A DNA stretch of 64,000 bases from Granulicoccus phenolivorans DSM 17626 = NBRC 107789 = JCM 15570 (GTDB lineage: Bacteria > Actinomycetota > Actinomycetes > Propionibacteriales > Propionibacteriaceae), in NCBI RefSeq assembly GCF_000423085.1, contig NZ_AUHH01000017.1, positions 232 through 64,231 on the forward strand. Reading direction: 5' to 3'. The position numbers were made by a program, and so were the translations under genes. The notes under the pieces are model-generated. The model was not told the DNA's origin. It ran no database searches and saw nothing but the letters and a program-made list of their open reading frames with translations. The first letter of the stretch is position 1; every line of letters starts with the position of its first letter. This document shows positions 1 to 64,000 of the stretch, piece by piece.

Positions 1-8
1 GCCGCAAG

Positions 9-560
9 CCGGATCCGGACCAGCGAGCAGCCACGAGCGCCCGCGAAACAGGACGAGAACCCGCGCAACGCCACCAGCCACGAGCCATCAGCGCCCGCAA
101 ACCGGATCCGGACCAGCGAACAGCCAGCAGCGCCCGCGAACCGGACGAGGACCCCGCGCGAAGCCCCCAGCCACGAGCCATCAGCGCCCGCGAACCGGGG
201 GACGACCCGCGCGAAGCCACCAGCCACGAGCCATCAGCGCCCGCAAACCGGATCCGGACCAGCGAACAGCCAGCAGCGCCCGCGAACCGGACGAGGACCC
301 CGCGCGAAGCCCCCAGCCACGAGCCATCAGCGCCCGCGAACCGGGGGACGACCCGCGCGAAGCCACCAGCCACGAGCCATCAGCGCCCGCAAACCGGATC
401 CGGACCAGCGAACAGCCAGCAGCGCCCGCGAACCGGACGAGGACCCCGCGCGAAGCCCCCAGCCACGAGCCATCAGCGCCCGCGAACCGGGGGACGACCC
501 GCGCGAAGCCACCAGCCACGAGCCATCAGCGCCCGCAAACCGGACGAGGACCCGCGTACC
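9..560. repeat. 146-bp tandem repeat array (minisatellite)
   Basis: Three copies of a 146-bp unit that look identical by eye lie at 102-247, 248-393 and 394-539. Each begins with the palindrome CCGGATCCGG. They are preceded by a diverged 93-bp copy (9-101) lacking one internal 53-bp module, and followed by a partial copy. Within a unit the 14-mer AGCCACGAGCCATC recurs 53 bp apart (for example 169 and 222). The period is not a multiple of three, so any reading frame shifts at each copy; I therefore treat the array as non-coding although stop-free frames run through it. It lies downstream of the secA2 stop and may continue past the left edge. From 561 to 665 I see only a weak hairpin (TTCGG/CCGAA, 632-650) that could end secA2 transcription. 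Confidence 0.85.
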
Positions 561-665
561 GCCACCGGGGCCCGCGTACGGGCGAGCCGACCCCCGGACG
601 GCGACCTGCCGACTCGAGTACGCGGGGCAACTTCGGTCGCGCGGGCCGAAAATCGGATCCGCGGG

Positions 666-2987
666 TCAGCGCCGGGCCGGCCGCAGCAACCGGCCGATCC
701 GACTCCACTCCGAGCCGAAGTGATCGTCGGTGACCATGTAGGTCCAGGTCGCCCCGGGCCGGTAGAGGCCGGCGGAATCGAGGTCGAGCCGCCCGTCGAC
801 CACCTCGGCGTCCTCGAACAGTTCCACCGCGGTGGCCAGCGCCTCCTGCAGCAGATCCGGGAAGGCCTCGTGCAGCATCCGGTTGTACACCGTCAGCGGC
901 TCCTGCTTGCCCAGGGCCTGCAGGTGGATGCCCTCGCGGATCTCCAGGGCGTACGCCAGATGCGCACTCCACCGCTCATCCAGACTGGACAGCACCGCCG
1001 TCCGGGCGGCCGACTCCAGTTCCTCGGCCGAGACCTGCTCGGCGAGTTCGTCGATCCGGTCCGGGATCTTCTGCTTCAGCCGCTCCAGGGCCCGGTCGCC
1101 GATCATCAACTCGCCGCGTACCTTGACGATCTCGACCCGCTGCTGCGCCGGCAGATGCGCATATCGACGCGCCAGGCTGCGCTGCTCGCGCTGCTGACCG
1201 TCGGAGATCCGCTGGGCCTGATCGATGAACCGGGCGTGTTTGCGGTCCAGCACCAGCCCGTCGGCCTCCAGCACGTCCCGGGCCTCGGGAGTACCGGGCA
1301 GGAATTCCCGCAGCAGGGCATCCTCCAGGCTGGTGAAGAACACCGAGTGCCCCGGATCGCCCTGCCGCCCGGCCCGTCCGCGCAACTGGTTGTCCAGCCG
1401 CGGGTTCGGGAACCGCTCGATCCCGACCACGCACAGGCCGCCGGCCTCGGCGGCCCCGTCGGCGAGCTTGATGTCGGTGCCCCGACCGGCCATCTGGGTG
1501 GACACGGTGATCCGCCCCGGCTCCCCGGCGCGGGCAATGATGTCGGCCTCCTCGCGGTCGTTCTTGGCGTTCAGCAGCACCGCCGGCACCGCGGCCTCGG
1601 TCAGCAGTCGGTGGAACCGTTCGGATTCGGCGACCGACTGGGTGGCGACCAGGACCGGTTGGCCGGCCTCGTGCAGGTCCCCGATGAATGCCACCGCGGC
1701 CGCGTCCCGCTCGGCGCCGGTCTCGTAGAGGCGGTCCTCTTCATCGGTACGGATGTTCGGCACATTCGGCTCGATCGAGCCCGAGCGGATCTCGTAGAGC
1801 TCCATCAGTTCCTCCGCCGCCGAGACCAGCGTGCCGCTCATCCCCACCACGGTGCGGTAGCCGGTGACCAGGTCGCGGACCAGCAACTGGTCCAGCACCT
1901 GCACCCCGGCGCTGCCGGCCAGCCGCTCCTTCGCCTCGACCGCCTGTTGCAACCCCTCGGGCCAGCGCTGCAGCGCATCGATCCGGCCCCGGGAGGAGCT
2001 GACCAGCGAGACCGCGCCATCGGCCAGCACGTAGTCCACATCGCGTACGAGCAGCGTCCGGGCGTACAGGGCGACGTTGACCCGGGTCAGCACATCGGCG
2101 CCGTCGCTGAACAGGTCCGCTTCCGGCGCCCAGTCCTCGACCCGGTTGATCCCGGTGTCGGTCAGGTGCAGGGTGCGCCGGTCGTCGTCGACCTCAAAAT
2201 CCACCCCCTCGACCAGATCGGCCACGAAGTCGGCCACGCTCAGGTCCAGTTCGGGGGTGGCACCGGCCTCCCCGGCCAGCACCAGCGGCGTCTTCGCCTC
2301 ATCCAGCAGGACCGCGTCGGCCTCGTCCAGCACGGTCGCATCCTGGCTGATCCCGACCATCTCTTCGGGCCGCGACCGGACCCGGTCGCGCAGCACGTCG
2401 AACCCGGCTTCGGTGACCGGGACGTACACCACATCGGCCCGGTACGCCGCCACCCGGTCGGCCTGCGGGGTCGCGCTGGTCACCGTGGCCACGCTCGCCC
2501 CGGCCGCGGCCAGCAGCGGACCCATCCAGGCCGCGTCCCGCTCGGCGAGATAGTCGTTGGCCGAGAGCACATGCACCTGGCGACCCTGCAGCACCCAACC
2601 GGCGGCGACGACCGCGCCGATCAGCGTCTTGCCCTCGCCGGTGGCGACCTCGACGCTGATCCCGTCCAACATCGCCGCCGCGGCCCGCAGCTGCACATCG
2701 AAGGGCCGCAGGCCGATCGTGCGGTCGGCGATTTCGCGGATCAGCACCAGGAAGCGGGCCAGTTCGGGGGGATCGGTGAGTTCGCCCAACTCGTCCAGTG
2801 CGGCGCCGAGCTCGGCCACGTCGAGCCCGGCCAGGTCCTCGGCCAGCCCGACGGCGGCCAGCCGGTTCGCCTGCTCAACCACCTGCCGGGCCGGTTTGAT
2901 GTTCTCCATCCCGGGTGTACCGCGCAGCCAGGCCGCAAATCGCGAGGCACCGCTCGCCCCGTCGGACTTCTTCTTCAACCCAGCCAC
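666..2987 (-). CDS. secA2: Accessory Sec translocase ATPase SecA2
   Basis: SecA-family motor ATPase, probably the accessory SecA2, which drives export of a subset of proteins through SecYEG at the membrane. Visible motifs: Walker A ATGEGKT near residues 115-121, a DEAD-like motif VLDEADAVLLDEAKTPLVL replacing the usual VDEVDSILIDEARTPL, STQMAGRGTDI, and QLRGRAGRQGDPG in the second motor domain. At about 773 aa it is shorter than housekeeping SecA (over 900 aa) and lacks the C-terminal Cys-rich zinc-binding tail, both typical of actinobacterial SecA2. I chose the GTG at 2987 because the reading frame upstream is Arg/Pro-rich and unlike the family; an ATG at 2909 is possible. It is divergent from carA. 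The housekeeping secA is not in this window. Confidence 0.85.
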   Translation of the reverse strand: MAGLKKKSDGASGASRFAAWLRGTPGMENIKPARQVVEQANRLAAVGLAEDLAGLDVAELGAALDELGELTDPPELARFLVLIREIADRTIGLRPFDVQLRAAAAMLDGISVEVATGEGKTLIGAVVAAGWVLQGRQVHVLSANDYLAERDAAWMGPLLAAAGASVATVTSATPQADRVAAYRADVVYVPVTEAGFDVLRDRVRSRPEEMVGISQDATVLDEADAVLLDEAKTPLVLAGEAGATPELDLSVADFVADLVEGVDFEVDDDRRTLHLTDTGINRVEDWAPEADLFSDGADVLTRVNVALYARTLLVRDVDYVLADGAVSLVSSSRGRIDALQRWPEGLQQAVEAKERLAGSAGVQVLDQLLVRDLVTGYRTVVGMSGTLVSAAEELMELYEIRSGSIEPNVPNIRTDEEDRLYETGAERDAAAVAFIGDLHEAGQPVLVATQSVAESERFHRLLTEAAVPAVLLNAKNDREEADIIARAGEPGRITVSTQMAGRGTDIKLADGAAEAGGLCVVGIERFPNPRLDNQLRGRAGRQGDPGHSVFFTSLEDALLREFLPGTPEARDVLEADGLVLDRKHARFIDQAQRISDGQQREQRSLARRYAHLPAQQRVEIVKVRGELMIGDRALERLKQKIPDRIDELAEQVSAEELESAARTAVLSSLDERWSAHLAYALEIREGIHLQALGKQEPLTVYNRMLHEAFPDLLQEALATAVELFEDAEVVDGRLDLDSAGLYRPGATWTYMVTDDHFGSEWSRIGRLLRPARR

Positions 2988-3193
2988 TACGCCAATCCCG
3001 CCACTTCGCCGACCCTGCCCCCACGTTCGCTTCCCGGTCTGTCGTCCGGCCCGTCCGGCCGCTGCGGCAACCGGCTGCGACCTCCATCCAGCAGCGTACG
3101 TGGCCTGCGGGGGGATGGGTGTCCGGACTAGTGTTCGTGGTGCGGGTGCACGGCAGGGGATTGGTAGCCTGAGACGAATCACCAACCTTTAAG

Positions 3194-3213
3194 TCCTGTC
3201 CCGTGAGGCAGGA
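3194..3213 (+). promoter_or_regulatory. PyrR-binding RNA hairpin over the carA ribosome binding site
   Basis: A perfect 5-bp stem TCCTG/CAGGA encloses the 10-nt loop TCCCGTGAGG, an exact match to the PyrR-binding loop consensus UCCNGNGAGG known from pyrimidine operons. The 3' arm runs into the purine-rich ribosome binding site AGGAAAGG (about 3210-3217) before the ATG at 3226. PyrR bound with UMP would therefore be expected to block translation. A candidate -10 TAGCCT lies at 3165-3170, placing the transcript start just upstream of the hairpin. pyrR itself is not in the window. Confidence 0.7.
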
Positions 3214-3225
3214 AAGGACGGTTAC

Positions 3226-4458
3226 ATGTCTGCACAAGCTCCCGCAGCCATCCTCGTGCTCGAGGACGGCCGGACCTTTACCGGACGCCGGTTCGGCGCC
3301 ACCGGGGAAACCTTCGGCGAAGCGGTCTTCTGTACCGCGATGACCGGATACCAGGAAACCCTCACCGATCCCAGCTACGACAAGCAGGTCGTCATCGCGA
3401 CCGCGCCGCAGATCGGCAACACCGGCTGGAACGACGAGGACGACGAATCGAGCCGGATCTGGGTCGCCGGCTACGTGGTCCGGGACCCGGCCCGCCGGGC
3501 GTCCAACTGGCGCGCCACCGGCACTCTGGAGGACGCGCTGATCGCCCAGGGCATCGTCGGGATCTCCGACATCGACACCCGGGCACTGACCCGCCACCTG
3601 CGCGAACGCGGGGCGATGCGGGTCGGCATCTCCTCCACCGGCGCCTCGGTCGACGAGGTCCTGGAACGGGTCCGACAGCAGCCGGCGATGACCGGCGCGA
3701 ACCTGGCCGAGGAGGTCTCCACCGACACCGGCTACATCGTCGAACCGATCGGGGAGCACCGCTTCACCGTCGCCGCGGTCGACCTGGGGATCAAGTCGAT
3801 GACCCCGTACCGGATGAGCGAACGCGGCTGTCGGGTGCACGTCCTGCCGGCCACCGCGAGTGTCGAGGACGTCCTGGCGGTCAAACCCGACGGCGTCTTC
3901 TTCTCCAACGGCCCCGGCGACCCGGCCGCCACCGAGCATCCGGTGGAACTGCTCGCCGCACTGCTGCGCCGCCAGGTGCCCTACTTCGGCATCTGCTTCG
4001 GCAACCAGATCTTCGGCCGCGCGCTGGGCCTGGGCACCTACAAGCTCAAGTACGGCCACCGCGGGATCAACCAGCCGGTCAAGGACCTGACCACCGGCAA
4101 GGTCGAGGTCACCGCCCACAATCACGGATTCGCGGTCCAGGCGCCGATCGGGGAGGACATCCCCACCGAGTTCGGCACCGTCCGGGTCTCCCACGTCGGC
4201 CTCAACGACGACTGCGTCGAGGGCCTGGAACTGCGCGACAGCGGCGTCCTGGTCGGCTTCTCGGTGCAGTACCACCCCGAGGCCGCCGCCGGACCGCACG
4301 ATGCGGCGTACCTGTTCGATCGCTTCGCCGACATGATGGCGGTCCGCCGGGGTGACGCCGCCGGCGGCGACAAGGCATGTCATCGCGACGAGCTGGATCC
4401 CGAGCACTACGAGCCGGCCGGCTCCGACACCCCCGCGACCGATGGAGAGAACGCCTGA
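3226..4458 (+). CDS. carA: Carbamoyl-phosphate synthase small (glutaminase) subunit
   Basis: Hydrolyses glutamine and channels ammonia to CarB for carbamoyl phosphate, the first step of pyrimidine and arginine synthesis. The class I glutamine amidotransferase domain shows the nucleophile Cys near residue 257 (GICFGNQ) and the His/Glu pair in QYHPEA; the N-terminal CPSase small-chain domain ends around residue 150. About 410 aa; the final ~40 residues are an acidic low-complexity tail beyond the usual end. ATG at 3226 follows AGGAAAGG. The stop shares one base with the carB start (TGATG), so the two are translationally coupled. Confidence 0.96.
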
Positions 4459-7400
4459 TGCCCCGCCGTACTGATCTGAAGTCGATCCTGGTGATCGGCT
4501 CGGGCCCGATCGTGATCGGCCAGGCCTGCGAGTTCGACTACTCCGGCACCCAGGCCTGTCGCGTGCTCCGCGAGGAGGGCTTCCGGGTCGTCCTGGTCAA
4601 CTCCAATCCGGCCACCATCATGACCGACCCGGACATGGCCGACGCCACCTACGTCGAGCCGATCACGCCGGAGTTCGTGGAGAAGGTCATCGCCAAGGAG
4701 CGCCCGGACGCGCTGCTGGCCACCCTGGGCGGGCAGACCGCCCTGAACACCGCGGTACGCCTGCACGAGGCGGGCATCCTGGAGAAGTACGGGGTCGAGC
4801 TGATCGGCGCCTCGATCGAAGCGATCCAGCGCGGGGAGAACCGGGAGGAGTTCAAGGAGATCGTCACCGGCCTGGACGTGCCCGGCGGTCCCGGGGAGGT
4901 CGCCCGCTCGGTGATCTGCCACAGCATGGACGAGGTGCTGGCCGCGGCCGATCAGCTCGGCTACCCGGTCGTGGTCCGGCCCAGCTTCACCATGGGCGGG
5001 GTCGGCTCCGGCTTCGCGCACACCGAGGAACAGCTGCGCACCATCGCGGGGACCGGCCTGGCCGCCTCCCCGGTCACCGAGGTGCTGATCGAGGAGTCGA
5101 TCATGGGCTGGAAGGAATACGAGCTCGAGGTGATGCGCGACGGCGCCGACAACGTCGTCGTGGTCTGCTCGATCGAGAACTTCGACCCGATGGGCATCCA
5201 CACCGGCGACTCGATCACCGTCGCCCCGACGATGACGCTGACCGACCGGGAGTACCAGCGGATGCGCGATGTCGGCATCGGCATCATCCGGGCGGTCGGG
5301 GTCGAATCCGGTGGCTGCAATATCCAGTTCGCGATCAACCCGGCCGACGGCCGGATGATCGTGATCGAGATGAACCCGCGGGTCTCCCGGTCCTCGGCGC
5401 TGGCCTCCAAGGCGACCGGTTTCCCGATCGCCAAGATCGCCGCGAAGGTCGCCATCGGCTACACCCTCGACGAGATCCCCAACGACATCACCGGGGAGAC
5501 CCCGGCCAGCTTCGAACCGTCACTGGACTACGTGATCGTTAAGGTGCCCCGGTTCGCCTTCGAGAAGTTCCCGACCGCCGACACCACGCTGACCACGCAC
5601 ATGAAGTCGGTCGGCGAGGCGATGGCGATCGGTCGCAACTTCGGCGAGGCCCTGGGCAAGGCGCTGCGCTCGATGGAGGACCCGCTGGCGCGCTACAACT
5701 ATGCCGCCACCCCGACGACGTCGAAGGCGGAGCTGCTGCGGATCGCACAGACCCCGACCGACGGCCGGATCCAGACCGTGTTCGCCGCGTTCAGCGCCGG
5801 TGCCGGCGTCGAGGAGGTCTTCGAGGCCACCAAGATCGATCCCTGGTTCCTCGCCGAGATCGCCGCCCTGGTCGACCTGGCCGCGGAGGTCAAGCAGGCC
5901 GGCGGGATCAGCGCCGAGCTGCTCCGCGAGGCCAAGCAGAACGGCTTCTCCGACCTGCAGATCGCGCAGCTGCGGGGGCGGACCGAGTCCGAGGTCCGCG
6001 CGATGCGGCACGAGCTCGGGATCCGCCCGGTGTACAAGACCGTCGACACCTGTGCCGCCGAGTTCGCCGCCCGGACGCCCTACCACTACTCCTCCTACGA
6101 CGAGGAGACCGAGGTCGCCACCCGGACCAAGCCGGCGGTGATCATCCTGGGCAGCGGCCCCAACCGGATCGGGCAGGGGATCGAGTTCGACTACTCCTGC
6201 GTGCATGCCTCGATGGCGCTGCGCGAGGCCGGGTACGAGACGGTGATGGTCAACTGCAACCCCGAGACCGTCTCGACCGACTACGACACCTCCGACCGGC
6301 TCTACTTCGAACCGCTCACCCTGGAGGACGTGCTGGAGGTGGTGCACGCCGAACGGCAGGCCGGCCCGGTGGCCGGGGTGATCGTCCAACTGGGCGGGCA
6401 GACCCCGTTGCGGCTGGCCCAGGCGCTGAAGGATGCCGGGGTCCCGATCGTGGGCACCTCCCCGGAGGCGATCAACGCCGCCGAGGAACGCGGCGCCTTC
6501 GGTGCGGTCCTGGAGGCCGCCGACCTGCCCTCGCCGAAGCACGGGATGGCGTACTCGGTGGCCGATGCCCGCGAGATCGCCGCCGAGATCGGCTACCCGG
6601 TGCTGGTGCGTCCCTCCTACGTGCTGGGCGGGCGCGGGATGGAGATCGTCTACGACCAGACCTCGCTGGACTCCTACATCTCCCGGGCCACCGAGATCAC
6701 CCCGGAGCACCCGGTGCTGGTCGACCGGTTCCTCGATGACGCGATCGAGATCGACGTGGACGCCCTGTACGACGGCACCGACCTCTACCTCGGCGGGATC
6801 ATGGAGCACATCGAGGAGGCCGGGGTGCACTCCGGGGACTCCGCCTGTGCGCTGCCCCCGATCACCCTCGGCGCGGCGGTGATCGACCGGATCCGCACCT
6901 CCACCCGCGCGATCGCCGCGGGGGTGGGCGTACACGGGCTGCTGAACATTCAGTACGCCCTGGCCGCCGACACCCTGTACGTGCTGGAGGCCAACCCCCG
7001 CGCCTCGCGGACCGTCCCGTTCGTGTCCAAGGCGACCGCGACCCAGCTGGCCAAGGCTGCCTCGCGGATCATGCTCGGCGAGACGATCGCCGAGCTGCGG
7101 GCCGACGGGACGCTGCGCCGGGAGGTGGACGGGGCCTACGTGACCGACGCCTCGCCGACCGCGGTCAAGGAAGCAGTGATGCCGTTCAACCGGTTCCGGA
7201 CCACCGAAGGACGCCCGGTCGACACCCTGCTCGGCCCGGAGATGAAGTCGACCGGTGAGGTGATGGGCATCGACGCGATGTTCGGGCCCGCCTTCGCCAA
7301 GTCCCAGCTGGGTGCCTCCAGCTGGCTGCCGACCACGGGCCGGGTGTTCATCTCCGCGGCCGACCGGCACAAGCGCAACATCGTGTTCCCGGTGAAGGCG

Positions 7401-7793
7401 CTGGCCACCCTGGGCTTCGAGATCCTGGCCACCGAGGGCACGGCGCAGACCCTGCGGCGCAACGGTCTGGAGGTGACCGAGGTGCGCAAGTACTCCCAGG
7501 GCACCGGCCCGCACGGGGAGAAGACCATCGTGGAGATGATCAGCGACGGCGAGGTCGACCTGGTGTTCAACACCCCGCACGGGGTCGCCGCCGCCGGGAT
7601 GCATCCGCAGATGGACGGCTACGAGATCCGGACCGCGGCGGTCTCCCGGGAGGTGCCCTACTGCACCACCGTGGCCGGGCTGTCCGCGGTGGTCCAGGCC
7701 ATCGAGTCGCTGCAGCGCGGCGACATCGGGGTGCGCTCCCTGCAGGAATGGGCCGCGGATCTGCAGGCCAGCCTGCCGGGAGCGGACGGCTGA
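4458..7793 (+). CDS. carB: Carbamoyl-phosphate synthase large subunit
   Basis: Large subunit of carbamoyl-phosphate synthase: two homologous ATP-grasp halves phosphorylate bicarbonate and carbamate. About 1111 aa. The first half starts [20 protein letters not shown] and the second repeats the pattern ([19 protein letters not shown]) near residue 565. The C-terminal ~140 residues form the methylglyoxal-synthase-like allosteric domain ([12 protein letters not shown] onward). The start is the ATG overlapping the carA stop; upstream in-frame ATGs lie inside carA. Its own stop overlaps the pyrD start by one base. Confidence 0.97.
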
Positions 7794-8989
7794 TGAGCCG
7801 GCTGCCGCAGCGGCTGGGCGAGGCGGGGTACCGGGCGCTGCGCCCGGCCCTGTTCCGGCTCGGCGGGGGAGACCCCGAGGTGGCCCATCACGCCACGATG
7901 GCGGCGCTGCACCGGGTCGCGGGCAATCCGTGCGCCCGGGCCGCGCTGCGTACGCTCAGCTCTACCCCGGCGGCCCCGGTCACCGTCGGCGGAATCACCT
8001 TCCCCGGCCGGGTCGGGATGGCCGCCGGGATGGACAAGTACGCCACCGCGGTCCGGGCGTGGGCCCCGCTCGGGTTCAGCCACATCGAACTCGGCACCGT
8101 CACCGGGCAGGCCCAGCCGGGCAATCCGCAGCCGCGGCTGTTCCGGGCCCCGCAGTCCCGGGCGCTGATCAACCGGATGGGCTTCAACAATCCCGGCGCG
8201 GTCGCGATGGCCGACGCGCTGCGCCGGCAGGGGATCTATCGGGGGGAGGGGTACGCCGGCATCCCGGTCGGCATCTCCCTGGGCAAGACGAAGGTGGTCG
8301 ACCTGGACCGGGCGGTGGCGGACTATCTGTTCTCCTTCGCGCGGCTGCACTGGCATGCCGATTACATCGCGGTCAATGTGTCCAGCCCGAACACGCCGGG
8401 ACTGCGCTCCCTGCAGGAGGGCGCGGCACTGCGCGAACTCCTCGGCGCCCTCACCGCGGCCGCGCGGACCCTGGCCGACCCGATGCCGATCTTCGTCAAG
8501 ATCGCCCCGGATCTGAGCTTCGCCGATCTGGACGACGTGCTGACCGTCTGCGCCGACACCGGGGTGAGTGCGCTGATCGCCACGAACACGACGCTGTCCC
8601 GCGAGGGGCTGGTCGGCGCCGACACCGCGCTGGCCGGGGAGGCCGGCGGGCTGTCCGGAGCCCCGCTGACCGCCCGGGCCCGGGAGGTGGTCGGCTACCT
8701 GTGCGCGCACAGCGGGCTGCCGGTGATCGGGGTGGGCGGCATCATGTCCGGCGCCGACGCCCGGGCCCTGCTCGACTTGGGCGCGGCGATGGTGCAGGTC
8801 TACACCGGTTTCATCTATGCCGGCCCCCGCCTGGTCCGCCAGATCAATGAGCTACCGGGCGAGATGACCGAATCAATGCACTCAACTGCGGACCCGTCCA
8901 GTCAGCGCGGAAATGGCCGCGCCGCCGACACCACGACAACATCGATTCGGCGCTCGAGCGACGTATCCCCGGCGAAAGGGACCCGATGA
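7793..8989 (+). CDS. pyrD: Dihydroorotate dehydrogenase (quinone), class 2
   Basis: FMN enzyme oxidising dihydroorotate to orotate with a quinone acceptor at the membrane; fourth step of UMP synthesis. Class 2 features: an N-terminal helical segment of about 45 residues before the barrel, MGFNNPGA, and VNVSSPNTPGLRSLQ containing the catalytic Ser. 398 aa. The barrel ends near INELPGEM around residue 360; about 40 Ser/Thr/Arg-rich residues follow, which is unusual. Starts on the base shared with the carB stop and overlaps pyrF by 4 nt (ATGA). Confidence 0.94.
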   Translation: MSRLPQRLGEAGYRALRPALFRLGGGDPEVAHHATMAALHRVAGNPCARAALRTLSSTPAAPVTVGGITFPGRVGMAAGMDKYATAVRAWAPLGFSHIELGTVTGQAQPGNPQPRLFRAPQSRALINRMGFNNPGAVAMADALRRQGIYRGEGYAGIPVGISLGKTKVVDLDRAVADYLFSFARLHWHADYIAVNVSSPNTPGLRSLQEGAALRELLGALTAAARTLADPMPIFVKIAPDLSFADLDDVLTVCADTGVSALIATNTTLSREGLVGADTALAGEAGGLSGAPLTARAREVVGYLCAHSGLPVIGVGGIMSGADARALLDLGAAMVQVYTGFIYAGPRLVRQINELPGEMTESMHSTADPSSQRGNGRAADTTTTSIRRSSDVSPAKGTR

Positions 8990-9798
8990 CCGCATATGCC
9001 GAGCGGCTGGCCGAGGCGATCCGGACCCGGGGCAGGCTGTGTGTCGGGATCGATCCGCATCCGGCGATCCTGGCCGCGTGGGGCCTGAGTGACGATGTCG
9101 CCGGGCTGGCGGCCTGTGCCCGCGGGATGGTCGACGCCCTGGGCGACACCGTTGCGGTGTTCAAACCGCAGGCGGCCCTGTTCGAGGCCTACGGATCGGC
9201 CGGGATCGCCGTGCTGGAACAGACCGTCGCCGCGGCCCGCGCGGCCGGCGCGCTGGTCATCCTGGATGCCAAGCGCGGTGACATCGGCTCCACCATGGCC
9301 GGGTACGCCCGGGCGTACCTGGGGGAGAGCGCGCCGCTGCCGGTGGATGCGATCACGCTGAGCCCCTACCTGGGGTTCGAATCCCTGCGACCCGCGCTGG
9401 ACGCCGCCGTCGCCGCCGACGCCGGGGTCTACGTGCTGTGCCGCACCTCCAACCCCGAGGGCGGATCGGTCCAGCAGGCCGAGTTCGGCGGCCGCTCGGT
9501 GGCCCAGCAGATGATCGATGCCGCGGCGGCGGCCAACACTGCCGCCGAAACGGACTACGTCGGGCTGGTGATCGGCGGGACCCATGACCGGCTCGGGCTG
9601 GACCTGGCCGAGTTCGCCGGGTCGATCCTGGTGCCCGGGATCGGCGCCCAGGGCGGCAGCATGGCGCACCTGCACACCCTGTTCGGTGCTGCCGTCCCGC
9701 AGATCCTGCCGAATTCAAGCCGTGGCATCATGCAGGCGGGCCCGGATGCCGGCGCTCTGCGCGAAGCGGTGCAGGGGACCCTGTCCGAGCTCGGGTAA
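8986..9798 (+). CDS. pyrF: Orotidine-5'-phosphate decarboxylase
   Basis: Converts OMP to UMP, the last step of de novo pyrimidine synthesis. About 270 aa, the long (type 2) form common in actinobacteria. The catalytic Asp-Lys-Asp motif is seen as LDAKRGDIGST near residues 88-98, and the phosphate-binding end of the barrel as GIGAQGG. The ATG overlaps the pyrD stop by 4 nt, so carA-carB-pyrD-pyrF form one coupled unit. pyrB and pyrC, often upstream in this operon, are absent here. Confidence 0.95.
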   Translation: MTAYAERLAEAIRTRGRLCVGIDPHPAILAAWGLSDDVAGLAACARGMVDALGDTVAVFKPQAALFEAYGSAGIAVLEQTVAAARAAGALVILDAKRGDIGSTMAGYARAYLGESAPLPVDAITLSPYLGFESLRPALDAAVAADAGVYVLCRTSNPEGGSVQQAEFGGRSVAQQMIDAAAAANTAAETDYVGLVIGGTHDRLGLDLAEFAGSILVPGIGAQGGSMAHLHTLFGAAVPQILPNSSRGIMQAGPDAGALREAVQGTLSELG

Positions 9799-9842
9799 GG
9801 GGATAGGTTGAACCCACCGGACAGATGCGAGCAGGAGATGCC

Positions 9843-10193
9843 GTGAACATTCCGCCCTTGAGCGAACAGCAGATGCAGACAGCGCGCAAGGCAGCCACCG
9901 AGGCCCGGCGCCGCCGCGCCGAGGTCAAGGAGCAATTGCGCACCGGAGCGTTGACCCTGGATGAGGTTCTGACACTGGCCGAGACCGACAAAGTGGTGGC
10001 GAACGCCCGCGTGGTGGAAGTCCTGCGCTCCCTGCCCCGGGTGGGGGAGAAGCGGGCCGCCGAACTGATGGAGCGGCTCAACATCGCCGAGAAGCGCAAG
10101 TTGGGCGGCCTGGGCCGGCACCAGCTCGCCGGCCTGCGTGCCGAGTTCGGCCCGCGTACGCCCGGCGACACCCCACCGGCCGACAGTGAGTGA
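9843..10193 (+). CDS. mihF: Actinobacterial integration host factor (mIHF)
   Basis: Small basic nucleoid-associated protein that binds and bends DNA; the actinobacterial mIHF family is unrelated to HU/IHF. 116 aa from GTG 9843: a basic helical N-terminus (ARRRRAEVKEQL), then a helix-two-turn-helix-like region LRSLPRVGEKRAAELMERL and GLGRHQLAGL near the C-terminus. The GTG has the ribosome binding site GCAGGAG about 6 nt upstream; the in-frame ATG at 9825 lies before that site and is unlikely. Placement between pyrF and gmk is conserved in actinobacteria. Overlaps gmk by 8 nt. Confidence 0.9.
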   Translation: MNIPPLSEQQMQTARKAATEARRRRAEVKEQLRTGALTLDEVLTLAETDKVVANARVVEVLRSLPRVGEKRAAELMERLNIAEKRKLGGLGRHQLAGLRAEFGPRTPGDTPPADSE

Positions 10194-10770
10194 GGAGACC
10201 ACGATCACACAGCAGCACGAACCCGGATCGGTCTGGGTGATTTCGGGGCCGGCCGGGGTCGGCAAGGGCACGCTGGTGAACCTGCTGCGGGCCCAGTACC
10301 GGCAACTGTGGGTGTCGCTGTCGGTGACCACCCGGGCGCGCCGGCCCCGGGAGCAGGACGGCGTGCACTACCGCTTCATCTCCGAGGAGGAGTTCCTGCA
10401 TCTGCGGGACACCGACGGGCTGCTGGAATGGGCCCACGTGCACGGCTCGGCGTACTACGGGACACCGCGCCAACCCGTCCTGGACGCGGTCGCCGCCGGC
10501 CGGACGGTCATCCTCGAGATCGAGGTCCAGGGGGCCCGGCAGGTTCGGCAGACCATGCCCGAGGCCCGCTCCATCTTCATCGACCCGCCGACGTGGGAGG
10601 TCCTGGTACGCCGACTCGCCGGACGAGGCACGGAAACCCCGGAACAACAGGCCCGCCGGTTGGAGACCGCCCGCAAGGAATTGGCGATGCGTTCGGAGTT
10701 CGACTACGTGGTCGTCAACGACAATGTCGAGCGGGCCGTGGCAGAACTGGTATCCTTGCTCGGTCTGTAG
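10186..10770 (+). CDS. gmk: Guanylate kinase
   Basis: Phosphorylates GMP/dGMP to GDP/dGDP. 194 aa from GTG 10186. P-loop GPAGVGKGT at residues 21-29 (Ala in place of the more common Ser), then the GMP-binding region SVTTRARRPREQDGVHY and the lid/LID-proximal RRLAGRGTETPEQQARR. I chose the GTG overlapping the mihF stop; the longer frame upstream lies within mihF. Its end is 63 nt from rpoZ, and mihF-gmk-rpoZ-coaBC is a standard actinobacterial block. Confidence 0.94.
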   Translation: MSEETTITQQHEPGSVWVISGPAGVGKGTLVNLLRAQYRQLWVSLSVTTRARRPREQDGVHYRFISEEEFLHLRDTDGLLEWAHVHGSAYYGTPRQPVLDAVAAGRTVILEIEVQGARQVRQTMPEARSIFIDPPTWEVLVRRLAGRGTETPEQQARRLETARKELAMRSEFDYVVVNDNVERAVAELVSLLGL

Positions 10771-10833
10771 CCCGTCCCGGCCAATCCGCCGGGCACCGCG
10801 GCCCAGTTCGACCCAGAACCTGCGAAGGACGGC

Positions 10834-11190
10834 ATGACCACCAACATTCCCGAAGGCATCACCAACCCGCCGATCGACGACCTGCTCACCAAGGTCGACT
10901 CGAAGTACCGGCTGGTCCTGTTCGCCGCCAAGCGCGCGCGCCAGATCAACGCGTACTACTCGCAGTTGGGCGAGGGCCTGCTGGAGAACGTCGGCCCGCT
11001 GGTCGAGACCGGGATCCAGGAGAAGCCCCTGTCGATCGCGATGCGCGAGATCAACGCCGGTGTCCTGGAGTGCAAGGAGATCGACCCGAACGAGGAGCAG
11101 CAGCTCGCCGATACTTTCGTCGATCCGGACTTCGCGGCCGACGAGTTCGGCACTGAGGATCTGCCCGGCCCCGAGTTCCCGACCGCCTGA
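10834..11190 (+). CDS. rpoZ: RNA polymerase omega subunit
   Basis: Omega subunit, which assists assembly of the beta' subunit into RNA polymerase. 118 aa. The conserved core is visible: an N-terminal [20 protein letters not shown], then [12 protein letters not shown], and further on [13 protein letters not shown]. The N-terminal 15 residues and the acidic C-terminal ~30 residues are the extensions usual in actinobacteria. ATG 10834 follows GCGAAGGACGGC. coaBC begins 3 nt after the stop. Confidence 0.95.
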
Positions 11191-11193
11191 TCC

Positions 11194-12414
11194 ATGGCCC
11201 GGATCGTGCTCGGCGTCGCCGGCGGCATTGCGGCGTACAAGGCCTGTGAGTTGCTGCGGCTGATGACCAAGGCCGGGCACGATGTCACGGTGGTGCCGAC
11301 CGAGTCGGCACTCAACTTCGTCGGCCGGACCACCTGGGAGGCGCTGTCGGGACATCCGGTGAAGACCCAGGTGTTCGAGGGCGCCGATGAGGTGGCGCAT
11401 GTCCGCCTGGGCCAGCAGGCCGACCTGGTCGTGATCGCCCCGGCGACCGCGGATCTGATCGCCCGCGCGGCGACCGGCCGCGCCGACGACCTGCTCACCA
11501 ACGTGCTGCTGACCGCGCACTGTCCGGTCATGCTGGCCCCGGCGATGCACACCGAGATGTGGCTGCATGCCGCCACGCAGGCGAACGTGGCGACCCTGCG
11601 CGAGCGCGGAGTCATCGTGGTCGATCCCGACGACGGCCGACTCACCGGTCCCGATTCCGGCCCCGGCCGGCTGCCGGAGGCCGCGGATCTGTTCCCGAAC
11701 GTCGCCTCGCTGCTCGAATCGGAGACTGTCGCCGCCGCGGCGACCCGCCGCGACCTGGCCGGCCGGCATGTGGTCGTCTCGGCCGGCGGCACCCGGGAAC
11801 ATCTGGATCCGGTGCGCTACCTGGGCAACTCCTCCTCCGGCCTGATGGGCCTGTCGATCGCCCGGGCCGCGGCCCTGCGCGGGGCCCGGGTGACCGTGGT
11901 CGCCGCCCACATCGAGCATCCGGTCCCGGCCGGGGCCACCGTCCGCCCCGTGGTCAGCACCGCCGATCTGGCCGAGGCGATGACCGAGCTGGCACCCGAG
12001 GCCGATGTGATCGTGATGGCCGTGGCCGCTGCCGACTTCACCCCGCGTACCGCCAGCGCCGGGAAGATCAAGAAGGAATCGGCCGACGCCGGGCTGCAGC
12101 TGGATCTGGTCCAGACCACCGATGTGCTCAAGACGCTGTCGCACCGGCGCCCGCGGGAGCAGACCATCGTCGGCTTCGCCGCCGAGACCGCCACCGGGGA
12201 CGAACTGCTGCGGCTGGGGCAGGAGAAGCTGGCGCGCAAGGGCTGCGACCTGCTGGTCATCAACGACGTCTCCGGCGGGGGCGTGTTCGGGCAGGCCGAC
12301 AACGCCATCACCATCGTCTCCCCGGATGCCGTCATCGGTTCCTGGACCGGCAGCAAGGGCGCCCTGGCCCATCGCATCCTGGACGCAGCAGGGGCAGTTG
12401 GTTCCGCGGGCTAG
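11194..12414 (+). CDS. coaBC: Bifunctional phosphopantothenoylcysteine decarboxylase/phosphopantothenate-cysteine ligase
   Basis: CoA synthesis: the CoaB half joins cysteine to 4'-phosphopantothenate and the CoaC half decarboxylates the product. 406 aa, the normal fused length. N-terminal flavoprotein domain GVAGGIAAYKACELLR with the substrate-binding motif PAMHTEMW near residues 115-122 (the family usually has PxMNxxMW; here His replaces Asn). The CoaB domain starts near residue 190 at VVSAGGTREHLDPVRYLGN and contains AAADFTP and KIKKES. Start ATG 11194 lies 3 nt after rpoZ. Confidence 0.94.
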   Translation: MARIVLGVAGGIAAYKACELLRLMTKAGHDVTVVPTESALNFVGRTTWEALSGHPVKTQVFEGADEVAHVRLGQQADLVVIAPATADLIARAATGRADDLLTNVLLTAHCPVMLAPAMHTEMWLHAATQANVATLRERGVIVVDPDDGRLTGPDSGPGRLPEAADLFPNVASLLESETVAAAATRRDLAGRHVVVSAGGTREHLDPVRYLGNSSSGLMGLSIARAAALRGARVTVVAAHIEHPVPAGATVRPVVSTADLAEAMTELAPEADVIVMAVAAADFTPRTASAGKIKKESADAGLQLDLVQTTDVLKTLSHRRPREQTIVGFAAETATGDELLRLGQEKLARKGCDLLVINDVSGGGVFGQADNAITIVSPDAVIGSWTGSKGALAHRILDAAGAVGSAG

Positions 12415-12429
12415 GGTGTGGTGACACCC
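12414..12429 (+). terminator. Small hairpin between coaBC and metK
   Basis: A perfect 6-bp stem GGGTGT/ACACCC with a 4-nt loop starts on the last base of the coaBC stop codon. It is followed by a C-run and CTTTGC rather than a U-tract, so it may be a weak or partial terminator separating coaBC from metK. Confidence 0.35.
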
Positions 12430-12481
12430 ACCCCCCTTTGCGATACTCGCGATTCGGGTGTGTGCAGGGAAGGTTGTGCGC

Positions 12482-13675
12482 ATGTCGAAGCGTTTGTTCT
12501 CCTCGGAGTCGGTGACCGAGGGTCACCCGGACAAGATCGCCGATCAGATCAGCGACTCGATTCTCGATGAGTTGCTGCGGCAGGATCCCTCGTCCCGGGT
12601 GGCCGTGGAGACGATGCTGACCACCGGGCTGGTCATGGTGACCGGTGAGGTCACCACCGAGGCGTACGCCGACATCAACCAGATCGTTCGCGACACGGTG
12701 ATCCGGATCGGCTACGACTCCTCGCACAAGGGATTCGACGGCTACTCCTGTGGGGTGCAGGTCTCCCTGAACGGCCAGTCCGCCGACATCGCCCAGGGCG
12801 TCGACACCGCCTGGGAGAAGCGGCTGGAAGCCTCCGCCGACTCCTACGACCTGCAGGGCGCCGGGGACCAGGGCCTGATGTTCGGGTACGCCTGCACCGA
12901 GACGCCGTCGCTGATGCCGCTGCCGATCGATCTGGCCCACCGGCTCGCCGAGCGGCTCACCGAAGCCCGTAAGTCCGGCGACATGCCCTACCTGCGCCCC
13001 GACGGGAAGACCCAGGTCACCGTGGAGTACGAGGACAACAAGCCGGTCCGGCTGGACACCGTCGTGGTGTCCTGCCAGCACGCCCCCGACGTCGATCTGG
13101 ACAATCTGCTCGGGCCGGACGTGACCGAGCAGGTGATTGCTCCGGTGCTGGCCGCCTACGACCTGGCCCATGACGATTACCGCAGCTTCGTGAATCCGAC
13201 CGGCAAGTTCGTCATCGGTGGTCCGATGGGTGACGCCGGGCTGACCGGACGCAAGATCATCGTCGACACCTACGGCGGGATGGCTCGCCACGGTGGTGGC
13301 TGCTTCTCCGGCAAGGACCCCTCGAAGGTCGACCGGTCCGCATCCTATGCGATGCGCTGGGTCGCCAAGAACGTGGTCGCCGCCGGGCTGGCGCAGCGCT
13401 GTGAGGTGCAGGTGGCGTACGCGATCGGACGCGCGCACCCGGTCGGTTTCTATCTGGACACCTTCGGCACCTCGGCGGTCCCGGAGGAGCAGATCGAGGC
13501 GGCGGTGCTGGCCACCTTCGACCTGCGCCCGGCTGCGATCATCGATGCCCTCGACCTGAAGCGCCCGGTCTATACCAGGACCGCCGCGTACGGGCACTTC
13601 GGTCGGGAACTTCCCGAGTTCACCTGGGAACGGACCGATCGGGCCGACGCGCTCGCCCGCGCCGTGCGTGGCTGA
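12482..13675 (+). CDS. metK: S-adenosylmethionine synthetase
   Basis: Makes SAM from methionine and ATP. 397 aa. Signature [17 protein letters not shown] near the N-terminus, [12 protein letters not shown] near residues 115-126, and the glycine-rich [16 protein letters not shown] in the last third. ATG 12482 was chosen over an upstream in-frame ATG (12458) because it has AGGGAAGG about 9 nt upstream and the family starts with [10 protein letters not shown]. No SAM riboswitch is recognisable in the 67 nt upstream. It sits with metH (21615) in the same window, but not in one operon. Confidence 0.97.
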
Positions 13676-13709
13676 CCGGTTCGTCGGGGTTGACCGACCG
13701 ATCGCCGGA

Positions 13710-13725
13710 CCGACAGAAGTGTCGG
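13710..13725 (+). terminator. Hairpin downstream of metK
   Basis: Perfect 6-bp stem CCGACA/TGTCGG closing a GAAG tetraloop, 35 nt after the metK stop and just before the priA -10 box. There is no U-tract. It could be an actinobacterial-type terminator for metK or an element of the priA promoter. Confidence 0.4.
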
Positions 13726-13735
13726 TGGGCTCGCC

Positions 13736-13741
13736 TAGCAT
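13736..13741 (+). promoter_or_regulatory. -10 box of leaderless priA promoter
   Basis: TAGCAT ends 6 nt before the GTG start of priA, and there is no purine-rich ribosome binding site between them. This spacing predicts transcription starting at or next to the start codon. Confidence 0.5.
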
Positions 13742-13747
13742 CACGGT

Positions 13748-15760
13748 GTGACTGACTCCCTGCTGACCCTCGCGCCCCGGGAAGCGCCGGAGGTCGAGGT
13801 GGCCCGGGTGTGCGTGGACATGCCGCTGCCCCACCTGGACCGGCTGTTCGACTACGTCGTGCCCGCGGAGCTCGGCGAGAGCGCGCAGCCGGGCGTCCGG
13901 GTCCGGGTCCGGTTCGCCGGCCGGCTGCGGGATGGCTTCGTGATCGAGCGGACGCAACTGGCGCCGGACCCGAGTCGGCCGCTGGCACCGCTGGAGAAGG
14001 TCGTGTCCCCCGAACCGGTGCTGACCGCCGAGGTCGCACGGACACTGCGCCGGGTCGCCGATCATTTCGCCGGCTCGCTGTGCGACCTCACCCGACTCGC
14101 CGTGCCACCCCGGCATGCCGCGACCGAGAAGGCGAAACCACCCGAACGCCCGCCGATCGACCCGGCGCTGGCCGAGGCCGCACCGAACCCGTGGACCGAC
14201 TACCCGGCGGGGGAGTCGTTCCTGCAGGCCCTGCGCGCCGGCCGGTCGCCCCGCGCGCTGTGGCAGGTGGCCCCGGCCGCCGCTCGGGTCGGGGACTGGC
14301 CGCTCGGCCTCGCCCAGGCGGCCGCCGCGACCGCGGCCTCGGGTCGCGGCTGCGTCATCGTGGTCCCCGACACCCGGGATCTGGCCCGGCTGGAGGCGGC
14401 GTGCGAGCAGGTGCTGGGCCGCCACGCGTTCGTGACGCTGCACGCCGACACCGGCCCGGCGGCCCGGTATCGCGCCTTTCTGGCCGCCCTGCGCGGTCAG
14501 GTCAAGGTGGTGATCGGGACCCGGGCCGCGGCGTACGCCCCGGTGCCGGACCCGGGTCTGCTGATCTGTTTCGACGACGGGGACGACCTGCACCAGGAGC
14601 CGCGGGCGCCCTATCCCCATGTCCGCGAGGTGCTCGCCCTGCGGGCCGCCGAATCCGGGGCGGGCCTGCTGCTGGCCGGGTTCGCTCGCTCGTGTGAGGC
14701 CGAGCATCTGGTCCGCACGCACTGGCTGACCCCGATCGAATTGCCGGCCCGGGAACAGCGCCGGCACGCGCCGGGAGTCCGGATCGCGGCGGCGACCGAC
14801 TTCGAGCTGGAACGCGATCCGCTGGCCCGCGCGGTCCGGGTGCCGCATGAGGCGTTCGAGGCGATCCGGGCCGGGCTGGCTGCCGGTCCGGTGCTGATCC
14901 AGGTGCCCCGGACCGGCTATGTGGTGACGGTGAGCTGCGTGGAGTGTGCCGCGGCGGTGCGCTGCACGAACTGCGGGGGACCGGTCGGCGCGACCCGAGA
15001 CGGCGCCGCCTGCCGCTGGTGCGCCACCCCGGTGACCGACTGGGTCTGTCCCGAGTGCGGGGCCGACCATTGGCGGGCCCCGGTGATCGGGGCGGAGCGG
15101 ACCGCCGAGGAGTTCGGCCGGGCCTTCCCGAACACCGCGATCGTGCAGTCCCACGGCGAGCACATTCTGGCCGAGGTGGACGACCGGCCGGCGCTGGTCA
15201 TCGCGACCCCTGGAGCCGAGCCGGTCGCCGCGGGTGGGTACGCCGCCGCGATCCTGCTGGACACCCCGCTGCTGCTCGGCCGGGCCGACCTGCGCGCGGC
15301 CGAGGAGGCCCTGCGGCGCTGGCTGAACCTGACCGCGCTGGTCCGGCCGGGCGCCGACGGGGGGACGGTGCTGGCGGTCGGGCCGACCTCCTCGCGGGCC
15401 CTGCAGGCCTTGGTGCGCTGTGATCCGGCCGGCTTCGCCGCCCGCGAACTCGCCGAACGCTTCGAGGCGCATCTGCCGCCGGCGGTGAAACTGGTCAGCG
15501 TCGAGGGTGGCGCCGAGGCGGTCGATGCCTTCGCCGAGCACCTGGAACTGCCCCCGGTCAGTGAGGTGCTCGGTCCGCTGGTACGCCCGGGCACCGGGGC
15601 CGCCGAGGCGACCGAACCGCTGGCGCAACTGATCCTGCGGGCGCCGCTGCACGACGGAGCGGCCCTGGTGCACGGGGTGCGTGCGGTGGTGTCGGTGCGC
15701 TCGGCCCGCAAGGAACCGGGGGCGCTGCGGGTCCGGGTGAATCCGGAACTGGTGCTCTAG
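13748..15760 (+). CDS. priA: Primosomal protein PriA (probable replication restart factor, helicase motifs degenerate)
   Basis: PriA-family protein of 670 aa. The N-terminal 3'-DNA-binding domain is present (DMPLPHLDRLFDYVVP). The zinc-binding region has eight cysteines in pairs between residues about 398 and 438, including CVECAAAVRCTNC and CRWCATPVTDWVCPEC. The helicase core looks inactive: I see no GxGKT/S Walker A, and the usual DEEH is replaced by FDDGDD. This agrees with published views that actinobacterial PriA has lost helicase motifs. It is leaderless (-10 TAGCAT, GTG at 13748). It lies between metK and fmt, a conserved actinobacterial position. Confidence 0.88.
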   Translation: MTDSLLTLAPREAPEVEVARVCVDMPLPHLDRLFDYVVPAELGESAQPGVRVRVRFAGRLRDGFVIERTQLAPDPSRPLAPLEKVVSPEPVLTAEVARTLRRVADHFAGSLCDLTRLAVPPRHAATEKAKPPERPPIDPALAEAAPNPWTDYPAGESFLQALRAGRSPRALWQVAPAAARVGDWPLGLAQAAAATAASGRGCVIVVPDTRDLARLEAACEQVLGRHAFVTLHADTGPAARYRAFLAALRGQVKVVIGTRAAAYAPVPDPGLLICFDDGDDLHQEPRAPYPHVREVLALRAAESGAGLLLAGFARSCEAEHLVRTHWLTPIELPAREQRRHAPGVRIAAATDFELERDPLARAVRVPHEAFEAIRAGLAAGPVLIQVPRTGYVVTVSCVECAAAVRCTNCGGPVGATRDGAACRWCATPVTDWVCPECGADHWRAPVIGAERTAEEFGRAFPNTAIVQSHGEHILAEVDDRPALVIATPGAEPVAAGGYAAAILLDTPLLLGRADLRAAEEALRRWLNLTALVRPGADGGTVLAVGPTSSRALQALVRCDPAGFAARELAERFEAHLPPAVKLVSVEGGAEAVDAFAEHLELPPVSEVLGPLVRPGTGAAEATEPLAQLILRAPLHDGAALVHGVRAVVSVRSARKEPGALRVRVNPELVL

Positions 15761-15775
15761 GTCAGAGCGGTTCCG

Positions 15776-15781
15776 TAGGAT
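15776..15781 (+). promoter_or_regulatory. -10 box of leaderless fmt promoter
   Basis: TAGGAT, 6 nt before the GTG start of fmt. It gives fmt-rsmB their own promoter although priA ends only 27 nt upstream. Confidence 0.5.
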
Positions 15782-15787
15782 CGATGG

Positions 15788-16714
15788 GTGCGTGTTGTCT
15801 TTGCCGGTACCCCCGATGTCGCCGTCGCCTCCCTCGACGCCCTGCTCGCCTCCGACCACGAGGTGGTGGGCGTACTGACCCGACCCGATGCGCCGGTCGG
15901 GCGGTCCAAGAAGCCGGTGCCCAGCCCCGTCGCGGCCCGGGCGATGGACGCCGGCGTGCCGGTGTTCCGCCCGCAGCGTCCGCGGGATGAGGAGTTCATC
16001 GCGCAGTTGACCGAGCTGGCGCCGGATTGTTGCCCGGTGGTGGCGTACGGGAATCTGATCCCGCAGCGGGTGCTCGACATTCCGCGGCTGGGCTGGGCCA
16101 ACCTGCACTTCTCCCTGCTGCCGCGCTGGCGCGGGGCGGCGCCGGTACAACGGGCGATCATGGCCGGAGACACCGAGACCGGCGCCTGCGTGTTCCGGCT
16201 GGTGCCCGAACTGGACGCCGGCGACGTGTACGCCGAACTGCGCGAACCGATCGGCCCCCTGGACACCGCCGAGGACCTGCTCGCCCGACTGGCGGGGTCC
16301 GGCTCCCGGCTGCTGGTCGAGGTGATGGACCAGTTGGCCGCCGGCACCGCCGTCGCGACCCCGCAGCCCACCGAAGGGGTCACGCACGCCGCGAAGCTGA
16401 CCGTCGCCGACGCCGAGATCGACTGGACCCGGCCGGCGGAGGAGATCGACCGGCAGATTCGCGGGTGCCATCCGGCCCCGGGGGCCTGGTCGACGTTCCG
16501 CGGGGACCGGTACAAGGTGCTGCGGGCCCATCCGGTGCCCGGCGACACGATCGAACCCGGTGTGCTGATGGCGACCAAGAAGTACCTGCAGGTCGGCACC
16601 GGGACCCGACCGTTGGAGCTGGACCTGGTGCAGCCGCACGGCCGCAAGGCGATGGCGGCCGCCGACTGGGCGCGCGGGGCCGCCCTGGCGCACGGGGAAC
16701 GGTTGGGCGCGTGA
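15788..16714 (+). CDS. fmt: Methionyl-tRNA formyltransferase
   Basis: Formylates initiator Met-tRNA using 10-formyl-THF. 308 aa, the normal length. The formyltransferase domain shows VVFAGTPDVAVASLDALL at the N-terminus, the active-site region NLHFSLLPRWRGAAPVQ near residues 106-122 (Asn and His of the catalytic triad) and the Asp in LDAGDVY. The C-terminal OB-fold domain begins near residue 205. Start is GTG 15788; the stop overlaps the rsmB GTG (GTGA), so the two are coupled. Confidence 0.95.
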   Translation: MRVVFAGTPDVAVASLDALLASDHEVVGVLTRPDAPVGRSKKPVPSPVAARAMDAGVPVFRPQRPRDEEFIAQLTELAPDCCPVVAYGNLIPQRVLDIPRLGWANLHFSLLPRWRGAAPVQRAIMAGDTETGACVFRLVPELDAGDVYAELREPIGPLDTAEDLLARLAGSGSRLLVEVMDQLAAGTAVATPQPTEGVTHAAKLTVADAEIDWTRPAEEIDRQIRGCHPAPGAWSTFRGDRYKVLRAHPVPGDTIEPGVLMATKKYLQVGTGTRPLELDLVQPHGRKAMAAADWARGAALAHGERLGA

Positions 16715-18081
16715 GCCCGGCCGCACGTCGGCCCGCCCCGCGTCGTCGGCCGAAGCGCCGGATCGATGCGCCGCGCCGCGCCGCGTACGACGCGCTGCGC
16801 CAGGTCACCGGCAACGACGCGTACGCCAACCTGGTCGGCCCGGAACTGCTCGGGCAACGGCACATCACCGGCCGTGACGCCGCCTTCGCCACCGAACTGC
16901 TGAACGGAACCTGCCGACTCCAGGGCACCTACGACCTGATCATTGCCGCGGCCTCCGGACGCAAACTCGGCGACCTGCAGGCGAATGTGCTCGACGTGCT
17001 GCGGCTGGGCTGTCACCAGCTGCTGTCGATGCGGGTCCCGACCCATGCCGCGGTCGCGGCCAGTGTCGACCTGGCCGCGGTCGCGATCGGGGAGCGGGTG
17101 ACCGGCCTGGTCAACGCGATCCTGCGCCGGGTGGGGGAGCACTCGATGGATGAGTGGCTGGATCGGCTCACCGCCGGCCTGGACGAGGCGTTGGCGCGCG
17201 CGATCCGCTCGCACCATCCACGCTGGATCGTCGACGAGTACGCCCGGCTGCTCCCGGCCGACGAACTCGACGCCGCGCTGGCGGCGAACAACATCGCGCC
17301 GCGGACCTGTCTGGCGATCCGGCCGGGCCTGTCCACCGTCGCCGAACTCGTCGACGCCGGCGCCGAGGCCCACCCGCGCGTGCCTACCGCGGCGTACTGG
17401 CCGGGGAACCCGGGGGACCTGGCCGCAGTCCGCGACGGTCGGGCGGGAGTCCAGGATCCGGGGTCCCAACTGGCTGCGTTGGCGGTGGTCGAACCCGATG
17501 CGCCCGAGGGTCCCTGGCTGGATCTGTGCGCGGGGCCCGGCGGCAAGTCGGCGCTGCTGGCCGGGTTGGCCCGGGAACAGGGCACCTGGCTGCTGGCCAG
17601 TGAGTTGCAGCCGCATCGGGCCGCGCTGGTCGCCCAGGCCCTGCGCGCCTACCCCGAACCCCATCGGCCGCAGGTGATCGCCGCCGACGGGACCCGACCC
17701 GCCGTGGCGCCGGGCAGCTTCGCGCGGGTGCTGGCCGATGTCCCGTGCACCGGGCTGGGCGCCCTGCGGCGGCGGCCGGAGTCGCGCTGGCGGCGTACGC
17801 CCCAGGATCTGGCCGCGTTGGTGCCGCTGCAGCGGGCCCTGCTGCGGGCGGCGCTGGATGCCGCCGCGCCCGGTGGGGTGGTGGCGTACGTGACCTGTTC
17901 GCCGGTGGCCGCCGAAACCACCGAGGTGGTCGAGCACGTGCTGGCCGAACGCCCCGAGGTCACCCGGATCGCGCCGGATCATCAGCTGTGGCCGCACCGC
18001 GACGGGACCGACGCCATGTTCCGGGCGCTGCTGCGGGTCCCGGCCGACCCCGCCGGTCAGGAACCGAACCGACGTCGATAG
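16711..18081 (+). CDS. rsmB: 16S rRNA (cytosine-967-C5)-methyltransferase RsmB
   Basis: SAM-dependent m5C methyltransferase acting on 16S rRNA. 456 aa. After an Arg/Pro-rich start come a NusB-like RNA-binding domain (about residues 20-150, RRAAYDALRQV...GLVNAILRRV) and the Rossmann methyltransferase domain with LDLCAGPGGKSALLAG near residue 270. The two catalytic cysteines are in DVPCTGLG and VTCSPV. Start is GTG 16711, overlapping the fmt stop by 4 nt. Its 3' end overlaps the convergent gene at 18057-19001 by 25 nt. Confidence 0.94.
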   Translation: MSPAARRPAPRRRPKRRIDAPRRAAYDALRQVTGNDAYANLVGPELLGQRHITGRDAAFATELLNGTCRLQGTYDLIIAAASGRKLGDLQANVLDVLRLGCHQLLSMRVPTHAAVAASVDLAAVAIGERVTGLVNAILRRVGEHSMDEWLDRLTAGLDEALARAIRSHHPRWIVDEYARLLPADELDAALAANNIAPRTCLAIRPGLSTVAELVDAGAEAHPRVPTAAYWPGNPGDLAAVRDGRAGVQDPGSQLAALAVVEPDAPEGPWLDLCAGPGGKSALLAGLAREQGTWLLASELQPHRAALVAQALRAYPEPHRPQVIAADGTRPAVAPGSFARVLADVPCTGLGALRRRPESRWRRTPQDLAALVPLQRALLRAALDAAAPGGVVAYVTCSPVAAETTEVVEHVLAERPEVTRIAPDHQLWPHRDGTDAMFRALLRVPADPAGQEPNRRR

Positions 18082-19001
18082 GAGGTCGGCGTGGTCGCAT
18101 AGGCGGCGACGAAGTTCTGCCGAAAGGTGACCGCGGAGGCAAACCCGCACGCCGCGGCGATCCGGGTAATGCTCCATTCGGTGGTCTCCAACAGGCGGCG
18201 GGCATCATCGAGCCGGCGCGCCAGCAGCCACTTTGCCGGACTGGTCCCGGCGGTCTCGCGGAAGCGGCGACTGAAGTTGCGCGTGCTCATATGGGCATGT
18301 GCGGCCAGTTCGGCCACCCCGAGCGGTTCGTCCAGGTGCGCCAGCGCCCAGGTCATCGCGTCGGCGATCGGTCCGGTGCCGTGGTCGGCCGGCAGCGGCC
18401 GCTCGATGTACTGGGCCTGGCTGCCCTCGCGGTGCGGCGCGATGACCAGATGTCGGGCGACAGTGGCGGCAGCCTCGGCCCCGAGCCGGGTCCGCACGAG
18501 GTGCAGGCAGGCATCCAGTGCCGACGCGGTCCCGGCGGAGGTGAGGACGTCCCCGTGGTCCAGGTAGAGCGCCGCCGGTTCGACGGTGACCTCGGGGTGG
18601 GCCCGCGCGAGGGCCGCGGCGCCTGCCCAGTGCGTCACCGCGGTCCGGCCGTCCAGGATCCCGCTGGCGGCCACCGGGACCGCCCCGAGACACAACCCGG
18701 CCACCGCCGTTCCCCGTTCATGCGCGGTCCGCACCAGGTCGGCCAGGGTGTCGGGCACCGGTGGAAACTCCGCCGGCCAGGACGGCAGCACCAGCAGGTC
18801 GGCCGTCGCCGCCGCGGCCGGTCCGGCAATGTCGGCGAGGAGGATTCCATCCGCTGTCCGCACCGGTGCTCCGTCGGCACTGAACACGACCATGCTCCAG
18901 TCCTCGGCCAGTCCCTGGCGGATTACCTCGCCGAAGACGACCAGGGGAGCCGCCAGATGGAACATCGTGATGCCGTCGAAGGCGTGGATGGCGATCTTCA
19001 T
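18057..19001 (-). CDS. GlxA/AraC-family transcriptional regulator with DJ-1/PfpI domain
   Basis: About 314 aa. Residues 1-180 form a class I glutamine-amidotransferase-like (DJ-1/PfpI) domain with the nucleophile-elbow pattern AGLCLGAVPVA. Residues about 215-310 form two AraC helix-turn-helix motifs (LGVAELAAHAHMSTRNFSRR and ITRIAAACGFASAVTFRQNF). Family members sense small molecules through the first domain. The start MKIAIHAF (19001) matches family N-termini; an ATG at 19040 would be too long. Divergent from the isochorismatase-like gene, its likely target. Its 3' end overlaps rsmB by 25 nt. Confidence 0.85.
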   Translation of the reverse strand: MKIAIHAFDGITMFHLAAPLVVFGEVIRQGLAEDWSMVVFSADGAPVRTADGILLADIAGPAAAATADLLVLPSWPAEFPPVPDTLADLVRTAHERGTAVAGLCLGAVPVAASGILDGRTAVTHWAGAAALARAHPEVTVEPAALYLDHGDVLTSAGTASALDACLHLVRTRLGAEAAATVARHLVIAPHREGSQAQYIERPLPADHGTGPIADAMTWALAHLDEPLGVAELAAHAHMSTRNFSRRFRETAGTSPAKWLLARRLDDARRLLETTEWSITRIAAACGFASAVTFRQNFVAAYATTPTSYRRRFGS

Positions 19002-19081
19002 GGTTGGCCCGATTCCATCGAAAGTATGCTCCTGCGCCACTCACGGTACGCCGTGAACCGGGCGAGAGTTGAGGCACGCTC

Positions 19082-19111
19082 ATCGAATGCCAACAAATCG
19101 AATGCCAACAA
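19082..19111 (+). repeat. Perfect 15-bp tandem repeat, candidate operator
   Basis: ATCGAATGCCAACAA occurs twice head-to-tail without a mismatch, directly before the ribosome binding site GAGGAGAA of the isochorismatase-like gene. A related sequence (CCATCGAAAGTATGC) lies at about 19015-19029, near the divergent regulator start. AraC-family dimers bind direct repeats, so this fits an operator of the neighbouring GlxA-like regulator; that link is inference. Confidence 0.5.
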
Positions 19112-19126
19112 GAGGAGAACCTGACC

Positions 19127-19771
19127 ATGACCGCACCACGCCGCGCCCTCATCCTGATCGACGTGCAGAACGAGTACTTCGACGCCGAAGGCCCGCTGGC
19201 CATCCAGTACCCGCCCCGCGCGGACTCGTTGGCCCGCATCCTGGAGACCATCGCAACCGCCCGGGACGCCGACCTGCCGGTGGTGGTCGTCTCGCACGAA
19301 TACCCGGCTGGTGCCCCGGTATTCGCGGCCGGTTCGTCGAACCAGCAGGTCCACCCGGAGGTGACCGCCGCCGTCGCCCCGGGCGCCAAGCAGGTGACCA
19401 AGGCCTACGCCAGCGTGTTCGCGGGTACCGGACTGCTCGACTGGCTCCGCGACCGGGCCGTCGACACCCTCACCCTGGTCGGCTACATGACCAACAACTG
19501 CGTCCTGGCCACCGCCGCCGACGCCGAGCAGCACGGGCTCGCGGTGGAGGTGCTGTCGGACGCCACCGGCGCGATCAACCTCGCCAACGAAGCCGGCAGT
19601 GCCAGCGCCCAGCAGGTGCACGAGACCCTGATGGTGCTGCTGCACTCCAACTTCGCCGCGGTGGGCACCACTGCCGCCTGGCGTGCCGCCGTGGCCGGCG
19701 GAACCGCGCTGCCCAAGAGCGACCTGGGCACCTCGGCGGTGCAGGGCCGGGCGGCGGTTGCCACGGTCTGA
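19127..19771 (+). CDS. Isochorismatase-family cysteine hydrolase
   Basis: 214 aa isochorismatase-like hydrolase; members include nicotinamidases, ureidoacrylate and N-carbamoyl hydrolases, so the substrate is not known here. The catalytic triad is visible: Asp12 (LIDVQN), Lys92 (VTKAYASVF) and nucleophile Cys125 (GYMTNNCVLA). GAGGAGAA lies upstream of ATG 19127. Divergent from a GlxA-like regulator with a tandem repeat in between, which suggests substrate-induced expression. A palindromic element starts 7 nt after the stop. Confidence 0.88.
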   Translation: MTAPRRALILIDVQNEYFDAEGPLAIQYPPRADSLARILETIATARDADLPVVVVSHEYPAGAPVFAAGSSNQQVHPEVTAAVAPGAKQVTKAYASVFAGTGLLDWLRDRAVDTLTLVGYMTNNCVLATAADAEQHGLAVEVLSDATGAINLANEAGSASAQQVHETLMVLLHSNFAAVGTTAAWRAAVAGGTALPKSDLGTSAVQGRAAVATV

Positions 19772-19777
19772 TCCGGC

Positions 19778-19872
19778 GACCGTCGTTTTTGGTGCAGCAG
19801 AATCTCCCTGCCTCCAGTCAGCGGCACTTTGGTGGGCCCTTGAGGAGTTTTGCTGCACCGAAAACGACGGTC
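19778..19872. mobile_element. Palindromic TIR element, copy A
   Basis: A ~95-bp element bounded by inverted repeats: left GACCGTCGTTTTTGGTGCAG and right CTGCACCGAAAACGACGGTC, with one mismatch over 22 bp of terminal repeat. The interior keeps short blocks shared with copies B (56691-56784) and C (56963-57055) but is otherwise diverged. It begins 7 nt after the isochorismatase-like stop. No transposase is encoded, so this is a MITE- or REP-like element, or a bidirectional terminator. No clear target duplication is visible. Confidence 0.7.
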
Positions 19873-19951
19873 AACCCGGCCCAACTCCTCGGCGACCGGT
19901 CGCGGCCCCGCTAGGCTGCGCGCAGAGTCCGAACCCGAAAGACCCGAGGCC

Positions 19952-20617
19952 ATGCGAATCACTCCGAGCATCCTGTCCGCCGACTTCGCGAACCTGCAGC
20001 GCGATATCGAGCGCATCCCGTCCTCCGACGCGCTGCACATCGACGTGATGGACAACCATTTCGTGCCGAATCTGACCCTCGGGCTGCCGGTGGTCGAGGC
20101 GATCCGGGCGATCACCCAGCACATGCTCGACATCCATCTGATGATCGCCGACCCGGACCGGTGGGCGCCCGCCTATGCCGAGGCCGGGGCGGAGTCGGTC
20201 TCCTTCCATGTCGAGGCGGCGCATGCCCCGATCCGGCTGGCCCGGGAACTGCGGGCGCTGGGCGCCCGGGCGTCGCTGGGCCTCAAGCCGGCCACCCCGA
20301 TCGAGCCCTACCTGGACATCCTGGGTGAGTTCGACCAGATCCTGATCATGACCGTCGAGCCGGGCTTCGGCGGGCAGCGGTTCCTCGACGCGATGCTGCC
20401 GAAGATCCGCCGCACCCGCGAGGCGATCGCCGCCCGGGGGACCGATATCTGGATCCAGGTCGACGGAGGAGTCTCCGAGTCGACCATCGATCAGTGCATC
20501 GAGGCCGGCGCCGACACCTTCGTGGCCGGCTCCGCGGTCTTCGGGGCCGAGGAACCCGACGCGATGGTGCAGGCCCTGCGGGCCCACGGCGACAAGTTCG
20601 GTCGCTGCGCCCACTGA
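19952..20617 (+). CDS. rpe: Ribulose-phosphate 3-epimerase
   Basis: Interconverts ribulose-5-P and xylulose-5-P in the pentose phosphate pathway. 221 aa TIM barrel. Metal ligands and catalytic residues are visible in [42 protein letters not shown] and [14 protein letters not shown] 19952 matches the family start [11 protein letters not shown]; a -10-like TAGGCT lies about 40 nt upstream (about 19911-19916). fmt-rsmB-rpe is a common actinobacterial order, here interrupted by two accessory genes. Confidence 0.95.
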
Positions 20618-20627
20618 CCCCGGGCGG

Positions 20628-21491
20628 TCAGCCGGACGGATCCTGGCCGTGCCGCCGCAGGTAGCGCTCGAAATCGGCCGCGATGGCGTCCCCGGAGGCC
20701 TCGGGTAGTTCGGTCTCGTCCTGATCGGCCTCCAGCCCGGAGACATAGTCCGACAGCTCCGCGTCGTCCTCGATCAGCTGGTTCACCCCGCGCTCCCAGG
20801 CGCGCGACAACTCCGGCAGGTCGGCGTAGCCCAGGTGCAGGCCGGTGACATCCTCCAGCCGCTTGATCAACGCCAGGATCGCCTTCGGATTCGGCGAGCT
20901 CGACACGTAGTGCGGCACCGCCGCCCACAGGCTCAGCGTCTCGAACCCGGCGGTCTCGAAGGCGCCACTGAGGATTCCGACGATCCCGGTCGGCCCCTCA
21001 TAGGACGCCCGTTCGGCGCCGTACTTCTCGATCAGGGCATCCGAGGACGCGCTCTTGGAGACCGGGATCGGGCGGGTGTGCGGGGTATCGGCCAGCAGCG
21101 CACCGAGCAGCACAACCAGCGACGGCCGCACCGAGCGCAGCGCCGACACGATCGCAGCGGAGAAGGACTTCCAGCGCAGGTTCGGCTCCGGCCCGGTGAT
21201 CAGCAGCAGGTCCCGGTCGCCGATCCGGCCGGCCCGGAACTCCGTCCGCGGCCAGGTCACCACGGCCTCGTTGGGCACCGGACGGGTCACCGTCGGCCGG
21301 TTCACCTGAAAGTCGTAGTACTCCTCGCTGTCCAGCGTGAACACTTCCCGGGCCTCGGCGAGGGTGTCCAGGTGAGCGAGGGTGTCCGTCGCGGCCGCCC
21401 CGGCATCGTTCCAGCCGGCGAACGCCAGCACCACCACCGGATCGGTGAGGTCGCGCAGATCACGGTGCATCGGTTGGGGATCGGAGGTCAT
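20628..21491 (-). CDS. PAC2-family protein
   Basis: 287 aa protein of the PAC2 (proteasome assembly chaperone 2-like) family, frequent in actinobacteria; its biochemical role is not established. Recognisable by VVVLAFAGWNDAGAAATDTL near the N-terminus, ITGPEPNLRWKSF, and LLGALLADTPHTRPIPV. ATG 21491 is 7 nt downstream of a TACAGT -10 box (21504-21499), so it looks leaderless. Divergent from metH. The name reflects fold similarity; a link to the nearby Pup-proteasome genes should not be assumed. Confidence 0.85.
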   Translation of the reverse strand: MTSDPQPMHRDLRDLTDPVVVLAFAGWNDAGAAATDTLAHLDTLAEAREVFTLDSEEYYDFQVNRPTVTRPVPNEAVVTWPRTEFRAGRIGDRDLLLITGPEPNLRWKSFSAAIVSALRSVRPSLVVLLGALLADTPHTRPIPVSKSASSDALIEKYGAERASYEGPTGIVGILSGAFETAGFETLSLWAAVPHYVSSSPNPKAILALIKRLEDVTGLHLGYADLPELSRAWERGVNQLIEDDAELSDYVSGLEADQDETELPEASGDAIAADFERYLRRHGQDPSG

Positions 21492-21498
21492 GGGGTCC

Positions 21499-21504
21499 AC
21501 TGTA
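21499..21504 (-). promoter_or_regulatory. -10 box of leaderless PAC2 gene promoter
   Basis: Reads TACAGT on the minus strand, 7 nt before the ATG at 21491, with no ribosome binding site between. Confidence 0.45.
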
Positions 21505-21600
21505 GTTTGTCCCGTCCGGCCCGGTCGCCGCACGAGCGACGGCGGTTCGCGGCGCCGGCATCCGCCCTGCAAGACCGGGGGTCGCTGCGGGGGATCGGGA

Positions 21601-21606
21601 TAGAAT
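21601..21606 (+). promoter_or_regulatory. -10 box of leaderless metH promoter
   Basis: TAGAAT, 8 nt before the GTG start of metH. Only about 110 nt separate the two divergent genes, too little for a cobalamin riboswitch in a leaderless transcript. Confidence 0.5.
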
Positions 21607-21614
21607 ACCCGGTC

Positions 21615-24600
21615 GTGACCGATAAGCAGCCGCTTTCCCAGCCCATTCCGCGTTCCGGCCCCGCCGGATTGCGAGCCGCCCTCGCTGATCATGTCGTGAT
21701 CGCCGACGGAGCGATGGGAACGATGCTGCAGAGCTACGACCTCACCCTCGACGACTTCGACCAGCTCGAGGGGTGCAACGAGATCCTGTCCGTGACCCGG
21801 CCCGACGTGGTCCGCGCCATTCACGACGCCTATTTCGAGGCCGGCTCCGACTGCGTGGAGACCAACACCTTCGGTACCAACCTGGCCGCCCTCAACGAGT
21901 ACGACATCGCCGACCGGATCGGTGAGCTCGCCGAGGCCGCCGCCCGGATCGCCCGCGAGTCGGCCGACGCGTACACCACCGCGGAGCACCCGCGCTGGGT
22001 GCTGGGCAGCGTCGGCCCCGGAACCAAGCTGCCGACCCTGGGCCACATCGGCTTCGTCGCGCTGCGCGATGCGTACCAGACCCAGGTCGCGGCGATGATC
22101 CGCGGCGGGATCGACGCGGTCCTGATCGAGACCTGCCAGGACCTGCTGCAGACCAAGGCCGCGGTGATCGGGGCCAAGCGCGCCATCGCCGAGGCCGGAA
22201 CCGATCATCCGGTCATCGTCCACGTGACCGTGGAGACCACCGGCACGATGCTGATGGGCTCGGAGATCGGCGCCGCACTGACCTCGCTGGAGCCGCTGGG
22301 GATCGACATGATCGGCCTCAACTGCGCCACCGGCCCGGCCGAGATGACCGAGCACCTGCGGTACCTGTCCCAGCATGCCGGGATCGACGTCTCGGTGATG
22401 CCGAACGCCGGGCTGCCCGAACTGACCCCCGACGGTGCCCGCTACCCGCTGGGGCCCGACGCGATCGCCGAGGCCCTGGACCGGTTCACCACCGACTTCG
22501 GGCTGTCGCTGATCGGCGGCTGCTGCGGCACCACCCCCGACCACATCCGGGCGCTGGTTGCGCGGGTCGGCCACCGGCCGCGCCAGGAGCGTACGCCGGA
22601 GATCATCCCGGCGGTGTCCTCGCTCTACACCGAGGTTCCGCTCGACCAGGACACCGCCTACCTGTCGATCGGGGAACGGACCAACGCCAACGGTTCCAAG
22701 GCCTTCCGGGAGGCGATGCTGGCCGGGAACTGGGACGAGTGCCTGGAGATCGCCAAGGCCCAGATCCGCGACGGCGCCCACCTGCTGGACCTGTGCATCG
22801 ACTACGTCGGCCGCGACGGGGTCGCCGACATGACCGAGGCGACCAAACGGTTGGCGACCGCCTCGACCCTGCCGATCGTGCTCGACTCCACCGAACCCGA
22901 GGTGATCCGGGCCGGCCTGGAACACCTGGCCGGTCGCTGCGTGATCAACTCGGTCAACTATGAGGACGGTGACGGACCCAACTCCCGCTTCCAGCGGGTG
23001 ATGCCGCTGGTCCGCGAGCACGGTGCCGCGGTGGTTGCGCTGACCATCGACGAGGAGGGGCAGGCCCGCACCGCGGATTGGAAGGTACGCGTCGCGTCCC
23101 GGCTGATCGAGGACCTCAGCACCAACTGGGGGATGAACGTCGCCGACGTCATCGTCGACACGCTGACCTTCCCGATCGGCACCGGGCAGGAGGAGACCCG
23201 CCGCGACGCCCTGGAAACGATCGAGGCGATCCGTCGGATCAAGGAGAAGTACCCGCAGGTGCACACCACCCTGGGGGTGTCGAATGTGTCCTTCGGGCTG
23301 AACCCGGCCGCCCGGATCGTGCTCAACTCGGTCTTCCTGCACGAGTGCGTGGAGGCCGGCCTGGATTCGGCCATCGTGCATGCGGCCAAGATCCGCCCGA
23401 TGAACCGGATCCCCGAGGAGCAGCGTCAGGTCGCCCTGGACATGGTCTACGACCGGCGCCGGGAGGGCTACGACCCGCTGCAGACGTTCCTGCAGATGTT
23501 CGAGGGCGTCACCACCGCCGACGAGAAGGCCGCCCGGGCCGCGGAGATGGCTGCCCTGCCGGTCGCCGAACGGCTCAAGCAGCGCATCGTCGACGGGGCC
23601 GACAAGGGCCTGGAGGCCGACCTCGACGAAGCGATGGCCGACAAGGCGGCCCTCGACATCGTCAACGACGACCTGCTCGCCGGGATGAAGGTGGTCGGCG
23701 AACTGTTCGGCTCCGGGCAGATGCAGTTGCCGTTCGTGCTGCAATCGGCGGAGGTGATGAAGAAGGCCGTGGCCTACCTCGAGCCGCACATGGAGAAATC
23801 CGACGACACCGGCGGCAAGGGCACCATCGTGCTGGCCACCGTGAAGGGCGACGTCCACGACATCGGCAAGAACCTGGTCGACATCATCTTGTCCAACAAC
23901 GGCTTCAACGTGGTCAACCTGGGCATCAAGCAGCCGGTGCAGGCCATCATCGACGCCGCCCAGGAACACAACGCCGACGTGATCGGGATGTCCGGGCTGC
24001 TGGTGAAGTCCACCGTGGTGATGAAGGAGAACCTCTCCGAGCTCGCCGCGCACGGGATGGCCGACCGGTTCCCGGTGCTGCTCGGCGGTGCCGCGCTGAC
24101 CCGGGCGTACGTGGAACAGGATCTGCGCCAGCAGTACCCGGGCGAGGTGCGCTACGCCAAGGACGCCTTCGAGGGACTGCAACTGATGGACACCCTGATG
24201 GCGATCAAGCGCGGGGATCCGGACGCGGTGCTGCCGCCGTTGCGGCAACGCCGGGTGCAGCCGGTCGACAAGCCCGCCGAAGAGCTGCCGGTCAGCACCG
24301 AGCGCTCGGATGTGGCCCGTGGCATCGACGTGCCCACCCCGCCGTTCTGGGGCTCTCGGGTGGTCAAGGGGATCAAGCTGGCCGACATCGTCGACTGGCT
24401 CGACGAACGCGCCACCTTCCTGGGCCGCTGGGGCCTGAAGCCGACCCGCGACGGGGTCTCCTACGAGGAACTGGTCGAAACCGAGGGCCGGCCGCGGTTG
24501 CGGATGTGGCTGGACCGGATCCACCGGGAGAAGATCGGCGAGTTCGCCGTGGTGTACGGCTATTTCCCGTGCTACTCCGAGGGCAACACGCTGTTCGTGC

Positions 24601-25148
24601 TCGATCCCGAACGGCCCGAGATCGGGAACCCGGACGCGGTCGTGGCCCGGTTCGAGTTTCCCCGGCAGCGCCGGGACCGGCACCTGTGCCTGGCCGACTT
24701 CTTCCGCGATGCGACCGAGGCTGCCGAACTCGGCCCGGATGTGATCGCGTTCCAGCTGGTCACGATGGGGCGGCGGGTCTCGGAGGTGACCGCCGAGCTG
24801 TTCGCCGCCAACGCCTATCGCGACTACCTCGAACTGCACGGCCTCAGCGTTCAGTTGACCGAGGCGCTCGCGGAGTTCTGGCACTCCCGGATCCGCGACG
24901 AACTCGGGCTGGGCCGGGCCGACGCGACGATCGAGGAGCAGATCCGCGACCAGGCGTACCGCGGCTCGCGGTATTCGTTCGGGTACCCGGCGTGTCCCGA
25001 TCTCGGCGACCGGGCGAAGCTGGTGCAGTTGCTGGAGCCGGAACGGATCGGGGTGGAGTTGTCGGAGGAATTGCAGCTGCATCCGGAGCAGTCGACCGAC
25101 GCCCTGGTGGTACACCATCCCGAGGCCAAGTATTTCAACGCCTCCTGA
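21615..25148 (+). CDS. metH: Cobalamin-dependent methionine synthase
   Basis: Methylates homocysteine to methionine using methylcobalamin and 5-methyl-THF. 1177 aa with all four modules. Homocysteine domain with zinc ligands Cys237 (GLNCATG) and Cys303/Cys304 (GGCCGTT); pterin domain from about residue 350 (YLSIGERTNANGSKAF); cobalamin domain with the lower-ligand His748 in DVHDIGKN; C-terminal SAM-dependent reactivation domain with RGSRYSFGYPACPDL. GTG 21615 was chosen for its leaderless promoter; the frame is open much further upstream, but that part is antisense to the PAC2 gene. Confidence 0.97.
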   Translation: MTDKQPLSQPIPRSGPAGLRAALADHVVIADGAMGTMLQSYDLTLDDFDQLEGCNEILSVTRPDVVRAIHDAYFEAGSDCVETNTFGTNLAALNEYDIADRIGELAEAAARIARESADAYTTAEHPRWVLGSVGPGTKLPTLGHIGFVALRDAYQTQVAAMIRGGIDAVLIETCQDLLQTKAAVIGAKRAIAEAGTDHPVIVHVTVETTGTMLMGSEIGAALTSLEPLGIDMIGLNCATGPAEMTEHLRYLSQHAGIDVSVMPNAGLPELTPDGARYPLGPDAIAEALDRFTTDFGLSLIGGCCGTTPDHIRALVARVGHRPRQERTPEIIPAVSSLYTEVPLDQDTAYLSIGERTNANGSKAFREAMLAGNWDECLEIAKAQIRDGAHLLDLCIDYVGRDGVADMTEATKRLATASTLPIVLDSTEPEVIRAGLEHLAGRCVINSVNYEDGDGPNSRFQRVMPLVREHGAAVVALTIDEEGQARTADWKVRVASRLIEDLSTNWGMNVADVIVDTLTFPIGTGQEETRRDALETIEAIRRIKEKYPQVHTTLGVSNVSFGLNPAARIVLNSVFLHECVEAGLDSAIVHAAKIRPMNRIPEEQRQVALDMVYDRRREGYDPLQTFLQMFEGVTTADEKAARAAEMAALPVAERLKQRIVDGADKGLEADLDEAMADKAALDIVNDDLLAGMKVVGELFGSGQMQLPFVLQSAEVMKKAVAYLEPHMEKSDDTGGKGTIVLATVKGDVHDIGKNLVDIILSNNGFNVVNLGIKQPVQAIIDAAQEHNADVIGMSGLLVKSTVVMKENLSELAAHGMADRFPVLLGGAALTRAYVEQDLRQQYPGEVRYAKDAFEGLQLMDTLMAIKRGDPDAVLPPLRQRRVQPVDKPAEELPVSTERSDVARGIDVPTPPFWGSRVVKGIKLADIVDWLDERATFLGRWGLKPTRDGVSYEELVETEGRPRLRMWLDRIHREKIGEFAVVYGYFPCYSEGNTLFVLDPERPEIGNPDAVVARFEFPRQRRDRHLCLADFFRDATEAAELGPDVIAFQLVTMGRRVSEVTAELFAANAYRDYLELHGLSVQLTEALAEFWHSRIRDELGLGRADATIEEQIRDQAYRGSRYSFGYPACPDLGDRAKLVQLLEPERIGVELSEELQLHPEQSTDALVVHHPEAKYFNAS

Positions 25149-25161
25149 ACGACGGGACGAC

Positions 25162-25887
25162 ATGACGACATCCACTGCTGCCTCCCCGCTGCCCTTCGCC
25201 GCGGTGATGTGGGATTTCGACGGGACGCTGCTGGACAGTGAACCGATCTGGATCGGTATCGAGCTGGCCATGGTGACCGAGATGGGCGGCGATGCCGGGC
25301 AGTACGACGTGGCCTCCCAGGTCGGCAGTTCGCTGCTGGACACCGGGGCGTACATGATCGAGCTGGCCTACTCCACCGGCGGCAAGGTGACCGGGCTGAC
25401 CCCGCAGACCGTGGTCGGGGACCTGGTGGCCCGGGTGAGTGCCGAGATCCGGGCCCGGCGGCTGGAGTGGCGGCCCGGGGCCAAGGAACTGCTGCTGGCG
25501 CTGCACGAGGCCGGGGTGCCGCAGGCGCTGGTCTCCGCGTCCTATCGCGATGTGCTCGCTGCCGCCGCCGAGCAGTTGCCCGGCCATGTCTTCGACACGA
25601 TCGTGGCCGGCGACGACGTACGCCTGGGCAAACCGCACCCGGAGCCCTACCTGACCGGCGCCGCCCGACTCGGCGTGGCCGCGACCGACTGTGTGGTGAT
25701 CGAGGACTCGGTCACCGGCGCGGCGGCGGGCAACGCCGCCGGGGCGATCGTGATCGCGGTCCCCAACGAGGTCCGGCCCCCGGCCGCCGCCCGACGGATC
25801 GAGGTGGAGTCGCTGGCGGGGGTCGGGATCGCCGAGCTGTCCGACCTGGTCCGCCGGGCAGCCGCCGGCAGCGTGGCGCAGGCATGA
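25162..25887 (+). CDS. HAD-superfamily phosphatase
   Basis: 241 aa HAD hydrolase, beta-phosphoglucomutase/phosphoglycolate phosphatase-like. Motif I is WDFDGTLLDSEP with Asp18/Asp20, motif II Ser in LVSASYRD, motif III Lys and motif IV Asp in DVRLGKPHPEPY and CVVIEDSVTGAAAG. The substrate cannot be read from the sequence. It starts 13 nt after metH and overlaps the downstream lipoprotein gene by 4 nt, so it may be co-transcribed with metH. Confidence 0.88.
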   Translation: MTTSTAASPLPFAAVMWDFDGTLLDSEPIWIGIELAMVTEMGGDAGQYDVASQVGSSLLDTGAYMIELAYSTGGKVTGLTPQTVVGDLVARVSAEIRARRLEWRPGAKELLLALHEAGVPQALVSASYRDVLAAAAEQLPGHVFDTIVAGDDVRLGKPHPEPYLTGAARLGVAATDCVVIEDSVTGAAAGNAAGAIVIAVPNEVRPPAAARRIEVESLAGVGIAELSDLVRRAAAGSVAQA

Positions 25888-27320
25888 CGCGTCGAACCGG
25901 GCCTCGCGGGCCGGTCGCGGCTCTGGTTGCGCTGGTCCTGCTGGTCACCGGGTGCACCGCACCGATCGATCCCTATCGCAGCGGCCCGATCGTGGTGGCG
26001 ACCACCGGTAGCCCGACCACCCTCGACCCGGTGTTCGCCGCCGACGCGGCGTCGCAGGATCTGGTCACCAACGTCTACGAACGTCTCCTGATGATCGAGC
26101 CCAAGACCGGCCAGGCGCGGCCGGAGGCGGCCCAGGAGTGCAAGTTCACCGCGCCGACGGTGTACCTGTGCTCGCTGCGGGACAAGACCTGGTTCCACAA
26201 CGGCAACCCCGTCACCGCCGAGGACATCAAGTTCTCCATCGAACGGGCCAAGCGGATCGGGGGCGAGCGCGGGCGCATCTTCGATGTGATCACCGACATC
26301 ACGATCCCCTCCGAGCGGCGCCTCGAGTTCCACCTGGCCCGGCCCGACCATCAGATCGCCGCGATCCTCGCCACCCCGCAGGCCTCCATCGTCGACCATC
26401 GCACCGTCGGGCTGACCGAGATGGCGCCCACCAACCGGGAATCGGCGTCCGGGCCGCTGGTGCTGCGCCGCTTCGAACCGGGCCTGCAGGAGTACGAGCG
26501 CTACGGCAACTACCAGGGCGCCCGGTGGGCCGCCTGGGGCCGGTTCACCGTACGCCAGTACACCGAGGACGGGCTGGCCCGGGCGCTGCAGAACCCGCAG
26601 TCGGGGATCGATGTCGTCTGGCACGGCCTGCGCGACGGGGGCCGGCCCCCGAACGACTGGCAGGAGGTCGTCGCCCCCGAGGGGCAGGCGCGCTGGCTGC
26701 GCTGGAATCCGACCTGGCAGGAGAGCCGGGATCCCGCGATGCGGGCCTGGCTGGTCGCGGCGACCACCGAGCTGCGCAACTGGGACTCGGTGATCCCGCC
26801 GTCGATGGCCGGCCACACGACCACCTTCCCGATGCCGCCGGTCGCGCCCGGGCAACGCCCCAAGCTCCCCGGCAACGAGTTGCGGATCGGCTACGTCTCG
26901 AGCGTCGCCGGTCTTCCCGCCTTGGCCGAGCAGCTGCGGTTCGCGCTGCAGTATGACGGCACCATCGTGCTGTCCCCGGACCGCACCGATGTCGCGGTGT
27001 TCCTGGAGGAGATCCGGGCCACCACACCCGGCAGCTACCTGCAGCCGTGGCTGGCCGACCTCCCCGCCGATCGGCGGGCCCAGGTACAGCCGCTGTACGA
27101 CCAGTGGGTGAGCGCAACCACCGAACCCGATCGGGTCCGGCTGCTGGGCGACCTGCAGCGGGCGGTGGCCGAGGACGGCACCGTCGTCCCGCTGACCATC
27201 GCGAACGACCGGATCTGGCTGGCGCCCGATATCCAGGTGCGAACCAACACCGAACGCGAACATGACATTCCGAACTGGGGCACCGGCTACACGCTGGGCC
27301 TGTGGGGGCTGTACCGATGA
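25884..27320 (+). CDS. Family 5 extracellular solute-binding lipoprotein, orphan
   Basis: 478 aa. N-terminal lipoprotein signal: Arg-rich start, hydrophobic stretch ALVALVLLVTGC with the lipobox Cys at about residue 22. The mature part resembles SBP_bac_5 (peptide/opine ABC receptors): VVATTGSPTTLDP, NVYERLLMIEPKTG and the conserved WFHNGNPVTAEDIKFSIER. It is shorter than the usual ~520 aa. No permease or ATPase genes are near. It is coupled by ATGA overlaps to the HAD gene before and trmI after. Whether it binds a solute or does something else at the envelope is open. Confidence 0.85.
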   Translation: MTRRTGPRGPVAALVALVLLVTGCTAPIDPYRSGPIVVATTGSPTTLDPVFAADAASQDLVTNVYERLLMIEPKTGQARPEAAQECKFTAPTVYLCSLRDKTWFHNGNPVTAEDIKFSIERAKRIGGERGRIFDVITDITIPSERRLEFHLARPDHQIAAILATPQASIVDHRTVGLTEMAPTNRESASGPLVLRRFEPGLQEYERYGNYQGARWAAWGRFTVRQYTEDGLARALQNPQSGIDVVWHGLRDGGRPPNDWQEVVAPEGQARWLRWNPTWQESRDPAMRAWLVAATTELRNWDSVIPPSMAGHTTTFPMPPVAPGQRPKLPGNELRIGYVSSVAGLPALAEQLRFALQYDGTIVLSPDRTDVAVFLEEIRATTPGSYLQPWLADLPADRRAQVQPLYDQWVSATTEPDRVRLLGDLQRAVAEDGTVVPLTIANDRIWLAPDIQVRTNTEREHDIPNWGTGYTLGLWGLYR

Positions 27321-28321
27321 ATGACGAGCACACCGAACCGGCCGCCCCGGGCCCGCAGCCGCAGACCTGGTCCGGGGTCCGCACCGGACCGCTGCAGGAG
27401 GGGGAGTGGGTCACCGTCACCGACCCCAAGGGCAAGCGCAAATCCCTGCTGCTGCAGTCGGGACACACCTACCACACCACCAAGGGCGGGGTGCCGCACG
27501 ACGAGATGATCGGCGGCCCGGACGGGAACACCGTCATCACCGCCGGCGGGATGGGGCTGCTGGTGCTGCGTCCCCTGCTGTCGGACTACACCGTGACGAT
27601 GCCGCGCGGCGCCGCGATCATCTACCCGAAGGAAGCCGGACAGATCGTGCTGGCCGCCGACATCTTTCCCGGGGCCCGGGTGCTCGAGGCGGGCGTCGGT
27701 TCGGGCGGGCTGACGCTGTCCCTGCTGCGCGCGATCGGACCGCACGGGGAGTTGCACTCCTTCGAGCGGCGCCCCGATTTCGCCGAGATCGCCCGCAGCA
27801 ATGTGCGCACCTGGTTGGGCGCCGACCCGCCCGGCTGGCACGTACACGTCGGTGACCTGGTCGAACAGCTGACCGCCGCCCCGGACGATCCCGCCGAGGT
27901 GGACCGGGTCATCCTGGACATGCTCGCCCCCTGGGACTGCATCGAAGCGGTCCGGGACCGGCTCGCCCCCGGCGGGGTGCTGTGCTGCTATGTCGCCACC
28001 ACGACCCAGCTCGGGCGGGTGATGGACACCATCCGGACCGTGACCGGCTTCACCGAGCCGCAGGGCACCGAGACGATGACCCGGGACTGGCACGCCGAAG
28101 GGCTGGCCATCCGCCCGGCCCACGGCACCGGGTCGCACACCGGCTTCCTGGTCACCGCCCGCCGGCTGGCCCCCGGGGTGGTGGCGCCGATGCGCAAGCG
28201 TCGCCCGGCGGCCGGGGCGTACGGGCCCGACTACACCGGCCCCCGGCCGGCCTGGGTCCCCACCCTGGCGGAGGTTCACGGCGACGCCGACCCGACAACC
28301 GACTGGGGCCGGCTCGGGTGA
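27317..28321 (+). CDS. trmI: tRNA (adenine-58-N1)-methyltransferase TrmI
   Basis: SAM-dependent methyltransferase making m1A58 in the tRNA T-loop. 334 aa. An N-terminal beta domain ([17 protein letters not shown]) precedes the Rossmann domain with [16 protein letters not shown] near residues 122-137 and the downstream [15 protein letters not shown] 27317 overlaps the lipoprotein stop by 4 nt. The gene conventionally sits before arc in actinobacterial proteasome loci, as here. Confidence 0.92.
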
Positions 28322-28361
28322 GCTAGTCTCGAAGGAATCCCACCGAACGGAGGTGGTCGCG

Positions 28362-30032
28362 GTGACTCAGCCCGACCCCAGTGTTCCCGGCCAGGCCGAC
28401 ATTCTCAGCAGGCGGCTGGACCAGGCCCGAGCCGATGCCCGAGAACTGGCCGCGCGCAATGACCGGCTGGCCGCCTCGCTGCGCGAGGCCCGGGACAAAC
28501 TGGTCTCGATGAAGGCACGGCTGGACGCGTTGGGTGCGCCGCCGGTGTCCTTCGGGGTGCTGCACGCGATGCTGCCGGCCCCCAGCGACGGCAGCGCCCA
28601 ACTGGCCGATGTCTGGGTGAACGGTCGCAAGTTGCGCACCAAGGTCGCCGCCGAGGTGGACCTGTCCCAGCTGCGCCGCGGCAGTGAGGTGCTGCTGAAC
28701 GAGTCGATGGTGCTGCTGGAGGTCCTCGACCCGACCGACACCGGCGAGGTCCAGTCGGTCAAGCACGTGCTGCCCGACGGGCGCGCGATCATGGTGGGGC
28801 GCAGCGACATGGAAACCGCCGTCCGGCTGGCCGGCGAGCTCGATCCCGAGACCGTCGAGGCCGGGGATCTGCTGACCGTCGACCTGAAGCTCGGGCTGGC
28901 GTACGCGAAGGTCCCCAAGGTCGACGTCGAAGAACTCGTCCTGGCCGAGATCCCCGATGTGACCTGGGCCGATATCGGCGGCCTGGACGCCCAGATCGAG
29001 CAGATCACCGACGCGATCGAACTCCCGTTCCTGCACCGCGACCTGTACGCCGACTACCAGCTGCGGGCCCCGCGCGGGGTGCTGCTGTACGGGCCCCCCG
29101 GGGTCGGCAAGACGATGATCGCGAAGGCGGTGGCGAACTCGCTGGCCCAGCAGATCGCCCGCGACGAGGGGCTGGACCCCAAGCAGGCGCGCAGCTATTT
29201 CTTCAACATCAAGGGCCCCGAACTGCTGAACAAGTACGTCGGGGAGACCGAGCGGCACCTGCGCCTGGTCTTCGAGCGGGCCCGCACGATGGCCTCGGAG
29301 GGGATGCCGGTGGTGGTCTTCTTCGACGAGATGGAGGCGATGTTCCGCACCCGCGGGACCGGGGTCTCCTCCGACATGGAATCCACGATCGTGCCGCAGC
29401 TGCTCAGCGAGATCGACGGCGTGGAGGGGGTGGACAACGTGATCGTGATCGGCGCCTCGAACCGGGAGGACCTGATCGATCCGGCCATCCTGCGGCCGGG
29501 CCGCCTCGATGTGAAGATCAAGATCGAACGTCCCGATGCCCAGGCCGCCCGCGACATCTTCGACCGCTACCTGAGCGAGAAGGTGCCGCTGCACCCCGAG
29601 GAGGTGGCCCGCTTCGGTGGGGACCACAGCCAGGCCCGAGCCGCGATGATCGACGCGGTGGTGACCGAGATGTACGCGGTCTCCCCGCACAACCGCTACC
29701 TCGAGGTGACCTACGCCGACGGGGACACCGAGATTCTCTACTTCAAGGACTTCACTTCCGGGGCGATGATCTCCTCGATCGTGGCCCGGGCGAAGAAGGC
29801 AGCGATCAAGGCCCAGTTGGCCGGCGGGGAACGCGGAATCCGGGTGGATCAGTTGATCGAGGGGTGCCGCCAGGAATTCCTGGAGAACGAGGACCTGCCG
29901 AACACCTCCAACCCGGACGACTGGGCCCGGATCTCCGGGCGCAAGGGGCAGCGGATCGTACACATCCGCACCCTGGTCACCTCGAAGCGCCCCGAGGGGA
30001 TCGACGAAGGCTCCACCGGTCAGTACCTGTGA
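28362..30032 (+). CDS. arc: Proteasome-associated AAA ATPase (ARC/Mpa)
   Basis: Hexameric AAA unfoldase that recognises pupylated proteins and feeds them to the 20S proteasome. 556 aa. N-terminal coiled coil (about residues 8-50) that captures Pup, then OB domains, then the AAA module with Walker [11 protein letters not shown] near residues 243-252 and Walker [12 protein letters not shown]. The C-terminus ends GQYL, the docking motif for the proteasome alpha ring. GTG 28362 is preceded by GGAGG with 8 nt spacing; the GTG at 28353 would overlap that site. The 3' end overlaps the antisense membrane gene by 56 nt. Confidence 0.95.
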
Positions 30033-30384
30033 CCCGCAGGGTGCCGAACAGGAACACGATCAGCCGCCAGCCCAGCAGCAGATAGCCGAGCACGGCGGTG
30101 GTGGAGACCACCAGCGCCCAGGGGACGGTCGCGTCGGTGAGCAGGTAGCGCAGCAGCAGGCCCACCACGCAGGTCAGCAGCCAGACCCCGACGCTGCGAT
30201 AGGCGGAGAACACGTTGCGCCACTGCCGCAGCACCAGCCAGCCGACCGCCAGCCCGACCAGGAACGGCCAGGCGTTCGTCCACAGCGACGCCGGGGTCAT
30301 CTCCTCGGCCCGGCTGCGGGAGAACGCCAGGGCGTACGCGGTCACCATCACCAGGTCGAGCCCGAGGGCCAGCAGCGTACGCAC
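29977..30384 (-). CDS. DUF3054-like membrane protein
   Basis: 135 aa, about four membrane segments ([69 protein letters not shown]). The pattern [15 protein letters not shown] suggests the DUF3054 family of unknown function. GTG 30384 was chosen because a TACGCT box lies exactly 6 nt upstream (30396-30391), giving a leaderless start; an ATG at 30423 would overlap the dop start. It is antisense to the end of arc by 56 nt and its promoter lies back-to-back with that of dop. Confidence 0.75.
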
Positions 30385-30390
30385 CGCCCC

Positions 30391-30414
30391 AGCGTACGCG
30401 GTGCCCGCTAGGCT
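30391..30414. promoter_or_regulatory. Back-to-back leaderless promoters of DUF3054 gene and dop
   Basis: Minus strand: TACGCT at 30396-30391, 6 nt before GTG 30384. Plus strand: TAGGCT at 30409-30414, 7 nt before ATG 30422. The two -10 boxes are only 12 nt apart, so the two RNA polymerases cannot bind together and the promoters should be mutually exclusive. Confidence 0.5.
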
Positions 30415-30421
30415 CGGCGCC

Positions 30422-31924
30422 ATGACTGTGTGCGGGATCGAGACCGAGTACGGGATTTCGTTGGAGGGCGACGCCCAGGAAACCCACCCGATGGTCCTGT
30501 CCAATCACGCTGTCCGGGCGTACCAGGCGCTGATCAGCAGCTCCGAGGGCCCGCACTGGGACTTCTCCGGGGAGCGGCCGCTGACCGATGCCCGGGGCTT
30601 CGAACTGGAGCGCTACGAGGCCCGCGCCGACCAGTTGACCGACGAGCCGGATGCCACGATGGCGAACACGGTGCTCAGCAACGGGGCCCGGTTCTACGTC
30701 GATCACGCCCACCCGGAGTACTCCGGGCCGGAGGTCACCTCCGCCGCCGATGCGGTGCTGTGGGACCGGGCCGGGGACCAGGTCCTGGCGCTGGCCGCGC
30801 GCGCGGCCGGCAGCCGGCTGGGGCGCACCATGCGGATCTACAAGAACAACACCGACGGCAAGGGTGCGGCGTACGGGACCCACGAGAACTACCTGATGGC
30901 GCGACAGACCCATTTCCATCGAGTGGTCCGGCAGTTCACCGGGTTTCTGGTCACCCGGACCCCGCTGGTCGGCGCCGGCCGGGTCGGGATCGGGACCGAC
31001 TCGCGCACCCCGGGCTTCCAACTGAGTCAGCGGGCCGACTTCTTCGCCGCCGAGGTCGGGCTGGAGACCACCGTCAACCGGCCGATCATCAACACCCGCG
31101 ACGAGCCGCACGCCGATGCGCTGCGGCACCGACGCCTGCACGTGATCACCGGCGACGCGAACCAGTCGGAGTTCGCCACCTGGCTCAAGGTGGGCACCGC
31201 GGCGCTGACCCTGCGGGCGATCGCCGACGACGTGGTGGGGGACTCGGTGCAGCTGTTCCGCCCCGTCCCGGCGATGCACGCGGTCTCCCACGACCTGGAC
31301 TTCACCGTGCTGCTGAAGACCCTCGAGGGGCGTCAGTTGACCGCCCTGGACCTGCAGGAGCAGTACGCCGACGCCGTCGCCGCCTGGCTGGCCCGGGACC
31401 CGGAACTGGCGCACCCCGAGGAGGCCCGGGACCTGCTGACGGCCTGGCGGGCCACGATCGCGCAACTGCGGCAGGACCCGATGCAGCTGGCCGATCGGCT
31501 GGACTGGGTGACCAAACTGCAGCTGTTGGAGTCCTACCGCCGCCGCGACGGGCTCGACTGGTCGGCGGCCAAGCTGGCCCTGGTCGACCTGCAGTACGCC
31601 GATGTCGATCCCGATCGCAGCCTCTACCACGCGCTGCGCCGCAAGGGCCGGCTGCTCCGGCTGGTCACCGACGCCGAGGTCGCCCGGGCCCGGACCCAAC
31701 CGCCGGACGACACCCGGGCGTACTTCCGCGGCCGGGTCGTCGACCGGTTCGGCGACCAGGTCCGCGCGGCGTCCTGGGATTCGGTGGTGCTGCAGGTGCC
31801 CGGTCGGCGCAACTGGCTGCGCATTCCCACCCTGGATCCGCTGCGGGGCACCCGGGCACTGGTCGGCGATGTGGTGGATCAGGCCGCCGACGTGGGCGAT
31901 CTGGTCACCCGGCTGGGGCTGTGA
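30422..31924 (+). CDS. dop: Depupylase/Pup deamidase Dop
   Basis: Deamidates the C-terminal Gln of Pup to Glu so it can be ligated, and removes Pup from substrates; carboxylate-amine ligase fold. 500 aa. N-terminal CGIETEYGI, catalytic Asp94 in FYVDHAHPEYSGPE, YKNNTDGKGAAYGTHENYL for nucleotide binding. A Dop-loop-like insertion around residues 40-60 separates it from the ligase PafA. ATG 30422 is supported by its leaderless -10 box. The Gln-ended Pup encoded next requires this activity. Confidence 0.95.
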   Translation: MTVCGIETEYGISLEGDAQETHPMVLSNHAVRAYQALISSSEGPHWDFSGERPLTDARGFELERYEARADQLTDEPDATMANTVLSNGARFYVDHAHPEYSGPEVTSAADAVLWDRAGDQVLALAARAAGSRLGRTMRIYKNNTDGKGAAYGTHENYLMARQTHFHRVVRQFTGFLVTRTPLVGAGRVGIGTDSRTPGFQLSQRADFFAAEVGLETTVNRPIINTRDEPHADALRHRRLHVITGDANQSEFATWLKVGTAALTLRAIADDVVGDSVQLFRPVPAMHAVSHDLDFTVLLKTLEGRQLTALDLQEQYADAVAAWLARDPELAHPEEARDLLTAWRATIAQLRQDPMQLADRLDWVTKLQLLESYRRRDGLDWSAAKLALVDLQYADVDPDRSLYHALRRKGRLLRLVTDAEVARARTQPPDDTRAYFRGRVVDRFGDQVRAASWDSVVLQVPGRRNWLRIPTLDPLRGTRALVGDVVDQAADVGDLVTRLGL

Positions 31925-31941
31925 CCGAGTGTCCGGCGCAG

Positions 31942-32005
31942 GGTCTATAGTCGACTGGGTCTGTAGTCGAGTCGGTCGATCGCCGGGTCGATCTATAGTC
32001 GGTAC
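31942..32005 (+). repeat. Four tandem 16-bp units upstream of pup
   Basis: Units at 31942, 31958, 31974 and 31990, each 16 bp with consensus GGTCTATAGTCGNNTC. The first, second and fourth share TCTRTAGTCG; the third is degenerate (GGTCGATCGCCGGGTC). Each good unit carries a TATAGT/TGTAGT hexamer that could act as a -10 box; the last, 31994-31999, would start transcription near 32006, giving pup a leader of about 38 nt. An array of protein-binding sites is equally possible. Confidence 0.6.
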
Positions 32006-32043
32006 AGGGCCCGTCCGCTGGCCCGGTGATGTCAGGAGCGTCG

Positions 32044-32226
32044 ATGAGTGAGTCCGCACAACAGCTCCCGCACCGCTCGGAGGAGGACGCCGAGCAGGTG
32101 ATCGACCAGACCCGTCCCGCCGCCGGTGACGAGGACCTGGATGATCTGCTCGATGAGATCGACGATGTGCTCGAAGTGAATGCCGAACAGTTCGTGCGTT
32201 CCTTCGTCCAGAAGGGTGGCCAGTGA
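32044..32226 (+). CDS. pup: Prokaryotic ubiquitin-like protein Pup
   Basis: 60 aa intrinsically disordered protein attached by its C-terminus to lysines of proteins to mark them for the proteasome. Acidic middle with a coiled-coil-forming segment that binds ARC ([20 protein letters not shown]) and the hallmark end FVQKGGQ. The final Gln must be deamidated by Dop before ligation. ATG 32044 has CAGGAGCG upstream. The stop overlaps the prcB GTG by 4 nt. Confidence 0.97.
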
Positions 32227-33047
32227 CCGAGTTTCTCAATCCGGCGTTCCGGGAGATCGCGACCTCCTCATTCACCGAGTTTCTCGGCAAGGCCGCGCCC
32301 GAACTGCTGCCCGGCCGGCTCGGGCTGACCGGGTCGGCGGCGGAGTTGACCCCGCACGGGACCACGATCGTGGCCGCGACCTACCCCGGCGGAGTGATGA
32401 TGGCCGGCGATCGGCGCGCGACCATGGGCAATGTGATCGCCCAGCGCGACATCCAGAAGGTCTACCCGGCCGATGAGTACTCCGTGGTCGGGATCGCCGG
32501 CGCGGCCGGGCTCGCGGTGGAGATGGTGCGCCTGTTCCGGGTGGAGCTGGAGCACTACGAGAAGATCGAGGGCGCCCCGCTGTCGCTGGACGGCAAGGCC
32601 AATCGGCTGGCCGGGATGATCCGCGGCAACCTGCCGATGGCGATGCAGGGCCTGACGGTGATTCCGTTGTTCGCCGGCTGGGATGCCGGGCGCGACCAGG
32701 GCCGGATCTTCTCCTACGACGCCACCGGCGGACGCTACGAGGAGACCGCGTTCCATTCGGTCGGCTCCGGCTCGGTGTTCGCCCGCGGCGCGCTGAAGAA
32801 GCTGTATCGCCATGATCTGGACGCCGCCGGCTGCGCGACGGTCCTGGTGCAGGCGCTGTACGACGCCGCCGACGACGACTCGGCCACCGGGAGCCCCGAT
32901 CTGGCCCGCCGGATCTTCCCGATCGTGGTCGCGGTGACCGCCGAGGGCAACCACCGCTATGACGAGGTCGAGACCGCCGAGATCGTGGATCGTATCGTCG
33001 CCGCGCGGCGTACCCGCCCCGATGGGCCGCAGGCCCCGCTCAACTGA
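32223..33047 (+). CDS. prcB: Proteasome 20S beta subunit
   Basis: Catalytic subunit of the 20S proteasome core. 274 aa precursor; a propeptide of 46 residues ends PHG, and autoprocessing would expose Thr47 ([21 protein letters not shown]). Asp and Lys of the N-terminal nucleophile site are visible in [11 protein letters not shown] and DIQKVYP. GTG 32223 overlaps pup by 4 nt; GTGGCCAG upstream gives little ribosome binding site, consistent with coupled translation. Confidence 0.96.
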
Positions 33048-33082
33048 CCACCCACCGCACCGCCTGAACACAGGAGCAGCTC

Positions 33083-33919
33083 ATGAGCATGCCCATCTAT
33101 GTTGCCCCCGAGCAACAGATGAAGGATCGCGCCGATTTCGCCCGCAAGGGGATCGCGCGCGGCCGGTCGGTGGCGGTGCTGCGCTATGCCGACGGCATCT
33201 GCTTCGTGGCCGAGAACCGCTCCCAGGCCCTGCACAAGGTCTCCGAGATCTACGACCGGATCGGGTTCGCCGCGGTCGGTCGGTACAACGAGTTCGAGAA
33301 TCTGCGGATCGTCGGCATCCGGCACGCCGACATGCGCGGCTACTCCTACGACCGGGTCGATGTGACCGGGCGGGGGCTGGCCAATGCGTACGCCCAACTG
33401 CTCGGCACGATCTTCTCCTCCGGGGCGGAGAAGCCCTACGAGGTGGAACTGATCGTCGCCGAACTGGGGGAGACCGCCGAGCACGACCAGATCTATCGCC
33501 TCACCTACGACGGATCGGTCGGCGATGAGCCGCACTTCGCGGTGATGGGCGGTCAGGCCGATCAGATCGCCGAATCCATCCGGGCCCACCATCGCGACGA
33601 CCTGTCCCTGGCCGAGGTGCTCAAGGTTGCCGTCGAAGCCCTCGCCGCGGTGAATCCGAGCACCGAATTGGGGGTGGAGGCGCTCGAGGTCGCACTCCTG
33701 GACCGGACCCGGCATCAGCCGCGCAAGTTCCGCCGGCTGTCGGCGGCCGCGCTGCACACCCTGCTGGACCTGCCGACCGCCGGGACCACGACAGCGGCCG
33801 AGCCCGGGACCGGCGAGCCGGCCGAGCAGCAGGGAACCGCTGCCGAGCCGGCGGCAGAGCCGGAGCCCACCCCGGGTGCGGACACCGCGTCGAACGGAGA
33901 TGAACCCGCCGGTGAGTGA
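33083..33919 (+). CDS. prcA: Proteasome 20S alpha subunit
   Basis: Non-catalytic alpha ring subunit that gates the core and docks ARC. 278 aa. Typical start [21 protein letters not shown] with the gating N-terminus, then [19 protein letters not shown]. Residues from about 233 form an Ala/Glu/Pro-rich low-complexity tail. AGGAG lies before ATG 33083. It overlaps tyrA by 8 nt. In many actinobacteria the ligase gene pafA follows within this locus; here it does not. Confidence 0.95.
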
Positions 33920-34988
33920 AACAACGGAGCTCCAGGGCCCGGTCGTGATCATCGGGGCGGGCCTGATCGGAGCCTCGGTGGGGTGTGCCCTGACCGCCGC
34001 GGGAATCGACGTCCGGCTCAGCGACCGCAATCCGGCGCATGCCCAGGTCGCGGCCGGCCGCGGCGCCGGAAGTGTCGACCCGGTCGATCCGGACGAGGTC
34101 GCGGTGGTCGTTGCCGCCGTCCCGCCGGCCGCCCTGGTCGGGGTGATCATGGCCGCCCTGGCCCAGTACCCGAATGCGTACGTCACCGATGTCGGGTCCG
34201 TGAAACACCGCATCCTGATCCGTTTGCGCGAACAAGGCGCCGACCTGTCGCGCTATGTCGGCTCGCACCCGATGGCCGGGTCCCATCTGAGTGGCCCGAT
34301 CTCCGCCAACGAGGACCTGTTCGCCGACCGGACCTGGATCGTGGCACCCCATGAGGGGTCGACGCCCGGCGCGGTCGACACGGTCACCGCCCTGGCGCGG
34401 ACCTGCCGGGCCCGGGTGGTCCGGATGGGCACCGCCGACCATGATCGGGCGGTCGCCGAGGTCTCCCACCTGCCCCAGGTGGTGTCCTCGGTGCTGGCCT
34501 CCGGACTCACCGGCGTGGCGCCCGCACACCTGGCGATCGCCGGGCAGGGCCTGCGCGACACCACCCGGATCGCCGGCAGCGACCCCGGCCTGTGGCAACA
34601 GATTCTGCTCGGCAACCGGGAAGAGGTCGCCCAGGAGGTACGCCGCTTCCGCGCCCGGCTGGACGACATGCTCGAAGGCCTGGAGGCCGGCTATGTCGAG
34701 CCGCAATTGGCCGCCGGGGTGGCCGGAACCCTGGCGATCCCGGGCAAGCACGGCGGACGGCACGAGGAGTACGCGCGGTTCATCGTGCAGATCCCCGACG
34801 AACAGGGCGCGTTGGCCCGGTTGTTCGTGGACGCCGATCGCGCCGGGGTGAGCATCGAGGACATCTCGATCGAGCACGACCCGGTCAAGCAGGTCGGTTG
34901 GTTGTCGCTGGCGGTGGTTCCCGAGGGCGCCGAGCGGCTGGAGAAGACCATGACCGAGGCGGGCTGGGAGATCCAGCCACCGGATTGA
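33912..34988 (+). CDS. tyrA: Prephenate dehydrogenase
   Basis: Oxidative decarboxylation of prephenate to 4-hydroxyphenylpyruvate for tyrosine. 358 aa. NAD-binding [17 protein letters not shown] at the N-terminus, catalytic His region [15 protein letters not shown], and a C-terminal ACT-like regulatory domain from about residue 280 ([16 protein letters not shown]). GTG 33912 overlaps prcA by 8 nt; ATG 33900 is an alternative but sits only 1 nt from the GGAG site. A terminator follows. In other actinobacteria tyrA commonly precedes cmk; here 3.5 kb intervene. Confidence 0.9.
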
Positions 34989-35008
34989 GCCGGAGTGCCG
35001 CCGGCCGG

Positions 35009-35037
35009 GGTACGCCCCGACCGGGTCGGGGCGTACC
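35009..35037. terminator. Bidirectional hairpin between tyrA and the dioxygenase gene
   Basis: Perfect 14-bp inverted repeat GGTACGCCCCGACC/GGTCGGGGCGTACC around one central base, located between two convergent stop codons (34988 and 35047). It lacks a U-tract but would form a very stable hairpin in both transcripts. Confidence 0.7.
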
Positions 35038-35046
35038 GACGCGGGA

Positions 35047-35862
35047 TCAGCGACCGAACCGGAAGCTGGAGGCGGTGATTCCGCCGGCCATCATCGTCTC
35101 GTGGTAGGTCCGATGTGCCGGGTCGCCCTCGGCGGCACCCACCGCCACCATCAGCGGGATCAAATGATCCTCGGTGGGATGGGCGATCCGGGCACTCGGG
35201 GCCGCGGCCCAGCGCTCCAGCAGGGCCGAGCGCTCCGCCCCCTGATGGGCCAGCAGGGCGTCCGACAGCCACGCGTCGAACTCCGCCGACGGCCGCGCCG
35301 CCCCCGGACCGAAGGCCCGCAGGTTGTGATATGACAGGCCGCTGCCGATGATCACCACGCCCTCGTCCCGCAGCGGCGCCAGCGCCCGGCCCGCGGCCAG
35401 GTGGGCCGCCGGATCGAAGTCGTGCTTGATCGACAACTGCAGGATCGGCACATCGGCCTTCGGCCAGATCGCGTACGCCGGGGCGAACACCCCATGGTCG
35501 TAGCCCCGCTCGGCGTCCTGGTCGACGCGGATCCCGGCTCCGGTGAGCAGCTCGGTGACCCGGGCGGCGACGTCGGGGGCACCCGGCGCCGGGTACTGGA
35601 TGTGATAGGTGAACTCGGGGAAGCCACCGTAGTCATAGACCATCGGCGGATTCGGGTTGGTCTGGACGGTGAACCGGCCGGTCTCCCAGTGCCCGGAGAC
35701 CATCAGCACCGCCCGCGGGGCGACCCCGATCTCGGCAGGCATCGCCTGCAGCGAACGCTCCAGGATCGACATGTCCATCGGCAGCATGTCCTTGATCCAC
35801 GGCCAGGGCCCGCCACCGTGAGAGATGAAGTAGGTCGGCATCCGCAGGGACTGCTCGCTCAT
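35047..35862 (-). CDS. Class III extradiol ring-cleavage dioxygenase (LigB/DODA type)
   Basis: 271 aa member of the LigB/4,5-DOPA-extradiol-dioxygenase-like (YgiD) family: non-heme metal enzymes opening catechol-type rings. Metal-ligand candidates are the His residues in YFISHGGGPW, SGHWETG and YDHGVFAP, plus IGSGLSYHNLR. The real substrate is unknown. ATG 35862 starts MSEQSLRMPTYFISHGG. Convergent with tyrA across a long hairpin, divergent from an alpha/beta hydrolase gene. Part of an accessory patch that separates tyrA from cmk. Confidence 0.85.
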   Translation of the reverse strand: MSEQSLRMPTYFISHGGGPWPWIKDMLPMDMSILERSLQAMPAEIGVAPRAVLMVSGHWETGRFTVQTNPNPPMVYDYGGFPEFTYHIQYPAPGAPDVAARVTELLTGAGIRVDQDAERGYDHGVFAPAYAIWPKADVPILQLSIKHDFDPAAHLAAGRALAPLRDEGVVIIGSGLSYHNLRAFGPGAARPSAEFDAWLSDALLAHQGAERSALLERWAAAPSARIAHPTEDHLIPLMVAVGAAEGDPAHRTYHETMMAGGITASSFRFGR

Positions 35863-35878
35863 GACGCACTCGTTTCAC

Positions 35879-35890
35879 TTGATGATTCAA
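35879..35890. promoter_or_regulatory. Candidate operator TTGATGATTCAA
   Basis: Short dyad TTGA-4-TCAA in an AT-rich patch between the divergent dioxygenase and alpha/beta hydrolase genes. It resembles MarR-family operators, but no such regulator gene is adjacent, so this is weak. Confidence 0.25.
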
Positions 35891-36002
35891 CTATTGTGCC
35901 ACAACGACCGCCCACCCCGCCATATTCCCCGGGGCAGTCCCCGCGTACGCTGTGCGGCACACCCCCGAACTCCCCATCGACGCCGCTGAAACGGAGCCAG
36001 TT

Positions 36003-37055
36003 GTGAGCACCCTGCTCGAGGGCATTACCAGTCACCAGATCCGCACCGAGCGTGGCCAGTTCCAGGTGATCGAGGCGCACGCCGAGGCGGCGGGCATCCC
36101 GGTCGTGCTGATCCACGGCAATGTGTCCAGCTCGCTGTTCTTCCAGCCCACGATGCAGGCGCTGCCGCGCCACACCTACGCCGTCGACCTGCGCGGCTTC
36201 GGGGATTCCGAGACCCTCCCGGTGGACGCGACCCGCGGCGTCCGCGACTATTCCGACGACGTCGCCGCGGTGCTCGACACCCTCGCCGTGCCCCGGGCCC
36301 ATCTGGTCGGCTGGTCGATGGGCGGGGGAGTGGTGATGCAGCTGTTGCTGGATCGCCCCGACCTGGTCGCCACCCTGACCCTGATCTCGCCGGTGTCGCC
36401 GTACGGGTTCGGCGGCTCCGCCGCGGACGGTACGCCGCTGACCGAGGACTCCGCCGGGACCGGGGGCGGTGCGGCCAATCCCGGCTTCGTCGCCGCCCTG
36501 GCCGCCGGGGACACTACCGCCGATTCACCGGTGACCGCCCGCTCGGTGTTCCGGACCACCTATGTCGCGCCCGGGTACGACAGCGAGCTGGAGGATCTGT
36601 GGGTGGAGTCGATGCTGTCCACCAAGCTCGGGGATGACAACTACCCCGGCACCAAGACCGAGAGCCCCACCTGGCCCGGCTTCGGCGCCGGCGAGCGGGG
36701 CGTGCTGAACACGATGGCCCCGCGCTGGTTCAACACCGCCGGCATCGTGGACATCGCCGCCAAGCCCGCCATCTTGTGGGTGCACGGGGAGGACGACGCG
36801 ATCGTCGGGGACGCGACCATGTTCGATCTGAATCAGCTCGGCAAGCTCGGGGTGGTCCCCGGCTGGCCCGGTGAGGAGGTCGCGCCGGCGCAACCGATGG
36901 TGAGTCAGACCCGCGCGGTGCTGGACGCCTACCGGGCCAACGGCGGCAGCGCGACCGAACTCGCCCTGCCCGGGGTGGGCCACTCGGCCCACCTGGAAGC
37001 TCCCGAGGAGTTCCGCACGGCCCTGCTCGGACACATCGGCGAGCACGACCAGTAG
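36003..37055 (+). CDS. Alpha/beta hydrolase
   Basis: 350 aa. Oxyanion motif IHGNVSSS, nucleophile elbow GWSMGGG (Ser), acid in HGEDDAIV, and catalytic His in GVGHSAHLEAP: a complete Ser-Asp-His triad. The region around residues 135-260 is an enlarged cap. GTG 36003 follows ACGGAG with about 6 nt spacing; an upstream in-frame start precedes that site. Substrate unknown. Divergent from the extradiol dioxygenase, which hints at a shared aromatic substrate pathway, but that is inference. Confidence 0.85.
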   Translation: MSTLLEGITSHQIRTERGQFQVIEAHAEAAGIPVVLIHGNVSSSLFFQPTMQALPRHTYAVDLRGFGDSETLPVDATRGVRDYSDDVAAVLDTLAVPRAHLVGWSMGGGVVMQLLLDRPDLVATLTLISPVSPYGFGGSAADGTPLTEDSAGTGGGAANPGFVAALAAGDTTADSPVTARSVFRTTYVAPGYDSELEDLWVESMLSTKLGDDNYPGTKTESPTWPGFGAGERGVLNTMAPRWFNTAGIVDIAAKPAILWVHGEDDAIVGDATMFDLNQLGKLGVVPGWPGEEVAPAQPMVSQTRAVLDAYRANGGSATELALPGVGHSAHLEAPEEFRTALLGHIGEHDQ

Positions 37056-37082
37056 GAGCGGTCGACCGGCGGGGACCGCGGT

Positions 37083-37862
37083 TCAGACCGTACGCCCCCG
37101 GGCGTCCGCGTCGGGCCAGCAGCCGGTGTCGGCCATGCTGACCACCATTGCACTGAACAGGGCCGGATCCTCCGCGCTCCAGGGATGGTGCATCCCCGGC
37201 GCCATCCAGGTCTGCAGTTGCGGCAGCCGTTCCTGCAGCGGTTCGAAGCCACGCCGGATCGAGGCGCTCTCCCGCTGTCCACTGACCGCCAGCACCGGAC
37301 CGGCGTACGCGAAGGGCCCGACGGGCATCCCGGAGGCGGCCACTTCCGCGAACATCGCCCGGTTCGTCTGCGCCGAAGCCGCGGTCGCCGAGTCCACGAA
37401 CACCTCGCGGGAGTCCGGCGGGATGCCGAAGGGGAGTGCCTGCAGCCACCAGTACCAGCGTCGCTGCCACAGCGGTACCTGGGGGCGGATCAGCACTCGT
37501 TCGGCCCGGGAATACCCGGCCAGCGCCACTCCGGTGACCGTGGCACTGCGGACCAGTTCCGGGTGTCGGTGCAGCAGGTGGACCGCCACGAAGCCGCCCA
37601 GCGACAGCCCGACCACATGGGCCCGGCCGGCCACGGCGTCCCGGCGGATCCGGTCGGCGATGTCGTCGGCCGCTCCGGCGAGCCCGGGCCAGCGCTCACC
37701 CGCGCGGGAGGCGTACCCGGGCAGGTCCGGGGTGAGCAGGTGGCGCTCGGACAGCAACTCGATCTGGGGCAGCCAGGTCCACCCGCCCATGTTCGCTCCG
37801 TGCAGGAAGACGATCGTCTCCCCGGTGCGCGGGCCGTGCTCCTGGGGGTAGCTGGTCAACAT
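37083..37862 (-). CDS. Alpha/beta hydrolase
   Basis: 259 aa. Oxyanion region FLHGANMGGWTW, nucleophile elbow VGLSLGGFVA, and a likely catalytic His in GMHHPWS near the C-terminus. ATG 37862 overlaps the stop of the padR-like gene by 7 nt, so the two form an operon, regulator first. Not similar enough to the convergent hydrolase at 36003 to be a recent duplicate. Substrate unknown. Confidence 0.82.
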   Translation of the reverse strand: MLTSYPQEHGPRTGETIVFLHGANMGGWTWLPQIELLSERHLLTPDLPGYASRAGERWPGLAGAADDIADRIRRDAVAGRAHVVGLSLGGFVAVHLLHRHPELVRSATVTGVALAGYSRAERVLIRPQVPLWQRRWYWWLQALPFGIPPDSREVFVDSATAASAQTNRAMFAEVAASGMPVGPFAYAGPVLAVSGQRESASIRRGFEPLQERLPQLQTWMAPGMHHPWSAEDPALFSAMVVSMADTGCWPDADARGRTV

Positions 37863-38389
37863 GGCGGGGCCTCGGTTTCGGTGAGAGTGCGGCGAGTCTG
37901 TTCGAGCCAGCGCAGTTCGGCCTCGGCCTGGCCGATCCCGGAGCGCAGCGTGGCGGCCCGGAGGGTGGCGGCCAGGTCCCCGGTGGGAGCGTCGATGGCC
38001 CGCAGCGTGTCCAGCAGGGCACGGGCCTGCGCCTCGCGTTCGGCCAGCAGGTCGAGCACTGCCGGCACCCCGAGCGGCGCGGCGAAGAAGAGCCGGGCGA
38101 GGAAGGGTTCCTTGCTCTGCTCCTGCTCCAGCGGGCTGCGCAGCCAGGCGTCCAGTTCGGCCCGGCCGACCTCGGTCAGCGCATGCACCTTCCGGTCCGG
38201 CTTGCCGTCCTGGTTGATCACCGTGGTCTCGATCGCGCCGGTGTCGCCGAGCCGGGTCAGGGTCCGGTAGATCTGCGACTGGTCGGCATGCCACAGGTGG
38301 GTGATTGAATTGGCGAACGCGCGGCCGAGATCGTACCCACTCATCTGTTGCACCGAGAGCAGGCCGAGGATCGCGTGCTTGAGCTCCAT
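37856..38389 (-). CDS. PadR-family transcriptional regulator
   Basis: 177 aa. N-terminal winged helix (MELKHAILGLLSVQQMSGYDL...YRTLTRLGDTGAIE) and a C-terminal helical dimerisation domain (about residues 90-170) as in PadR/Vir-like regulators. ATG 38389 was chosen because TAGGAT (38401-38396) lies exactly 6 nt upstream; the ATG at 38395 would abut the -10 box. PadR proteins usually repress their own operon, here with the alpha/beta hydrolase gene. Confidence 0.88.
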   Translation of the reverse strand: MELKHAILGLLSVQQMSGYDLGRAFANSITHLWHADQSQIYRTLTRLGDTGAIETTVINQDGKPDRKVHALTEVGRAELDAWLRSPLEQEQSKEPFLARLFFAAPLGVPAVLDLLAEREAQARALLDTLRAIDAPTGDLAATLRAATLRSGIGQAEAELRWLEQTRRTLTETEAPPC

Positions 38390-38395
38390 GGCCAT

Positions 38396-38432
38396 ATCCT
38401 ACAGTGCATATATAGGACTGTACATATATATG
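38396..38432. promoter_or_regulatory. AT-rich padR promoter/operator
   Basis: Contains the -10 TAGGAT of the padR-like gene (minus strand, 38401-38396) and two related blocks, GTGCATATATAGGA and CTGTACATATATATGGA, in an otherwise GC-rich genome. PadR operators are typically AT-rich dyads with ATGTACAT-like ends; TGTACATATATATG fits this. It would cover the promoter and repress it. Confidence 0.5.
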
Positions 38433-38544
38433 GAGAAGTTGTCGGATGGCCATCTGTTCACCGGTGGGCGTACTAACGTTGAACGCTTGATGACATGTCC
38501 CGAGCACCCCCTGTTCGGGCAGCAGCGCGAGCGAAAGTGGTGGT

Positions 38545-38550
38545 TAGGGT
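38545..38550 (+). promoter_or_regulatory. -10 box of leaderless cmk promoter
   Basis: TAGGGT, 7 nt before ATG 38558. It would drive cmk-plsC-der independently of the accessory patch upstream. Confidence 0.45.
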
Positions 38551-38557
38551 GACGAAT

Positions 38558-39226
38558 ATGCAGACCGGATCTGCGTTGATCATTGCGATCGACGGCCCGA
38601 GTGGATCGGGCAAGTCCAGTGCAGCCAAGGGGGTTGCCCAACGGCTCGGTCTGGCCTACCTGGACACCGGTGCGATGTATCGCGCGGCCGCCTGGACGGT
38701 CCTGCAGCAGGGCATCGCGTTGACCGATCCGGACGCCGTCGCCGAGGCCGTCCGGCGCGCGGACATCCGCCTGAGCACCGACCCCGACGCCTTCACGATC
38801 AGCGTCGACGGGACCGAGGTGACCCGGGCCATCCGGGAACCCCGGATCTCCGAGCAGGTCAGCCTCGTCTCCACCGTCCCGGCGGTCCGCGAAACTTTGA
38901 TCGCCCAGCAGCGGGAGATCATCGCCGGGGCCGCCCAGGGGATCGTCGTGGAGGGCCGCGACATCACCACCGTGGTCGCCCCCGACGCCCCGGTCCGCGT
39001 TCTCCTGCAGGCCGACCCGGCAGCTCGGCTGGCCCGCCGCGGGGCAGATCTGGCCGGCGCGGTGAACTCCGCCGAACTGACCGACCAGGTGCTGCGCCGC
39101 GACCGCGACGACGCCACCGTGGCCGCCTTCGAGGAGCCCGCCCCCGGGGTGACCCTGATCGATTCCACCCAGCTGACCCTGGAGCAGGTCATCAGTCGGA
39201 TCTGCGCCCTGGCCGAAGTCCACTAG
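38558..39226 (+). CDS. cmk: Cytidylate kinase
   Basis: Phosphorylates CMP/dCMP. 222 aa. P-loop GPSGSGKS at residues 13-20, then YLDTGAMYRA, the CMP-binding segment VVEGRDITTVV and RRDRDD. ATG 38558 is supported by a leaderless -10 box and by the family start; the GTG at 38549 overlaps that box. It heads a cmk-plsC-der unit with 14- and 33-nt gaps, a conserved actinobacterial arrangement. Confidence 0.94.
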   Translation: MQTGSALIIAIDGPSGSGKSSAAKGVAQRLGLAYLDTGAMYRAAAWTVLQQGIALTDPDAVAEAVRRADIRLSTDPDAFTISVDGTEVTRAIREPRISEQVSLVSTVPAVRETLIAQQREIIAGAAQGIVVEGRDITTVVAPDAPVRVLLQADPAARLARRGADLAGAVNSAELTDQVLRRDRDDATVAAFEEPAPGVTLIDSTQLTLEQVISRICALAEVH

Positions 39227-39240
39227 CCGAAGGAGCCCCG

Positions 39241-39990
39241 GTGACCAGTCTTGACGTTCGTTTCGCCAGCAGTCCGGACATCTCCGACTGGGTCCCCGGG
39301 GCATTGCCCAGCACCGATCACCTGCCCGCCCCGCGCATCGGGCTGCTGAGCCGACTGCGCGGACCCGCCGCCTGGGCCCTGGAGCAGTACTGGGACATCG
39401 ACTGCCGGGGCGCCGAACACATCCCCGGACAGGGCCCGGTGATCCTGGCCAGTAATCACATCGGCGTGGCCGATGGGCCGCTGCTGGTCGCCCGGACACC
39501 GCGGCCGACCTTCGCCCTGGCCAAGGCGGAACTGTTCTCCGGCGCGGTCGGCGCCACGCTGGAAGCGGTGGGTCAGATCCCGGTCGCCCGCGACTACGTC
39601 GACACCACCGCGATCCGCCGCGCGGTCAAGGTGCTGCGGGAGGGGCATGCGCTGGCGATCTTCCCCGAGGGCCGGCGGCATCGCGGGGATCTCTCGGTGA
39701 TCCAGGGTGGGGTGGCGTACCTGGCGATGGTGACCGGGGCGCCCATCGTGCCGGTGGCGATCCTGGGCACCCGACTGCCCGGACAGAGTGTGAGCCAGGC
39801 GCCCGCCCGGGGTGCCCGGTTGCATATCGTGTACGGTGAACCGATTGTCACCGATCCGGTGCTGTGGCCGCGTCGCCGTACGGCGGTCGCCGAGCACACC
39901 GAACAGGTACGCGTCCGGCTGGCCGCGCACCTGGCGTACGCCGAAGCCAGCACCGGACACACCCTCCCCGGACCGGTCGACCTGCCCTGA
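39241..39990 (+). CDS. 1-acyl-sn-glycerol-3-phosphate acyltransferase (PlsC family)
   Basis: 249 aa membrane-associated acyltransferase of phospholipid synthesis. Catalytic HX4D motif as NHIGVAD (His73-Asp78), followed by FPEGRRHRG, which binds the glycerol phosphate, and VPVAILGT. GTG 39241 follows GAAGGAGC. Lies between cmk and der, the conserved place for this gene in actinobacteria. The exact acyl acceptor is not determined by sequence. Confidence 0.88.
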   Translation: MTSLDVRFASSPDISDWVPGALPSTDHLPAPRIGLLSRLRGPAAWALEQYWDIDCRGAEHIPGQGPVILASNHIGVADGPLLVARTPRPTFALAKAELFSGAVGATLEAVGQIPVARDYVDTTAIRRAVKVLREGHALAIFPEGRRHRGDLSVIQGGVAYLAMVTGAPIVPVAILGTRLPGQSVSQAPARGARLHIVYGEPIVTDPVLWPRRRTAVAEHTEQVRVRLAAHLAYAEASTGHTLPGPVDLP

Positions 39991-40023
39991 CAGGTCGCGG
40001 TCCGCCCGACCGAAGCAGGACCG

Positions 40024-41382
40024 ATGACCAGCGAAGACACCAGTGCCGAATCCGCGACCGTGAAACCGGTCCTGGCCGTGGTCGGGCGCCCCAACGTCGG
40101 GAAGTCCACCCTGGTCAATCGCATCATCGGCCGGCGCGAGGCCGTCGTGCAGGATGTGCCCGGGGTGACCCGGGACCGGGTCTCCTATGACGCGATCTGG
40201 AACGGCCGGGAGTTCATCCTGGTCGACACCGGCGGCTGGGCCTCCGACGCCACCGGGATGGCCGCCCAGATCGCCGAGCAGGCCGAACTGGCCATCGCGG
40301 CCGCCGACGCCGTGCTGTTCGTCGTCGACGCCACCGTGGGCACCCTGGACGAGGACGAGGCGGTGGTCCAGGTCCTGCGCCGCTCCCGCAAGCCGGTGAT
40401 CCTCGCGGCCAACAAGGTCGACGACCAGCGCACCGAGGCCGAGGCGGCCAGTATGTGGAATCTCGGCCTGGGCCAGCCGTGGGCAGTCTCGGCGATGCAC
40501 GGGCGCGGCACCGGCGATCTGCTCGACGCGATCCTGGCGATCCTGCCCGAGGCGCCGGCCGAGGCCGAGGCCGAGATCGGCGGTCCCCGTCGGGTCGCCC
40601 TGGTCGGCAAGCCCAATGTCGGCAAGTCCTCGTTGTTGAACAAACTGGTCGGGAGCCAGCGCTCGGTGGTCGACAACGTCGCCGGGACCACGGTCGATCC
40701 GGTCGACGAGTTGGTCGAACTCGACGGCGAGGTCTACCGCTTCATCGACACCGCCGGGATCCGCAAGCGGGTCAAGGAGGCCTCCGGGCACGAGTACTAC
40801 GCCTCGCTGCGGACCCAGTCGGCGATCGAGCGGGCCGAATGCTGTGTCGTGGTGATCGATGCCACCGAACCGGTGAGCGATCAGGATCTGCGCATCCTGT
40901 CCGGGGTCGAGGAATCCGGGCGGGCACTGGTGCTGGCGTACAACAAGTGGGACCTGACCGATGAGGAGCGTCGGCACTACCTCGAGCGCGAGATCGAGCG
41001 GGACCTGGGCCACTTCGCCTGGGCGTCCCGGGTGAACATTTCCGCGCTGACCGGGCGCAATGTGCACCGGTTGCGCGCGGCGATCGATGAGGCGCTGGCC
41101 GGCTGGGAACGCCGGATCAGCACCGGCCAGCTCAATGCGTTCCTGGGCCGGGTGGTGGCCGCCCATCCGCACCCGGTACGCAGCGGCAAGCAGCCGCGGA
41201 TCCTGTTCGGGACCCAGGCGCAGAACTGCCCGCCCACGTTCGTGCTGTTCACCACCGGCAAGCTCGACGACACCTACGTCCGCTTTGTGCAACGCCGGTT
41301 GCGCGAAGAGTTCGATTTCACCGGTACGCCGATCCACGTCCAGGTCCGGGCCCGGGAGAAGCGGGGCAACCCGCGTGCCTGA
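40024..41382 (+). CDS. der: Ribosome biogenesis GTPase Der (EngA)
   Basis: Double GTPase needed for 50S subunit maturation. 452 aa. Two G domains: first P-loop GRPNVGKST at residues 21-29 with DTGG and NKVD; second P-loop GKPNVGKSS near residue 195 with DTAG and NKWD. A C-terminal KH-like domain (about residues 360-445) ends ...[15 protein letters not shown] 40024 follows GAAGCAGGACC. Confidence 0.96.
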
Positions 41383-41456
41383 CCCGCGGGCGTACCCGGG
41401 CAAGGCGGGGGTTGTCCCCGATTCATTGGACAGCGAACGCGGCCAACACTGGGCGT

Positions 41457-42029
41457 ATGCACACACCATCGGATGACCGGCTCCTGGATCGGTTCCTTCC
41501 CACGTTCGATCTCGCCGTGACCCAGCACTATGTCGCCGCGGTCCCGGCCGACGCCGCCTTCGCCGCGCTGAAGAATCTCGACCTGATGACGGTCCAGTCG
41601 CCGCTGTTGGCCACGGTCTGGACCCTGCGGGGGATCGGCAATCTGCTGAGCGGGCGGCCCGACCAGCGGCCCAGCGCCCGGATGAACGATCCGCAGACCG
41701 CCCCGCCGGGCTGGCAGATCCTGGCCGACGGAGATCGGGAGATCGTCTATGGCGGGATCGGGCGGACCGATCGCGGCGAATGGCGTGAGGTGCCGATCGA
41801 CGAGTTCGCCGGCTTCGCCGCGTCCGGCTGGGCGCGGATCGCGGTCGCCCTGTGGGTACGCCCGGGCACCGACGGGCACAGCTGCCTGTCGGCCGAACTG
41901 CGGATCAGTGGCGGCGACGAACACCTGCACCGGCAGTTGAGCGAGGACTGGTGGATCTTCCGCGTACTGGCCGCGCACCTGCTGCGCGCCGGGCTGGCCA
42001 CCGCCGCCCGGGACGCGCAACAGGCCTAG
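41457..42029 (+). CDS. Hypothetical protein, possibly SRPBCC/START-like
   Basis: 190 aa, no signal peptide or membrane segment. The beginning, DLAVTQHYVAAVPADAAFAALKNLDL, resembles the first strand-helix of SRPBCC (START-like) ligand-binding proteins, and the end has a Trp-rich amphipathic helix (SEDWWIFRVLAAHLLRAGLA). No catalytic motif is recognised. ATG 41457 is chosen because it lies beyond the GC-rich spacer after der; an upstream in-frame GTG at 41412 is possible. A 19-bp repeat array follows. Confidence 0.6.
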   Translation: MHTPSDDRLLDRFLPTFDLAVTQHYVAAVPADAAFAALKNLDLMTVQSPLLATVWTLRGIGNLLSGRPDQRPSARMNDPQTAPPGWQILADGDREIVYGGIGRTDRGEWREVPIDEFAGFAASGWARIAVALWVRPGTDGHSCLSAELRISGGDEHLHRQLSEDWWIFRVLAAHLLRAGLATAARDAQQA

Positions 42030-42033
42030 GCCC

Positions 42034-42104
42034 CAGCAGGTCCGGACCTCACCAGCAGGCCCGGACCTCACCAGCAGGCCCGGACCTGACCAGCAGGCCC
42101 GGGC
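42034..42104. repeat. 19-bp tandem repeat, about four units
   Basis: CAGCAGGYCCGGACCTSAC repeats at 42034, 42053, 42072 and 42091 with exact 19-bp spacing; the last unit decays into the NUDIX stop region. It fills the gap between two convergent genes almost completely. No function is evident; it may hinder read-through or be slippage-derived filler. Confidence 0.75.
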
Positions 42105-42569
42105 TCAGGCGGCCCGGGAGAGTTCGCGGGTCAGCTGGTCCACCAACTGCGACCAGGACTTCCCGAACCCCGGGTGCAGCCGCAACTGCGGAACCCGCTC
42201 GAGGTCGACCCAGGCGATGTCGAGGGACTCCCAGTCCGCCGGGGCGACCGGCGTACGCTCGCTGGCCTCGGCCAGGAAGGTGCTGTAGGACCAACCACCG
42301 TGATCGGTGACGTGGGCCAGGGTCAGCGGGCCGATCTCGGGGAACCCTGCGACCTCCTCGCCGGCCTCGCGCAGCGCTGCCTGCTCCGGCGTCTCACCGA
42401 GCTCGATGGCACCGCCGGGCGCCGCCCAGGTTCCGGTGTGGTGCCCGGCGCCGCGCTGCTGCAGCAGGACCTGCCCGTCGTGGTGCACCAGCACCCCGGC
42501 CGCCCCGTGGACGCCCCAGTGCTGGCAGCCACGTGCACAGGTGATCGTTTCGTCGAAATAGTCGTGCAT
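42105..42569 (-). CDS. NUDIX hydrolase
   Basis: 154 aa. The Nudix box spans residues 53-73 with the required Gly, Glu, REAGEE pattern (GGAIELGE, then REAGEEV). The N-terminal CARGCQHWGVHGAAGVLV is common in a group of actinobacterial NUDIX enzymes. ATG 42569 follows GGGAGG with about 5 nt spacing. The substrate (a nucleoside diphosphate derivative) cannot be told. Confidence 0.88.
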   Translation of the reverse strand: MHDYFDETITCARGCQHWGVHGAAGVLVHHDGQVLLQQRGAGHHTGTWAAPGGAIELGETPEQAALREAGEEVAGFPEIGPLTLAHVTDHGGWSYSTFLAEASERTPVAPADWESLDIAWVDLERVPQLRLHPGFGKSWSQLVDQLTRELSRAA

Positions 42570-42729
42570 AATGCCTCCCAGTTGTCTCGGGCGGCCACGC
42601 TGCCGCGTTATCTTTTGTTGATCTTTCTGCAATTCAGCATGACACGGGCGATCAAACGACACCGACGAAGACATGCCAAGTACAGATGAACACTGCCCCA
42701 ACACGGATTATTCCGGCTAGCGTGAACGC

Positions 42730-43356
42730 ATGAGCGAGCGGATCCCCAGCCACTGGGACGCCATGGTTGCGGCGAACCCCGGCCACTCGGCGGCGTACGC
42801 CCAACGATTCCGCGACATGGCGGCCGCCGGACTGGACCTGCTGGGGGAGGCCCGGTTGGTCGACGCCATGCTCCCACGCGGCGCCCGCGTCCTGGACGCC
42901 GGCTGCGGACCGGGGCGACACGCCGGCTATCTGGCCCGGGCCGGGCACGTGGTGATCGGCGTCGACGGGGACGCCGAGTTGATCCGGGCCGCGGCCGCCG
43001 ATCATCCCGGACCGACCTACCTGGTCGGCGATCTGGCCGAACTCGATCTGCCCGCCCGGGGGATCGCCGCCGATTTCGACGCGATCCTGTGCGCCGGCAA
43101 TGTGATGACCTTTCTCGCCGAGTCGACCCGGCGTACGGTGCTGGCCGGATTCGCCCGACATCTCAGCGACACCGGTCGGGCGATCATCGGGTTCGGCGCC
43201 GGCCGGGGGTACGCGTTCGACGCATTCTTTGCCGATGCGATCGCCGCGGGCCTGCGCGTCGAGCTCACGCTGAGCACCTGGGATCTGCGAGCTTTTACCC
43301 CCGACGCCGATTTCCTGGTCGCGATCCTGAGCCGCGAGACGACTACCGAGCGGTAA
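42730..43356 (+). CDS. Class I SAM-dependent methyltransferase
   Basis: 208 aa. SAM-binding motif VLDAGCGPGRHAGYLA at residues 54-69, an acidic residue ending strand 2 (VIGVDGD), and DFDAILCAGNVMTFL as post-motif. No target-recognition domain, so the substrate is unknown. Leaderless: TAGCGT at 42718-42723, 6 nt before ATG 42730. Divergent from the NUDIX gene. Confidence 0.85.
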   Translation: MSERIPSHWDAMVAANPGHSAAYAQRFRDMAAAGLDLLGEARLVDAMLPRGARVLDAGCGPGRHAGYLARAGHVVIGVDGDAELIRAAAADHPGPTYLVGDLAELDLPARGIAADFDAILCAGNVMTFLAESTRRTVLAGFARHLSDTGRAIIGFGAGRGYAFDAFFADAIAAGLRVELTLSTWDLRAFTPDADFLVAILSRETTTER

Positions 43357-43513
43357 TAATCGGGGCTCCCATTTGCGGTGTGACGGCGCGTTTCGCCTAT
43401 CGGCCCACCCGTGGACAAGCGCCGATCCGAGGAGGATACGCTGCCCGGTAGATCGGCGAGACGCCCGCTCACTCTTCCTCGGAGCAACTACTGACGAGGC
43501 GCAGTGAGTTCGC

Positions 43514-43519
43514 TAGATT
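43514..43519 (+). promoter_or_regulatory. Candidate -10 box of the 2-oxoacid dehydrogenase operon
   Basis: TAGATT, 43 nt before the pdhA start, followed by the ribosome binding site AGGAGG at about 43546. The 206-nt region upstream of pdhA shows no other clear structure. Confidence 0.35.
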
Positions 43520-43562
43520 GTGCTACGGGCAACGAGGCTCACAACAGGAGGACGGTGCTTAT

Positions 43563-44696
43563 ATGGCGACCTCAACGCCAGCCAAGCGGACGGCGGCCAA
43601 GAAGAACACAGATAACACCAGCACTGTCGAGACGATCGCCAGTCCTGACCCGGAGCTGGCCAGCAAGCTGACCCCCGAGGTGCTTGCGGCCATCGACGTC
43701 AAGGACACCTATGCGAACCCGCCGGCGGAGCTGAGCGACCGCGATCCCGAACTGCTGAAGAAGCTGTATCACGGCGTGATCCGCGGCCGTGCCTTCGAGG
43801 ACCGGATGCACTCGATGTATCGCTCCGGAGACCTGCTGGGTTCCTATTACTCGGGCAACTGGCACGAGGCGATCGGCGCCGGGATCATGGCCGCCATGCG
43901 CGATGACGACTGGTTCGCGCCGCTGCACCGCGATGTGACCGCGCACCTGATGCGTGGCATGCCGCCGGAGCAGATCATGGCGTCGTTCATGGGCAAGGCG
44001 ATCGGGCCGACCGGTGGCCGCGACGGCACGCTGCACTACGGCCGGCTGGATCTGCGGACCTACAACCCGCCCAGCCACATCCCGGCAAACTTCCCGGTCG
44101 CCACCGGGTTCGCATTTGCCTCGAAGTACCGTGGTGAAGACACCGTGACCGTGGCCATCTGTGGTGACGGTTCCACCTCGCGGGCCGACTTCCACGAGGC
44201 GGTGAACCTCGCCGCCGCCCAGGACCTGCCGATCGTGTTCGTGGTCCAGAACAACCAGTGGGCGTACTCCACCCCGCTGCCGTTGCAGACCCACTCGGCG
44301 ACCTTCGCGATCAAGGCCGTGGCGTATGGCATCCATGGCATCAAGGTGGACGGCACCGACGCCGTCGCCGTCTACGACGCGATGGCCGAGGCGATCGAGC
44401 GGGCCCGCTCCGGCGGGGGCGCCACGATCGTGGAGGCGGTCACCATGCGCATGCACGGCCACGCCGAGCATGATCCGGCCGACTACGTCCCGCGGGAAAT
44501 GCTCGAGGAATGGTCGAAGAAGGATCCGGTGGAGCTGCTGGAGAAGCGCCTCATCGACGCCAAGGTGATCACCGAGGACGAGGCGAAACAGACCCGCGAG
44601 GACGCTCGCAAGTGGGCCATCGAGGCACGCAAGATCGCCATTGCCGCGCCCATGCCCGACCCCAGCAACATTGAGGATGGCATCTATGCTGAGTGA
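43563..44696 (+). CDS. pdhA: 2-oxoacid dehydrogenase E1 component, alpha subunit (pyruvate or branched-chain)
   Basis: 377 aa thiamine-diphosphate-binding alpha subunit of the alpha2beta2 E1 enzyme that decarboxylates a 2-oxoacid and passes the acyl group to E2. The TPP motif starts GDGSTSRADFHEAVNLAA and ends VVQNNQWAYSTP; GGRDGTLHYG precedes it. The N-terminal ~25 residues are Ala/Lys/Thr-rich. ATG 43563 follows AGGAGGAC at 11 nt. Sequence alone leaves pyruvate and branched-chain 2-oxoacids both open. Overlaps pdhB by 11 nt. Confidence 0.88.
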   Translation: MATSTPAKRTAAKKNTDNTSTVETIASPDPELASKLTPEVLAAIDVKDTYANPPAELSDRDPELLKKLYHGVIRGRAFEDRMHSMYRSGDLLGSYYSGNWHEAIGAGIMAAMRDDDWFAPLHRDVTAHLMRGMPPEQIMASFMGKAIGPTGGRDGTLHYGRLDLRTYNPPSHIPANFPVATGFAFASKYRGEDTVTVAICGDGSTSRADFHEAVNLAAAQDLPIVFVVQNNQWAYSTPLPLQTHSATFAIKAVAYGIHGIKVDGTDAVAVYDAMAEAIERARSGGGATIVEAVTMRMHGHAEHDPADYVPREMLEEWSKKDPVELLEKRLIDAKVITEDEAKQTREDARKWAIEARKIAIAAPMPDPSNIEDGIYAE

Positions 44697-45681
44697 CCTG
44701 GCTGACAAGAACGACTACACCTACCTCGATGCGGTCGGTGCGGGACTGGACGCGGAGATGGATCGGGATCCCGACGTCTTCCTGATCGGCGAGGACGTCG
44801 GTCAGTTCGGTGGCGCGTTCAAGGTGACCAAGGGCTTCCTGGACAAGTACGGCCCCAAGCGGGTCGTCGACACCCCGATCGCCGAGACCGGGGTCACCGG
44901 TCTGGCCGCCGGTGCCGCGCTGGTGGGCCTGAAGCCGGTGGTGGAGTTCCAGTTCGCCGACTTCATCTCCTGTGCGTTCGACCCGATCATCAATGTGCTG
45001 TCGCGGCACCACTGGCGGACCGGTGACGCGATGCCGGTGACCATGCGGGCCCCGTTCGGTGCCCGCCTGAGCGCCGGCCCGACCCACTCCCAGTCGGTCG
45101 AGTCCTACTTCGCGCACGTGCCCGGCATCAAGATCGTCATGCCGGGTCTGCCCGAGGACGTCGCGCCGCTGCTGATCGCCTCGATCCGGGACAAGAACCC
45201 GGTGCTGTTCCTGGAGAACAAGTACCTCTACCGTCGCCTGCACGGGCAGGGCAAGGTCGATCTCGAGCCGGCCGAACTGGGCAAGGCCAAGGTCGTCCGC
45301 GAGGGCACCGATGTCACGCTGGTGACCTACTCCGCCGGGGTGCACCAGGGCCTGGAGGTGGCCGAGGAACTGGCCAAGGACGGGATCTCCGTCGAGGTCA
45401 TCGACCTGCGTACCGTGGTGCCGCTGGACATCGACACCGTGGTGGAGTCGGTCAAGAAGACCTCCCGCGCGGTAATCCTGCACGAGGCGATCGTCCACCT
45501 GGGCATGGGCGCGGAGATCTCCTCGCAGATCCAGGAGAAGGCGTTCTGGTACCTCGATCAGCCGGTCAAGCGGGTCGGTGCGCTGAACATCCCGGTTCCC
45601 AGCAGCCCGCCGCTGGAGCAGGCGATGATCCCGCAACCCGAGGAGATCGCCGCGGCGCTGAAGGAGGTGGCACGGGCATGA
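44686..45681 (+). CDS. pdhB: 2-oxoacid dehydrogenase E1 component, beta subunit
   Basis: 331 aa beta subunit of E1. Transketolase-like pyrimidine domain with YLDAVGAGLDAEMDRDPDVFLIGEDVG, the segment FGARLSAGPTHSQSVESYF, and a C-terminal transketolase domain (VTLVTYSAGVHQGLEVAEEL, EVIDLRTVVPLD). ATG 44686 lies inside the end of pdhA, and the stop overlaps the next gene by 4 nt, so the four genes are translationally linked. Confidence 0.92.
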   Translation: MLSDLADKNDYTYLDAVGAGLDAEMDRDPDVFLIGEDVGQFGGAFKVTKGFLDKYGPKRVVDTPIAETGVTGLAAGAALVGLKPVVEFQFADFISCAFDPIINVLSRHHWRTGDAMPVTMRAPFGARLSAGPTHSQSVESYFAHVPGIKIVMPGLPEDVAPLLIASIRDKNPVLFLENKYLYRRLHGQGKVDLEPAELGKAKVVREGTDVTLVTYSAGVHQGLEVAEELAKDGISVEVIDLRTVVPLDIDTVVESVKKTSRAVILHEAIVHLGMGAEISSQIQEKAFWYLDQPVKRVGALNIPVPSSPPLEQAMIPQPEEIAAALKEVARA

Positions 45682-47075
45682 GCGAGTTCGACATCTGCGT
45701 CCTCGGTGGTGGCCCCGGTGGCTACGCCTCCGCGCTGTACGCCGCCTCCGCCGGCCTCAAGGTCGCAATCGTGGAGAAGGACACGATGGGCGGCACCTGC
45801 CTGAACCGGGGCTGCATCCCGGCCAAGGGCCTGCTGCAGGCCGCCGAGGTGTATCGCACGGTGGGTCATGCCGACACCTTCGGGTTCAAGGTCCCCCAGG
45901 GCGAGACCACGATCGACTGGCCCCAGGTCAACAAGCGCAAGCAGGGCGTGGTCGATCAGCTGGTCAAGGGCCTGGAAGGCCTGCTGAAGCGGCGCAAGGT
46001 CACCCGCTTCGACGGCTTCGGCACGATGAACAAGGACGGCAAGGTCGTCGTCGACGGGAAGGTGATTGACGCCGACAACGTGATCATCTGCTCCGGCTCG
46101 GTCCCCAAGGTGTTCCCGGGGATGGAGCTGGGCCCGCGGGTGTACACCTCCGATGAGGCGACCAACTCGACCTGGGACAGCCTGCCCAAGTCGGTCGCGG
46201 TGATCGGCGGCGGCGTGATCGGGGTCGAGTTCGCCTCGGTCTACATCGACATGGGGGTGGAGACCACCCTGCTGGAGTTCATGCCGGATCCGATCCTGCC
46301 GATCGGCACCGACCGGGAGGTCGCCAACACCGTCGCCAGGAGCCTGCAGAAGCGGGGCGTCAAGGCGATCGGCGGCGCCAAGGTCGGCAAGCTCGAGGAC
46401 ACCGGCAAGAGCGTCAAGGTGCCCTACGAGCGCAAGGGCAAGCAGGAGCAGATCGAGGTCGATCAGGTCCTGATCGCGGTCGGCCGGACCCCGGCGACCT
46501 CGGGCCAGGGCTTCGCCGAGGCCGGCGTCAAGATCGACGACCGCGGCTTCGTCGAGGTCGACTTCAACACCATGGCGACCTCCCGCAAGAACGTGTACGC
46601 CGTCGGTGACTGTGTGAACAGCCCCGGCCTGGCGCATGTGGCGTACGCGGAGGCGATCGTCGCGGTCAAGTCGATCCTGGGCGAGAACCCGGTTCCGGTG
46701 GACTACCAGAACGCGCCGTTCATCGTCTACTCGCACCCCGAGATTGCCTGGGTGGGGCTGTCGGAAGAGGCCGCCAAGGAGCAGGGGATCGAGTACGAGG
46801 TCAAGAAGCATCCGTGGCCCGGCAACGGCCGCGCGATGATCGTCGGCGAGACCGAGGGCATGTTCAAGGTGCTGGCCAAGCCGAACGACGGGCCCATCAT
46901 CGGCTGGCATATGTCCGGCCCGTGGGCGTCGGAGCTGATGAACAGCGGCTATTACGCGGTGAACTGGGAGGCGACGCCGTCCGATGTCGCGCACCTCATC
47001 CACGCCCACCCGTCGCTGTCGGAGCTCATCGGCGAGACCATGATCACCTTCTCCGGCCGCTCGCTGCACGGCTGA
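45678..47075 (+). CDS. lpdA: Dihydrolipoyl dehydrogenase (E3)
   Basis: 465 aa FAD disulfide oxidoreductase that reoxidises the lipoyl groups of E2 with NAD. Dinucleotide motif LGGGPGGYASALYAASAG, redox cysteines Cys41 and Cys46 in GGTCLNRGCIPAKG, NAD-binding VIGGGVIGVEFASVY, and the C-terminal catalytic His region HAHPSLSE. Start ATG 45678 overlaps pdhB by 4 nt (ATGA). E3 before E2 in the operon is less usual than E2 before E3. Confidence 0.94.
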   Translation: MSEFDICVLGGGPGGYASALYAASAGLKVAIVEKDTMGGTCLNRGCIPAKGLLQAAEVYRTVGHADTFGFKVPQGETTIDWPQVNKRKQGVVDQLVKGLEGLLKRRKVTRFDGFGTMNKDGKVVVDGKVIDADNVIICSGSVPKVFPGMELGPRVYTSDEATNSTWDSLPKSVAVIGGGVIGVEFASVYIDMGVETTLLEFMPDPILPIGTDREVANTVARSLQKRGVKAIGGAKVGKLEDTGKSVKVPYERKGKQEQIEVDQVLIAVGRTPATSGQGFAEAGVKIDDRGFVEVDFNTMATSRKNVYAVGDCVNSPGLAHVAYAEAIVAVKSILGENPVPVDYQNAPFIVYSHPEIAWVGLSEEAAKEQGIEYEVKKHPWPGNGRAMIVGETEGMFKVLAKPNDGPIIGWHMSGPWASELMNSGYYAVNWEATPSDVAHLIHAHPSLSELIGETMITFSGRSLHG

Positions 47076-47097
47076 CCCCTACCGAGGAAAGAACGCT

Positions 47098-48774
47098 ATG
47101 TCTGACGAAATCAATGTCGTGACCATGCCGAAGCTCGGTGAGACGGTCACCGAGGGCACTATCGGCAGCTGGTTGAAGAATGTCGGCGACACCGTCGAGT
47201 TCGACGATCCGCTGTTCGAGGTCTCCACCGACAAGGTCGATTCGGAGATCCCCAGCCCGTACGACGGGGTGATCCTGGAGATCCTGGTGCCGGCCGGGGA
47301 GACCGTCCCGGTGGGCACCGAGGTGGTCAAGATCGGTGCGCCGGGCGCCAGCCTGGACTCGGCTCCCGCGTCACCCGCTGCGGCGCCCGCTGCCGAGGCG
47401 GCTCCGGCCGCCGCGGCGCCGGCTCCCGCAGCCGGTGGGTCGGGCTTCGCCGGGGCGGTGCATGACCTGACCATGCCCAAGCTCGGCGAGACCGTGGCCG
47501 AGGGCACCATCGGCGCGTGGCTGAAGAACGCCGGTGACAGCATCGAGTTCGACGATCCGCTGCTCGAGGTCTCCACCGACAAGGTCGACTCGGAGATTCC
47601 CAGCCCGTACGACGGGGTGTTGCTGGAGATCCTGGTGCCGGCCGGGGAGACCGTCCCGATCGGCACCGTGATCGCCCGGATCGGGGAGCCCGGCGCCGAG
47701 GGTGCGGCGGCTGCTGCCCCCGCGGCTGCGCCGAGCGCTCCGGCGGCGACCGGTGCTGCTCCGGCAGCCGGCGACGGTAAGCCGGCGGCAGCCGGTGGGG
47801 CCGGGGTCATGCTGTCGCCGCTGGTGCGGCGACTGGCCGCCGAGCACAATCTCGATGTGTCGCAGATCAGCGGCACCGGGGCCGGCGGCCGGGTTCGGCG
47901 GGAAGACGTCGAGCAGGCCATCGCCTCCGGTGGTGCCAAGGCGGCTCCGGCCGCGGCGGCTCCCGCGGCGGCTGCGGCTGCTCCGGCGGCCAAGCCCGCC
48001 GCGGCGGCTGCTCCGGCGGCCTCCGGCGGGTTCGTCGCGACCCAGGTGCCCGGCACCAACGATCCGCGCGACCGCACCGAGAAGCTCTCCCGGATGCGGC
48101 AGGCGGTCGGCAACGGGATGCTCAACTCCCGCGCGCTGGCTCCGCAGGTGTGGGCGTCGATCGAGGTCGACTACGAGAACATCGAGAACGTCCGCAAGAA
48201 GTACAAGAATGAGTTCCGGGCCCAGACCGGGGCCGGCCTGTCGTACTTGGTCTTCATCGCGCGGGCGGTCTGCGAGATCCTGCACAAGTACCCGGCGGTG
48301 AACTCCTCGCTGGACTGGGAGGCCAAGACCCAGACCTTCCATCCGTACGTGAACCTCGGGATCGCGGTGGACATGGACGAGCAGGGCCTGGTCGTTCCGG
48401 TCATCAATGACGCCGATCAGCTGAATCTGCGGGGCATCGCCACGCAGATCAAGGCGAAGGCGGGGTTGGCCCGGGGCAAGAAGCTCGGCGCCGATCAGAT
48501 GCGCGGTTCGACCTTCACCATCACCAACCCCGGTCCGGTGGAGTCGTACGCGTCCTCGCCGATCATCAACCAGCCCAACTCGGGGATCCTGTGCACCGAC
48601 GGGGTCCATCGCAAGCCGGTTGCGGTCGGGGACACGATCGCGATCCACCACATCGGCATCATCGGCCTGGTCTACGACCACCGGTCCTTCGATGGCGTGA
48701 CCACCGGCAAGTTCCTGCTCGACCTGCGCAATGTGCTGCAGGATCGGGATTGGGAGGCCGAGCTGGGGCTCTGA
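47098..48774 (+). CDS. pdhC: 2-oxoacid dehydrogenase E2 component (dihydrolipoamide acyltransferase), two lipoyl domains
   Basis: 558 aa core of the complex. Two lipoyl domains at residues about 5-80 and 121-196, each with STDKVDSEIPSPYDG and lipoylated Lys46 and Lys162. Ala/Pro-rich linkers follow each. The E3-binding domain is near residues 237-273 (LSPLVRRLAAEHNLDVSQI). The catalytic domain from about 325 ends with His528 in YDHRSFDG. Ribosome binding site GAGGAAAGAA. The lipoyl-domain DNA is nearly duplicated (see findings). A strong terminator follows. Confidence 0.94.
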   Translation: MSDEINVVTMPKLGETVTEGTIGSWLKNVGDTVEFDDPLFEVSTDKVDSEIPSPYDGVILEILVPAGETVPVGTEVVKIGAPGASLDSAPASPAAAPAAEAAPAAAAPAPAAGGSGFAGAVHDLTMPKLGETVAEGTIGAWLKNAGDSIEFDDPLLEVSTDKVDSEIPSPYDGVLLEILVPAGETVPIGTVIARIGEPGAEGAAAAAPAAAPSAPAATGAAPAAGDGKPAAAGGAGVMLSPLVRRLAAEHNLDVSQISGTGAGGRVRREDVEQAIASGGAKAAPAAAAPAAAAAAPAAKPAAAAAPAASGGFVATQVPGTNDPRDRTEKLSRMRQAVGNGMLNSRALAPQVWASIEVDYENIENVRKKYKNEFRAQTGAGLSYLVFIARAVCEILHKYPAVNSSLDWEAKTQTFHPYVNLGIAVDMDEQGLVVPVINDADQLNLRGIATQIKAKAGLARGKKLGADQMRGSTFTITNPGPVESYASSPIINQPNSGILCTDGVHRKPVAVGDTIAIHHIGIIGLVYDHRSFDGVTTGKFLLDLRNVLQDRDWEAELGL

Positions 48775-48793
48775 GCGCGCCAGCTGCAGCAAC

Positions 48794-48834
48794 CCGGAGG
48801 CCGGGCCCGCATGGGCCCGGCCTCCGGCGTTTTT
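48794..48834 (+). terminator. Rho-independent terminator after the E2 gene
   Basis: Perfect 15-bp stem CCGGAGGCCGGGCCC/GGGCCCGGCCTCCGG, 4-nt loop GCAT, then CG and five T (48830-48834). It is the clearest intrinsic terminator in the window and ends the four-gene operon. Confidence 0.95.
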
Positions 48835-48895
48835 CCGGTCCGACGTCAACCCCGTCGCCTGCCGGGTAAAGTGAGGGCTCAGGAGAGGGGGCAGG

Positions 48896-49375
48896 ATGGC
48901 CGGGCGGGATCTCTATCGCACGGTGATCCGCACCGTGTTCGCGGTGCTGTTCATCGTCGGAGGTTTCACCCACATCGTGCTGGGCCGCTTGGTGCCCGAG
49001 GCCTATGCGGTGTTCGGGGAGAATGCGCTGTTCCCGGCCCTGGCCGAGTTCTGGGACACCACGGTGATGCCGCAGATCGGCTGGGTGACCCTGGCCCAGG
49101 CCGCCATTGAACTGGCCTGTGGCATCGGCCTGCTGCGGCACGGACTCCGGGTCCGACTCGCGGCCGCGGTGATCATCGTGATGCTCGCGGCGCAGTCGCT
49201 GATCGGGCTGGGGGTGACCGAAGCCGACCCGCTCACCGACGTGCTGGTCAATCGGGTCACCCCACTGGTACTGCTGGTCCTGGTGATCCCGCTGCTGACC
49301 GGACCGTCACCCGCGCCGTTCGGGGAGAAGTGGCGACGGTTGCTCACCTCGCGGAGCCCGCGGGCCGCCGCGTGA
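48896..49375 (+). CDS. DoxX-like membrane protein
   Basis: 159 aa with about four hydrophobic segments (TVFAVLFIVGGFTHIVLG, WVTLAQAAIELACGIGLL, AAAVIIVMLAAQSLIGLG, VTPLVLLVLVIPLL). The first segment with GGFTHI and the second with ELACGIGLL resemble the DoxX/DoxD-like family; function unknown. ATG 48896 follows GGAGAGGGGGCAGG; a TAAAGT -10 lies about 48865. Its stop is 3 nt from the convergent stop of the next gene. Confidence 0.65.
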   Translation: MAGRDLYRTVIRTVFAVLFIVGGFTHIVLGRLVPEAYAVFGENALFPALAEFWDTTVMPQIGWVTLAQAAIELACGIGLLRHGLRVRLAAAVIIVMLAAQSLIGLGVTEADPLTDVLVNRVTPLVLLVLVIPLLTGPSPAPFGEKWRRLLTSRSPRAAA

Positions 49376-49378
49376 ACC

Positions 49379-50527
49379 TCAGCCCGCCCGGCCGGCGGGG
49401 ACCGGCGTACGGTCCGGGGCGTGGTCGGTGGCGTGGTCGAAGCGCCGGGTGAGCGTACGCACGGCGTCGCGACCGGCGCGGTTCGCACCGACGGTCGACT
49501 GGGAGGGTCCGAAACCGATCAGATGGATCCGCGGATCGGCGGCTGCCTGAGTGCCGCGGACCGCGATTCCGCCACGCTCATTGGTCAGGTGCAGCGGCTG
49601 CAGGTGGTCGAGGGCGGCCCGGAATCCGGTCGCCCAGAGGATCACATCGAGTTCGGTGAAGCTGCCGTCGGCCTCGCGTACGCCGTGCGGCCGGATCGCG
49701 GTGAACATCGGTCGGCGGTTCAGGACACCCCGGTCCCGGGCGGCGATCGCGTACGGGGCCCAGCCCAGGCCGGTGTAGGAGACAACGCTGCGCGGGGCGT
49801 TTCCGGCCTCGGCATCGGCGGTCACCTTGGCGATGGTCTCCCGGCCCTCGATCTCGGAGCGGAACTCACCGCGGAACTCCGGTTCGCGGCGGGTGTACCA
49901 ATAGACCTCGGCCACCCGGGAGATCTCCTCGAGTTGCTGCAGCGCGGAGATGCCCCCGCCGACGATCCCGACCCGTTTGCCGGCGAACTCCTCCAGGGAG
50001 ACGTAGTCGCGGGTGTGCAACTGGCGGCCGGCGAAGGTGTCCTGGCCGGGGTAGTGCGGTTGATGCGGGTTGTCCCAGGTGCCGGTGGCGTTGATGATGG
50101 CGCGGGTACGCCAGGTCCCGGCGTCGGTCTCCACCAGCAGGTCGCCCTCGGGGTCGGTGTCGGCGTACGAGACGCGGGACACCCGGACCGGGCGTTCGAT
50201 GGCGAGACCCATCCGCTGTTCGTAATCGGCGAAGTAGCGCGGGATCGCGGTCCGGCTGGGCTCGGCCGGATCGATTGCGGGCTTGGCCAGGCCGGGCAGG
50301 TCGAAGATCCCGTTGACGGTGGCCATGTGCAGGGACTCCCAGCGATGTTGCCAAGCGCCGCCGGGAGCAGGGTTGGCATCGAAGACGACGTAGGTACGCT
50401 CGGCGTCGGGATTGGTTCGGGCATCGAGGTAGCCGTTGCGGCTGAGGTGATAGCCGGCCGACAGTCCCGCCTGGCCGGCCCCGATCACGATGATCGTGGC
50501 GGTGCGTTCGCGGTGTGGCTGGCTCAT
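49379..50527 (-). CDS. NAD(P)/FAD-dependent oxidoreductase, flavin-monooxygenase-like
   Basis: 382 aa. FAD motif IIVIGAGQAGLSAGYHLS at the N-terminus, NADPH motif GKRVGIVGGGISALQQLEE near residue 205, an ATG-like INATGTW and a second ILWATGFR at about residue 325. The arrangement is that of class B flavoprotein monooxygenases or pyridine-nucleotide-dependent flavoproteins; substrate unknown. ATG 50527 has AGGAGG at 6 nt. It is downstream of a two-component system on the same strand after a 73-nt AT-rich gap. Confidence 0.85.
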   Translation of the reverse strand: MSQPHRERTATIIVIGAGQAGLSAGYHLSRNGYLDARTNPDAERTYVVFDANPAPGGAWQHRWESLHMATVNGIFDLPGLAKPAIDPAEPSRTAIPRYFADYEQRMGLAIERPVRVSRVSYADTDPEGDLLVETDAGTWRTRAIINATGTWDNPHQPHYPGQDTFAGRQLHTRDYVSLEEFAGKRVGIVGGGISALQQLEEISRVAEVYWYTRREPEFRGEFRSEIEGRETIAKVTADAEAGNAPRSVVSYTGLGWAPYAIAARDRGVLNRRPMFTAIRPHGVREADGSFTELDVILWATGFRAALDHLQPLHLTNERGGIAVRGTQAAADPRIHLIGFGPSQSTVGANRAGRDAVRTLTRRFDHATDHAPDRTPVPAGRAG

Positions 50528-50600
50528 GAAGATCCTCCTGGTGCCGGACCGGACTGGGTCTGTGCCTACCACAACACCGCAACAATGATTAATATTTCAA

Positions 50601-51296
50601 CTACTCCGGGTTCCCCTCGGCGTTGTCGTCGACCCGGACCAGCCCGCTCCGGTAGGCCCATACCGCGATCTGGAGTCGGTCCCGCAGCTGCAGTTTGCTC
50701 AGCAGGCGGGACACGTAGGTCTTCACGGTGGCTTCACTGAGAAACAGTCGCTCCCCGATCTCGGCGTTGGACAGCCCCTGGGCGACCAGGCGGACCACGA
50801 CGGTCTCCCGCTCGGTCAGCCCGGCGAGTGCCGCCGACCGTGCCCCGGCCCGGGGGCGCGCGGTGAACCGGTCCAGCAGCCGGGTGATCAGCGCCGGCGC
50901 AAGCATCGACTCACCTCTGGCCACCACGCGTACGGCGTGCACCAGGTCATCGGGAGACACATCCTTCAGCAGGAAGCCCGAAGCACCGGCGCGAACGGCC
51001 TCGTACACATACTCATCCAGATCGAAGGTGGTCAGCACCAGCACCCTGGGTACCGGAGGCGGGAGTGCGCCGATCCGGCGGGTGGCTTCCACCCCGTCCA
51101 AGCGAGGCATCCGGATGTCCATCAGCACGACGTCGGGTCGCAGGTCCCCGACCACCTCGACTGCTTCGATACCATCGGCCGCCTCGCCGAGCACGGCCAG
51201 GCCGGCCCGCTCGAGAATCAGCCGGAAGCCGATCCGAACCAGCTCCTGATCATCGACGACCACCACCGAAGTCCGGGGCCGGGCCGGGTCGGTCAT
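50601..51296 (-). CDS. NarL/LuxR-family response regulator
   Basis: 231 aa. Receiver domain with acidic pair DDQE and phosphoacceptor Asp60 (VVLMDIRMP), Thr in LTTFD and Lys in FLLKDVSP; C-terminal LuxR helix-turn-helix from about residue 155 (LTERETVVVRLVAQGLSNAEI, VKTYVSRLLSKL). Start overlaps the kinase stop by 4 nt. Target genes cannot be inferred; the flavoprotein gene downstream is a candidate. Confidence 0.93.
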   Translation of the reverse strand: MTDPARPRTSVVVVDDQELVRIGFRLILERAGLAVLGEAADGIEAVEVVGDLRPDVVLMDIRMPRLDGVEATRRIGALPPPVPRVLVLTTFDLDEYVYEAVRAGASGFLLKDVSPDDLVHAVRVVARGESMLAPALITRLLDRFTARPRAGARSAALAGLTERETVVVRLVAQGLSNAEIGERLFLSEATVKTYVSRLLSKLQLRDRLQIAVWAYRSGLVRVDDNAEGNPE

Positions 51297-52489
51297 GTCG
51301 GTTCCAGCGGTAGGGCGGCCCGGACGGTGAACCCGGCGTCGGTGGCTGCGATGTCGAGGTCGCCATCGAACAGTTCGACCCGCTCGCGCATGCCGAGCAG
51401 CCCGTGGCCCGGCTTCTCGGTGTCGGGCCGCGCCGGGCCGGGGTCGGAGATCTCGACCAGGAGTTGGGTTGCCCCGAAGTCGAGGTGGACGCGGGCCCGG
51501 GTTGCCTCGGAGTGGCGGCGTACGTTGGTCAGGGCCTCCTGCACGATCCGGTACACCGTCAGGTCCAGCCCTGCCGGCAGGTCACACGGGGCGCCGGTCA
51601 GGTCGAGCACGACCGCCAGCCCGGCCTTGCGGGCCGAGGCAAGCAGATCCGGGAGCGCGGCGATCCCGGGCATCGGGGCCAGATCTCCCTCCCGTTCCGG
51701 ATCGCGCAGCACGCCCACCAGACGGCGCATCTCGGTCAGCGCGCCACTGCCGGTGGTACGGATGGTGGACAGGGCCCGCCGGGCGAACTCGGGATCGTCC
51801 TCGACCACCTGTTCCGCGGCGCCGGCCTGCACCACGATCGTCCCGACCGAGTGCGCCACGATGTCGTGGAGTTCGCGCGCGATCCGAGCCCGCTCGTCGG
51901 CAATTGCCGCCAGGGCCTGCTCGCGCGCGGCGGCCTCGGCCACATGTGCCCGGACTGCCTCCTCAGCGGCGCGGTCCTCGAAGACGCGGAGTCCGCGCCC
52001 GACCAGCCAGACCAGAATCAGGAACGCCCAGTGGAACACCACCTCGTTGGGCGACTGCAGCAGTTCCATGGTGAGATCACCCAGGACGACCGTCGCGGCC
52101 GAGGCCACCGTACCGAGCCAGAGGTAGCGCCCTCGGCCATGCCGCGCAATCGTGAACACGAGCACCAGCAGCGGCACCATTTGCCCGAAGAACAGCAGCG
52201 AGAGATTCCCCGGCCCGACCACCATGCCCAGCACCGGCCACACGGCCAGTCCCCCCAACGCCCACCACCGACGGGCTCGGCGTACCGCGATGAACCCGGC
52301 GAAGGCCACTACAGCCACGCTGCCCAATACCGGAGAACCGTCACCCTGGACCGATTCCATCGGCAGCCAGATCTCGACCAGGCCCACGGCGGCCAGCAGC
52401 ACCGCGATTGCGATGTCCACCGCCCACTGGCGCCCGCTCAGCCGCTGCACGCCTTCAATGTAGCCCGCGGCCCCCGCCGGCGTCGTCAT
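51293..52489 (-). CDS. Sensor histidine kinase (DesK/NarL-type)
   Basis: 398 aa. About six hydrophobic segments in residues 20-160 without a large extracellular domain, a short helix, then HisKA_3 with phosphoacceptor His around residue 207 (ARELHDIVAHSVGTIVVQAG) and a HATPase domain ending GHGLLGMRERVELFDGDL. Members of this type sense membrane or envelope state. Paired with the response regulator by a 4-nt overlap. ATG 52489 is assumed; an internal GTG near residue 14 is possible. Confidence 0.9.
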   Translation of the reverse strand: MTTPAGAAGYIEGVQRLSGRQWAVDIAIAVLLAAVGLVEIWLPMESVQGDGSPVLGSVAVVAFAGFIAVRRARRWWALGGLAVWPVLGMVVGPGNLSLLFFGQMVPLLVLVFTIARHGRGRYLWLGTVASAATVVLGDLTMELLQSPNEVVFHWAFLILVWLVGRGLRVFEDRAAEEAVRAHVAEAAAREQALAAIADERARIARELHDIVAHSVGTIVVQAGAAEQVVEDDPEFARRALSTIRTTGSGALTEMRRLVGVLRDPEREGDLAPMPGIAALPDLLASARKAGLAVVLDLTGAPCDLPAGLDLTVYRIVQEALTNVRRHSEATRARVHLDFGATQLLVEISDPGPARPDTEKPGHGLLGMRERVELFDGDLDIAATDAGFTVRAALPLEPT

Positions 52490-52644
52490 CCCTTAGTGGA
52501 CACCGACGTCCTCTCAAGGGGCGGGAACTCGGGGAAAGTGACCCCCTCCGGGCACCGCAGCGGCTGCCGGAGACGGATCCGGCGCACCTCCGCTCGTTCG
52601 TAACGTGGAATCAGACAAGAGTTCACCGAACCGAGGAGCCGACC

Positions 52645-53400
52645 ATGACACACGCACATCTCGAGCGACTGGGCACCGCGATCGCCCTGGTCGCCTGTGG
52701 CCTCACGACCGTGCTCAGCATCCTGCTGATGCCCGATTTCAGCGGCGATCAGGCCGCGCAATTGGCCGCGATCGCCGCCGCACCGGCAACCGCCACGATC
52801 TCGGCACTGTGCTTCGCCGGATCCCAACTGTTTCTCATCCTCGGGGTGCTCGGGGTGGCGCGGATGCTGCGGGATCGGGCTCCGGTGCTGGCACCGGTCG
52901 GCGCCGGCCTGATCGTGGTGGGGGCCTTCGGGCATGCGGTGTACGGCGGCATCACGCTACTGATGCTGACGATGGCGCAGGACCGGGGCAACAACGCGAT
53001 CCATGCCGCGCTGCTGGCGCAGTCGCAGGAGGGGGCCGTGCTCCCGATGATGGTGGCCGGGCTGGTGGGGACCGTCCTCGGGTTCCTCGTGTTCGGCGTC
53101 GCGCTGTTGCGGGCGCGCTGGCCCTATCGGTGGATCGGCGCGGTGATGATCGGGTGGGTTCTCGTTGAGTTTGTCGGCGGCAACTTCTCCTCCTGGGCCG
53201 GGTACGCCTCCGCGGTGCTCTTCCTGGTGCTGTTCGGGGCCATGGCGGTTGCCGTGCTGCGCTCCCCGTGGGCGTACTGGCAGACCGGGGGCCCGGCGCG
53301 GACCCGCACTGCGGATGAGGTTCCGGTCGCCGGTCCGACCGACTCCGCTCTCAGCCGCGAGGAAGCGACAGCTCGCGGAGCGGGTCGCCGCCATCGATGA
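52645..53400 (+). CDS. Hypothetical membrane protein
   Basis: 251 aa with about six hydrophobic segments between residues 10 and 210; the C-terminal 40 residues are charged. Family not recognised. ATG 52645 has CGAGGAG at 6 nt; candidate -10 TAACGT at 52601-52606. Divergent from the two-component system. Its last 50 nt overlap the convergent methyltransferase gene. Confidence 0.7.
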   Translation: MTHAHLERLGTAIALVACGLTTVLSILLMPDFSGDQAAQLAAIAAAPATATISALCFAGSQLFLILGVLGVARMLRDRAPVLAPVGAGLIVVGAFGHAVYGGITLLMLTMAQDRGNNAIHAALLAQSQEGAVLPMMVAGLVGTVLGFLVFGVALLRARWPYRWIGAVMIGWVLVEFVGGNFSSWAGYASAVLFLVLFGAMAVAVLRSPWAYWQTGGPARTRTADEVPVAGPTDSALSREEATARGAGRRHR

Positions 53401-53782
53401 AGAGTTTCGCCGCCGGGGTGAGGGCCGCCGCGATCCGCGCGAGCGCGGCCCTTCCGGCTTCGGGGTGACGGCCGTCCAACGCCCCGACGCGGACCGCGAA
53501 GGCCAGATCGAACGGCGCCTCACCGGGCAGGAGCACCAGGTCCTCGGCGGCCACCTGCCGAACGCTCAGGGTCCCGGCGGCGATCTCGGCGGCGGCGTTC
53601 TGTTCGGTCTGGGCGACACCTTTTGGGGAGCGGTCGATCACCAGGATGTGCCCGTCCCCGAGGCGCCGCGCCACCTCCCGGGCGGCGGCGCCGGGGGCCC
53701 CGCCGATCTCCAGGACGCGCATCCCGGGTGCCAGCGGCAGGGCGTCGACGATGGCGGCGAGGCGGGGCGAGAGCGTACCCAT
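53351..53782 (-). CDS. Small class I methyltransferase-like protein
   Basis: 143 aa, short for a class I methyltransferase: only the SAM-binding half is present. MRVLEIGGAPGAAAREVARRL is motif I, HILVIDRS the acidic loop and APFDLAFAVRVGALDGRHP motif IV. The C-terminal strands seem missing, yet the frame is open and it has its own leaderless promoter: TAGGCT at 53794-53789, 6 nt before ATG 53782. It may be a natural small member or a 3'-truncated gene. Confidence 0.7.
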   Translation of the reverse strand: MGTLSPRLAAIVDALPLAPGMRVLEIGGAPGAAAREVARRLGDGHILVIDRSPKGVAQTEQNAAAEIAAGTLSVRQVAAEDLVLLPGEAPFDLAFAVRVGALDGRHPEAGRAALARIAAALTPAAKLFIDGGDPLRELSLPRG

Positions 53783-53830
53783 CGCCCCAGCCTACGACCC
53801 TGTGGTCCCCGGGCCGAGCCCCCCGCGCGG

Positions 53831-53998
53831 TCAGGAGCCGACCGCGTACCGGAAGTAGAAAGCCCCGAACAGCAGAACCACCCCGACGTTGGCCGCCAAC
53901 CGCGGCCACAGGTGGTCCCGGAAGACGACGACATCCAGGGTGAGGATGGTCCCCACCATCGCGACGACGTAGATGGCAATGACGACCGCCCTGGACAT
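53831..53998 (-). CDS. Small two-helix membrane protein
   Basis: 55 aa with two hydrophobic helices (VVIAIYVVAMVGTILTLDVVVF and LAANVGVVLLFGAFYF) separated by RDHLWPR. Start ATG 53998 has a strong ribosome binding site GGAGG at 5 nt. No family recognised. It sits between the small methyltransferase and the ald promoter region on the same strand as the former. Confidence 0.65.
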   Translation of the reverse strand: MSRAVVIAIYVVAMVGTILTLDVVVFRDHLWPRLAANVGVVLLFGAFYFRYAVGS

Positions 53999-54143
53999 GT
54001 CAGCCTCCGACCGGCAGCGGTGGGTGGTCGCGTCCCAGCGGGCGGCTCGTCGCTCACGGCTGTGACTCGATCCTACCGCTGCCCAACCGGCCGGCCCGGA
54101 CGACTGCACCGCACCCGCCGCCGGTTCGGCCGAGGCGGGCGGA

Positions 54144-54149
54144 TACTCT
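54144..54149 (+). promoter_or_regulatory. -10 box of leaderless ald promoter
   Basis: TACTCT, 6 nt before ATG 54156. A CGGGG in the gap could also serve as a poor ribosome binding site. Confidence 0.4.
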
Positions 54150-54155
54150 GCGGGG

Positions 54156-55274
54156 ATGCGCATTGCGATCCCCACCGAGGTGAAGAACCACGAGAACCGC
54201 GTTGGCCTGACGCCGGCCGGCGTGGCCGAACTGACTGCCGCCGGCCACGAGATCTTCATCCAGTCCGGGGCCGGGCTGGGATCCTCGATCACCGACGAGG
54301 AGTACGCGAAGCAGGGCGCCGTGCTGATCGACGACCCCGACGAGCTGTGGGAGCGCGGGGAGTTGGTGCTGAAGGTGAAGGAGCCGGTCGCCGAGGAGTA
54401 CCACCGGCTGCGCGAGGACCTGGTCCTGTTCACCTATCTGCACCTGGCCGCCGATCGCCCGCTGGCCGACCGGCTGCTGGCCTCGGGGACCACGGCCCTG
54501 GCGTACGAGACGGTCCAGTCGGAGTCCGGGACGCTGCCGCTGCTCTATCCGATGTCGGAGGTGGCCGGGTGTCTGGCACCGCAGGTCGGGGCGTATCACC
54601 TGATGCAGCCGGAGGGCGGGCGCGGCGTCCTGATGGGCGGCGTCGGCGGGGTGGCGAACGCCCGGGTCGTGGTCATCGGCGGCGGCGTGGCCGGGCAGCA
54701 CGCCGCGACGACGGCGCTCGGGATGGGGGCCGATGTGACGGTCCTGGACACCGACATCGACAAGCTGCGTTCGATCTACTGGCGCCATCAGAATCGGATC
54801 CATGGGCTGGCGTCCACCTCGTTCACGATTGCCGAGCAGGTCCGACAGGCGGATCTGGTGATCGGCGCGGTGCTGATTCCCGGAGCCCGGACACCCCGGC
54901 TGGTCAGCAATGACCTGGTCGCCGAGATGAAGCCGGGGTCGGTGCTGGTCGACATTGCGGTGGATCAGGGTGGGTGTTTCGACGACACCCACCCGACCAC
55001 GCATGACGAGCCGACCTTCCGGGTGCACAACAGCACCTTCTACTGCGTCGCGAACATGCCCGCGGCGGTGCCGAACACGAGTACGCAGGCCCTGACGAAC
55101 GCCACGTTGCCGTATGTGCTGCAGCTGGCGAACCGGGGCTGGCGGGCCGCGCTCGCCGCCAACCCCGCACTGGCCAAGGGGCTCAATGTGGCCGAGGGCC
55201 GGATCACCCATCCCGGCGTCGCCGAATCACTCGGCCTGGAGCTCACGCCGGTGGAGGACATCCTCGCCGACTGA
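54156..55274 (+). CDS. ald: Alanine dehydrogenase
   Basis: NAD-dependent interconversion of alanine with pyruvate and ammonia. 372 aa, the normal length. N-terminal substrate domain: MRIAIPTEVKNHENRVGLTP, catalytic Lys in LVLKVKEPV, His in YLHLAADR. NAD domain: GGVANARVVVIGGGVAGQHA near residues 163-182. Asp in DIAVDQGGCF near residue 270. Alone in its transcription unit. Confidence 0.96.
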   Translation: MRIAIPTEVKNHENRVGLTPAGVAELTAAGHEIFIQSGAGLGSSITDEEYAKQGAVLIDDPDELWERGELVLKVKEPVAEEYHRLREDLVLFTYLHLAADRPLADRLLASGTTALAYETVQSESGTLPLLYPMSEVAGCLAPQVGAYHLMQPEGGRGVLMGGVGGVANARVVVIGGGVAGQHAATTALGMGADVTVLDTDIDKLRSIYWRHQNRIHGLASTSFTIAEQVRQADLVIGAVLIPGARTPRLVSNDLVAEMKPGSVLVDIAVDQGGCFDDTHPTTHDEPTFRVHNSTFYCVANMPAAVPNTSTQALTNATLPYVLQLANRGWRAALAANPALAKGLNVAEGRITHPGVAESLGLELTPVEDILAD

Positions 55275-55283
55275 GCGTTCCGG

Positions 55284-55691
55284 CTAGCCGTCGCGTCGGT
55301 CGTACGCCGCCCGGGCCGCCAGCACCGACGGCAACTCGCCCTCGACGAGGCCGATCAGGGCGAGCAATGGTTCGGCGATCCGCCGGCCGAGAGTGGTCAG
55401 GGCGTACTCCACGTGCGGCGGGATGTTGCTGAGCACATGCCGTTCGACGAACCCGTCGCGCTCCAGTTGATTGAGCGTCTGGGACAGCATCCGGTCGCTG
55501 ATCCCATCGATGCGTCGACGAATCTCGCCGAAGCGCAGCGGGGCCTCGGCCAGGAGCAGCGCGGCCAGCGTCAAGGTGCCCCAGCGACCCGTCAGGTGCT
55601 GCAGGGTCTCCCGGGAGGCGCAGGCACTGGAGAACACGTTCGGCGGCGGGATCGCAGCACCGACCGTTTCGGTGTCGCTGCCAACACTCAC
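55284..55691 (-). CDS. HxlR-family transcriptional regulator
   Basis: 135 aa from GTG 55691. Conserved Cys in FSSACASRETLQHLTGRWG (redox-sensing Cys in several relatives), then the winged helix FGEIRRRIDGISDRMLSQTL and RHVLSNIPPHVEYALT. The GTG has GAGGTGG about 8 nt upstream; the frame continues to a TTG at 55751, inside the presumed operator, which I consider unlikely. Divergent from the NmrA-like gene, as usual for HxlR/quinone-reductase pairs. Confidence 0.85.
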   Translation of the reverse strand: MSVGSDTETVGAAIPPPNVFSSACASRETLQHLTGRWGTLTLAALLLAEAPLRFGEIRRRIDGISDRMLSQTLNQLERDGFVERHVLSNIPPHVEYALTTLGRRIAEPLLALIGLVEGELPSVLAARAAYDRRDG

Positions 55692-55736
55692 CTCAACCAC
55701 CTCACTTCTGCCCGGGCTCTCAGCATACTCCGCACA

Positions 55737-55781
55737 TAAGCACTTCCTCAAAGGTTGTGCTTACGTTTTGTTAGTGCTTAC
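55737..55781. promoter_or_regulatory. HxlR operator candidates (GTGCTTAC repeats)
   Basis: TAAGCAC (55737-55743) and GTGCTTAC (55757-55764) form an inverted repeat, and a second direct GTGCTTAC lies at 55774-55781, 17 bp further. They occupy the space between the divergent HxlR regulator and the NmrA-like gene, where a redox-responsive repressor would be expected to bind. Confidence 0.55.
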
Positions 55782-55821
55782 ATGTGGGGGTATCACATCT
55801 CCGATCGAATGGATCATCACC

Positions 55822-56670
55822 ATGCGTATTGCAGTCACCGGAGCCACCGGCCAGCTCGGCGGTCACATCATCGATTCCCTGCTCAAGCGCGGCATCCCCG
55901 CCGCCGACATCGTCGCGATCGTCCGGAATGAGGCAAAGGCGGCCGGCCTGGCGGCCCGCGGCGTGACGGTCGCGGTGGCCCCGTACGAGGACGCCGAAGC
56001 CCTGCAGCAGGCGTTGACCGGCGTGGACCGGTTGGTCCTGGTGTCCGGCAGCGAGGTCGGCAAGCGACTCGCGCAGCACACCAATGTCATCAACGCCGCC
56101 CGCGCGGCCGAGGTCGGATTCGTCGCGTACACCAGCCTGCTGAACGCCCCGACCTCGAAGCTGAGCCTGGCACCCGAGCATGTCGCCACCGAGCGCCTGC
56201 TCGCCGAGTCCGGGATCGACCACACGGTCCTGCGCAACGGGTGGTACTGGGAGAACTACGCCAGCGCGCTCGAACCGGCCAAGGCCACCGGGAAGATGTT
56301 CGGCGCGGCCGGCGACGCGAGGGTCGCAGCCGCGGCCCGGGCCGACTACGCCGAGGCGGCCGCGGTGGTGGTGACCGGTGACGGCCACGTCGGCATGGTC
56401 TACGAACTCGGTGGCACCCCGGCGCTGACCTACCCCGAGATTGCCGAGGCCGTGGGGGAGGCGATCGGCGCGGAGGTCGACTATGTGAATGAGTCCGTGG
56501 CCGAGTACCGGGCCGGGCTGGAAGGGGCCGGCCTGCCCGCCGACCTCGCCGGGATGATCGCCGAGTGGGACGCGGCCATCGCCGACGGTGCGCTGTACTC
56601 CGAGAGCACCGACCTGCAGGACCTGATCGGGCGGCCGGCCACTTCCGCCACCGCTGCCCTTTCCGCCTGA
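55822..56670 (+). CDS. NmrA-like NAD(P)-binding protein (QOR2-type quinone reductase-like)
   Basis: 282 aa atypical short-chain dehydrogenase. Rossmann motif VTGATGQLGGHIIDSL at the N-terminus and LVLVSGSEVGKR, with FVAYTSLLNA and HTVLRNGWYWENY typical of the QOR2/YtfG-like NAD(P)H:quinone reductases. ATG 55822 follows a modest purine stretch (ATGGATCATCACC). Divergent HxlR gene suggests induction by electrophile or quinone stress. Followed 20 nt later by palindromic element B. Confidence 0.82.
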   Translation: MRIAVTGATGQLGGHIIDSLLKRGIPAADIVAIVRNEAKAAGLAARGVTVAVAPYEDAEALQQALTGVDRLVLVSGSEVGKRLAQHTNVINAARAAEVGFVAYTSLLNAPTSKLSLAPEHVATERLLAESGIDHTVLRNGWYWENYASALEPAKATGKMFGAAGDARVAAAARADYAEAAAVVVTGDGHVGMVYELGGTPALTYPEIAEAVGEAIGAEVDYVNESVAEYRAGLEGAGLPADLAGMIAEWDAAIADGALYSESTDLQDLIGRPATSATAALSA

Positions 56671-56690
56671 CCGACCGGGTTCGAACCGAG

Positions 56691-56784
56691 GACCGTCGTT
56701 TTCGGTACCGCAGATTCTCCTGAGCCTCAGTCAGGCCACATTTCGGAAGGGCCGGACACGATCTGCTGCACCGAAAACGACGGT
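56691..56784. mobile_element. Palindromic TIR element, copy B
   Basis: Left end ACCGTCGTTTTCGGTACCGC, right end GCACCGAAAACGACGGT. The interior is nearly identical to copy C and in the same orientation. The left terminal repeat carries a small change (TACCGC for TGCAGC). It starts 20 nt after the NmrA-like stop. Confidence 0.75.
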
Positions 56785-56846
56785 TTCCCCGGGAGCCTCG
56801 GCCGTCCTCATGCTCTGGGCCGCGGTCCGAGGCTTGGGCTCAATCG

Positions 56847-56962
56847 TCACCCCACTGCGCCGAATCCCGCCCGTCGAGCCCGGATGACGGCCTCGCCCCG
56901 ACTGGTGGCCCCGAGCTTGCCGAGGATCATCGACACCTGATTGCGGACCGTCTTGGACGCCA
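56847..56962 (-). pseudogene. 3' remnant of a LuxR/NarL-type regulator gene
   Basis: Reading the minus strand from 56962 to the stop at 56847 gives LASKTVRNQVSMILGKLGA and then TSRGEAVIRARRAGFGAVG: the recognition helix and end of a LuxR-type helix-turn-helix. Nothing resembling the rest of a LuxR gene lies upstream; instead the frame runs into element C, whose left end abuts the remnant exactly. The remnant lies between copies B and C. The 62 nt between B and the remnant show nothing else. Confidence 0.7.
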
Positions 56963-57055
56963 GCCGTCGTTTTCGGTGCAGCAGATTCTCCTGAGCCTCA
57001 GTCAGGCCACATTTCGGAAGGGCCGGAACGATTCTGCTGCACCGAAAACGACGGT
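56963..57055. mobile_element. Palindromic TIR element, copy C
   Basis: Left end GCCGTCGTTTTCGGTGCAGC, right end GCTGCACCGAAAACGACGGT: inverted terminal repeats of about 23 bp. The interior matches copy B almost base for base, including CTCCTGAGCCTCAGTCAGG and ACATTTCGGAAGGGCCGG. It ends 16 nt beyond the stop of the convergent VOC gene. Confidence 0.78.
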
Positions 57056-57071
57056 GACCCCAGGTAAGCGC

Positions 57072-57446
57072 TCACCAGCCGCCATAGGGGACCGTGAGGA
57101 TCTCCAGCCGGTGATCGTCGGGATCATTCCAATAGACCCCGCGGCCGCCGTCGTTATGGTTGATCTCGCCCTCCCGGCGATGGAACGGATCGGCCCAGAA
57201 GGTCAGCCCACGGGCCTTGATCCGGCCCCAGATGACGTCGAACTCCTCCTCGCTCACCAGGAACGCGTAATGCTCGGGGCCCTGGGGCGGATCGTCGACG
57301 TAGTCCAGCGAGGTGTCGCCGACCTGCACGGTGGCGAACGGGCCGAAAGAGCCCGGAGGTGCCAGCCCGAGCAATTCGGTGAGGAAGGTCGCCGAGGCGA
57401 GTTTGTCCGTGGCGTGGACGATGGTGTGGTTCAGCGTGACAGTCAT
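57072..57446 (-). CDS. VOC-superfamily (glyoxalase/bleomycin-resistance-like) protein
   Basis: 124 aa with the paired beta-alpha-beta-beta-beta modules of VOC proteins: LNHTIVHATDKLASATFLTELLGL in the first, EHYAFLVSEEEFDVIWGRIKARG and GGRGVYWNDPDDHRLEILT in the second. Metal-ligand-like His and Glu are present (LNHTIV, EHYAF, RLEIL). Specific activity unknown. ATG 57446 has GGAGGGGAG upstream. Confidence 0.82.
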   Translation of the reverse strand: MTVTLNHTIVHATDKLASATFLTELLGLAPPGSFGPFATVQVGDTSLDYVDDPPQGPEHYAFLVSEEEFDVIWGRIKARGLTFWADPFHRREGEINHNDGGRGVYWNDPDDHRLEILTVPYGGW

Positions 57447-57518
57447 GCCGATCTCCCCTCCAACTCCATGGTGCGCCCGAACGGCCGCGGAATCATCACC
57501 CCGGCGGCCCGGCTCGAG

Positions 57519-59324
57519 CTATGCCTCCGGGGGGTCTTCGGGGTGTTCCGGGCGCAGCGGCCCGGACGGGGTATCGAAATGGGGGAGCTTGCGTCCCTGG
57601 GTGCGCTCGTACCACTCGGCGTACGCCCCGACCGCTGTGGGCAGTGTCGGAAATACGTAGTCCGCACCAACCTCATCCACAACCCCGGCGCGATCGAGTT
57701 CGTGCCACAGATCATCCTTGACCCGCGCGAGGACCAACCGAACGCCCTCCTGCTCGAGCCGCTGGCGCAGGTCCGACAACGCGTCCATCGCCGTCAGGTC
57801 CACCTCGACATTCGCCTCGGCATTGAGCACCAACCAGTAAACCGGGCCGCGCTCCCGGGCCTCCTCCACCGCCGCATAGGCCCGGTGGGCGAAGTCATTG
57901 GCGTTGGCGAAGAAGAGGGGAGAGTCGTAGCGATACACCACCAGCCCGGGCACCTGGACCGCCTCGGGATAGTCGTCGATGTCGTGCATCCCGGCCACCG
58001 TGGGGACGTAGCCGAGGATGCCGTCATGCGGGTGCGCGATCCGGCGGATCAGGTCGAGCACCGACAGTCCGATGGCCACCCCGATGCCGACCAGGACGTC
58101 GAACACCAACACCGACACCGTCGTGGCCAGGCACAGCACCAGCTCGCTGCGCCGGAAGGCGGCAATGCGGCGCAGCTCGGCCACGTCGATCAACCGGACC
58201 GCGGCGAAGATGACCACCGCGGCCAGCGCCGCGGTCGGGAACGTCCCCACCAGCGGACCCAGCCACAGCAAGATCGCCACCACCAGCACCAACGACACCA
58301 GGGAATGCAGTTGGGTCCGGGCGCCCATGGTGTCCGCGATCACCGTCCGGCTCCCGCTGGAACTGATCGGAAAACCCTGCAGCAACCCGCTGGCCAGATT
58401 CGCCCCGCCGAGCGCCAGGAACTCCTGCCGACTGTCGATCCGCTCGTGATGGCGGGTCGCGAAGGCCCGGGCGGTCAACACGTTGTCGGTGTACGCCACC
58501 ACGCTCATCCCGACCGCTGCCGGGAGCAGGGACCACGGATCCAGACCGGTCGGATCCGGCAGCCGCGGCGCCGGAATGCCGGCGGGCACCGCGCCGACCA
58601 CCGCGACCCCCTGGGCGGTCAGATCGAACACGGCGACCACGATGGCGGCGGCCACCATGGCGATCAGCGGGCCGGGCCAGGTCGGGGCGAACCGGTGCAG
58701 CACGAACAGCACGATGAGTACGCCGCCGCTGAGCAGCAGGGTCGGGAGATGGAACTCCGGGAGATGCCGGATCGCGCTGGCCACCTCCTGGATCACATTG
58801 CCCGACGCGACCGGGATCCCGGTCGCCCTGGGGATCTGGCTGACGATCATCAGCACCGCGATGCCGGCCATATAGCCGACCAGCAGGGGTCGCGACAGCA
58901 GTTCGGCGAGAAAACCGAGCCGGGCGATCCAGCCGATCACGCAGACCAGGCCGACGGCGATCGCGAGAGCGGCGGCGACATCGGCGTACCGGGCCACGCC
59001 GACCGCGGTGATCATGGCACCCACGCCGGCCGCGGTCATCAGCGCCGTGGTCGATTCGGGGCCCACCGAGAGTTGTCGGGACGATCCGAGTAGCGCGTAC
59101 ACCAGCAGTCCTGGACCCACTGCCCACAGCCCGGTGATGGCGGGCAGGCCGGCTACCTCGGCGTACGCCATCACCTGCGGGACGAGGTACGCGGTGACGG
59201 TGATCCCGGCCAGGATGTCACCACGCAGCCAGGAGCGCCGGTAGTGCAGCAGGACGGCGACACCGGGAAGCAGGCGTTGCCAGCCTCGGGGACCGGGGCG
59301 TCGAGTCGGCGTCGGGCGGGCCAT
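57519..59324 (-). CDS. SulP/SLC26-family anion transporter with STAS domain
   Basis: 601 aa. About 12-14 membrane segments (residues 30-420) with the SulP signature LVPQVMAYAEVAGLPAITGL and a conserved SVGPESTTALM in the anion-binding region. A cytoplasmic STAS domain covers about residues 450-560 (LVVYRYDSPLFFANANDFA, VDLTAMDAL). Substrates in the family include sulfate, bicarbonate and carboxylates. Leaderless: TACGGT at 59336-59331, 6 nt before ATG 59324. Confidence 0.92.
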   Translation of the reverse strand: MARPTPTRRPGPRGWQRLLPGVAVLLHYRRSWLRGDILAGITVTAYLVPQVMAYAEVAGLPAITGLWAVGPGLLVYALLGSSRQLSVGPESTTALMTAAGVGAMITAVGVARYADVAAALAIAVGLVCVIGWIARLGFLAELLSRPLLVGYMAGIAVLMIVSQIPRATGIPVASGNVIQEVASAIRHLPEFHLPTLLLSGGVLIVLFVLHRFAPTWPGPLIAMVAAAIVVAVFDLTAQGVAVVGAVPAGIPAPRLPDPTGLDPWSLLPAAVGMSVVAYTDNVLTARAFATRHHERIDSRQEFLALGGANLASGLLQGFPISSSGSRTVIADTMGARTQLHSLVSLVLVVAILLWLGPLVGTFPTAALAAVVIFAAVRLIDVAELRRIAAFRRSELVLCLATTVSVLVFDVLVGIGVAIGLSVLDLIRRIAHPHDGILGYVPTVAGMHDIDDYPEAVQVPGLVVYRYDSPLFFANANDFAHRAYAAVEEARERGPVYWLVLNAEANVEVDLTAMDALSDLRQRLEQEGVRLVLARVKDDLWHELDRAGVVDEVGADYVFPTLPTAVGAYAEWYERTQGRKLPHFDTPSGPLRPEHPEDPPEA

Positions 59325-59366
59325 TGGTCAACCGTACTGCCGGGTTCGCCAACGCCGACGCGGGCC

Positions 59367-59873
59367 TCAGGCGTCGCGTTCCACCAGGCTGATCAGGCCT
59401 TCGCCCCAGTGCGTGGCGCGCTCGATCTCGCCCGGCTTGAGCGGACCGTCGGTGTCGGCGACCCAGAAGGACTCGCCGCGGGCGGCGTGCTCGAAACCGC
59501 GCCGGTGCAGGACCTTGTCCGCCGCCTTCGCCGCCGACCCCGGAAGCAGGGGCACCTTGACCCGGGTGTCGAAGGTGATCACCGGCAGGTCGGCCCGGGG
59601 TGACACCCGATCGATCCACTCCCGCAGGCCGGTATTGACAACAGCGGCCCCGTGATCCGCCGCGTCGGAGCGGGTCTGTTCGCGCGACATGCTGAACGCG
59701 TGGGTCGGTCCGCCGACCACCAGCAGGGTCACTTCGCCCGGAATCTCGGTAGGGGCCGTGTCGGTCCCCACGGTCTGCACCTGCTGTCCGCTGTTGCGCA
59801 CCCCGGCGGCGATCGCCTCCGCGATCTCGGCGGTGTTGCCGTACAGAGATTCGTACACGATCAGGGTTGTCAT
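59367..59873 (-). CDS. Flavodoxin-like protein
   Basis: 168 aa. FMN phosphate loop IVYESLYGNTAEIAEAIAAG at the N-terminus and VVGGPTHAFSMSR around residue 55, which lies over the FMN ring in flavodoxins. The C-terminal third (residues 120-168, FWVADTDGPLKPGEIERA) is typical of actinobacterial flavodoxin-family proteins. ATG 59873 follows a G-rich stretch (GCAGGGGC). Divergent from a FAD monooxygenase; whether it supplies electrons to it is unknown. Confidence 0.87.
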   Translation of the reverse strand: MTTLIVYESLYGNTAEIAEAIAAGVRNSGQQVQTVGTDTAPTEIPGEVTLLVVGGPTHAFSMSREQTRSDAADHGAAVVNTGLREWIDRVSPRADLPVITFDTRVKVPLLPGSAAKAADKVLHRRGFEHAARGESFWVADTDGPLKPGEIERATHWGEGLISLVERDA

Positions 59874-59978
59874 GCCCCTGCACCCGCTCCCCGGAGCCAG
59901 GTCCACCGGAACGCCCGGTGGGTTGCTCCACCTCAATTCTGCGTCTGTCGCCGCCGCGACGCGCCGGGGTCGGCCGAT

Positions 59979-59994
59979 GGTGACCGAGGTCACC
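59979..59994. promoter_or_regulatory. Perfect palindrome GGTGACC-2-GGTCACC
   Basis: Seven-bp arms with 2-bp spacer between the divergent flavodoxin and monooxygenase genes; a likely dimer-binding operator. The regulator is unknown. Confidence 0.4.
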
Positions 59995-60041
59995 CGGGTC
60001 GCCGTCGCGTCGGGGTGCGACCTCTCCGCAGCGATCCGACA

Positions 60042-60057
60042 GTCGCCCCGTGACGAC
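60042..60057 (+). promoter_or_regulatory. Response-regulator site S1 (monooxygenase promoter)
   Basis: GTCGCCCCGTGACGAC, ending exactly 22 nt before the -10 box TAGCGT (60080-60085) of the FAD monooxygenase gene. Same sequence pattern and spacing as S2 and S3. Confidence 0.6.
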
Positions 60058-60110
60058 GGCGCGTGCCGGCCGGCCCGCCTAGCGTGGGCAGCAGCGAGAA
60101 GGGGCACCCC

Positions 60111-61169
60111 ATGCAAGGACATGCAACCATCATCGGCGCCGGGATCGCCGGCCTGGCCACAGCCATTGCGCTGCGCCGCACTGGCTGGACGGTCACCATC
60201 CGGGAGCGCGCACTGGCAATCTCGGCCGGCGGAAACGCACTGGGTATGTGGCCGGCCGCGATGACGGCACTCGATGCGCTGGATCTGGGGGATCGCGTCC
60301 GCGCTCACGCGGTGTACGCAGCCGGAGAACGGATCCTCACTCCCGAGGGTGCTCTGCAGTCCCACATCCCACCCAGCCGGCACGTCTACCTGATTTCGCG
60401 CCGGCGCCTGTTGGAAGTCCTCTACGACGCGGTCCCCGAGGGCTTGATCGCATGGGGAACTCCGCTGCGTCCCGGCGAGGATCTGCCGCCCGGCGACATC
60501 ATCGTCGGCGCCGACGGGATCCACAGTGTCGTCCGGGAACGGCACTGGGGCACGACCACGGAACGATCGCTGGGCACGGTGGCCCTTCGCGGCGATATCT
60601 CCGGGGAGGTCAGCGGCGTGACCGAGACCTGGGGCCGGGGTGCGATGTTCGGGGTCACGCCGACCAGCGACCGACGGACCAACTGGTTCGCCTGTGTTCG
60701 CCCCGGTGTGCTTACTGCTACCGGGGACGGCGTCGCTGCGGACCTGCGAGAGCATTTCGGAACCTGGCATCCTGCGGTCTCGGCGGTGGTGCACCGGATC
60801 ACCGACCAGGACGTGGATGCCCGCGACCTGTTCGATGTGCGCCACCGTGGTTCGTACGCCAAGGGACGGGTCGTGCTGATCGGTGACGCGGCGCATGCGA
60901 TGGCACCGGACCTGGGCCGGGGCGCCTGCGAAGCACTGGTCGATGCGCTCACCCTGGCCGAGCAGCTCTCCGGCGCCGATACTCCCGCGCCGGCGTTACG
61001 GCAGTTCGATCACCTCCGACGGCATCGCACTCAGCGCTACGTCGCGATCTCCCGGATGCTCAACCGCCTCTCGACCGGGACCCGGGGGATCCACGTCCGC
61101 ACGGCACTGCTCGCGCTGCTGCCCAGCGCGGGATCGGCTGCCCAGCGGACCGAGCCCGTCCGAAGCTGA
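60111..61169 (+). CDS. FAD-dependent monooxygenase (group A, PHBH-like)
   Basis: 352 aa. FAD motif IIGAGIAGLATAIALRRTGW, the DG motif IIVGADGIHSVVR near residue 145, and the GD motif LIGDAAHAMAPDLGRGACEALVDA near residue 260: all three signatures of aromatic-ring hydroxylase-type flavoproteins. ATG 60111 follows GAGAAGGGG. Its promoter carries site S1, linking it to the neighbouring two-component system. Substrate unknown. Confidence 0.88.
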   Translation: MQGHATIIGAGIAGLATAIALRRTGWTVTIRERALAISAGGNALGMWPAAMTALDALDLGDRVRAHAVYAAGERILTPEGALQSHIPPSRHVYLISRRRLLEVLYDAVPEGLIAWGTPLRPGEDLPPGDIIVGADGIHSVVRERHWGTTTERSLGTVALRGDISGEVSGVTETWGRGAMFGVTPTSDRRTNWFACVRPGVLTATGDGVAADLREHFGTWHPAVSAVVHRITDQDVDARDLFDVRHRGSYAKGRVVLIGDAAHAMAPDLGRGACEALVDALTLAEQLSGADTPAPALRQFDHLRRHRTQRYVAISRMLNRLSTGTRGIHVRTALLALLPSAGSAAQRTEPVRS

Positions 61170-61191
61170 CCGTGGACCGTCCCGGCGGAAA

Positions 61192-61207
61192 GTCGCCCCC
61201 GGGCGAC
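61192..61207 (+). promoter_or_regulatory. Response-regulator site S2 (two-component promoter)
   Basis: GTCGCCCCCGGGCGAC, a near-perfect palindrome within AGTCGCCCCCGGGCGACT. It ends 22 nt before the -10 box TACGAT (61230-61235), which lies 6 nt before the kinase ATG (leaderless). This predicts autoregulation. Confidence 0.65.
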
Positions 61208-61241
61208 TGCCGGGCCCAGCTCGCCGACCTACGATGGCAGC

Positions 61242-62390
61242 ATGATCGAGGACGATCGCAGTCGGCTCCCGGCTCCCTCGTGGTTCGACGCGCTGTTGGG
61301 GCTGATGGTCACTGTCGTGGTGTCCCTGTTCATCGCCGCGGATATCGGGGACGGCACCGCCGACGGCTGGGCCTACCTGTGGGCGGTCGGGCTCGGCGGC
61401 CTCATGCTGGTCCGGCGTCGGTACCCGGTGTTGGTGGTCATCCTCTCGGCGGTGGCGGTGATCGCGTACCACGCTCTCGGTTACCCGCCGATCGGAATCG
61501 CCGTCCCGCTGGCGACGGCGGTCTTCTCCGCCGCTGAGGCTGGTCGCGCTCCCGTAGCGGTCATCGTCGCGGCGAGCGTGGTCATCGTCTCGGTGTCGTA
61601 TCGGCTGCTCGTGGGCCAGAATCCCGCCTTCGTGCTGGCGTACGAGTTGCCCGGGACCGCCCTGCTGCTCGGCGGGGCGATCGTGCTCGGCGACAGCGTA
61701 CGATCCCGGCGTGAGTTGCGGCGGCGATCGGAGCAGATCGCCGAGCTGGTCCGCGCGCAGGTGTCCCGGGAAGCCGAACAGCGCCTGTTGGGGGAGCGCC
61801 TGGGGATCGCCCGGGAACTGCATGATTCGGTCGGGCACGCCCTGACCGTGGTCAATCTGAACACCCAACTGCTGGAGGAGGCGCTGCAGGACAGCTCCGA
61901 TCCCGCGGTGCAGCGGTCGCTGGCAGCGATCGCACGGACCACGGCGGCGACCTTCGCGGACCTGCGCCGCACCGTCGCCAGCCTGCGTCGCGAGGATCCC
62001 GGCGGTACACCGCTCGGGTTGGCAGACCTGGCGAGCGCCACCCAGCCGGCCGAGCAGAACGGACTTGCCGTGCACACCAGCGTGACGGTGCGTTCGGCCC
62101 TGTCGGCGACCCTCGAGAACGCCATCTTCCGGATCGTCCAAGAGGCGATCAACAATGTCGTCCGCCACGCCGATGCCTCCCGCGTCGAGGTGGTGGTGGC
62201 CGAGACCGACCAGGAGGTCAGCGTGCGGATCAGCGACGACGGCAGGGGGAATCCCGAGCAGATCAAACCCGGCGCCGGAATCGCCGGGATGGCCGAACGG
62301 ACGCAGTTACTGGGGGGCCGCTTCACCGCGGCCGGCGGGGATCACGGCTTCACCGTCTGCGCTGCGTTTCCCCGGGAGGTGGCGAGGTGA
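61242..62390 (+). CDS. Sensor histidine kinase (DesK/NarL-type)
   Basis: 382 aa. About four to five hydrophobic segments (residues 15-150), a short coiled linker (REAEQRLLGERLG), HisKA_3 with phosphoacceptor His194 in ARELHDSVGHALTVVNL, and a HATPase domain with ISDDGRGNP and GAGIAGMAERTQLLGG. No extracellular sensor domain. Leaderless start at ATG 61242. Overlaps the response regulator by 4 nt. Confidence 0.92.
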   Translation: MIEDDRSRLPAPSWFDALLGLMVTVVVSLFIAADIGDGTADGWAYLWAVGLGGLMLVRRRYPVLVVILSAVAVIAYHALGYPPIGIAVPLATAVFSAAEAGRAPVAVIVAASVVIVSVSYRLLVGQNPAFVLAYELPGTALLLGGAIVLGDSVRSRRELRRRSEQIAELVRAQVSREAEQRLLGERLGIARELHDSVGHALTVVNLNTQLLEEALQDSSDPAVQRSLAAIARTTAATFADLRRTVASLRREDPGGTPLGLADLASATQPAEQNGLAVHTSVTVRSALSATLENAIFRIVQEAINNVVRHADASRVEVVVAETDQEVSVRISDDGRGNPEQIKPGAGIAGMAERTQLLGGRFTAAGGDHGFTVCAAFPREVAR

Positions 62391-63040
62391 CCACAGTCAT
62401 TCTGGTCGATGATCAGGACCTGGTCCGGGAGGGCCTGCGGGCCCTGCTCACCCGCGACGAAGCGATCCGGGTGGTCGCCGAGGCCGCTGACGGGCGCCGC
62501 GGCGTGGACGCGGTCCGACGCTACCGGCCGGATGTGGTCCTGATGGATCTGCGCATGCCGGTGCTGGACGGGATCGCCGCCACCGCGGAGATCACGGCGG
62601 ATCCCGCCCTGGTCGGCACAGCAGTGGTCGTCCTGACCACCTTCGACGAGGACGGCGACATCGTGTCGGCGTTGCAGGCCGGGGCGGTCGGCTACCTGTT
62701 GAAGAGTTCGACCCGCGACGATCTGCGCCAAGCGGTTGTCCGTGCCGGAGCCGGGGAACGGCTGCTGTCGCCCAGCGTCCTGGCGCAACTGATGGATCTG
62801 GTTGCCGGCGGGTCCGCGGCGCCGGTTCCCGACCCCCGGCTGGCTCTGTTGAGCGAGCGCGAGCTCGAGGTGCTCACCCGGGTCGGTCAGGGGGACACCA
62901 ACGCCGAGATAGCTGCCACGCTCTTCCTGAGCCCGGCCACGGCGCGAACCTATGTCAGCCGCATCCTGGCCAAACTCGGCGCCCGGGATCGGCCGGAACT
63001 GCTGGTGATCGCCCATCGCTCCGGGCTGGTACCGCCTTAA
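62387..63040 (+). CDS. NarL/LuxR-family response regulator
   Basis: 217 aa. Receiver: acidic DDQD, phosphoacceptor Asp54 (VVLMDLRMP), LTTFDED, Lys in YLLKSSTRDD. LuxR-type helix-turn-helix from about residue 150: LSERELEVLTRVGQGDTNAEI and ARTYVSRILAKLGA. It probably binds sites S1-S3, which lie at the promoters of its own operon and both neighbouring genes. It is cognate to the kinase by 4-nt overlap. Confidence 0.93.
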   Translation: MTTVILVDDQDLVREGLRALLTRDEAIRVVAEAADGRRGVDAVRRYRPDVVLMDLRMPVLDGIAATAEITADPALVGTAVVVLTTFDEDGDIVSALQAGAVGYLLKSSTRDDLRQAVVRAGAGERLLSPSVLAQLMDLVAGGSAAPVPDPRLALLSERELEVLTRVGQGDTNAEIAATLFLSPATARTYVSRILAKLGARDRPELLVIAHRSGLVPP

Positions 63041-63085
63041 TGTCGTCCGATGTTCGCTCCGAGGTCGCCCCGGGGCGTTCGCCCT

Positions 63086-63102
63086 GTCGCCTTCGGGGTG
63101 AC
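63086..63102 (+). promoter_or_regulatory. Response-regulator site S3 (membrane protein promoter) and hairpin
   Basis: GTCGCCTTCGGGGTGAC, ending 22 nt before the -10 box TACCGT (63125-63130). It lies in a larger inverted repeat GCCCTGTC/GACAGGGC (63081-63107) that could also help terminate the upstream operon, though the T-run (63118-63122) is 10 nt away. A related GTCGCCCCGGGGCG is at 63064-63077. Confidence 0.55.
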
Positions 63103-63136
63103 AGGGCCCGGAGTCGGATTTTTCTACCGTGGTGGC

Positions 63137-63607
63137 ATGACTTCAACCACTGAATCCTCCGCCACGCCCACGCAGAAGCGGCCCGGGCTCGGGCTGCCGT
63201 TCCTGGCCCTGATCGGACTTGCGGCGCTCGGCCTGCCCCGGGTGATCCTGCATGACCTCCACCTCATTCCCGAGTTCGGGCCGATCACCTGGGTGCTGGC
63301 CCTCGCGCCGGTCGCGATTTGGATCGTGGTCGCCGTGGCGGCCAAGGTCCCGAACGCCTTCGTCACCGTGCTGGTCATCGGCGTGATCTTTGCCGTGCTG
63401 CTCGTGGCGACCCACCAGATCCTGTGGACCCAGGCCTTCGCCGCGCAAGGCCTACCCACCGTCGGCACCGGCGCCGCGGCTACCGTGATTCCGCGCTTGG
63501 CGGCGATCCCGAGCGGCTTGATCACCGGCACCCTGATCGGGGTGATTGGCGGACTGGTCGCCTGGGGCACCCAGGCACTGACCCGGCGGATCGCCGCGAA
63601 ACGCTGA
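63137..63607 (+). CDS. Small membrane protein, likely target of the adjacent two-component system
   Basis: 156 aa with about four hydrophobic segments (LGLPFLALIGLAALGLP, WVLALAPVAIWIVVAVA, FVTVLVIGVIFAVLLVA, SGLITGTLIGVIGGLVAWG). No family recognised. ATG 63137 is 6 nt after TACCGT (leaderless). Site S3 upstream suggests it belongs to the regulon of the response regulator just before it. Confidence 0.72.
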   Translation: MTSTTESSATPTQKRPGLGLPFLALIGLAALGLPRVILHDLHLIPEFGPITWVLALAPVAIWIVVAVAAKVPNAFVTVLVIGVIFAVLLVATHQILWTQAFAAQGLPTVGTGAAATVIPRLAAIPSGLITGTLIGVIGGLVAWGTQALTRRIAAKR

Positions 63608-63622
63608 CCGCAACCAAGTGAT

Positions 63623-63644
63623 CATATTGCAATCTATTTATATG
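63623..63644. promoter_or_regulatory. ArsR-type operator candidate
   Basis: Imperfect AT-rich dyad CATAT-12-ATATG in an AT-rich patch 18 nt before the arsR-like ATG. ArsR/SmtB repressors bind such 12-2-12-like AT-rich dyads at their own promoters. Confidence 0.45.
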
Positions 63645-63661
63645 TGTGATGGAATGAACCC

Positions 63662-64000
63662 ATGGACACCGAACCGGGGCTGGCCGAGGCAGCCGATCTG
63701 TTCAAGGTCCTCGGCAATGTGTCGAGGCTGGGGCTGCTGCGCCTGATCGAGCAGCAGCCGCGTACGGTCGGCGCGCTCACCGAGGCCTCCGGGCTGTCCC
63801 AGCCACTGGTCTCGCAGCACCTGCGGACACTGCGGCAGTCGGGCCTGGTCACTTCGAGCCGGAACGGCAAGGAGATCAGGTACGCACTGACCGACGTGCA
63901 CGTCAGCCACGTGATCGCCGATGCGATCACGCACGTCCAGGAGACTCTCGCGGATTCCGCGGAGAAGGAATCGACCACCATCAACAAGGAGACAGCATGA
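63662..64000 (+). CDS. ArsR-family (metal-sensing type) transcriptional regulator
   Basis: 112 aa winged helix: LFKVLGNVSRLGLLRLIEQQPRTVGAL, recognition helix LSQPLVSQHLRTLRQSGLV, wing SSRNGKEIRYAL. The C-terminal helix carries His residues (VHVSHVIADAITHVQE) as in the alpha-5 metal site of the CzrA/SmtB type, suggesting zinc or a related metal. No Cys is present. The stop TGA overlaps an ATG at 63997, so a co-transcribed gene begins at the right edge. Confidence 0.88.
   Translation: MDTEPGLAEAADLFKVLGNVSRLGLLRLIEQQPRTVGALTEASGLSQPLVSQHLRTLRQSGLVTSSRNGKEIRYALTDVHVSHVIADAITHVQETLADSAEKESTTINKETA

Follow-up and report, generated by a model that had tools for sequence, protein, structure and literature searches.

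A NarL-type two-component system encoded in the 64,000-nucleotide stretch of Granulicoccus phenolivorans DNA analysed here (the window) probably activates its own operon, together with a regulon of genes for oxidative enzymes and membrane proteins, from a class II promoter position, a reading to which we assign a probability of about 0.83. The evidence is computational and comprises the sites themselves, their fixed spacing from the -10 box, their conservation, the tandem phasing of a second copy, the leaderless -10 boxes and the gene content of the module.

Sites and promoters in the window

The original prediction had identified three dyads, S1 to S3, each separated by 22 nt from a -10 box (TAGCGT, TACGAT and TACCGT, respectively). 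All three were found in the sequence with the coordinates and letters given there, and the 22-nt gap holds at three sites out of three (Table 1).

Table 1 Predicted regulator sites, -10 boxes and genes of the module (positions in the window)
Feature	Position	Strand	Sequence or description
S1, proximal regulator site (predicted), monooxygenase promoter	60042..60057	+	GTCGCCCCGTGACGAC
-10 box TAGCGT	60080..60085	+	22 nt past S1
FAD-dependent monooxygenase gene	60111..61169	+	352 aa, FAD_binding_3, PRK06753/HpxO-like
S2, proximal regulator site (predicted), kinase/regulator operon	61192..61207	+	GTCGCCCCCGGGCGAC
-10 box TACGAT	61230..61235	+	6 nt before ATG, leaderless type
Sensor histidine kinase gene	61242..62390	+	382 aa, HisKA_3, HATPase_c
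NarL-type response regulator gene	62387..63040	+	217 aa, Response_reg + GerE
Second, distal site (predicted), GTCGCC copy starting 22 nt above S3	63064..63079	+	GTCGCCCCGGGGCG
S3, proximal regulator site (predicted), membrane-protein promoter	63086..63102	+	GTCGCCTTCGGGGTGAC
-10 box TACCGT	63125..63130	+	6 nt before ATG, leaderless type
Small helical membrane-protein gene (MP)	63137..63607	+	156 aa

Class II activator sites are centred near -41.5 to -42.5. With +1 placed 7 nt after the -10 box, the dyad centres fall at -42.5 for S1 (where +1 is position 60092 and the -10 box lies 25 nt ahead of the ATG), -42.5 for S2, which is a perfect palindrome, and -43.0 for S3, the last two values holding also relative to the ATG. 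Nothing resembling a -35 hexamer is found 17 nt above the -10 boxes, where the sequence reads CGGCGC (S1), CTGCCG (S2) and CAGGGC (S3), and promoter calling returned no sigma-70-type promoter at any of the three. At S3 there are two GTCGCC copies 22 nt apart; GTCG is absent 60–63 nt above the -10 box at S2 and none was seen in that interval at S1.

How rare is this arrangement? The combined pattern GTCGYC-N4/5-GRYGAC-N21..23-TANNNT matches the window three times, exactly at S1–S3, and not once in 100 dinucleotide-preserving shuffles. In the whole genome (4,117,723 bases) it likewise occurs only at S1–S3, with no match in the reverse-read control. The dyad by itself (GTCGYC-N4/5-GRYGAC) is less special: it has eight matches in the window against 1.43 expected, a count that takes palindromes on both strands, and a genome search for S1 allowing up to three mismatches gives 64 matches, as against 245 for the reverse-read control. 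What stands out is therefore the dyad joined to its spacing and -10 box.

Genes of the module

The monooxygenase scores below the curated cut-offs for both urate hydroxylase HpxO (147.1 of 500 bits) and tetracycline destructase (50.4 of 550 bits). Sequence searches place HisKA_3 (E 1.7e-15) and HATPase_c (E 3.9e-10) domains in the kinase, with the H-box histidine in ELHDSVGH and an N-terminus that is DUF7134-like, below the cut-off. The regulator combines a Response_reg domain (E 3.7e-27), with the acceptor aspartate in VVLMDLRMP, and a GerE helix-turn-helix (E 6.6e-16). The pair thus has the domains of a NarL-type two-component system, with putative phosphotransfer. Of 13 site-bearing regulators compared, 12 share the recognition-helix stretch SPATARTYVSR; that of locus L218 reads SPSTARTYVSR.

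Neither MP nor its paralogue, here called X, has a Pfam family at E 0.001. When matches up to E 1 are considered for members of the MP family, they are weak and unrelated, the best being DUF4235 (E 0.0082, in two of nine members). AlphaFold2 prediction for MP on six sequences gave helices only, with a mean pLDDT of 66.8 and a pTM of 0.54, and we judged the predicted structure too weak for a fold search.

Conservation in related genomes

We compared 44 module promoters from 15 related loci with 38 control promoters, the control ORFs being defined mechanically here and in the comparison with other kinases below. Three of 47 module genes had no TAnnnT at leaderless distance, the multicopper oxidase of genome G028 fell outside the count of 44 through an alignment-start filter, and locus L225 was omitted as a repeat of L065. 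GTCG is present at -41..-38 from the -10 box in 32 of the 44 module promoters and in none of the 38 controls (Fisher 3.6e-13), and a second copy 22 nt higher (-63..-60) in 28 and one, respectively (Fisher 1.4e-9); both Fisher values are too small, given that related loci are not independent.

Conservation of motif and spacing at orthologous promoters, which the original prediction had proposed as a check, is evident for all three genes. MP promoters are the most regular, with the proximal site 22–23 nt before the -10 box in 14 of 14 and the distal copy in 13 of 14. Kinase promoters have the site at this distance in nine of 13 related loci and the distal copy in none of the 13. In the four that lack the site (L063, L064, L215 and L217) a monooxygenase gene or its remnant lies directly upstream, and co-transcription with it may explain the missing site. 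Where a monooxygenase is present, it or its operon has the site in five of seven loci, and S1-like geometry is seen in L064, L215, L218 and L219. The original prediction missed the distal copy, the spacing of 23 nt in place of 22 that is found in several relatives, and the larger regulon. Multicopper-oxidase promoters carry the proximal site in eight of ten cases, the distal in nine and both in seven; the site also precedes three of five S41 peptidase genes, X in related loci and one Dyp-type peroxidase. No such site was seen at the neighbouring APH (0/7) and UbiB (0/4) genes.

The closest relative within the family, G028, has the site followed by 22 nt and TAGCAT upstream of four genes: those for the kinase, the regulator, MP and a multicopper oxidase. 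The multicopper oxidase gene is inserted between the kinase and regulator genes and separates them, and the Dyp-type peroxidase of G028 has GTCG at -39 and -61. In genome G321 the X and MP genes retain sites of both kinds, but no kinase is matched at E 1e-40 and the best regulator there shows 50% identity. Retention is poor in distant relatives (proximal site in three of 32 promoters, distal in nine of 32, in a count that left out one alternative -10 box of the window MP and one duplicate row). Across 36 genomes of the genus Microbacterium the strict pattern is weakly enriched, with 11 places against six for the control; five of these places are module promoters, and the 23 genomes that have no strong match to MP account for four.

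Proposed mechanism and alternative explanations

We propose that the dyads S1–S3 are the binding sites of the regulator encoded between S2 and S3. Phosphorylated by the membrane kinase, a regulator dimer would occupy the GTCGCC-N4/5-GGCGAC palindrome, whose centre lies some 42.5 nt ahead of the start, at the place of the -35 element, and would recruit RNA polymerase to a TAnnnT -10 box (class II activation). Expression of the kinase/regulator operon itself (from S2), of the monooxygenase (S1) and of the membrane protein (S3) would be turned on in this way. A second dimer, 22 bp or about two helical turns further upstream, would bind cooperatively at S3 and at the majority of MP and multicopper-oxidase promoters in the relatives. 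The regulon of the relatives would add a CueO-like multicopper oxidase, one Dyp-type peroxidase, some S41 peptidases and X. Judging from the predicted -10 boxes, the promoters of the module are mostly leaderless. The conserved motif and spacing support the putative class-II-like site and autoregulated module of the original prediction. Counting against this reading are the sites kept in G321, the weak enrichment in Microbacterium, the four kinase promoters that lack the site, the poor retention in distant relatives and the site-free APH and UbiB neighbours.

That the encoded regulator is the binding protein is our inference, and it is unlikely, in our view, that the sites are real but serve another regulator, such as a paralogous NarL-type protein, with the encoded pair as one of several inputs. 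Another regulator could bind, since a paralogue in the same genome has the nearly identical helix SPATARTHVSR, and the retention of sites in G321, which lacks both the kinase and a closely related regulator, fits this. Yet the combined pattern occurs in the genome solely around this one pair, the separated regulator gene of G028 itself has a site, and the site is absent from all 16 promoters that belong to other kinases of this type. We infer also that control is positive. A repressor or dual regulator at -42 would block polymerase until a signal arrives; the sign of control cannot be read from position alone, and the single sites at kinase promoters could fit autorepression. The S1–S3 promoters nevertheless look activator-dependent, because they lack any -35-like hexamer and the site ends at the point where a -35 element would start, and a spacing of 22–23 nt held across genes is not needed for repression, leaving this arrangement improbable.

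The dyads might also work in RNA, as intergenic terminators or attenuators. S3, in the gap that separates the regulator gene from MP, does fold strongly (-26.4 kcal/mol, z -3.16), but S1 (z -0.61) and S2 (z -0.93) fold no better than shuffles, a terminator-like site was called at none of the three, and neither the constant spacing to a leaderless -10 box nor the tandem upstream copy would be accounted for. With unusual folding confined to S3 and no terminator called there, we rejected this very improbable explanation. Chance agreement in a GC-rich genome, which the original prediction had thought unlikely, draws on the commonness of the dyad alone; the counts of the combined pattern in genome and window and its recurrence at related promoters make coincidence the most remote of the explanations, and it too was rejected.

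Significance

Systems of this kind are already known; a description of this motif, module or regulon was not found in the open-access papers searched. What emerges from sequence alone is a predicted transcription-factor site that obeys a strict rule of geometry, namely GTCG at positions -39 and -61 relative to the -10 box plus a leaderless start. In Microbacterium and its relatives the rule predicts a regulon of laccase-like oxidase, Dyp peroxidase, flavin monooxygenase, S41 peptidase and two small membrane proteins outside known families, and would thereby link these uncharacterised membrane proteins to a single signalling pathway. It could also offer a clean model for NarL-type regulators at promoters of GC-rich bacteria that lack a -35 element.

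The regulon may serve to process some compound, perhaps an aromatic one, by oxidation. Much more tentatively, and with the odds against it, the module might be a dedicated actinobacterial sensory defence regulon. The kinase would sense some toxic compound, probably a phenolic or redox-active one, and, through rigidly phased, mostly leaderless class II promoters with single or tandem 22-bp sites, call up a lipoprotein-like multicopper oxidase, a Dyp peroxidase, a cytosolic flavin monooxygenase and two small paralogous membrane proteins acting as a membrane shield or in kinase feedback. The window would then hold a reduced version, with the monooxygenase, the kinase/regulator pair and one membrane protein.

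Comparison with known systems

The DevR (DosR) box is a different palindrome from the module dyad and is positioned at about -42.5. Both DevR and the window regulator are of NarL type, the latter matching the DevR structure 3c3w (E 2.2e-26). The DevR site nearest the start in Mycobacterium tuberculosis overlaps the -35 element and a second, closely packed site binds cooperatively (PMC3029386), an arrangement that the 22-nt tandem copies described above may resemble. The DevR regulon differs in its genes, and promoters of the present module are predicted to be mostly leaderless. The closest solved relative of the window regulator is VraR (5hev, E 4.4e-40). VraR/LiaR systems resemble the module in that their membrane kinase lacks a large sensor domain and their regulon includes small membrane proteins. 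LiaFSR is an envelope-stress system with LiaF as third component; no LiaF-like component was recognised here, MP and X being without a Pfam family at the above threshold, and the oxidative enzymes set the module's regulon apart.

ChrA (4yn8, E 4.3e-33) and DesR (4ldz, E 1.2e-25) belong to the same structural class of regulator, but their targets, haem export and a fatty-acid desaturase, are not what the module holds. The multicopper oxidase, absent from the window's genome, reaches 404 bits to the CueO model in relatives, with 8r4h as best solved match; the relatives' enzymes stay below the CueO equivalog cut-off (404.1 and 375.7 of 525 bits). CueO is under copper-responsive control, whereas the oxidase gene of the relatives lies under a predicted NarL-type site.

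Genes behind the three sites

The gene after S1 encodes a FAD monooxygenase (FAD_binding_3) that scores under the cut-off for both of its best NCBIfam models, PRK06753 and HpxO, and whose closest solved structure is 3rp8. S2 precedes a HisKA_3 histidine kinase gene overlapping that of the NarL-type regulator, the closest solved relatives of which are VraR, ChrA, NarL, DevR and DesR. Behind S3 lies the gene for a 156 amino acid membrane protein (MP), for which no Pfam or NCBIfam family was found at E 0.001.

Features of the window and of loci in relatives (L-numbers); dyad centres assume a transcription start 7 nt after the -10
Feature	Position	Strand	Details
S1	60042-60057		-10 TAGCGT; -35 place CGGCGC; centre -42.5
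S2	61192-61207		-10 TACGAT; -35 place CTGCCG; centre -42.5
S3	63086-63102		-10 TACCGT; -35 place CAGGGC; centre -43.0
Monooxygenase gene	60111-61169	+
Kinase gene	61242-62390	+
Regulator gene	62387-63040	+
MP gene	63137-63607	+
Second kinase/regulator pair	50637-52189	-	same type; 34% and 50% identity to the studied pair
Perfect palindrome	11728-11744		GTCGCCGCCGCGGCGAC; no -10 at the right distance
GGTGACC/GGTCACC palindrome	59979-59994		intergenic, between divergent flavodoxin-like and monooxygenase genes; possibly a site for a different regulator
S3 with flanks	63081-63107		strong RNA hairpin (z -3.16); no terminator called
Gene X	L066 4541-4966		just 5' of MP; second small membrane protein; also in L211-L213, L215, L217, L218
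Monooxygenase start remnant	L063 ~5850-5990		directly 5' of kinase gene; palindrome persists above it
Regulator genes	L218 4403-5046; L221 6265-6902		two overlapping or abutting matches in different frames; either a broken gene or an error in sequencing may account for this
Site in L145	G297:C2:22610-22652		site, 21 nt, TAGCAT, leaderless start, then 467-aa ORF, helicase-like by eye; may be a chance site

Dyad, spacing and promoter layout

The original prediction held that three promoters share both a dyad and its distance from the -10 box, and this proved correct, with 22 nt separating the two in each case. The pattern GTCGYC-N4/5-GRYGAC-N21..23-TANNNT is matched three times in the 64-kb window and in none of 100 shuffles, and across the whole 4.12-Mb genome it finds S1-S3 only (reverse-read control, 0). 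The force of this strict pattern here is that all its matches cluster within 3.1 kb. Stripped of spacing and -10, the dyad would not have been convincing, because one-site searches allowing mismatches return many matches, yet fewer than the control.

At S2 and S3, 6 nt lie between the -10 and the ATG, and leaderless transcripts are therefore expected; at S1 the distance from the -10 to the start codon is 25 nt and includes a purine-rich stretch.

Conservation in relatives

MP is rare (20/293 genomes in the order, 25/394 in the class and, in the genus Microbacterium, 16/247, 13 of them strong matches) and often adjoins a kinase/regulator pair of the same type as the window's. The closest kinase orthologues are found in G028, a relative in the same family (59%), and in three Microbacterium records and one Intrasporangiaceae MAG (54-61%). 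Motif and spacing, proposed as a check at orthologous promoters, do recur at the kinase and MP genes of G028, L065 (Microbacterium MAG) and L066 (Intrasporangiaceae MAG). The G028 genes for kinase (GTCGTCCCCAGGCGAC), regulator (GTCGCCCTCGGACGAC) and MP (GTCGCCTCCGGAGGAC) each have the site, then 22 nt, then TAGCAT, TAGCAT and TACGGT, respectively; in L065 and L066 the kinase gene has a spacing of 23 nt, MP one of 22 nt.

Promoters (TAnnnT 4-8 nt before the start) of five kinds of module gene were compared in 15 close loci (window, L063-L066, L152, L211-L219), where 44/47 module genes have TAnnnT at the leaderless distance. A proximal GTCG, starting 38-41 nt before the -10, is present in 32/44 of these versus 0/38 control ORF promoters from the same loci, and a distal copy (60-63 nt) in 28/44 versus 1/38.

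Promoters with each site in the close loci
Promoter	n	Proximal	Distal
Kinase	13	9	0
MP	14	14	13
Multicopper oxidase	10	8	9
X	6	0	6
Detached regulator	1	1	0

The siteless kinase promoters (L063, L064, L215, L217) each have a monooxygenase gene or its remnant directly 5', so the kinase gene may there be read from the monooxygenase promoter. A separate count of GTCGYY found it in 25/37 close and 3/32 distant promoters; for the close ones, shuffling gave 0.45 on average and at most 4 in 500 rounds. The site occurs at 0/16 promoters of other kinases of the same type and at 1/104 in a wider control set, that one being the G028 multicopper oxidase, itself a module member. Fisher values overstate the evidence, since the relatives have common ancestry; what stands independently of that ancestry is the single rule followed by several different genes in one genome.

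Some observations count against this picture. In genome G321, X and MP carry the sites, yet a kinase search at E 1e-40 finds nothing and regulators there reach at most 50% identity; with 3.68 Mb of the ~4.0 Mb in the largest contig, a piece of this genome is possibly missing. The strict pattern is an unreliable genome-wide finder across Microbacterium, because in 36 genomes it matches 11 places, spread over 9 of them, and the control matches 6. Five of the 11 are module promoters; 4 of the 11 belong to the 23 genomes that lack a strong match to MP. The recognition-helix stretch of a paralogous regulator in the same genome as the window, moreover, is nearly identical to that of the regulator studied.

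A wider predicted regulon

The monooxygenase has the geometry, at its own promoter or operon head, in 5/7 loci (window, L064, L215, L218, L219); L065 keeps the palindrome with no TAnnnT at the required distance, and in L217 it lies 46 nt above the -10. S41 peptidases show the geometry in 3/5 loci (L064, L216, L219). A Dyp-type peroxidase in G028 has GTCG at -39 and -61; the genes for those of L212 and L217, located behind that for the multicopper oxidase, carry no such site themselves. No site was found at APH-type (0/7) or UbiB-type (0/4) neighbours. The X protein is 28% identical to the window's MP, and the six X promoters with a leaderless -10 carry the distal site but not the proximal GTCG. 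The relatives' multicopper oxidase is CueO-like, scoring under the CueO cut-off; the genome of the window lacks it, and the window thus represents a reduced regulon. As to biological role, this set of enzymes suggests that some compound may be dealt with oxidatively.

Proposed mechanism and known parallels

The most economical reading of these sequences extends the activator site first proposed: a NarL-type dimer at -42.5 would activate promoters that lack a -35, with a second dimer, bound 22 bp further upstream, assisting at the promoters of MP and the multicopper oxidase. No description of the palindrome or of the gene set was found in the open-access papers searched; the kind of system is already known. 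For DevR, PMC3029386 describes a start-proximal site overlapping the -35 and closely packed sites bound cooperatively, the same layout as that proposed here.
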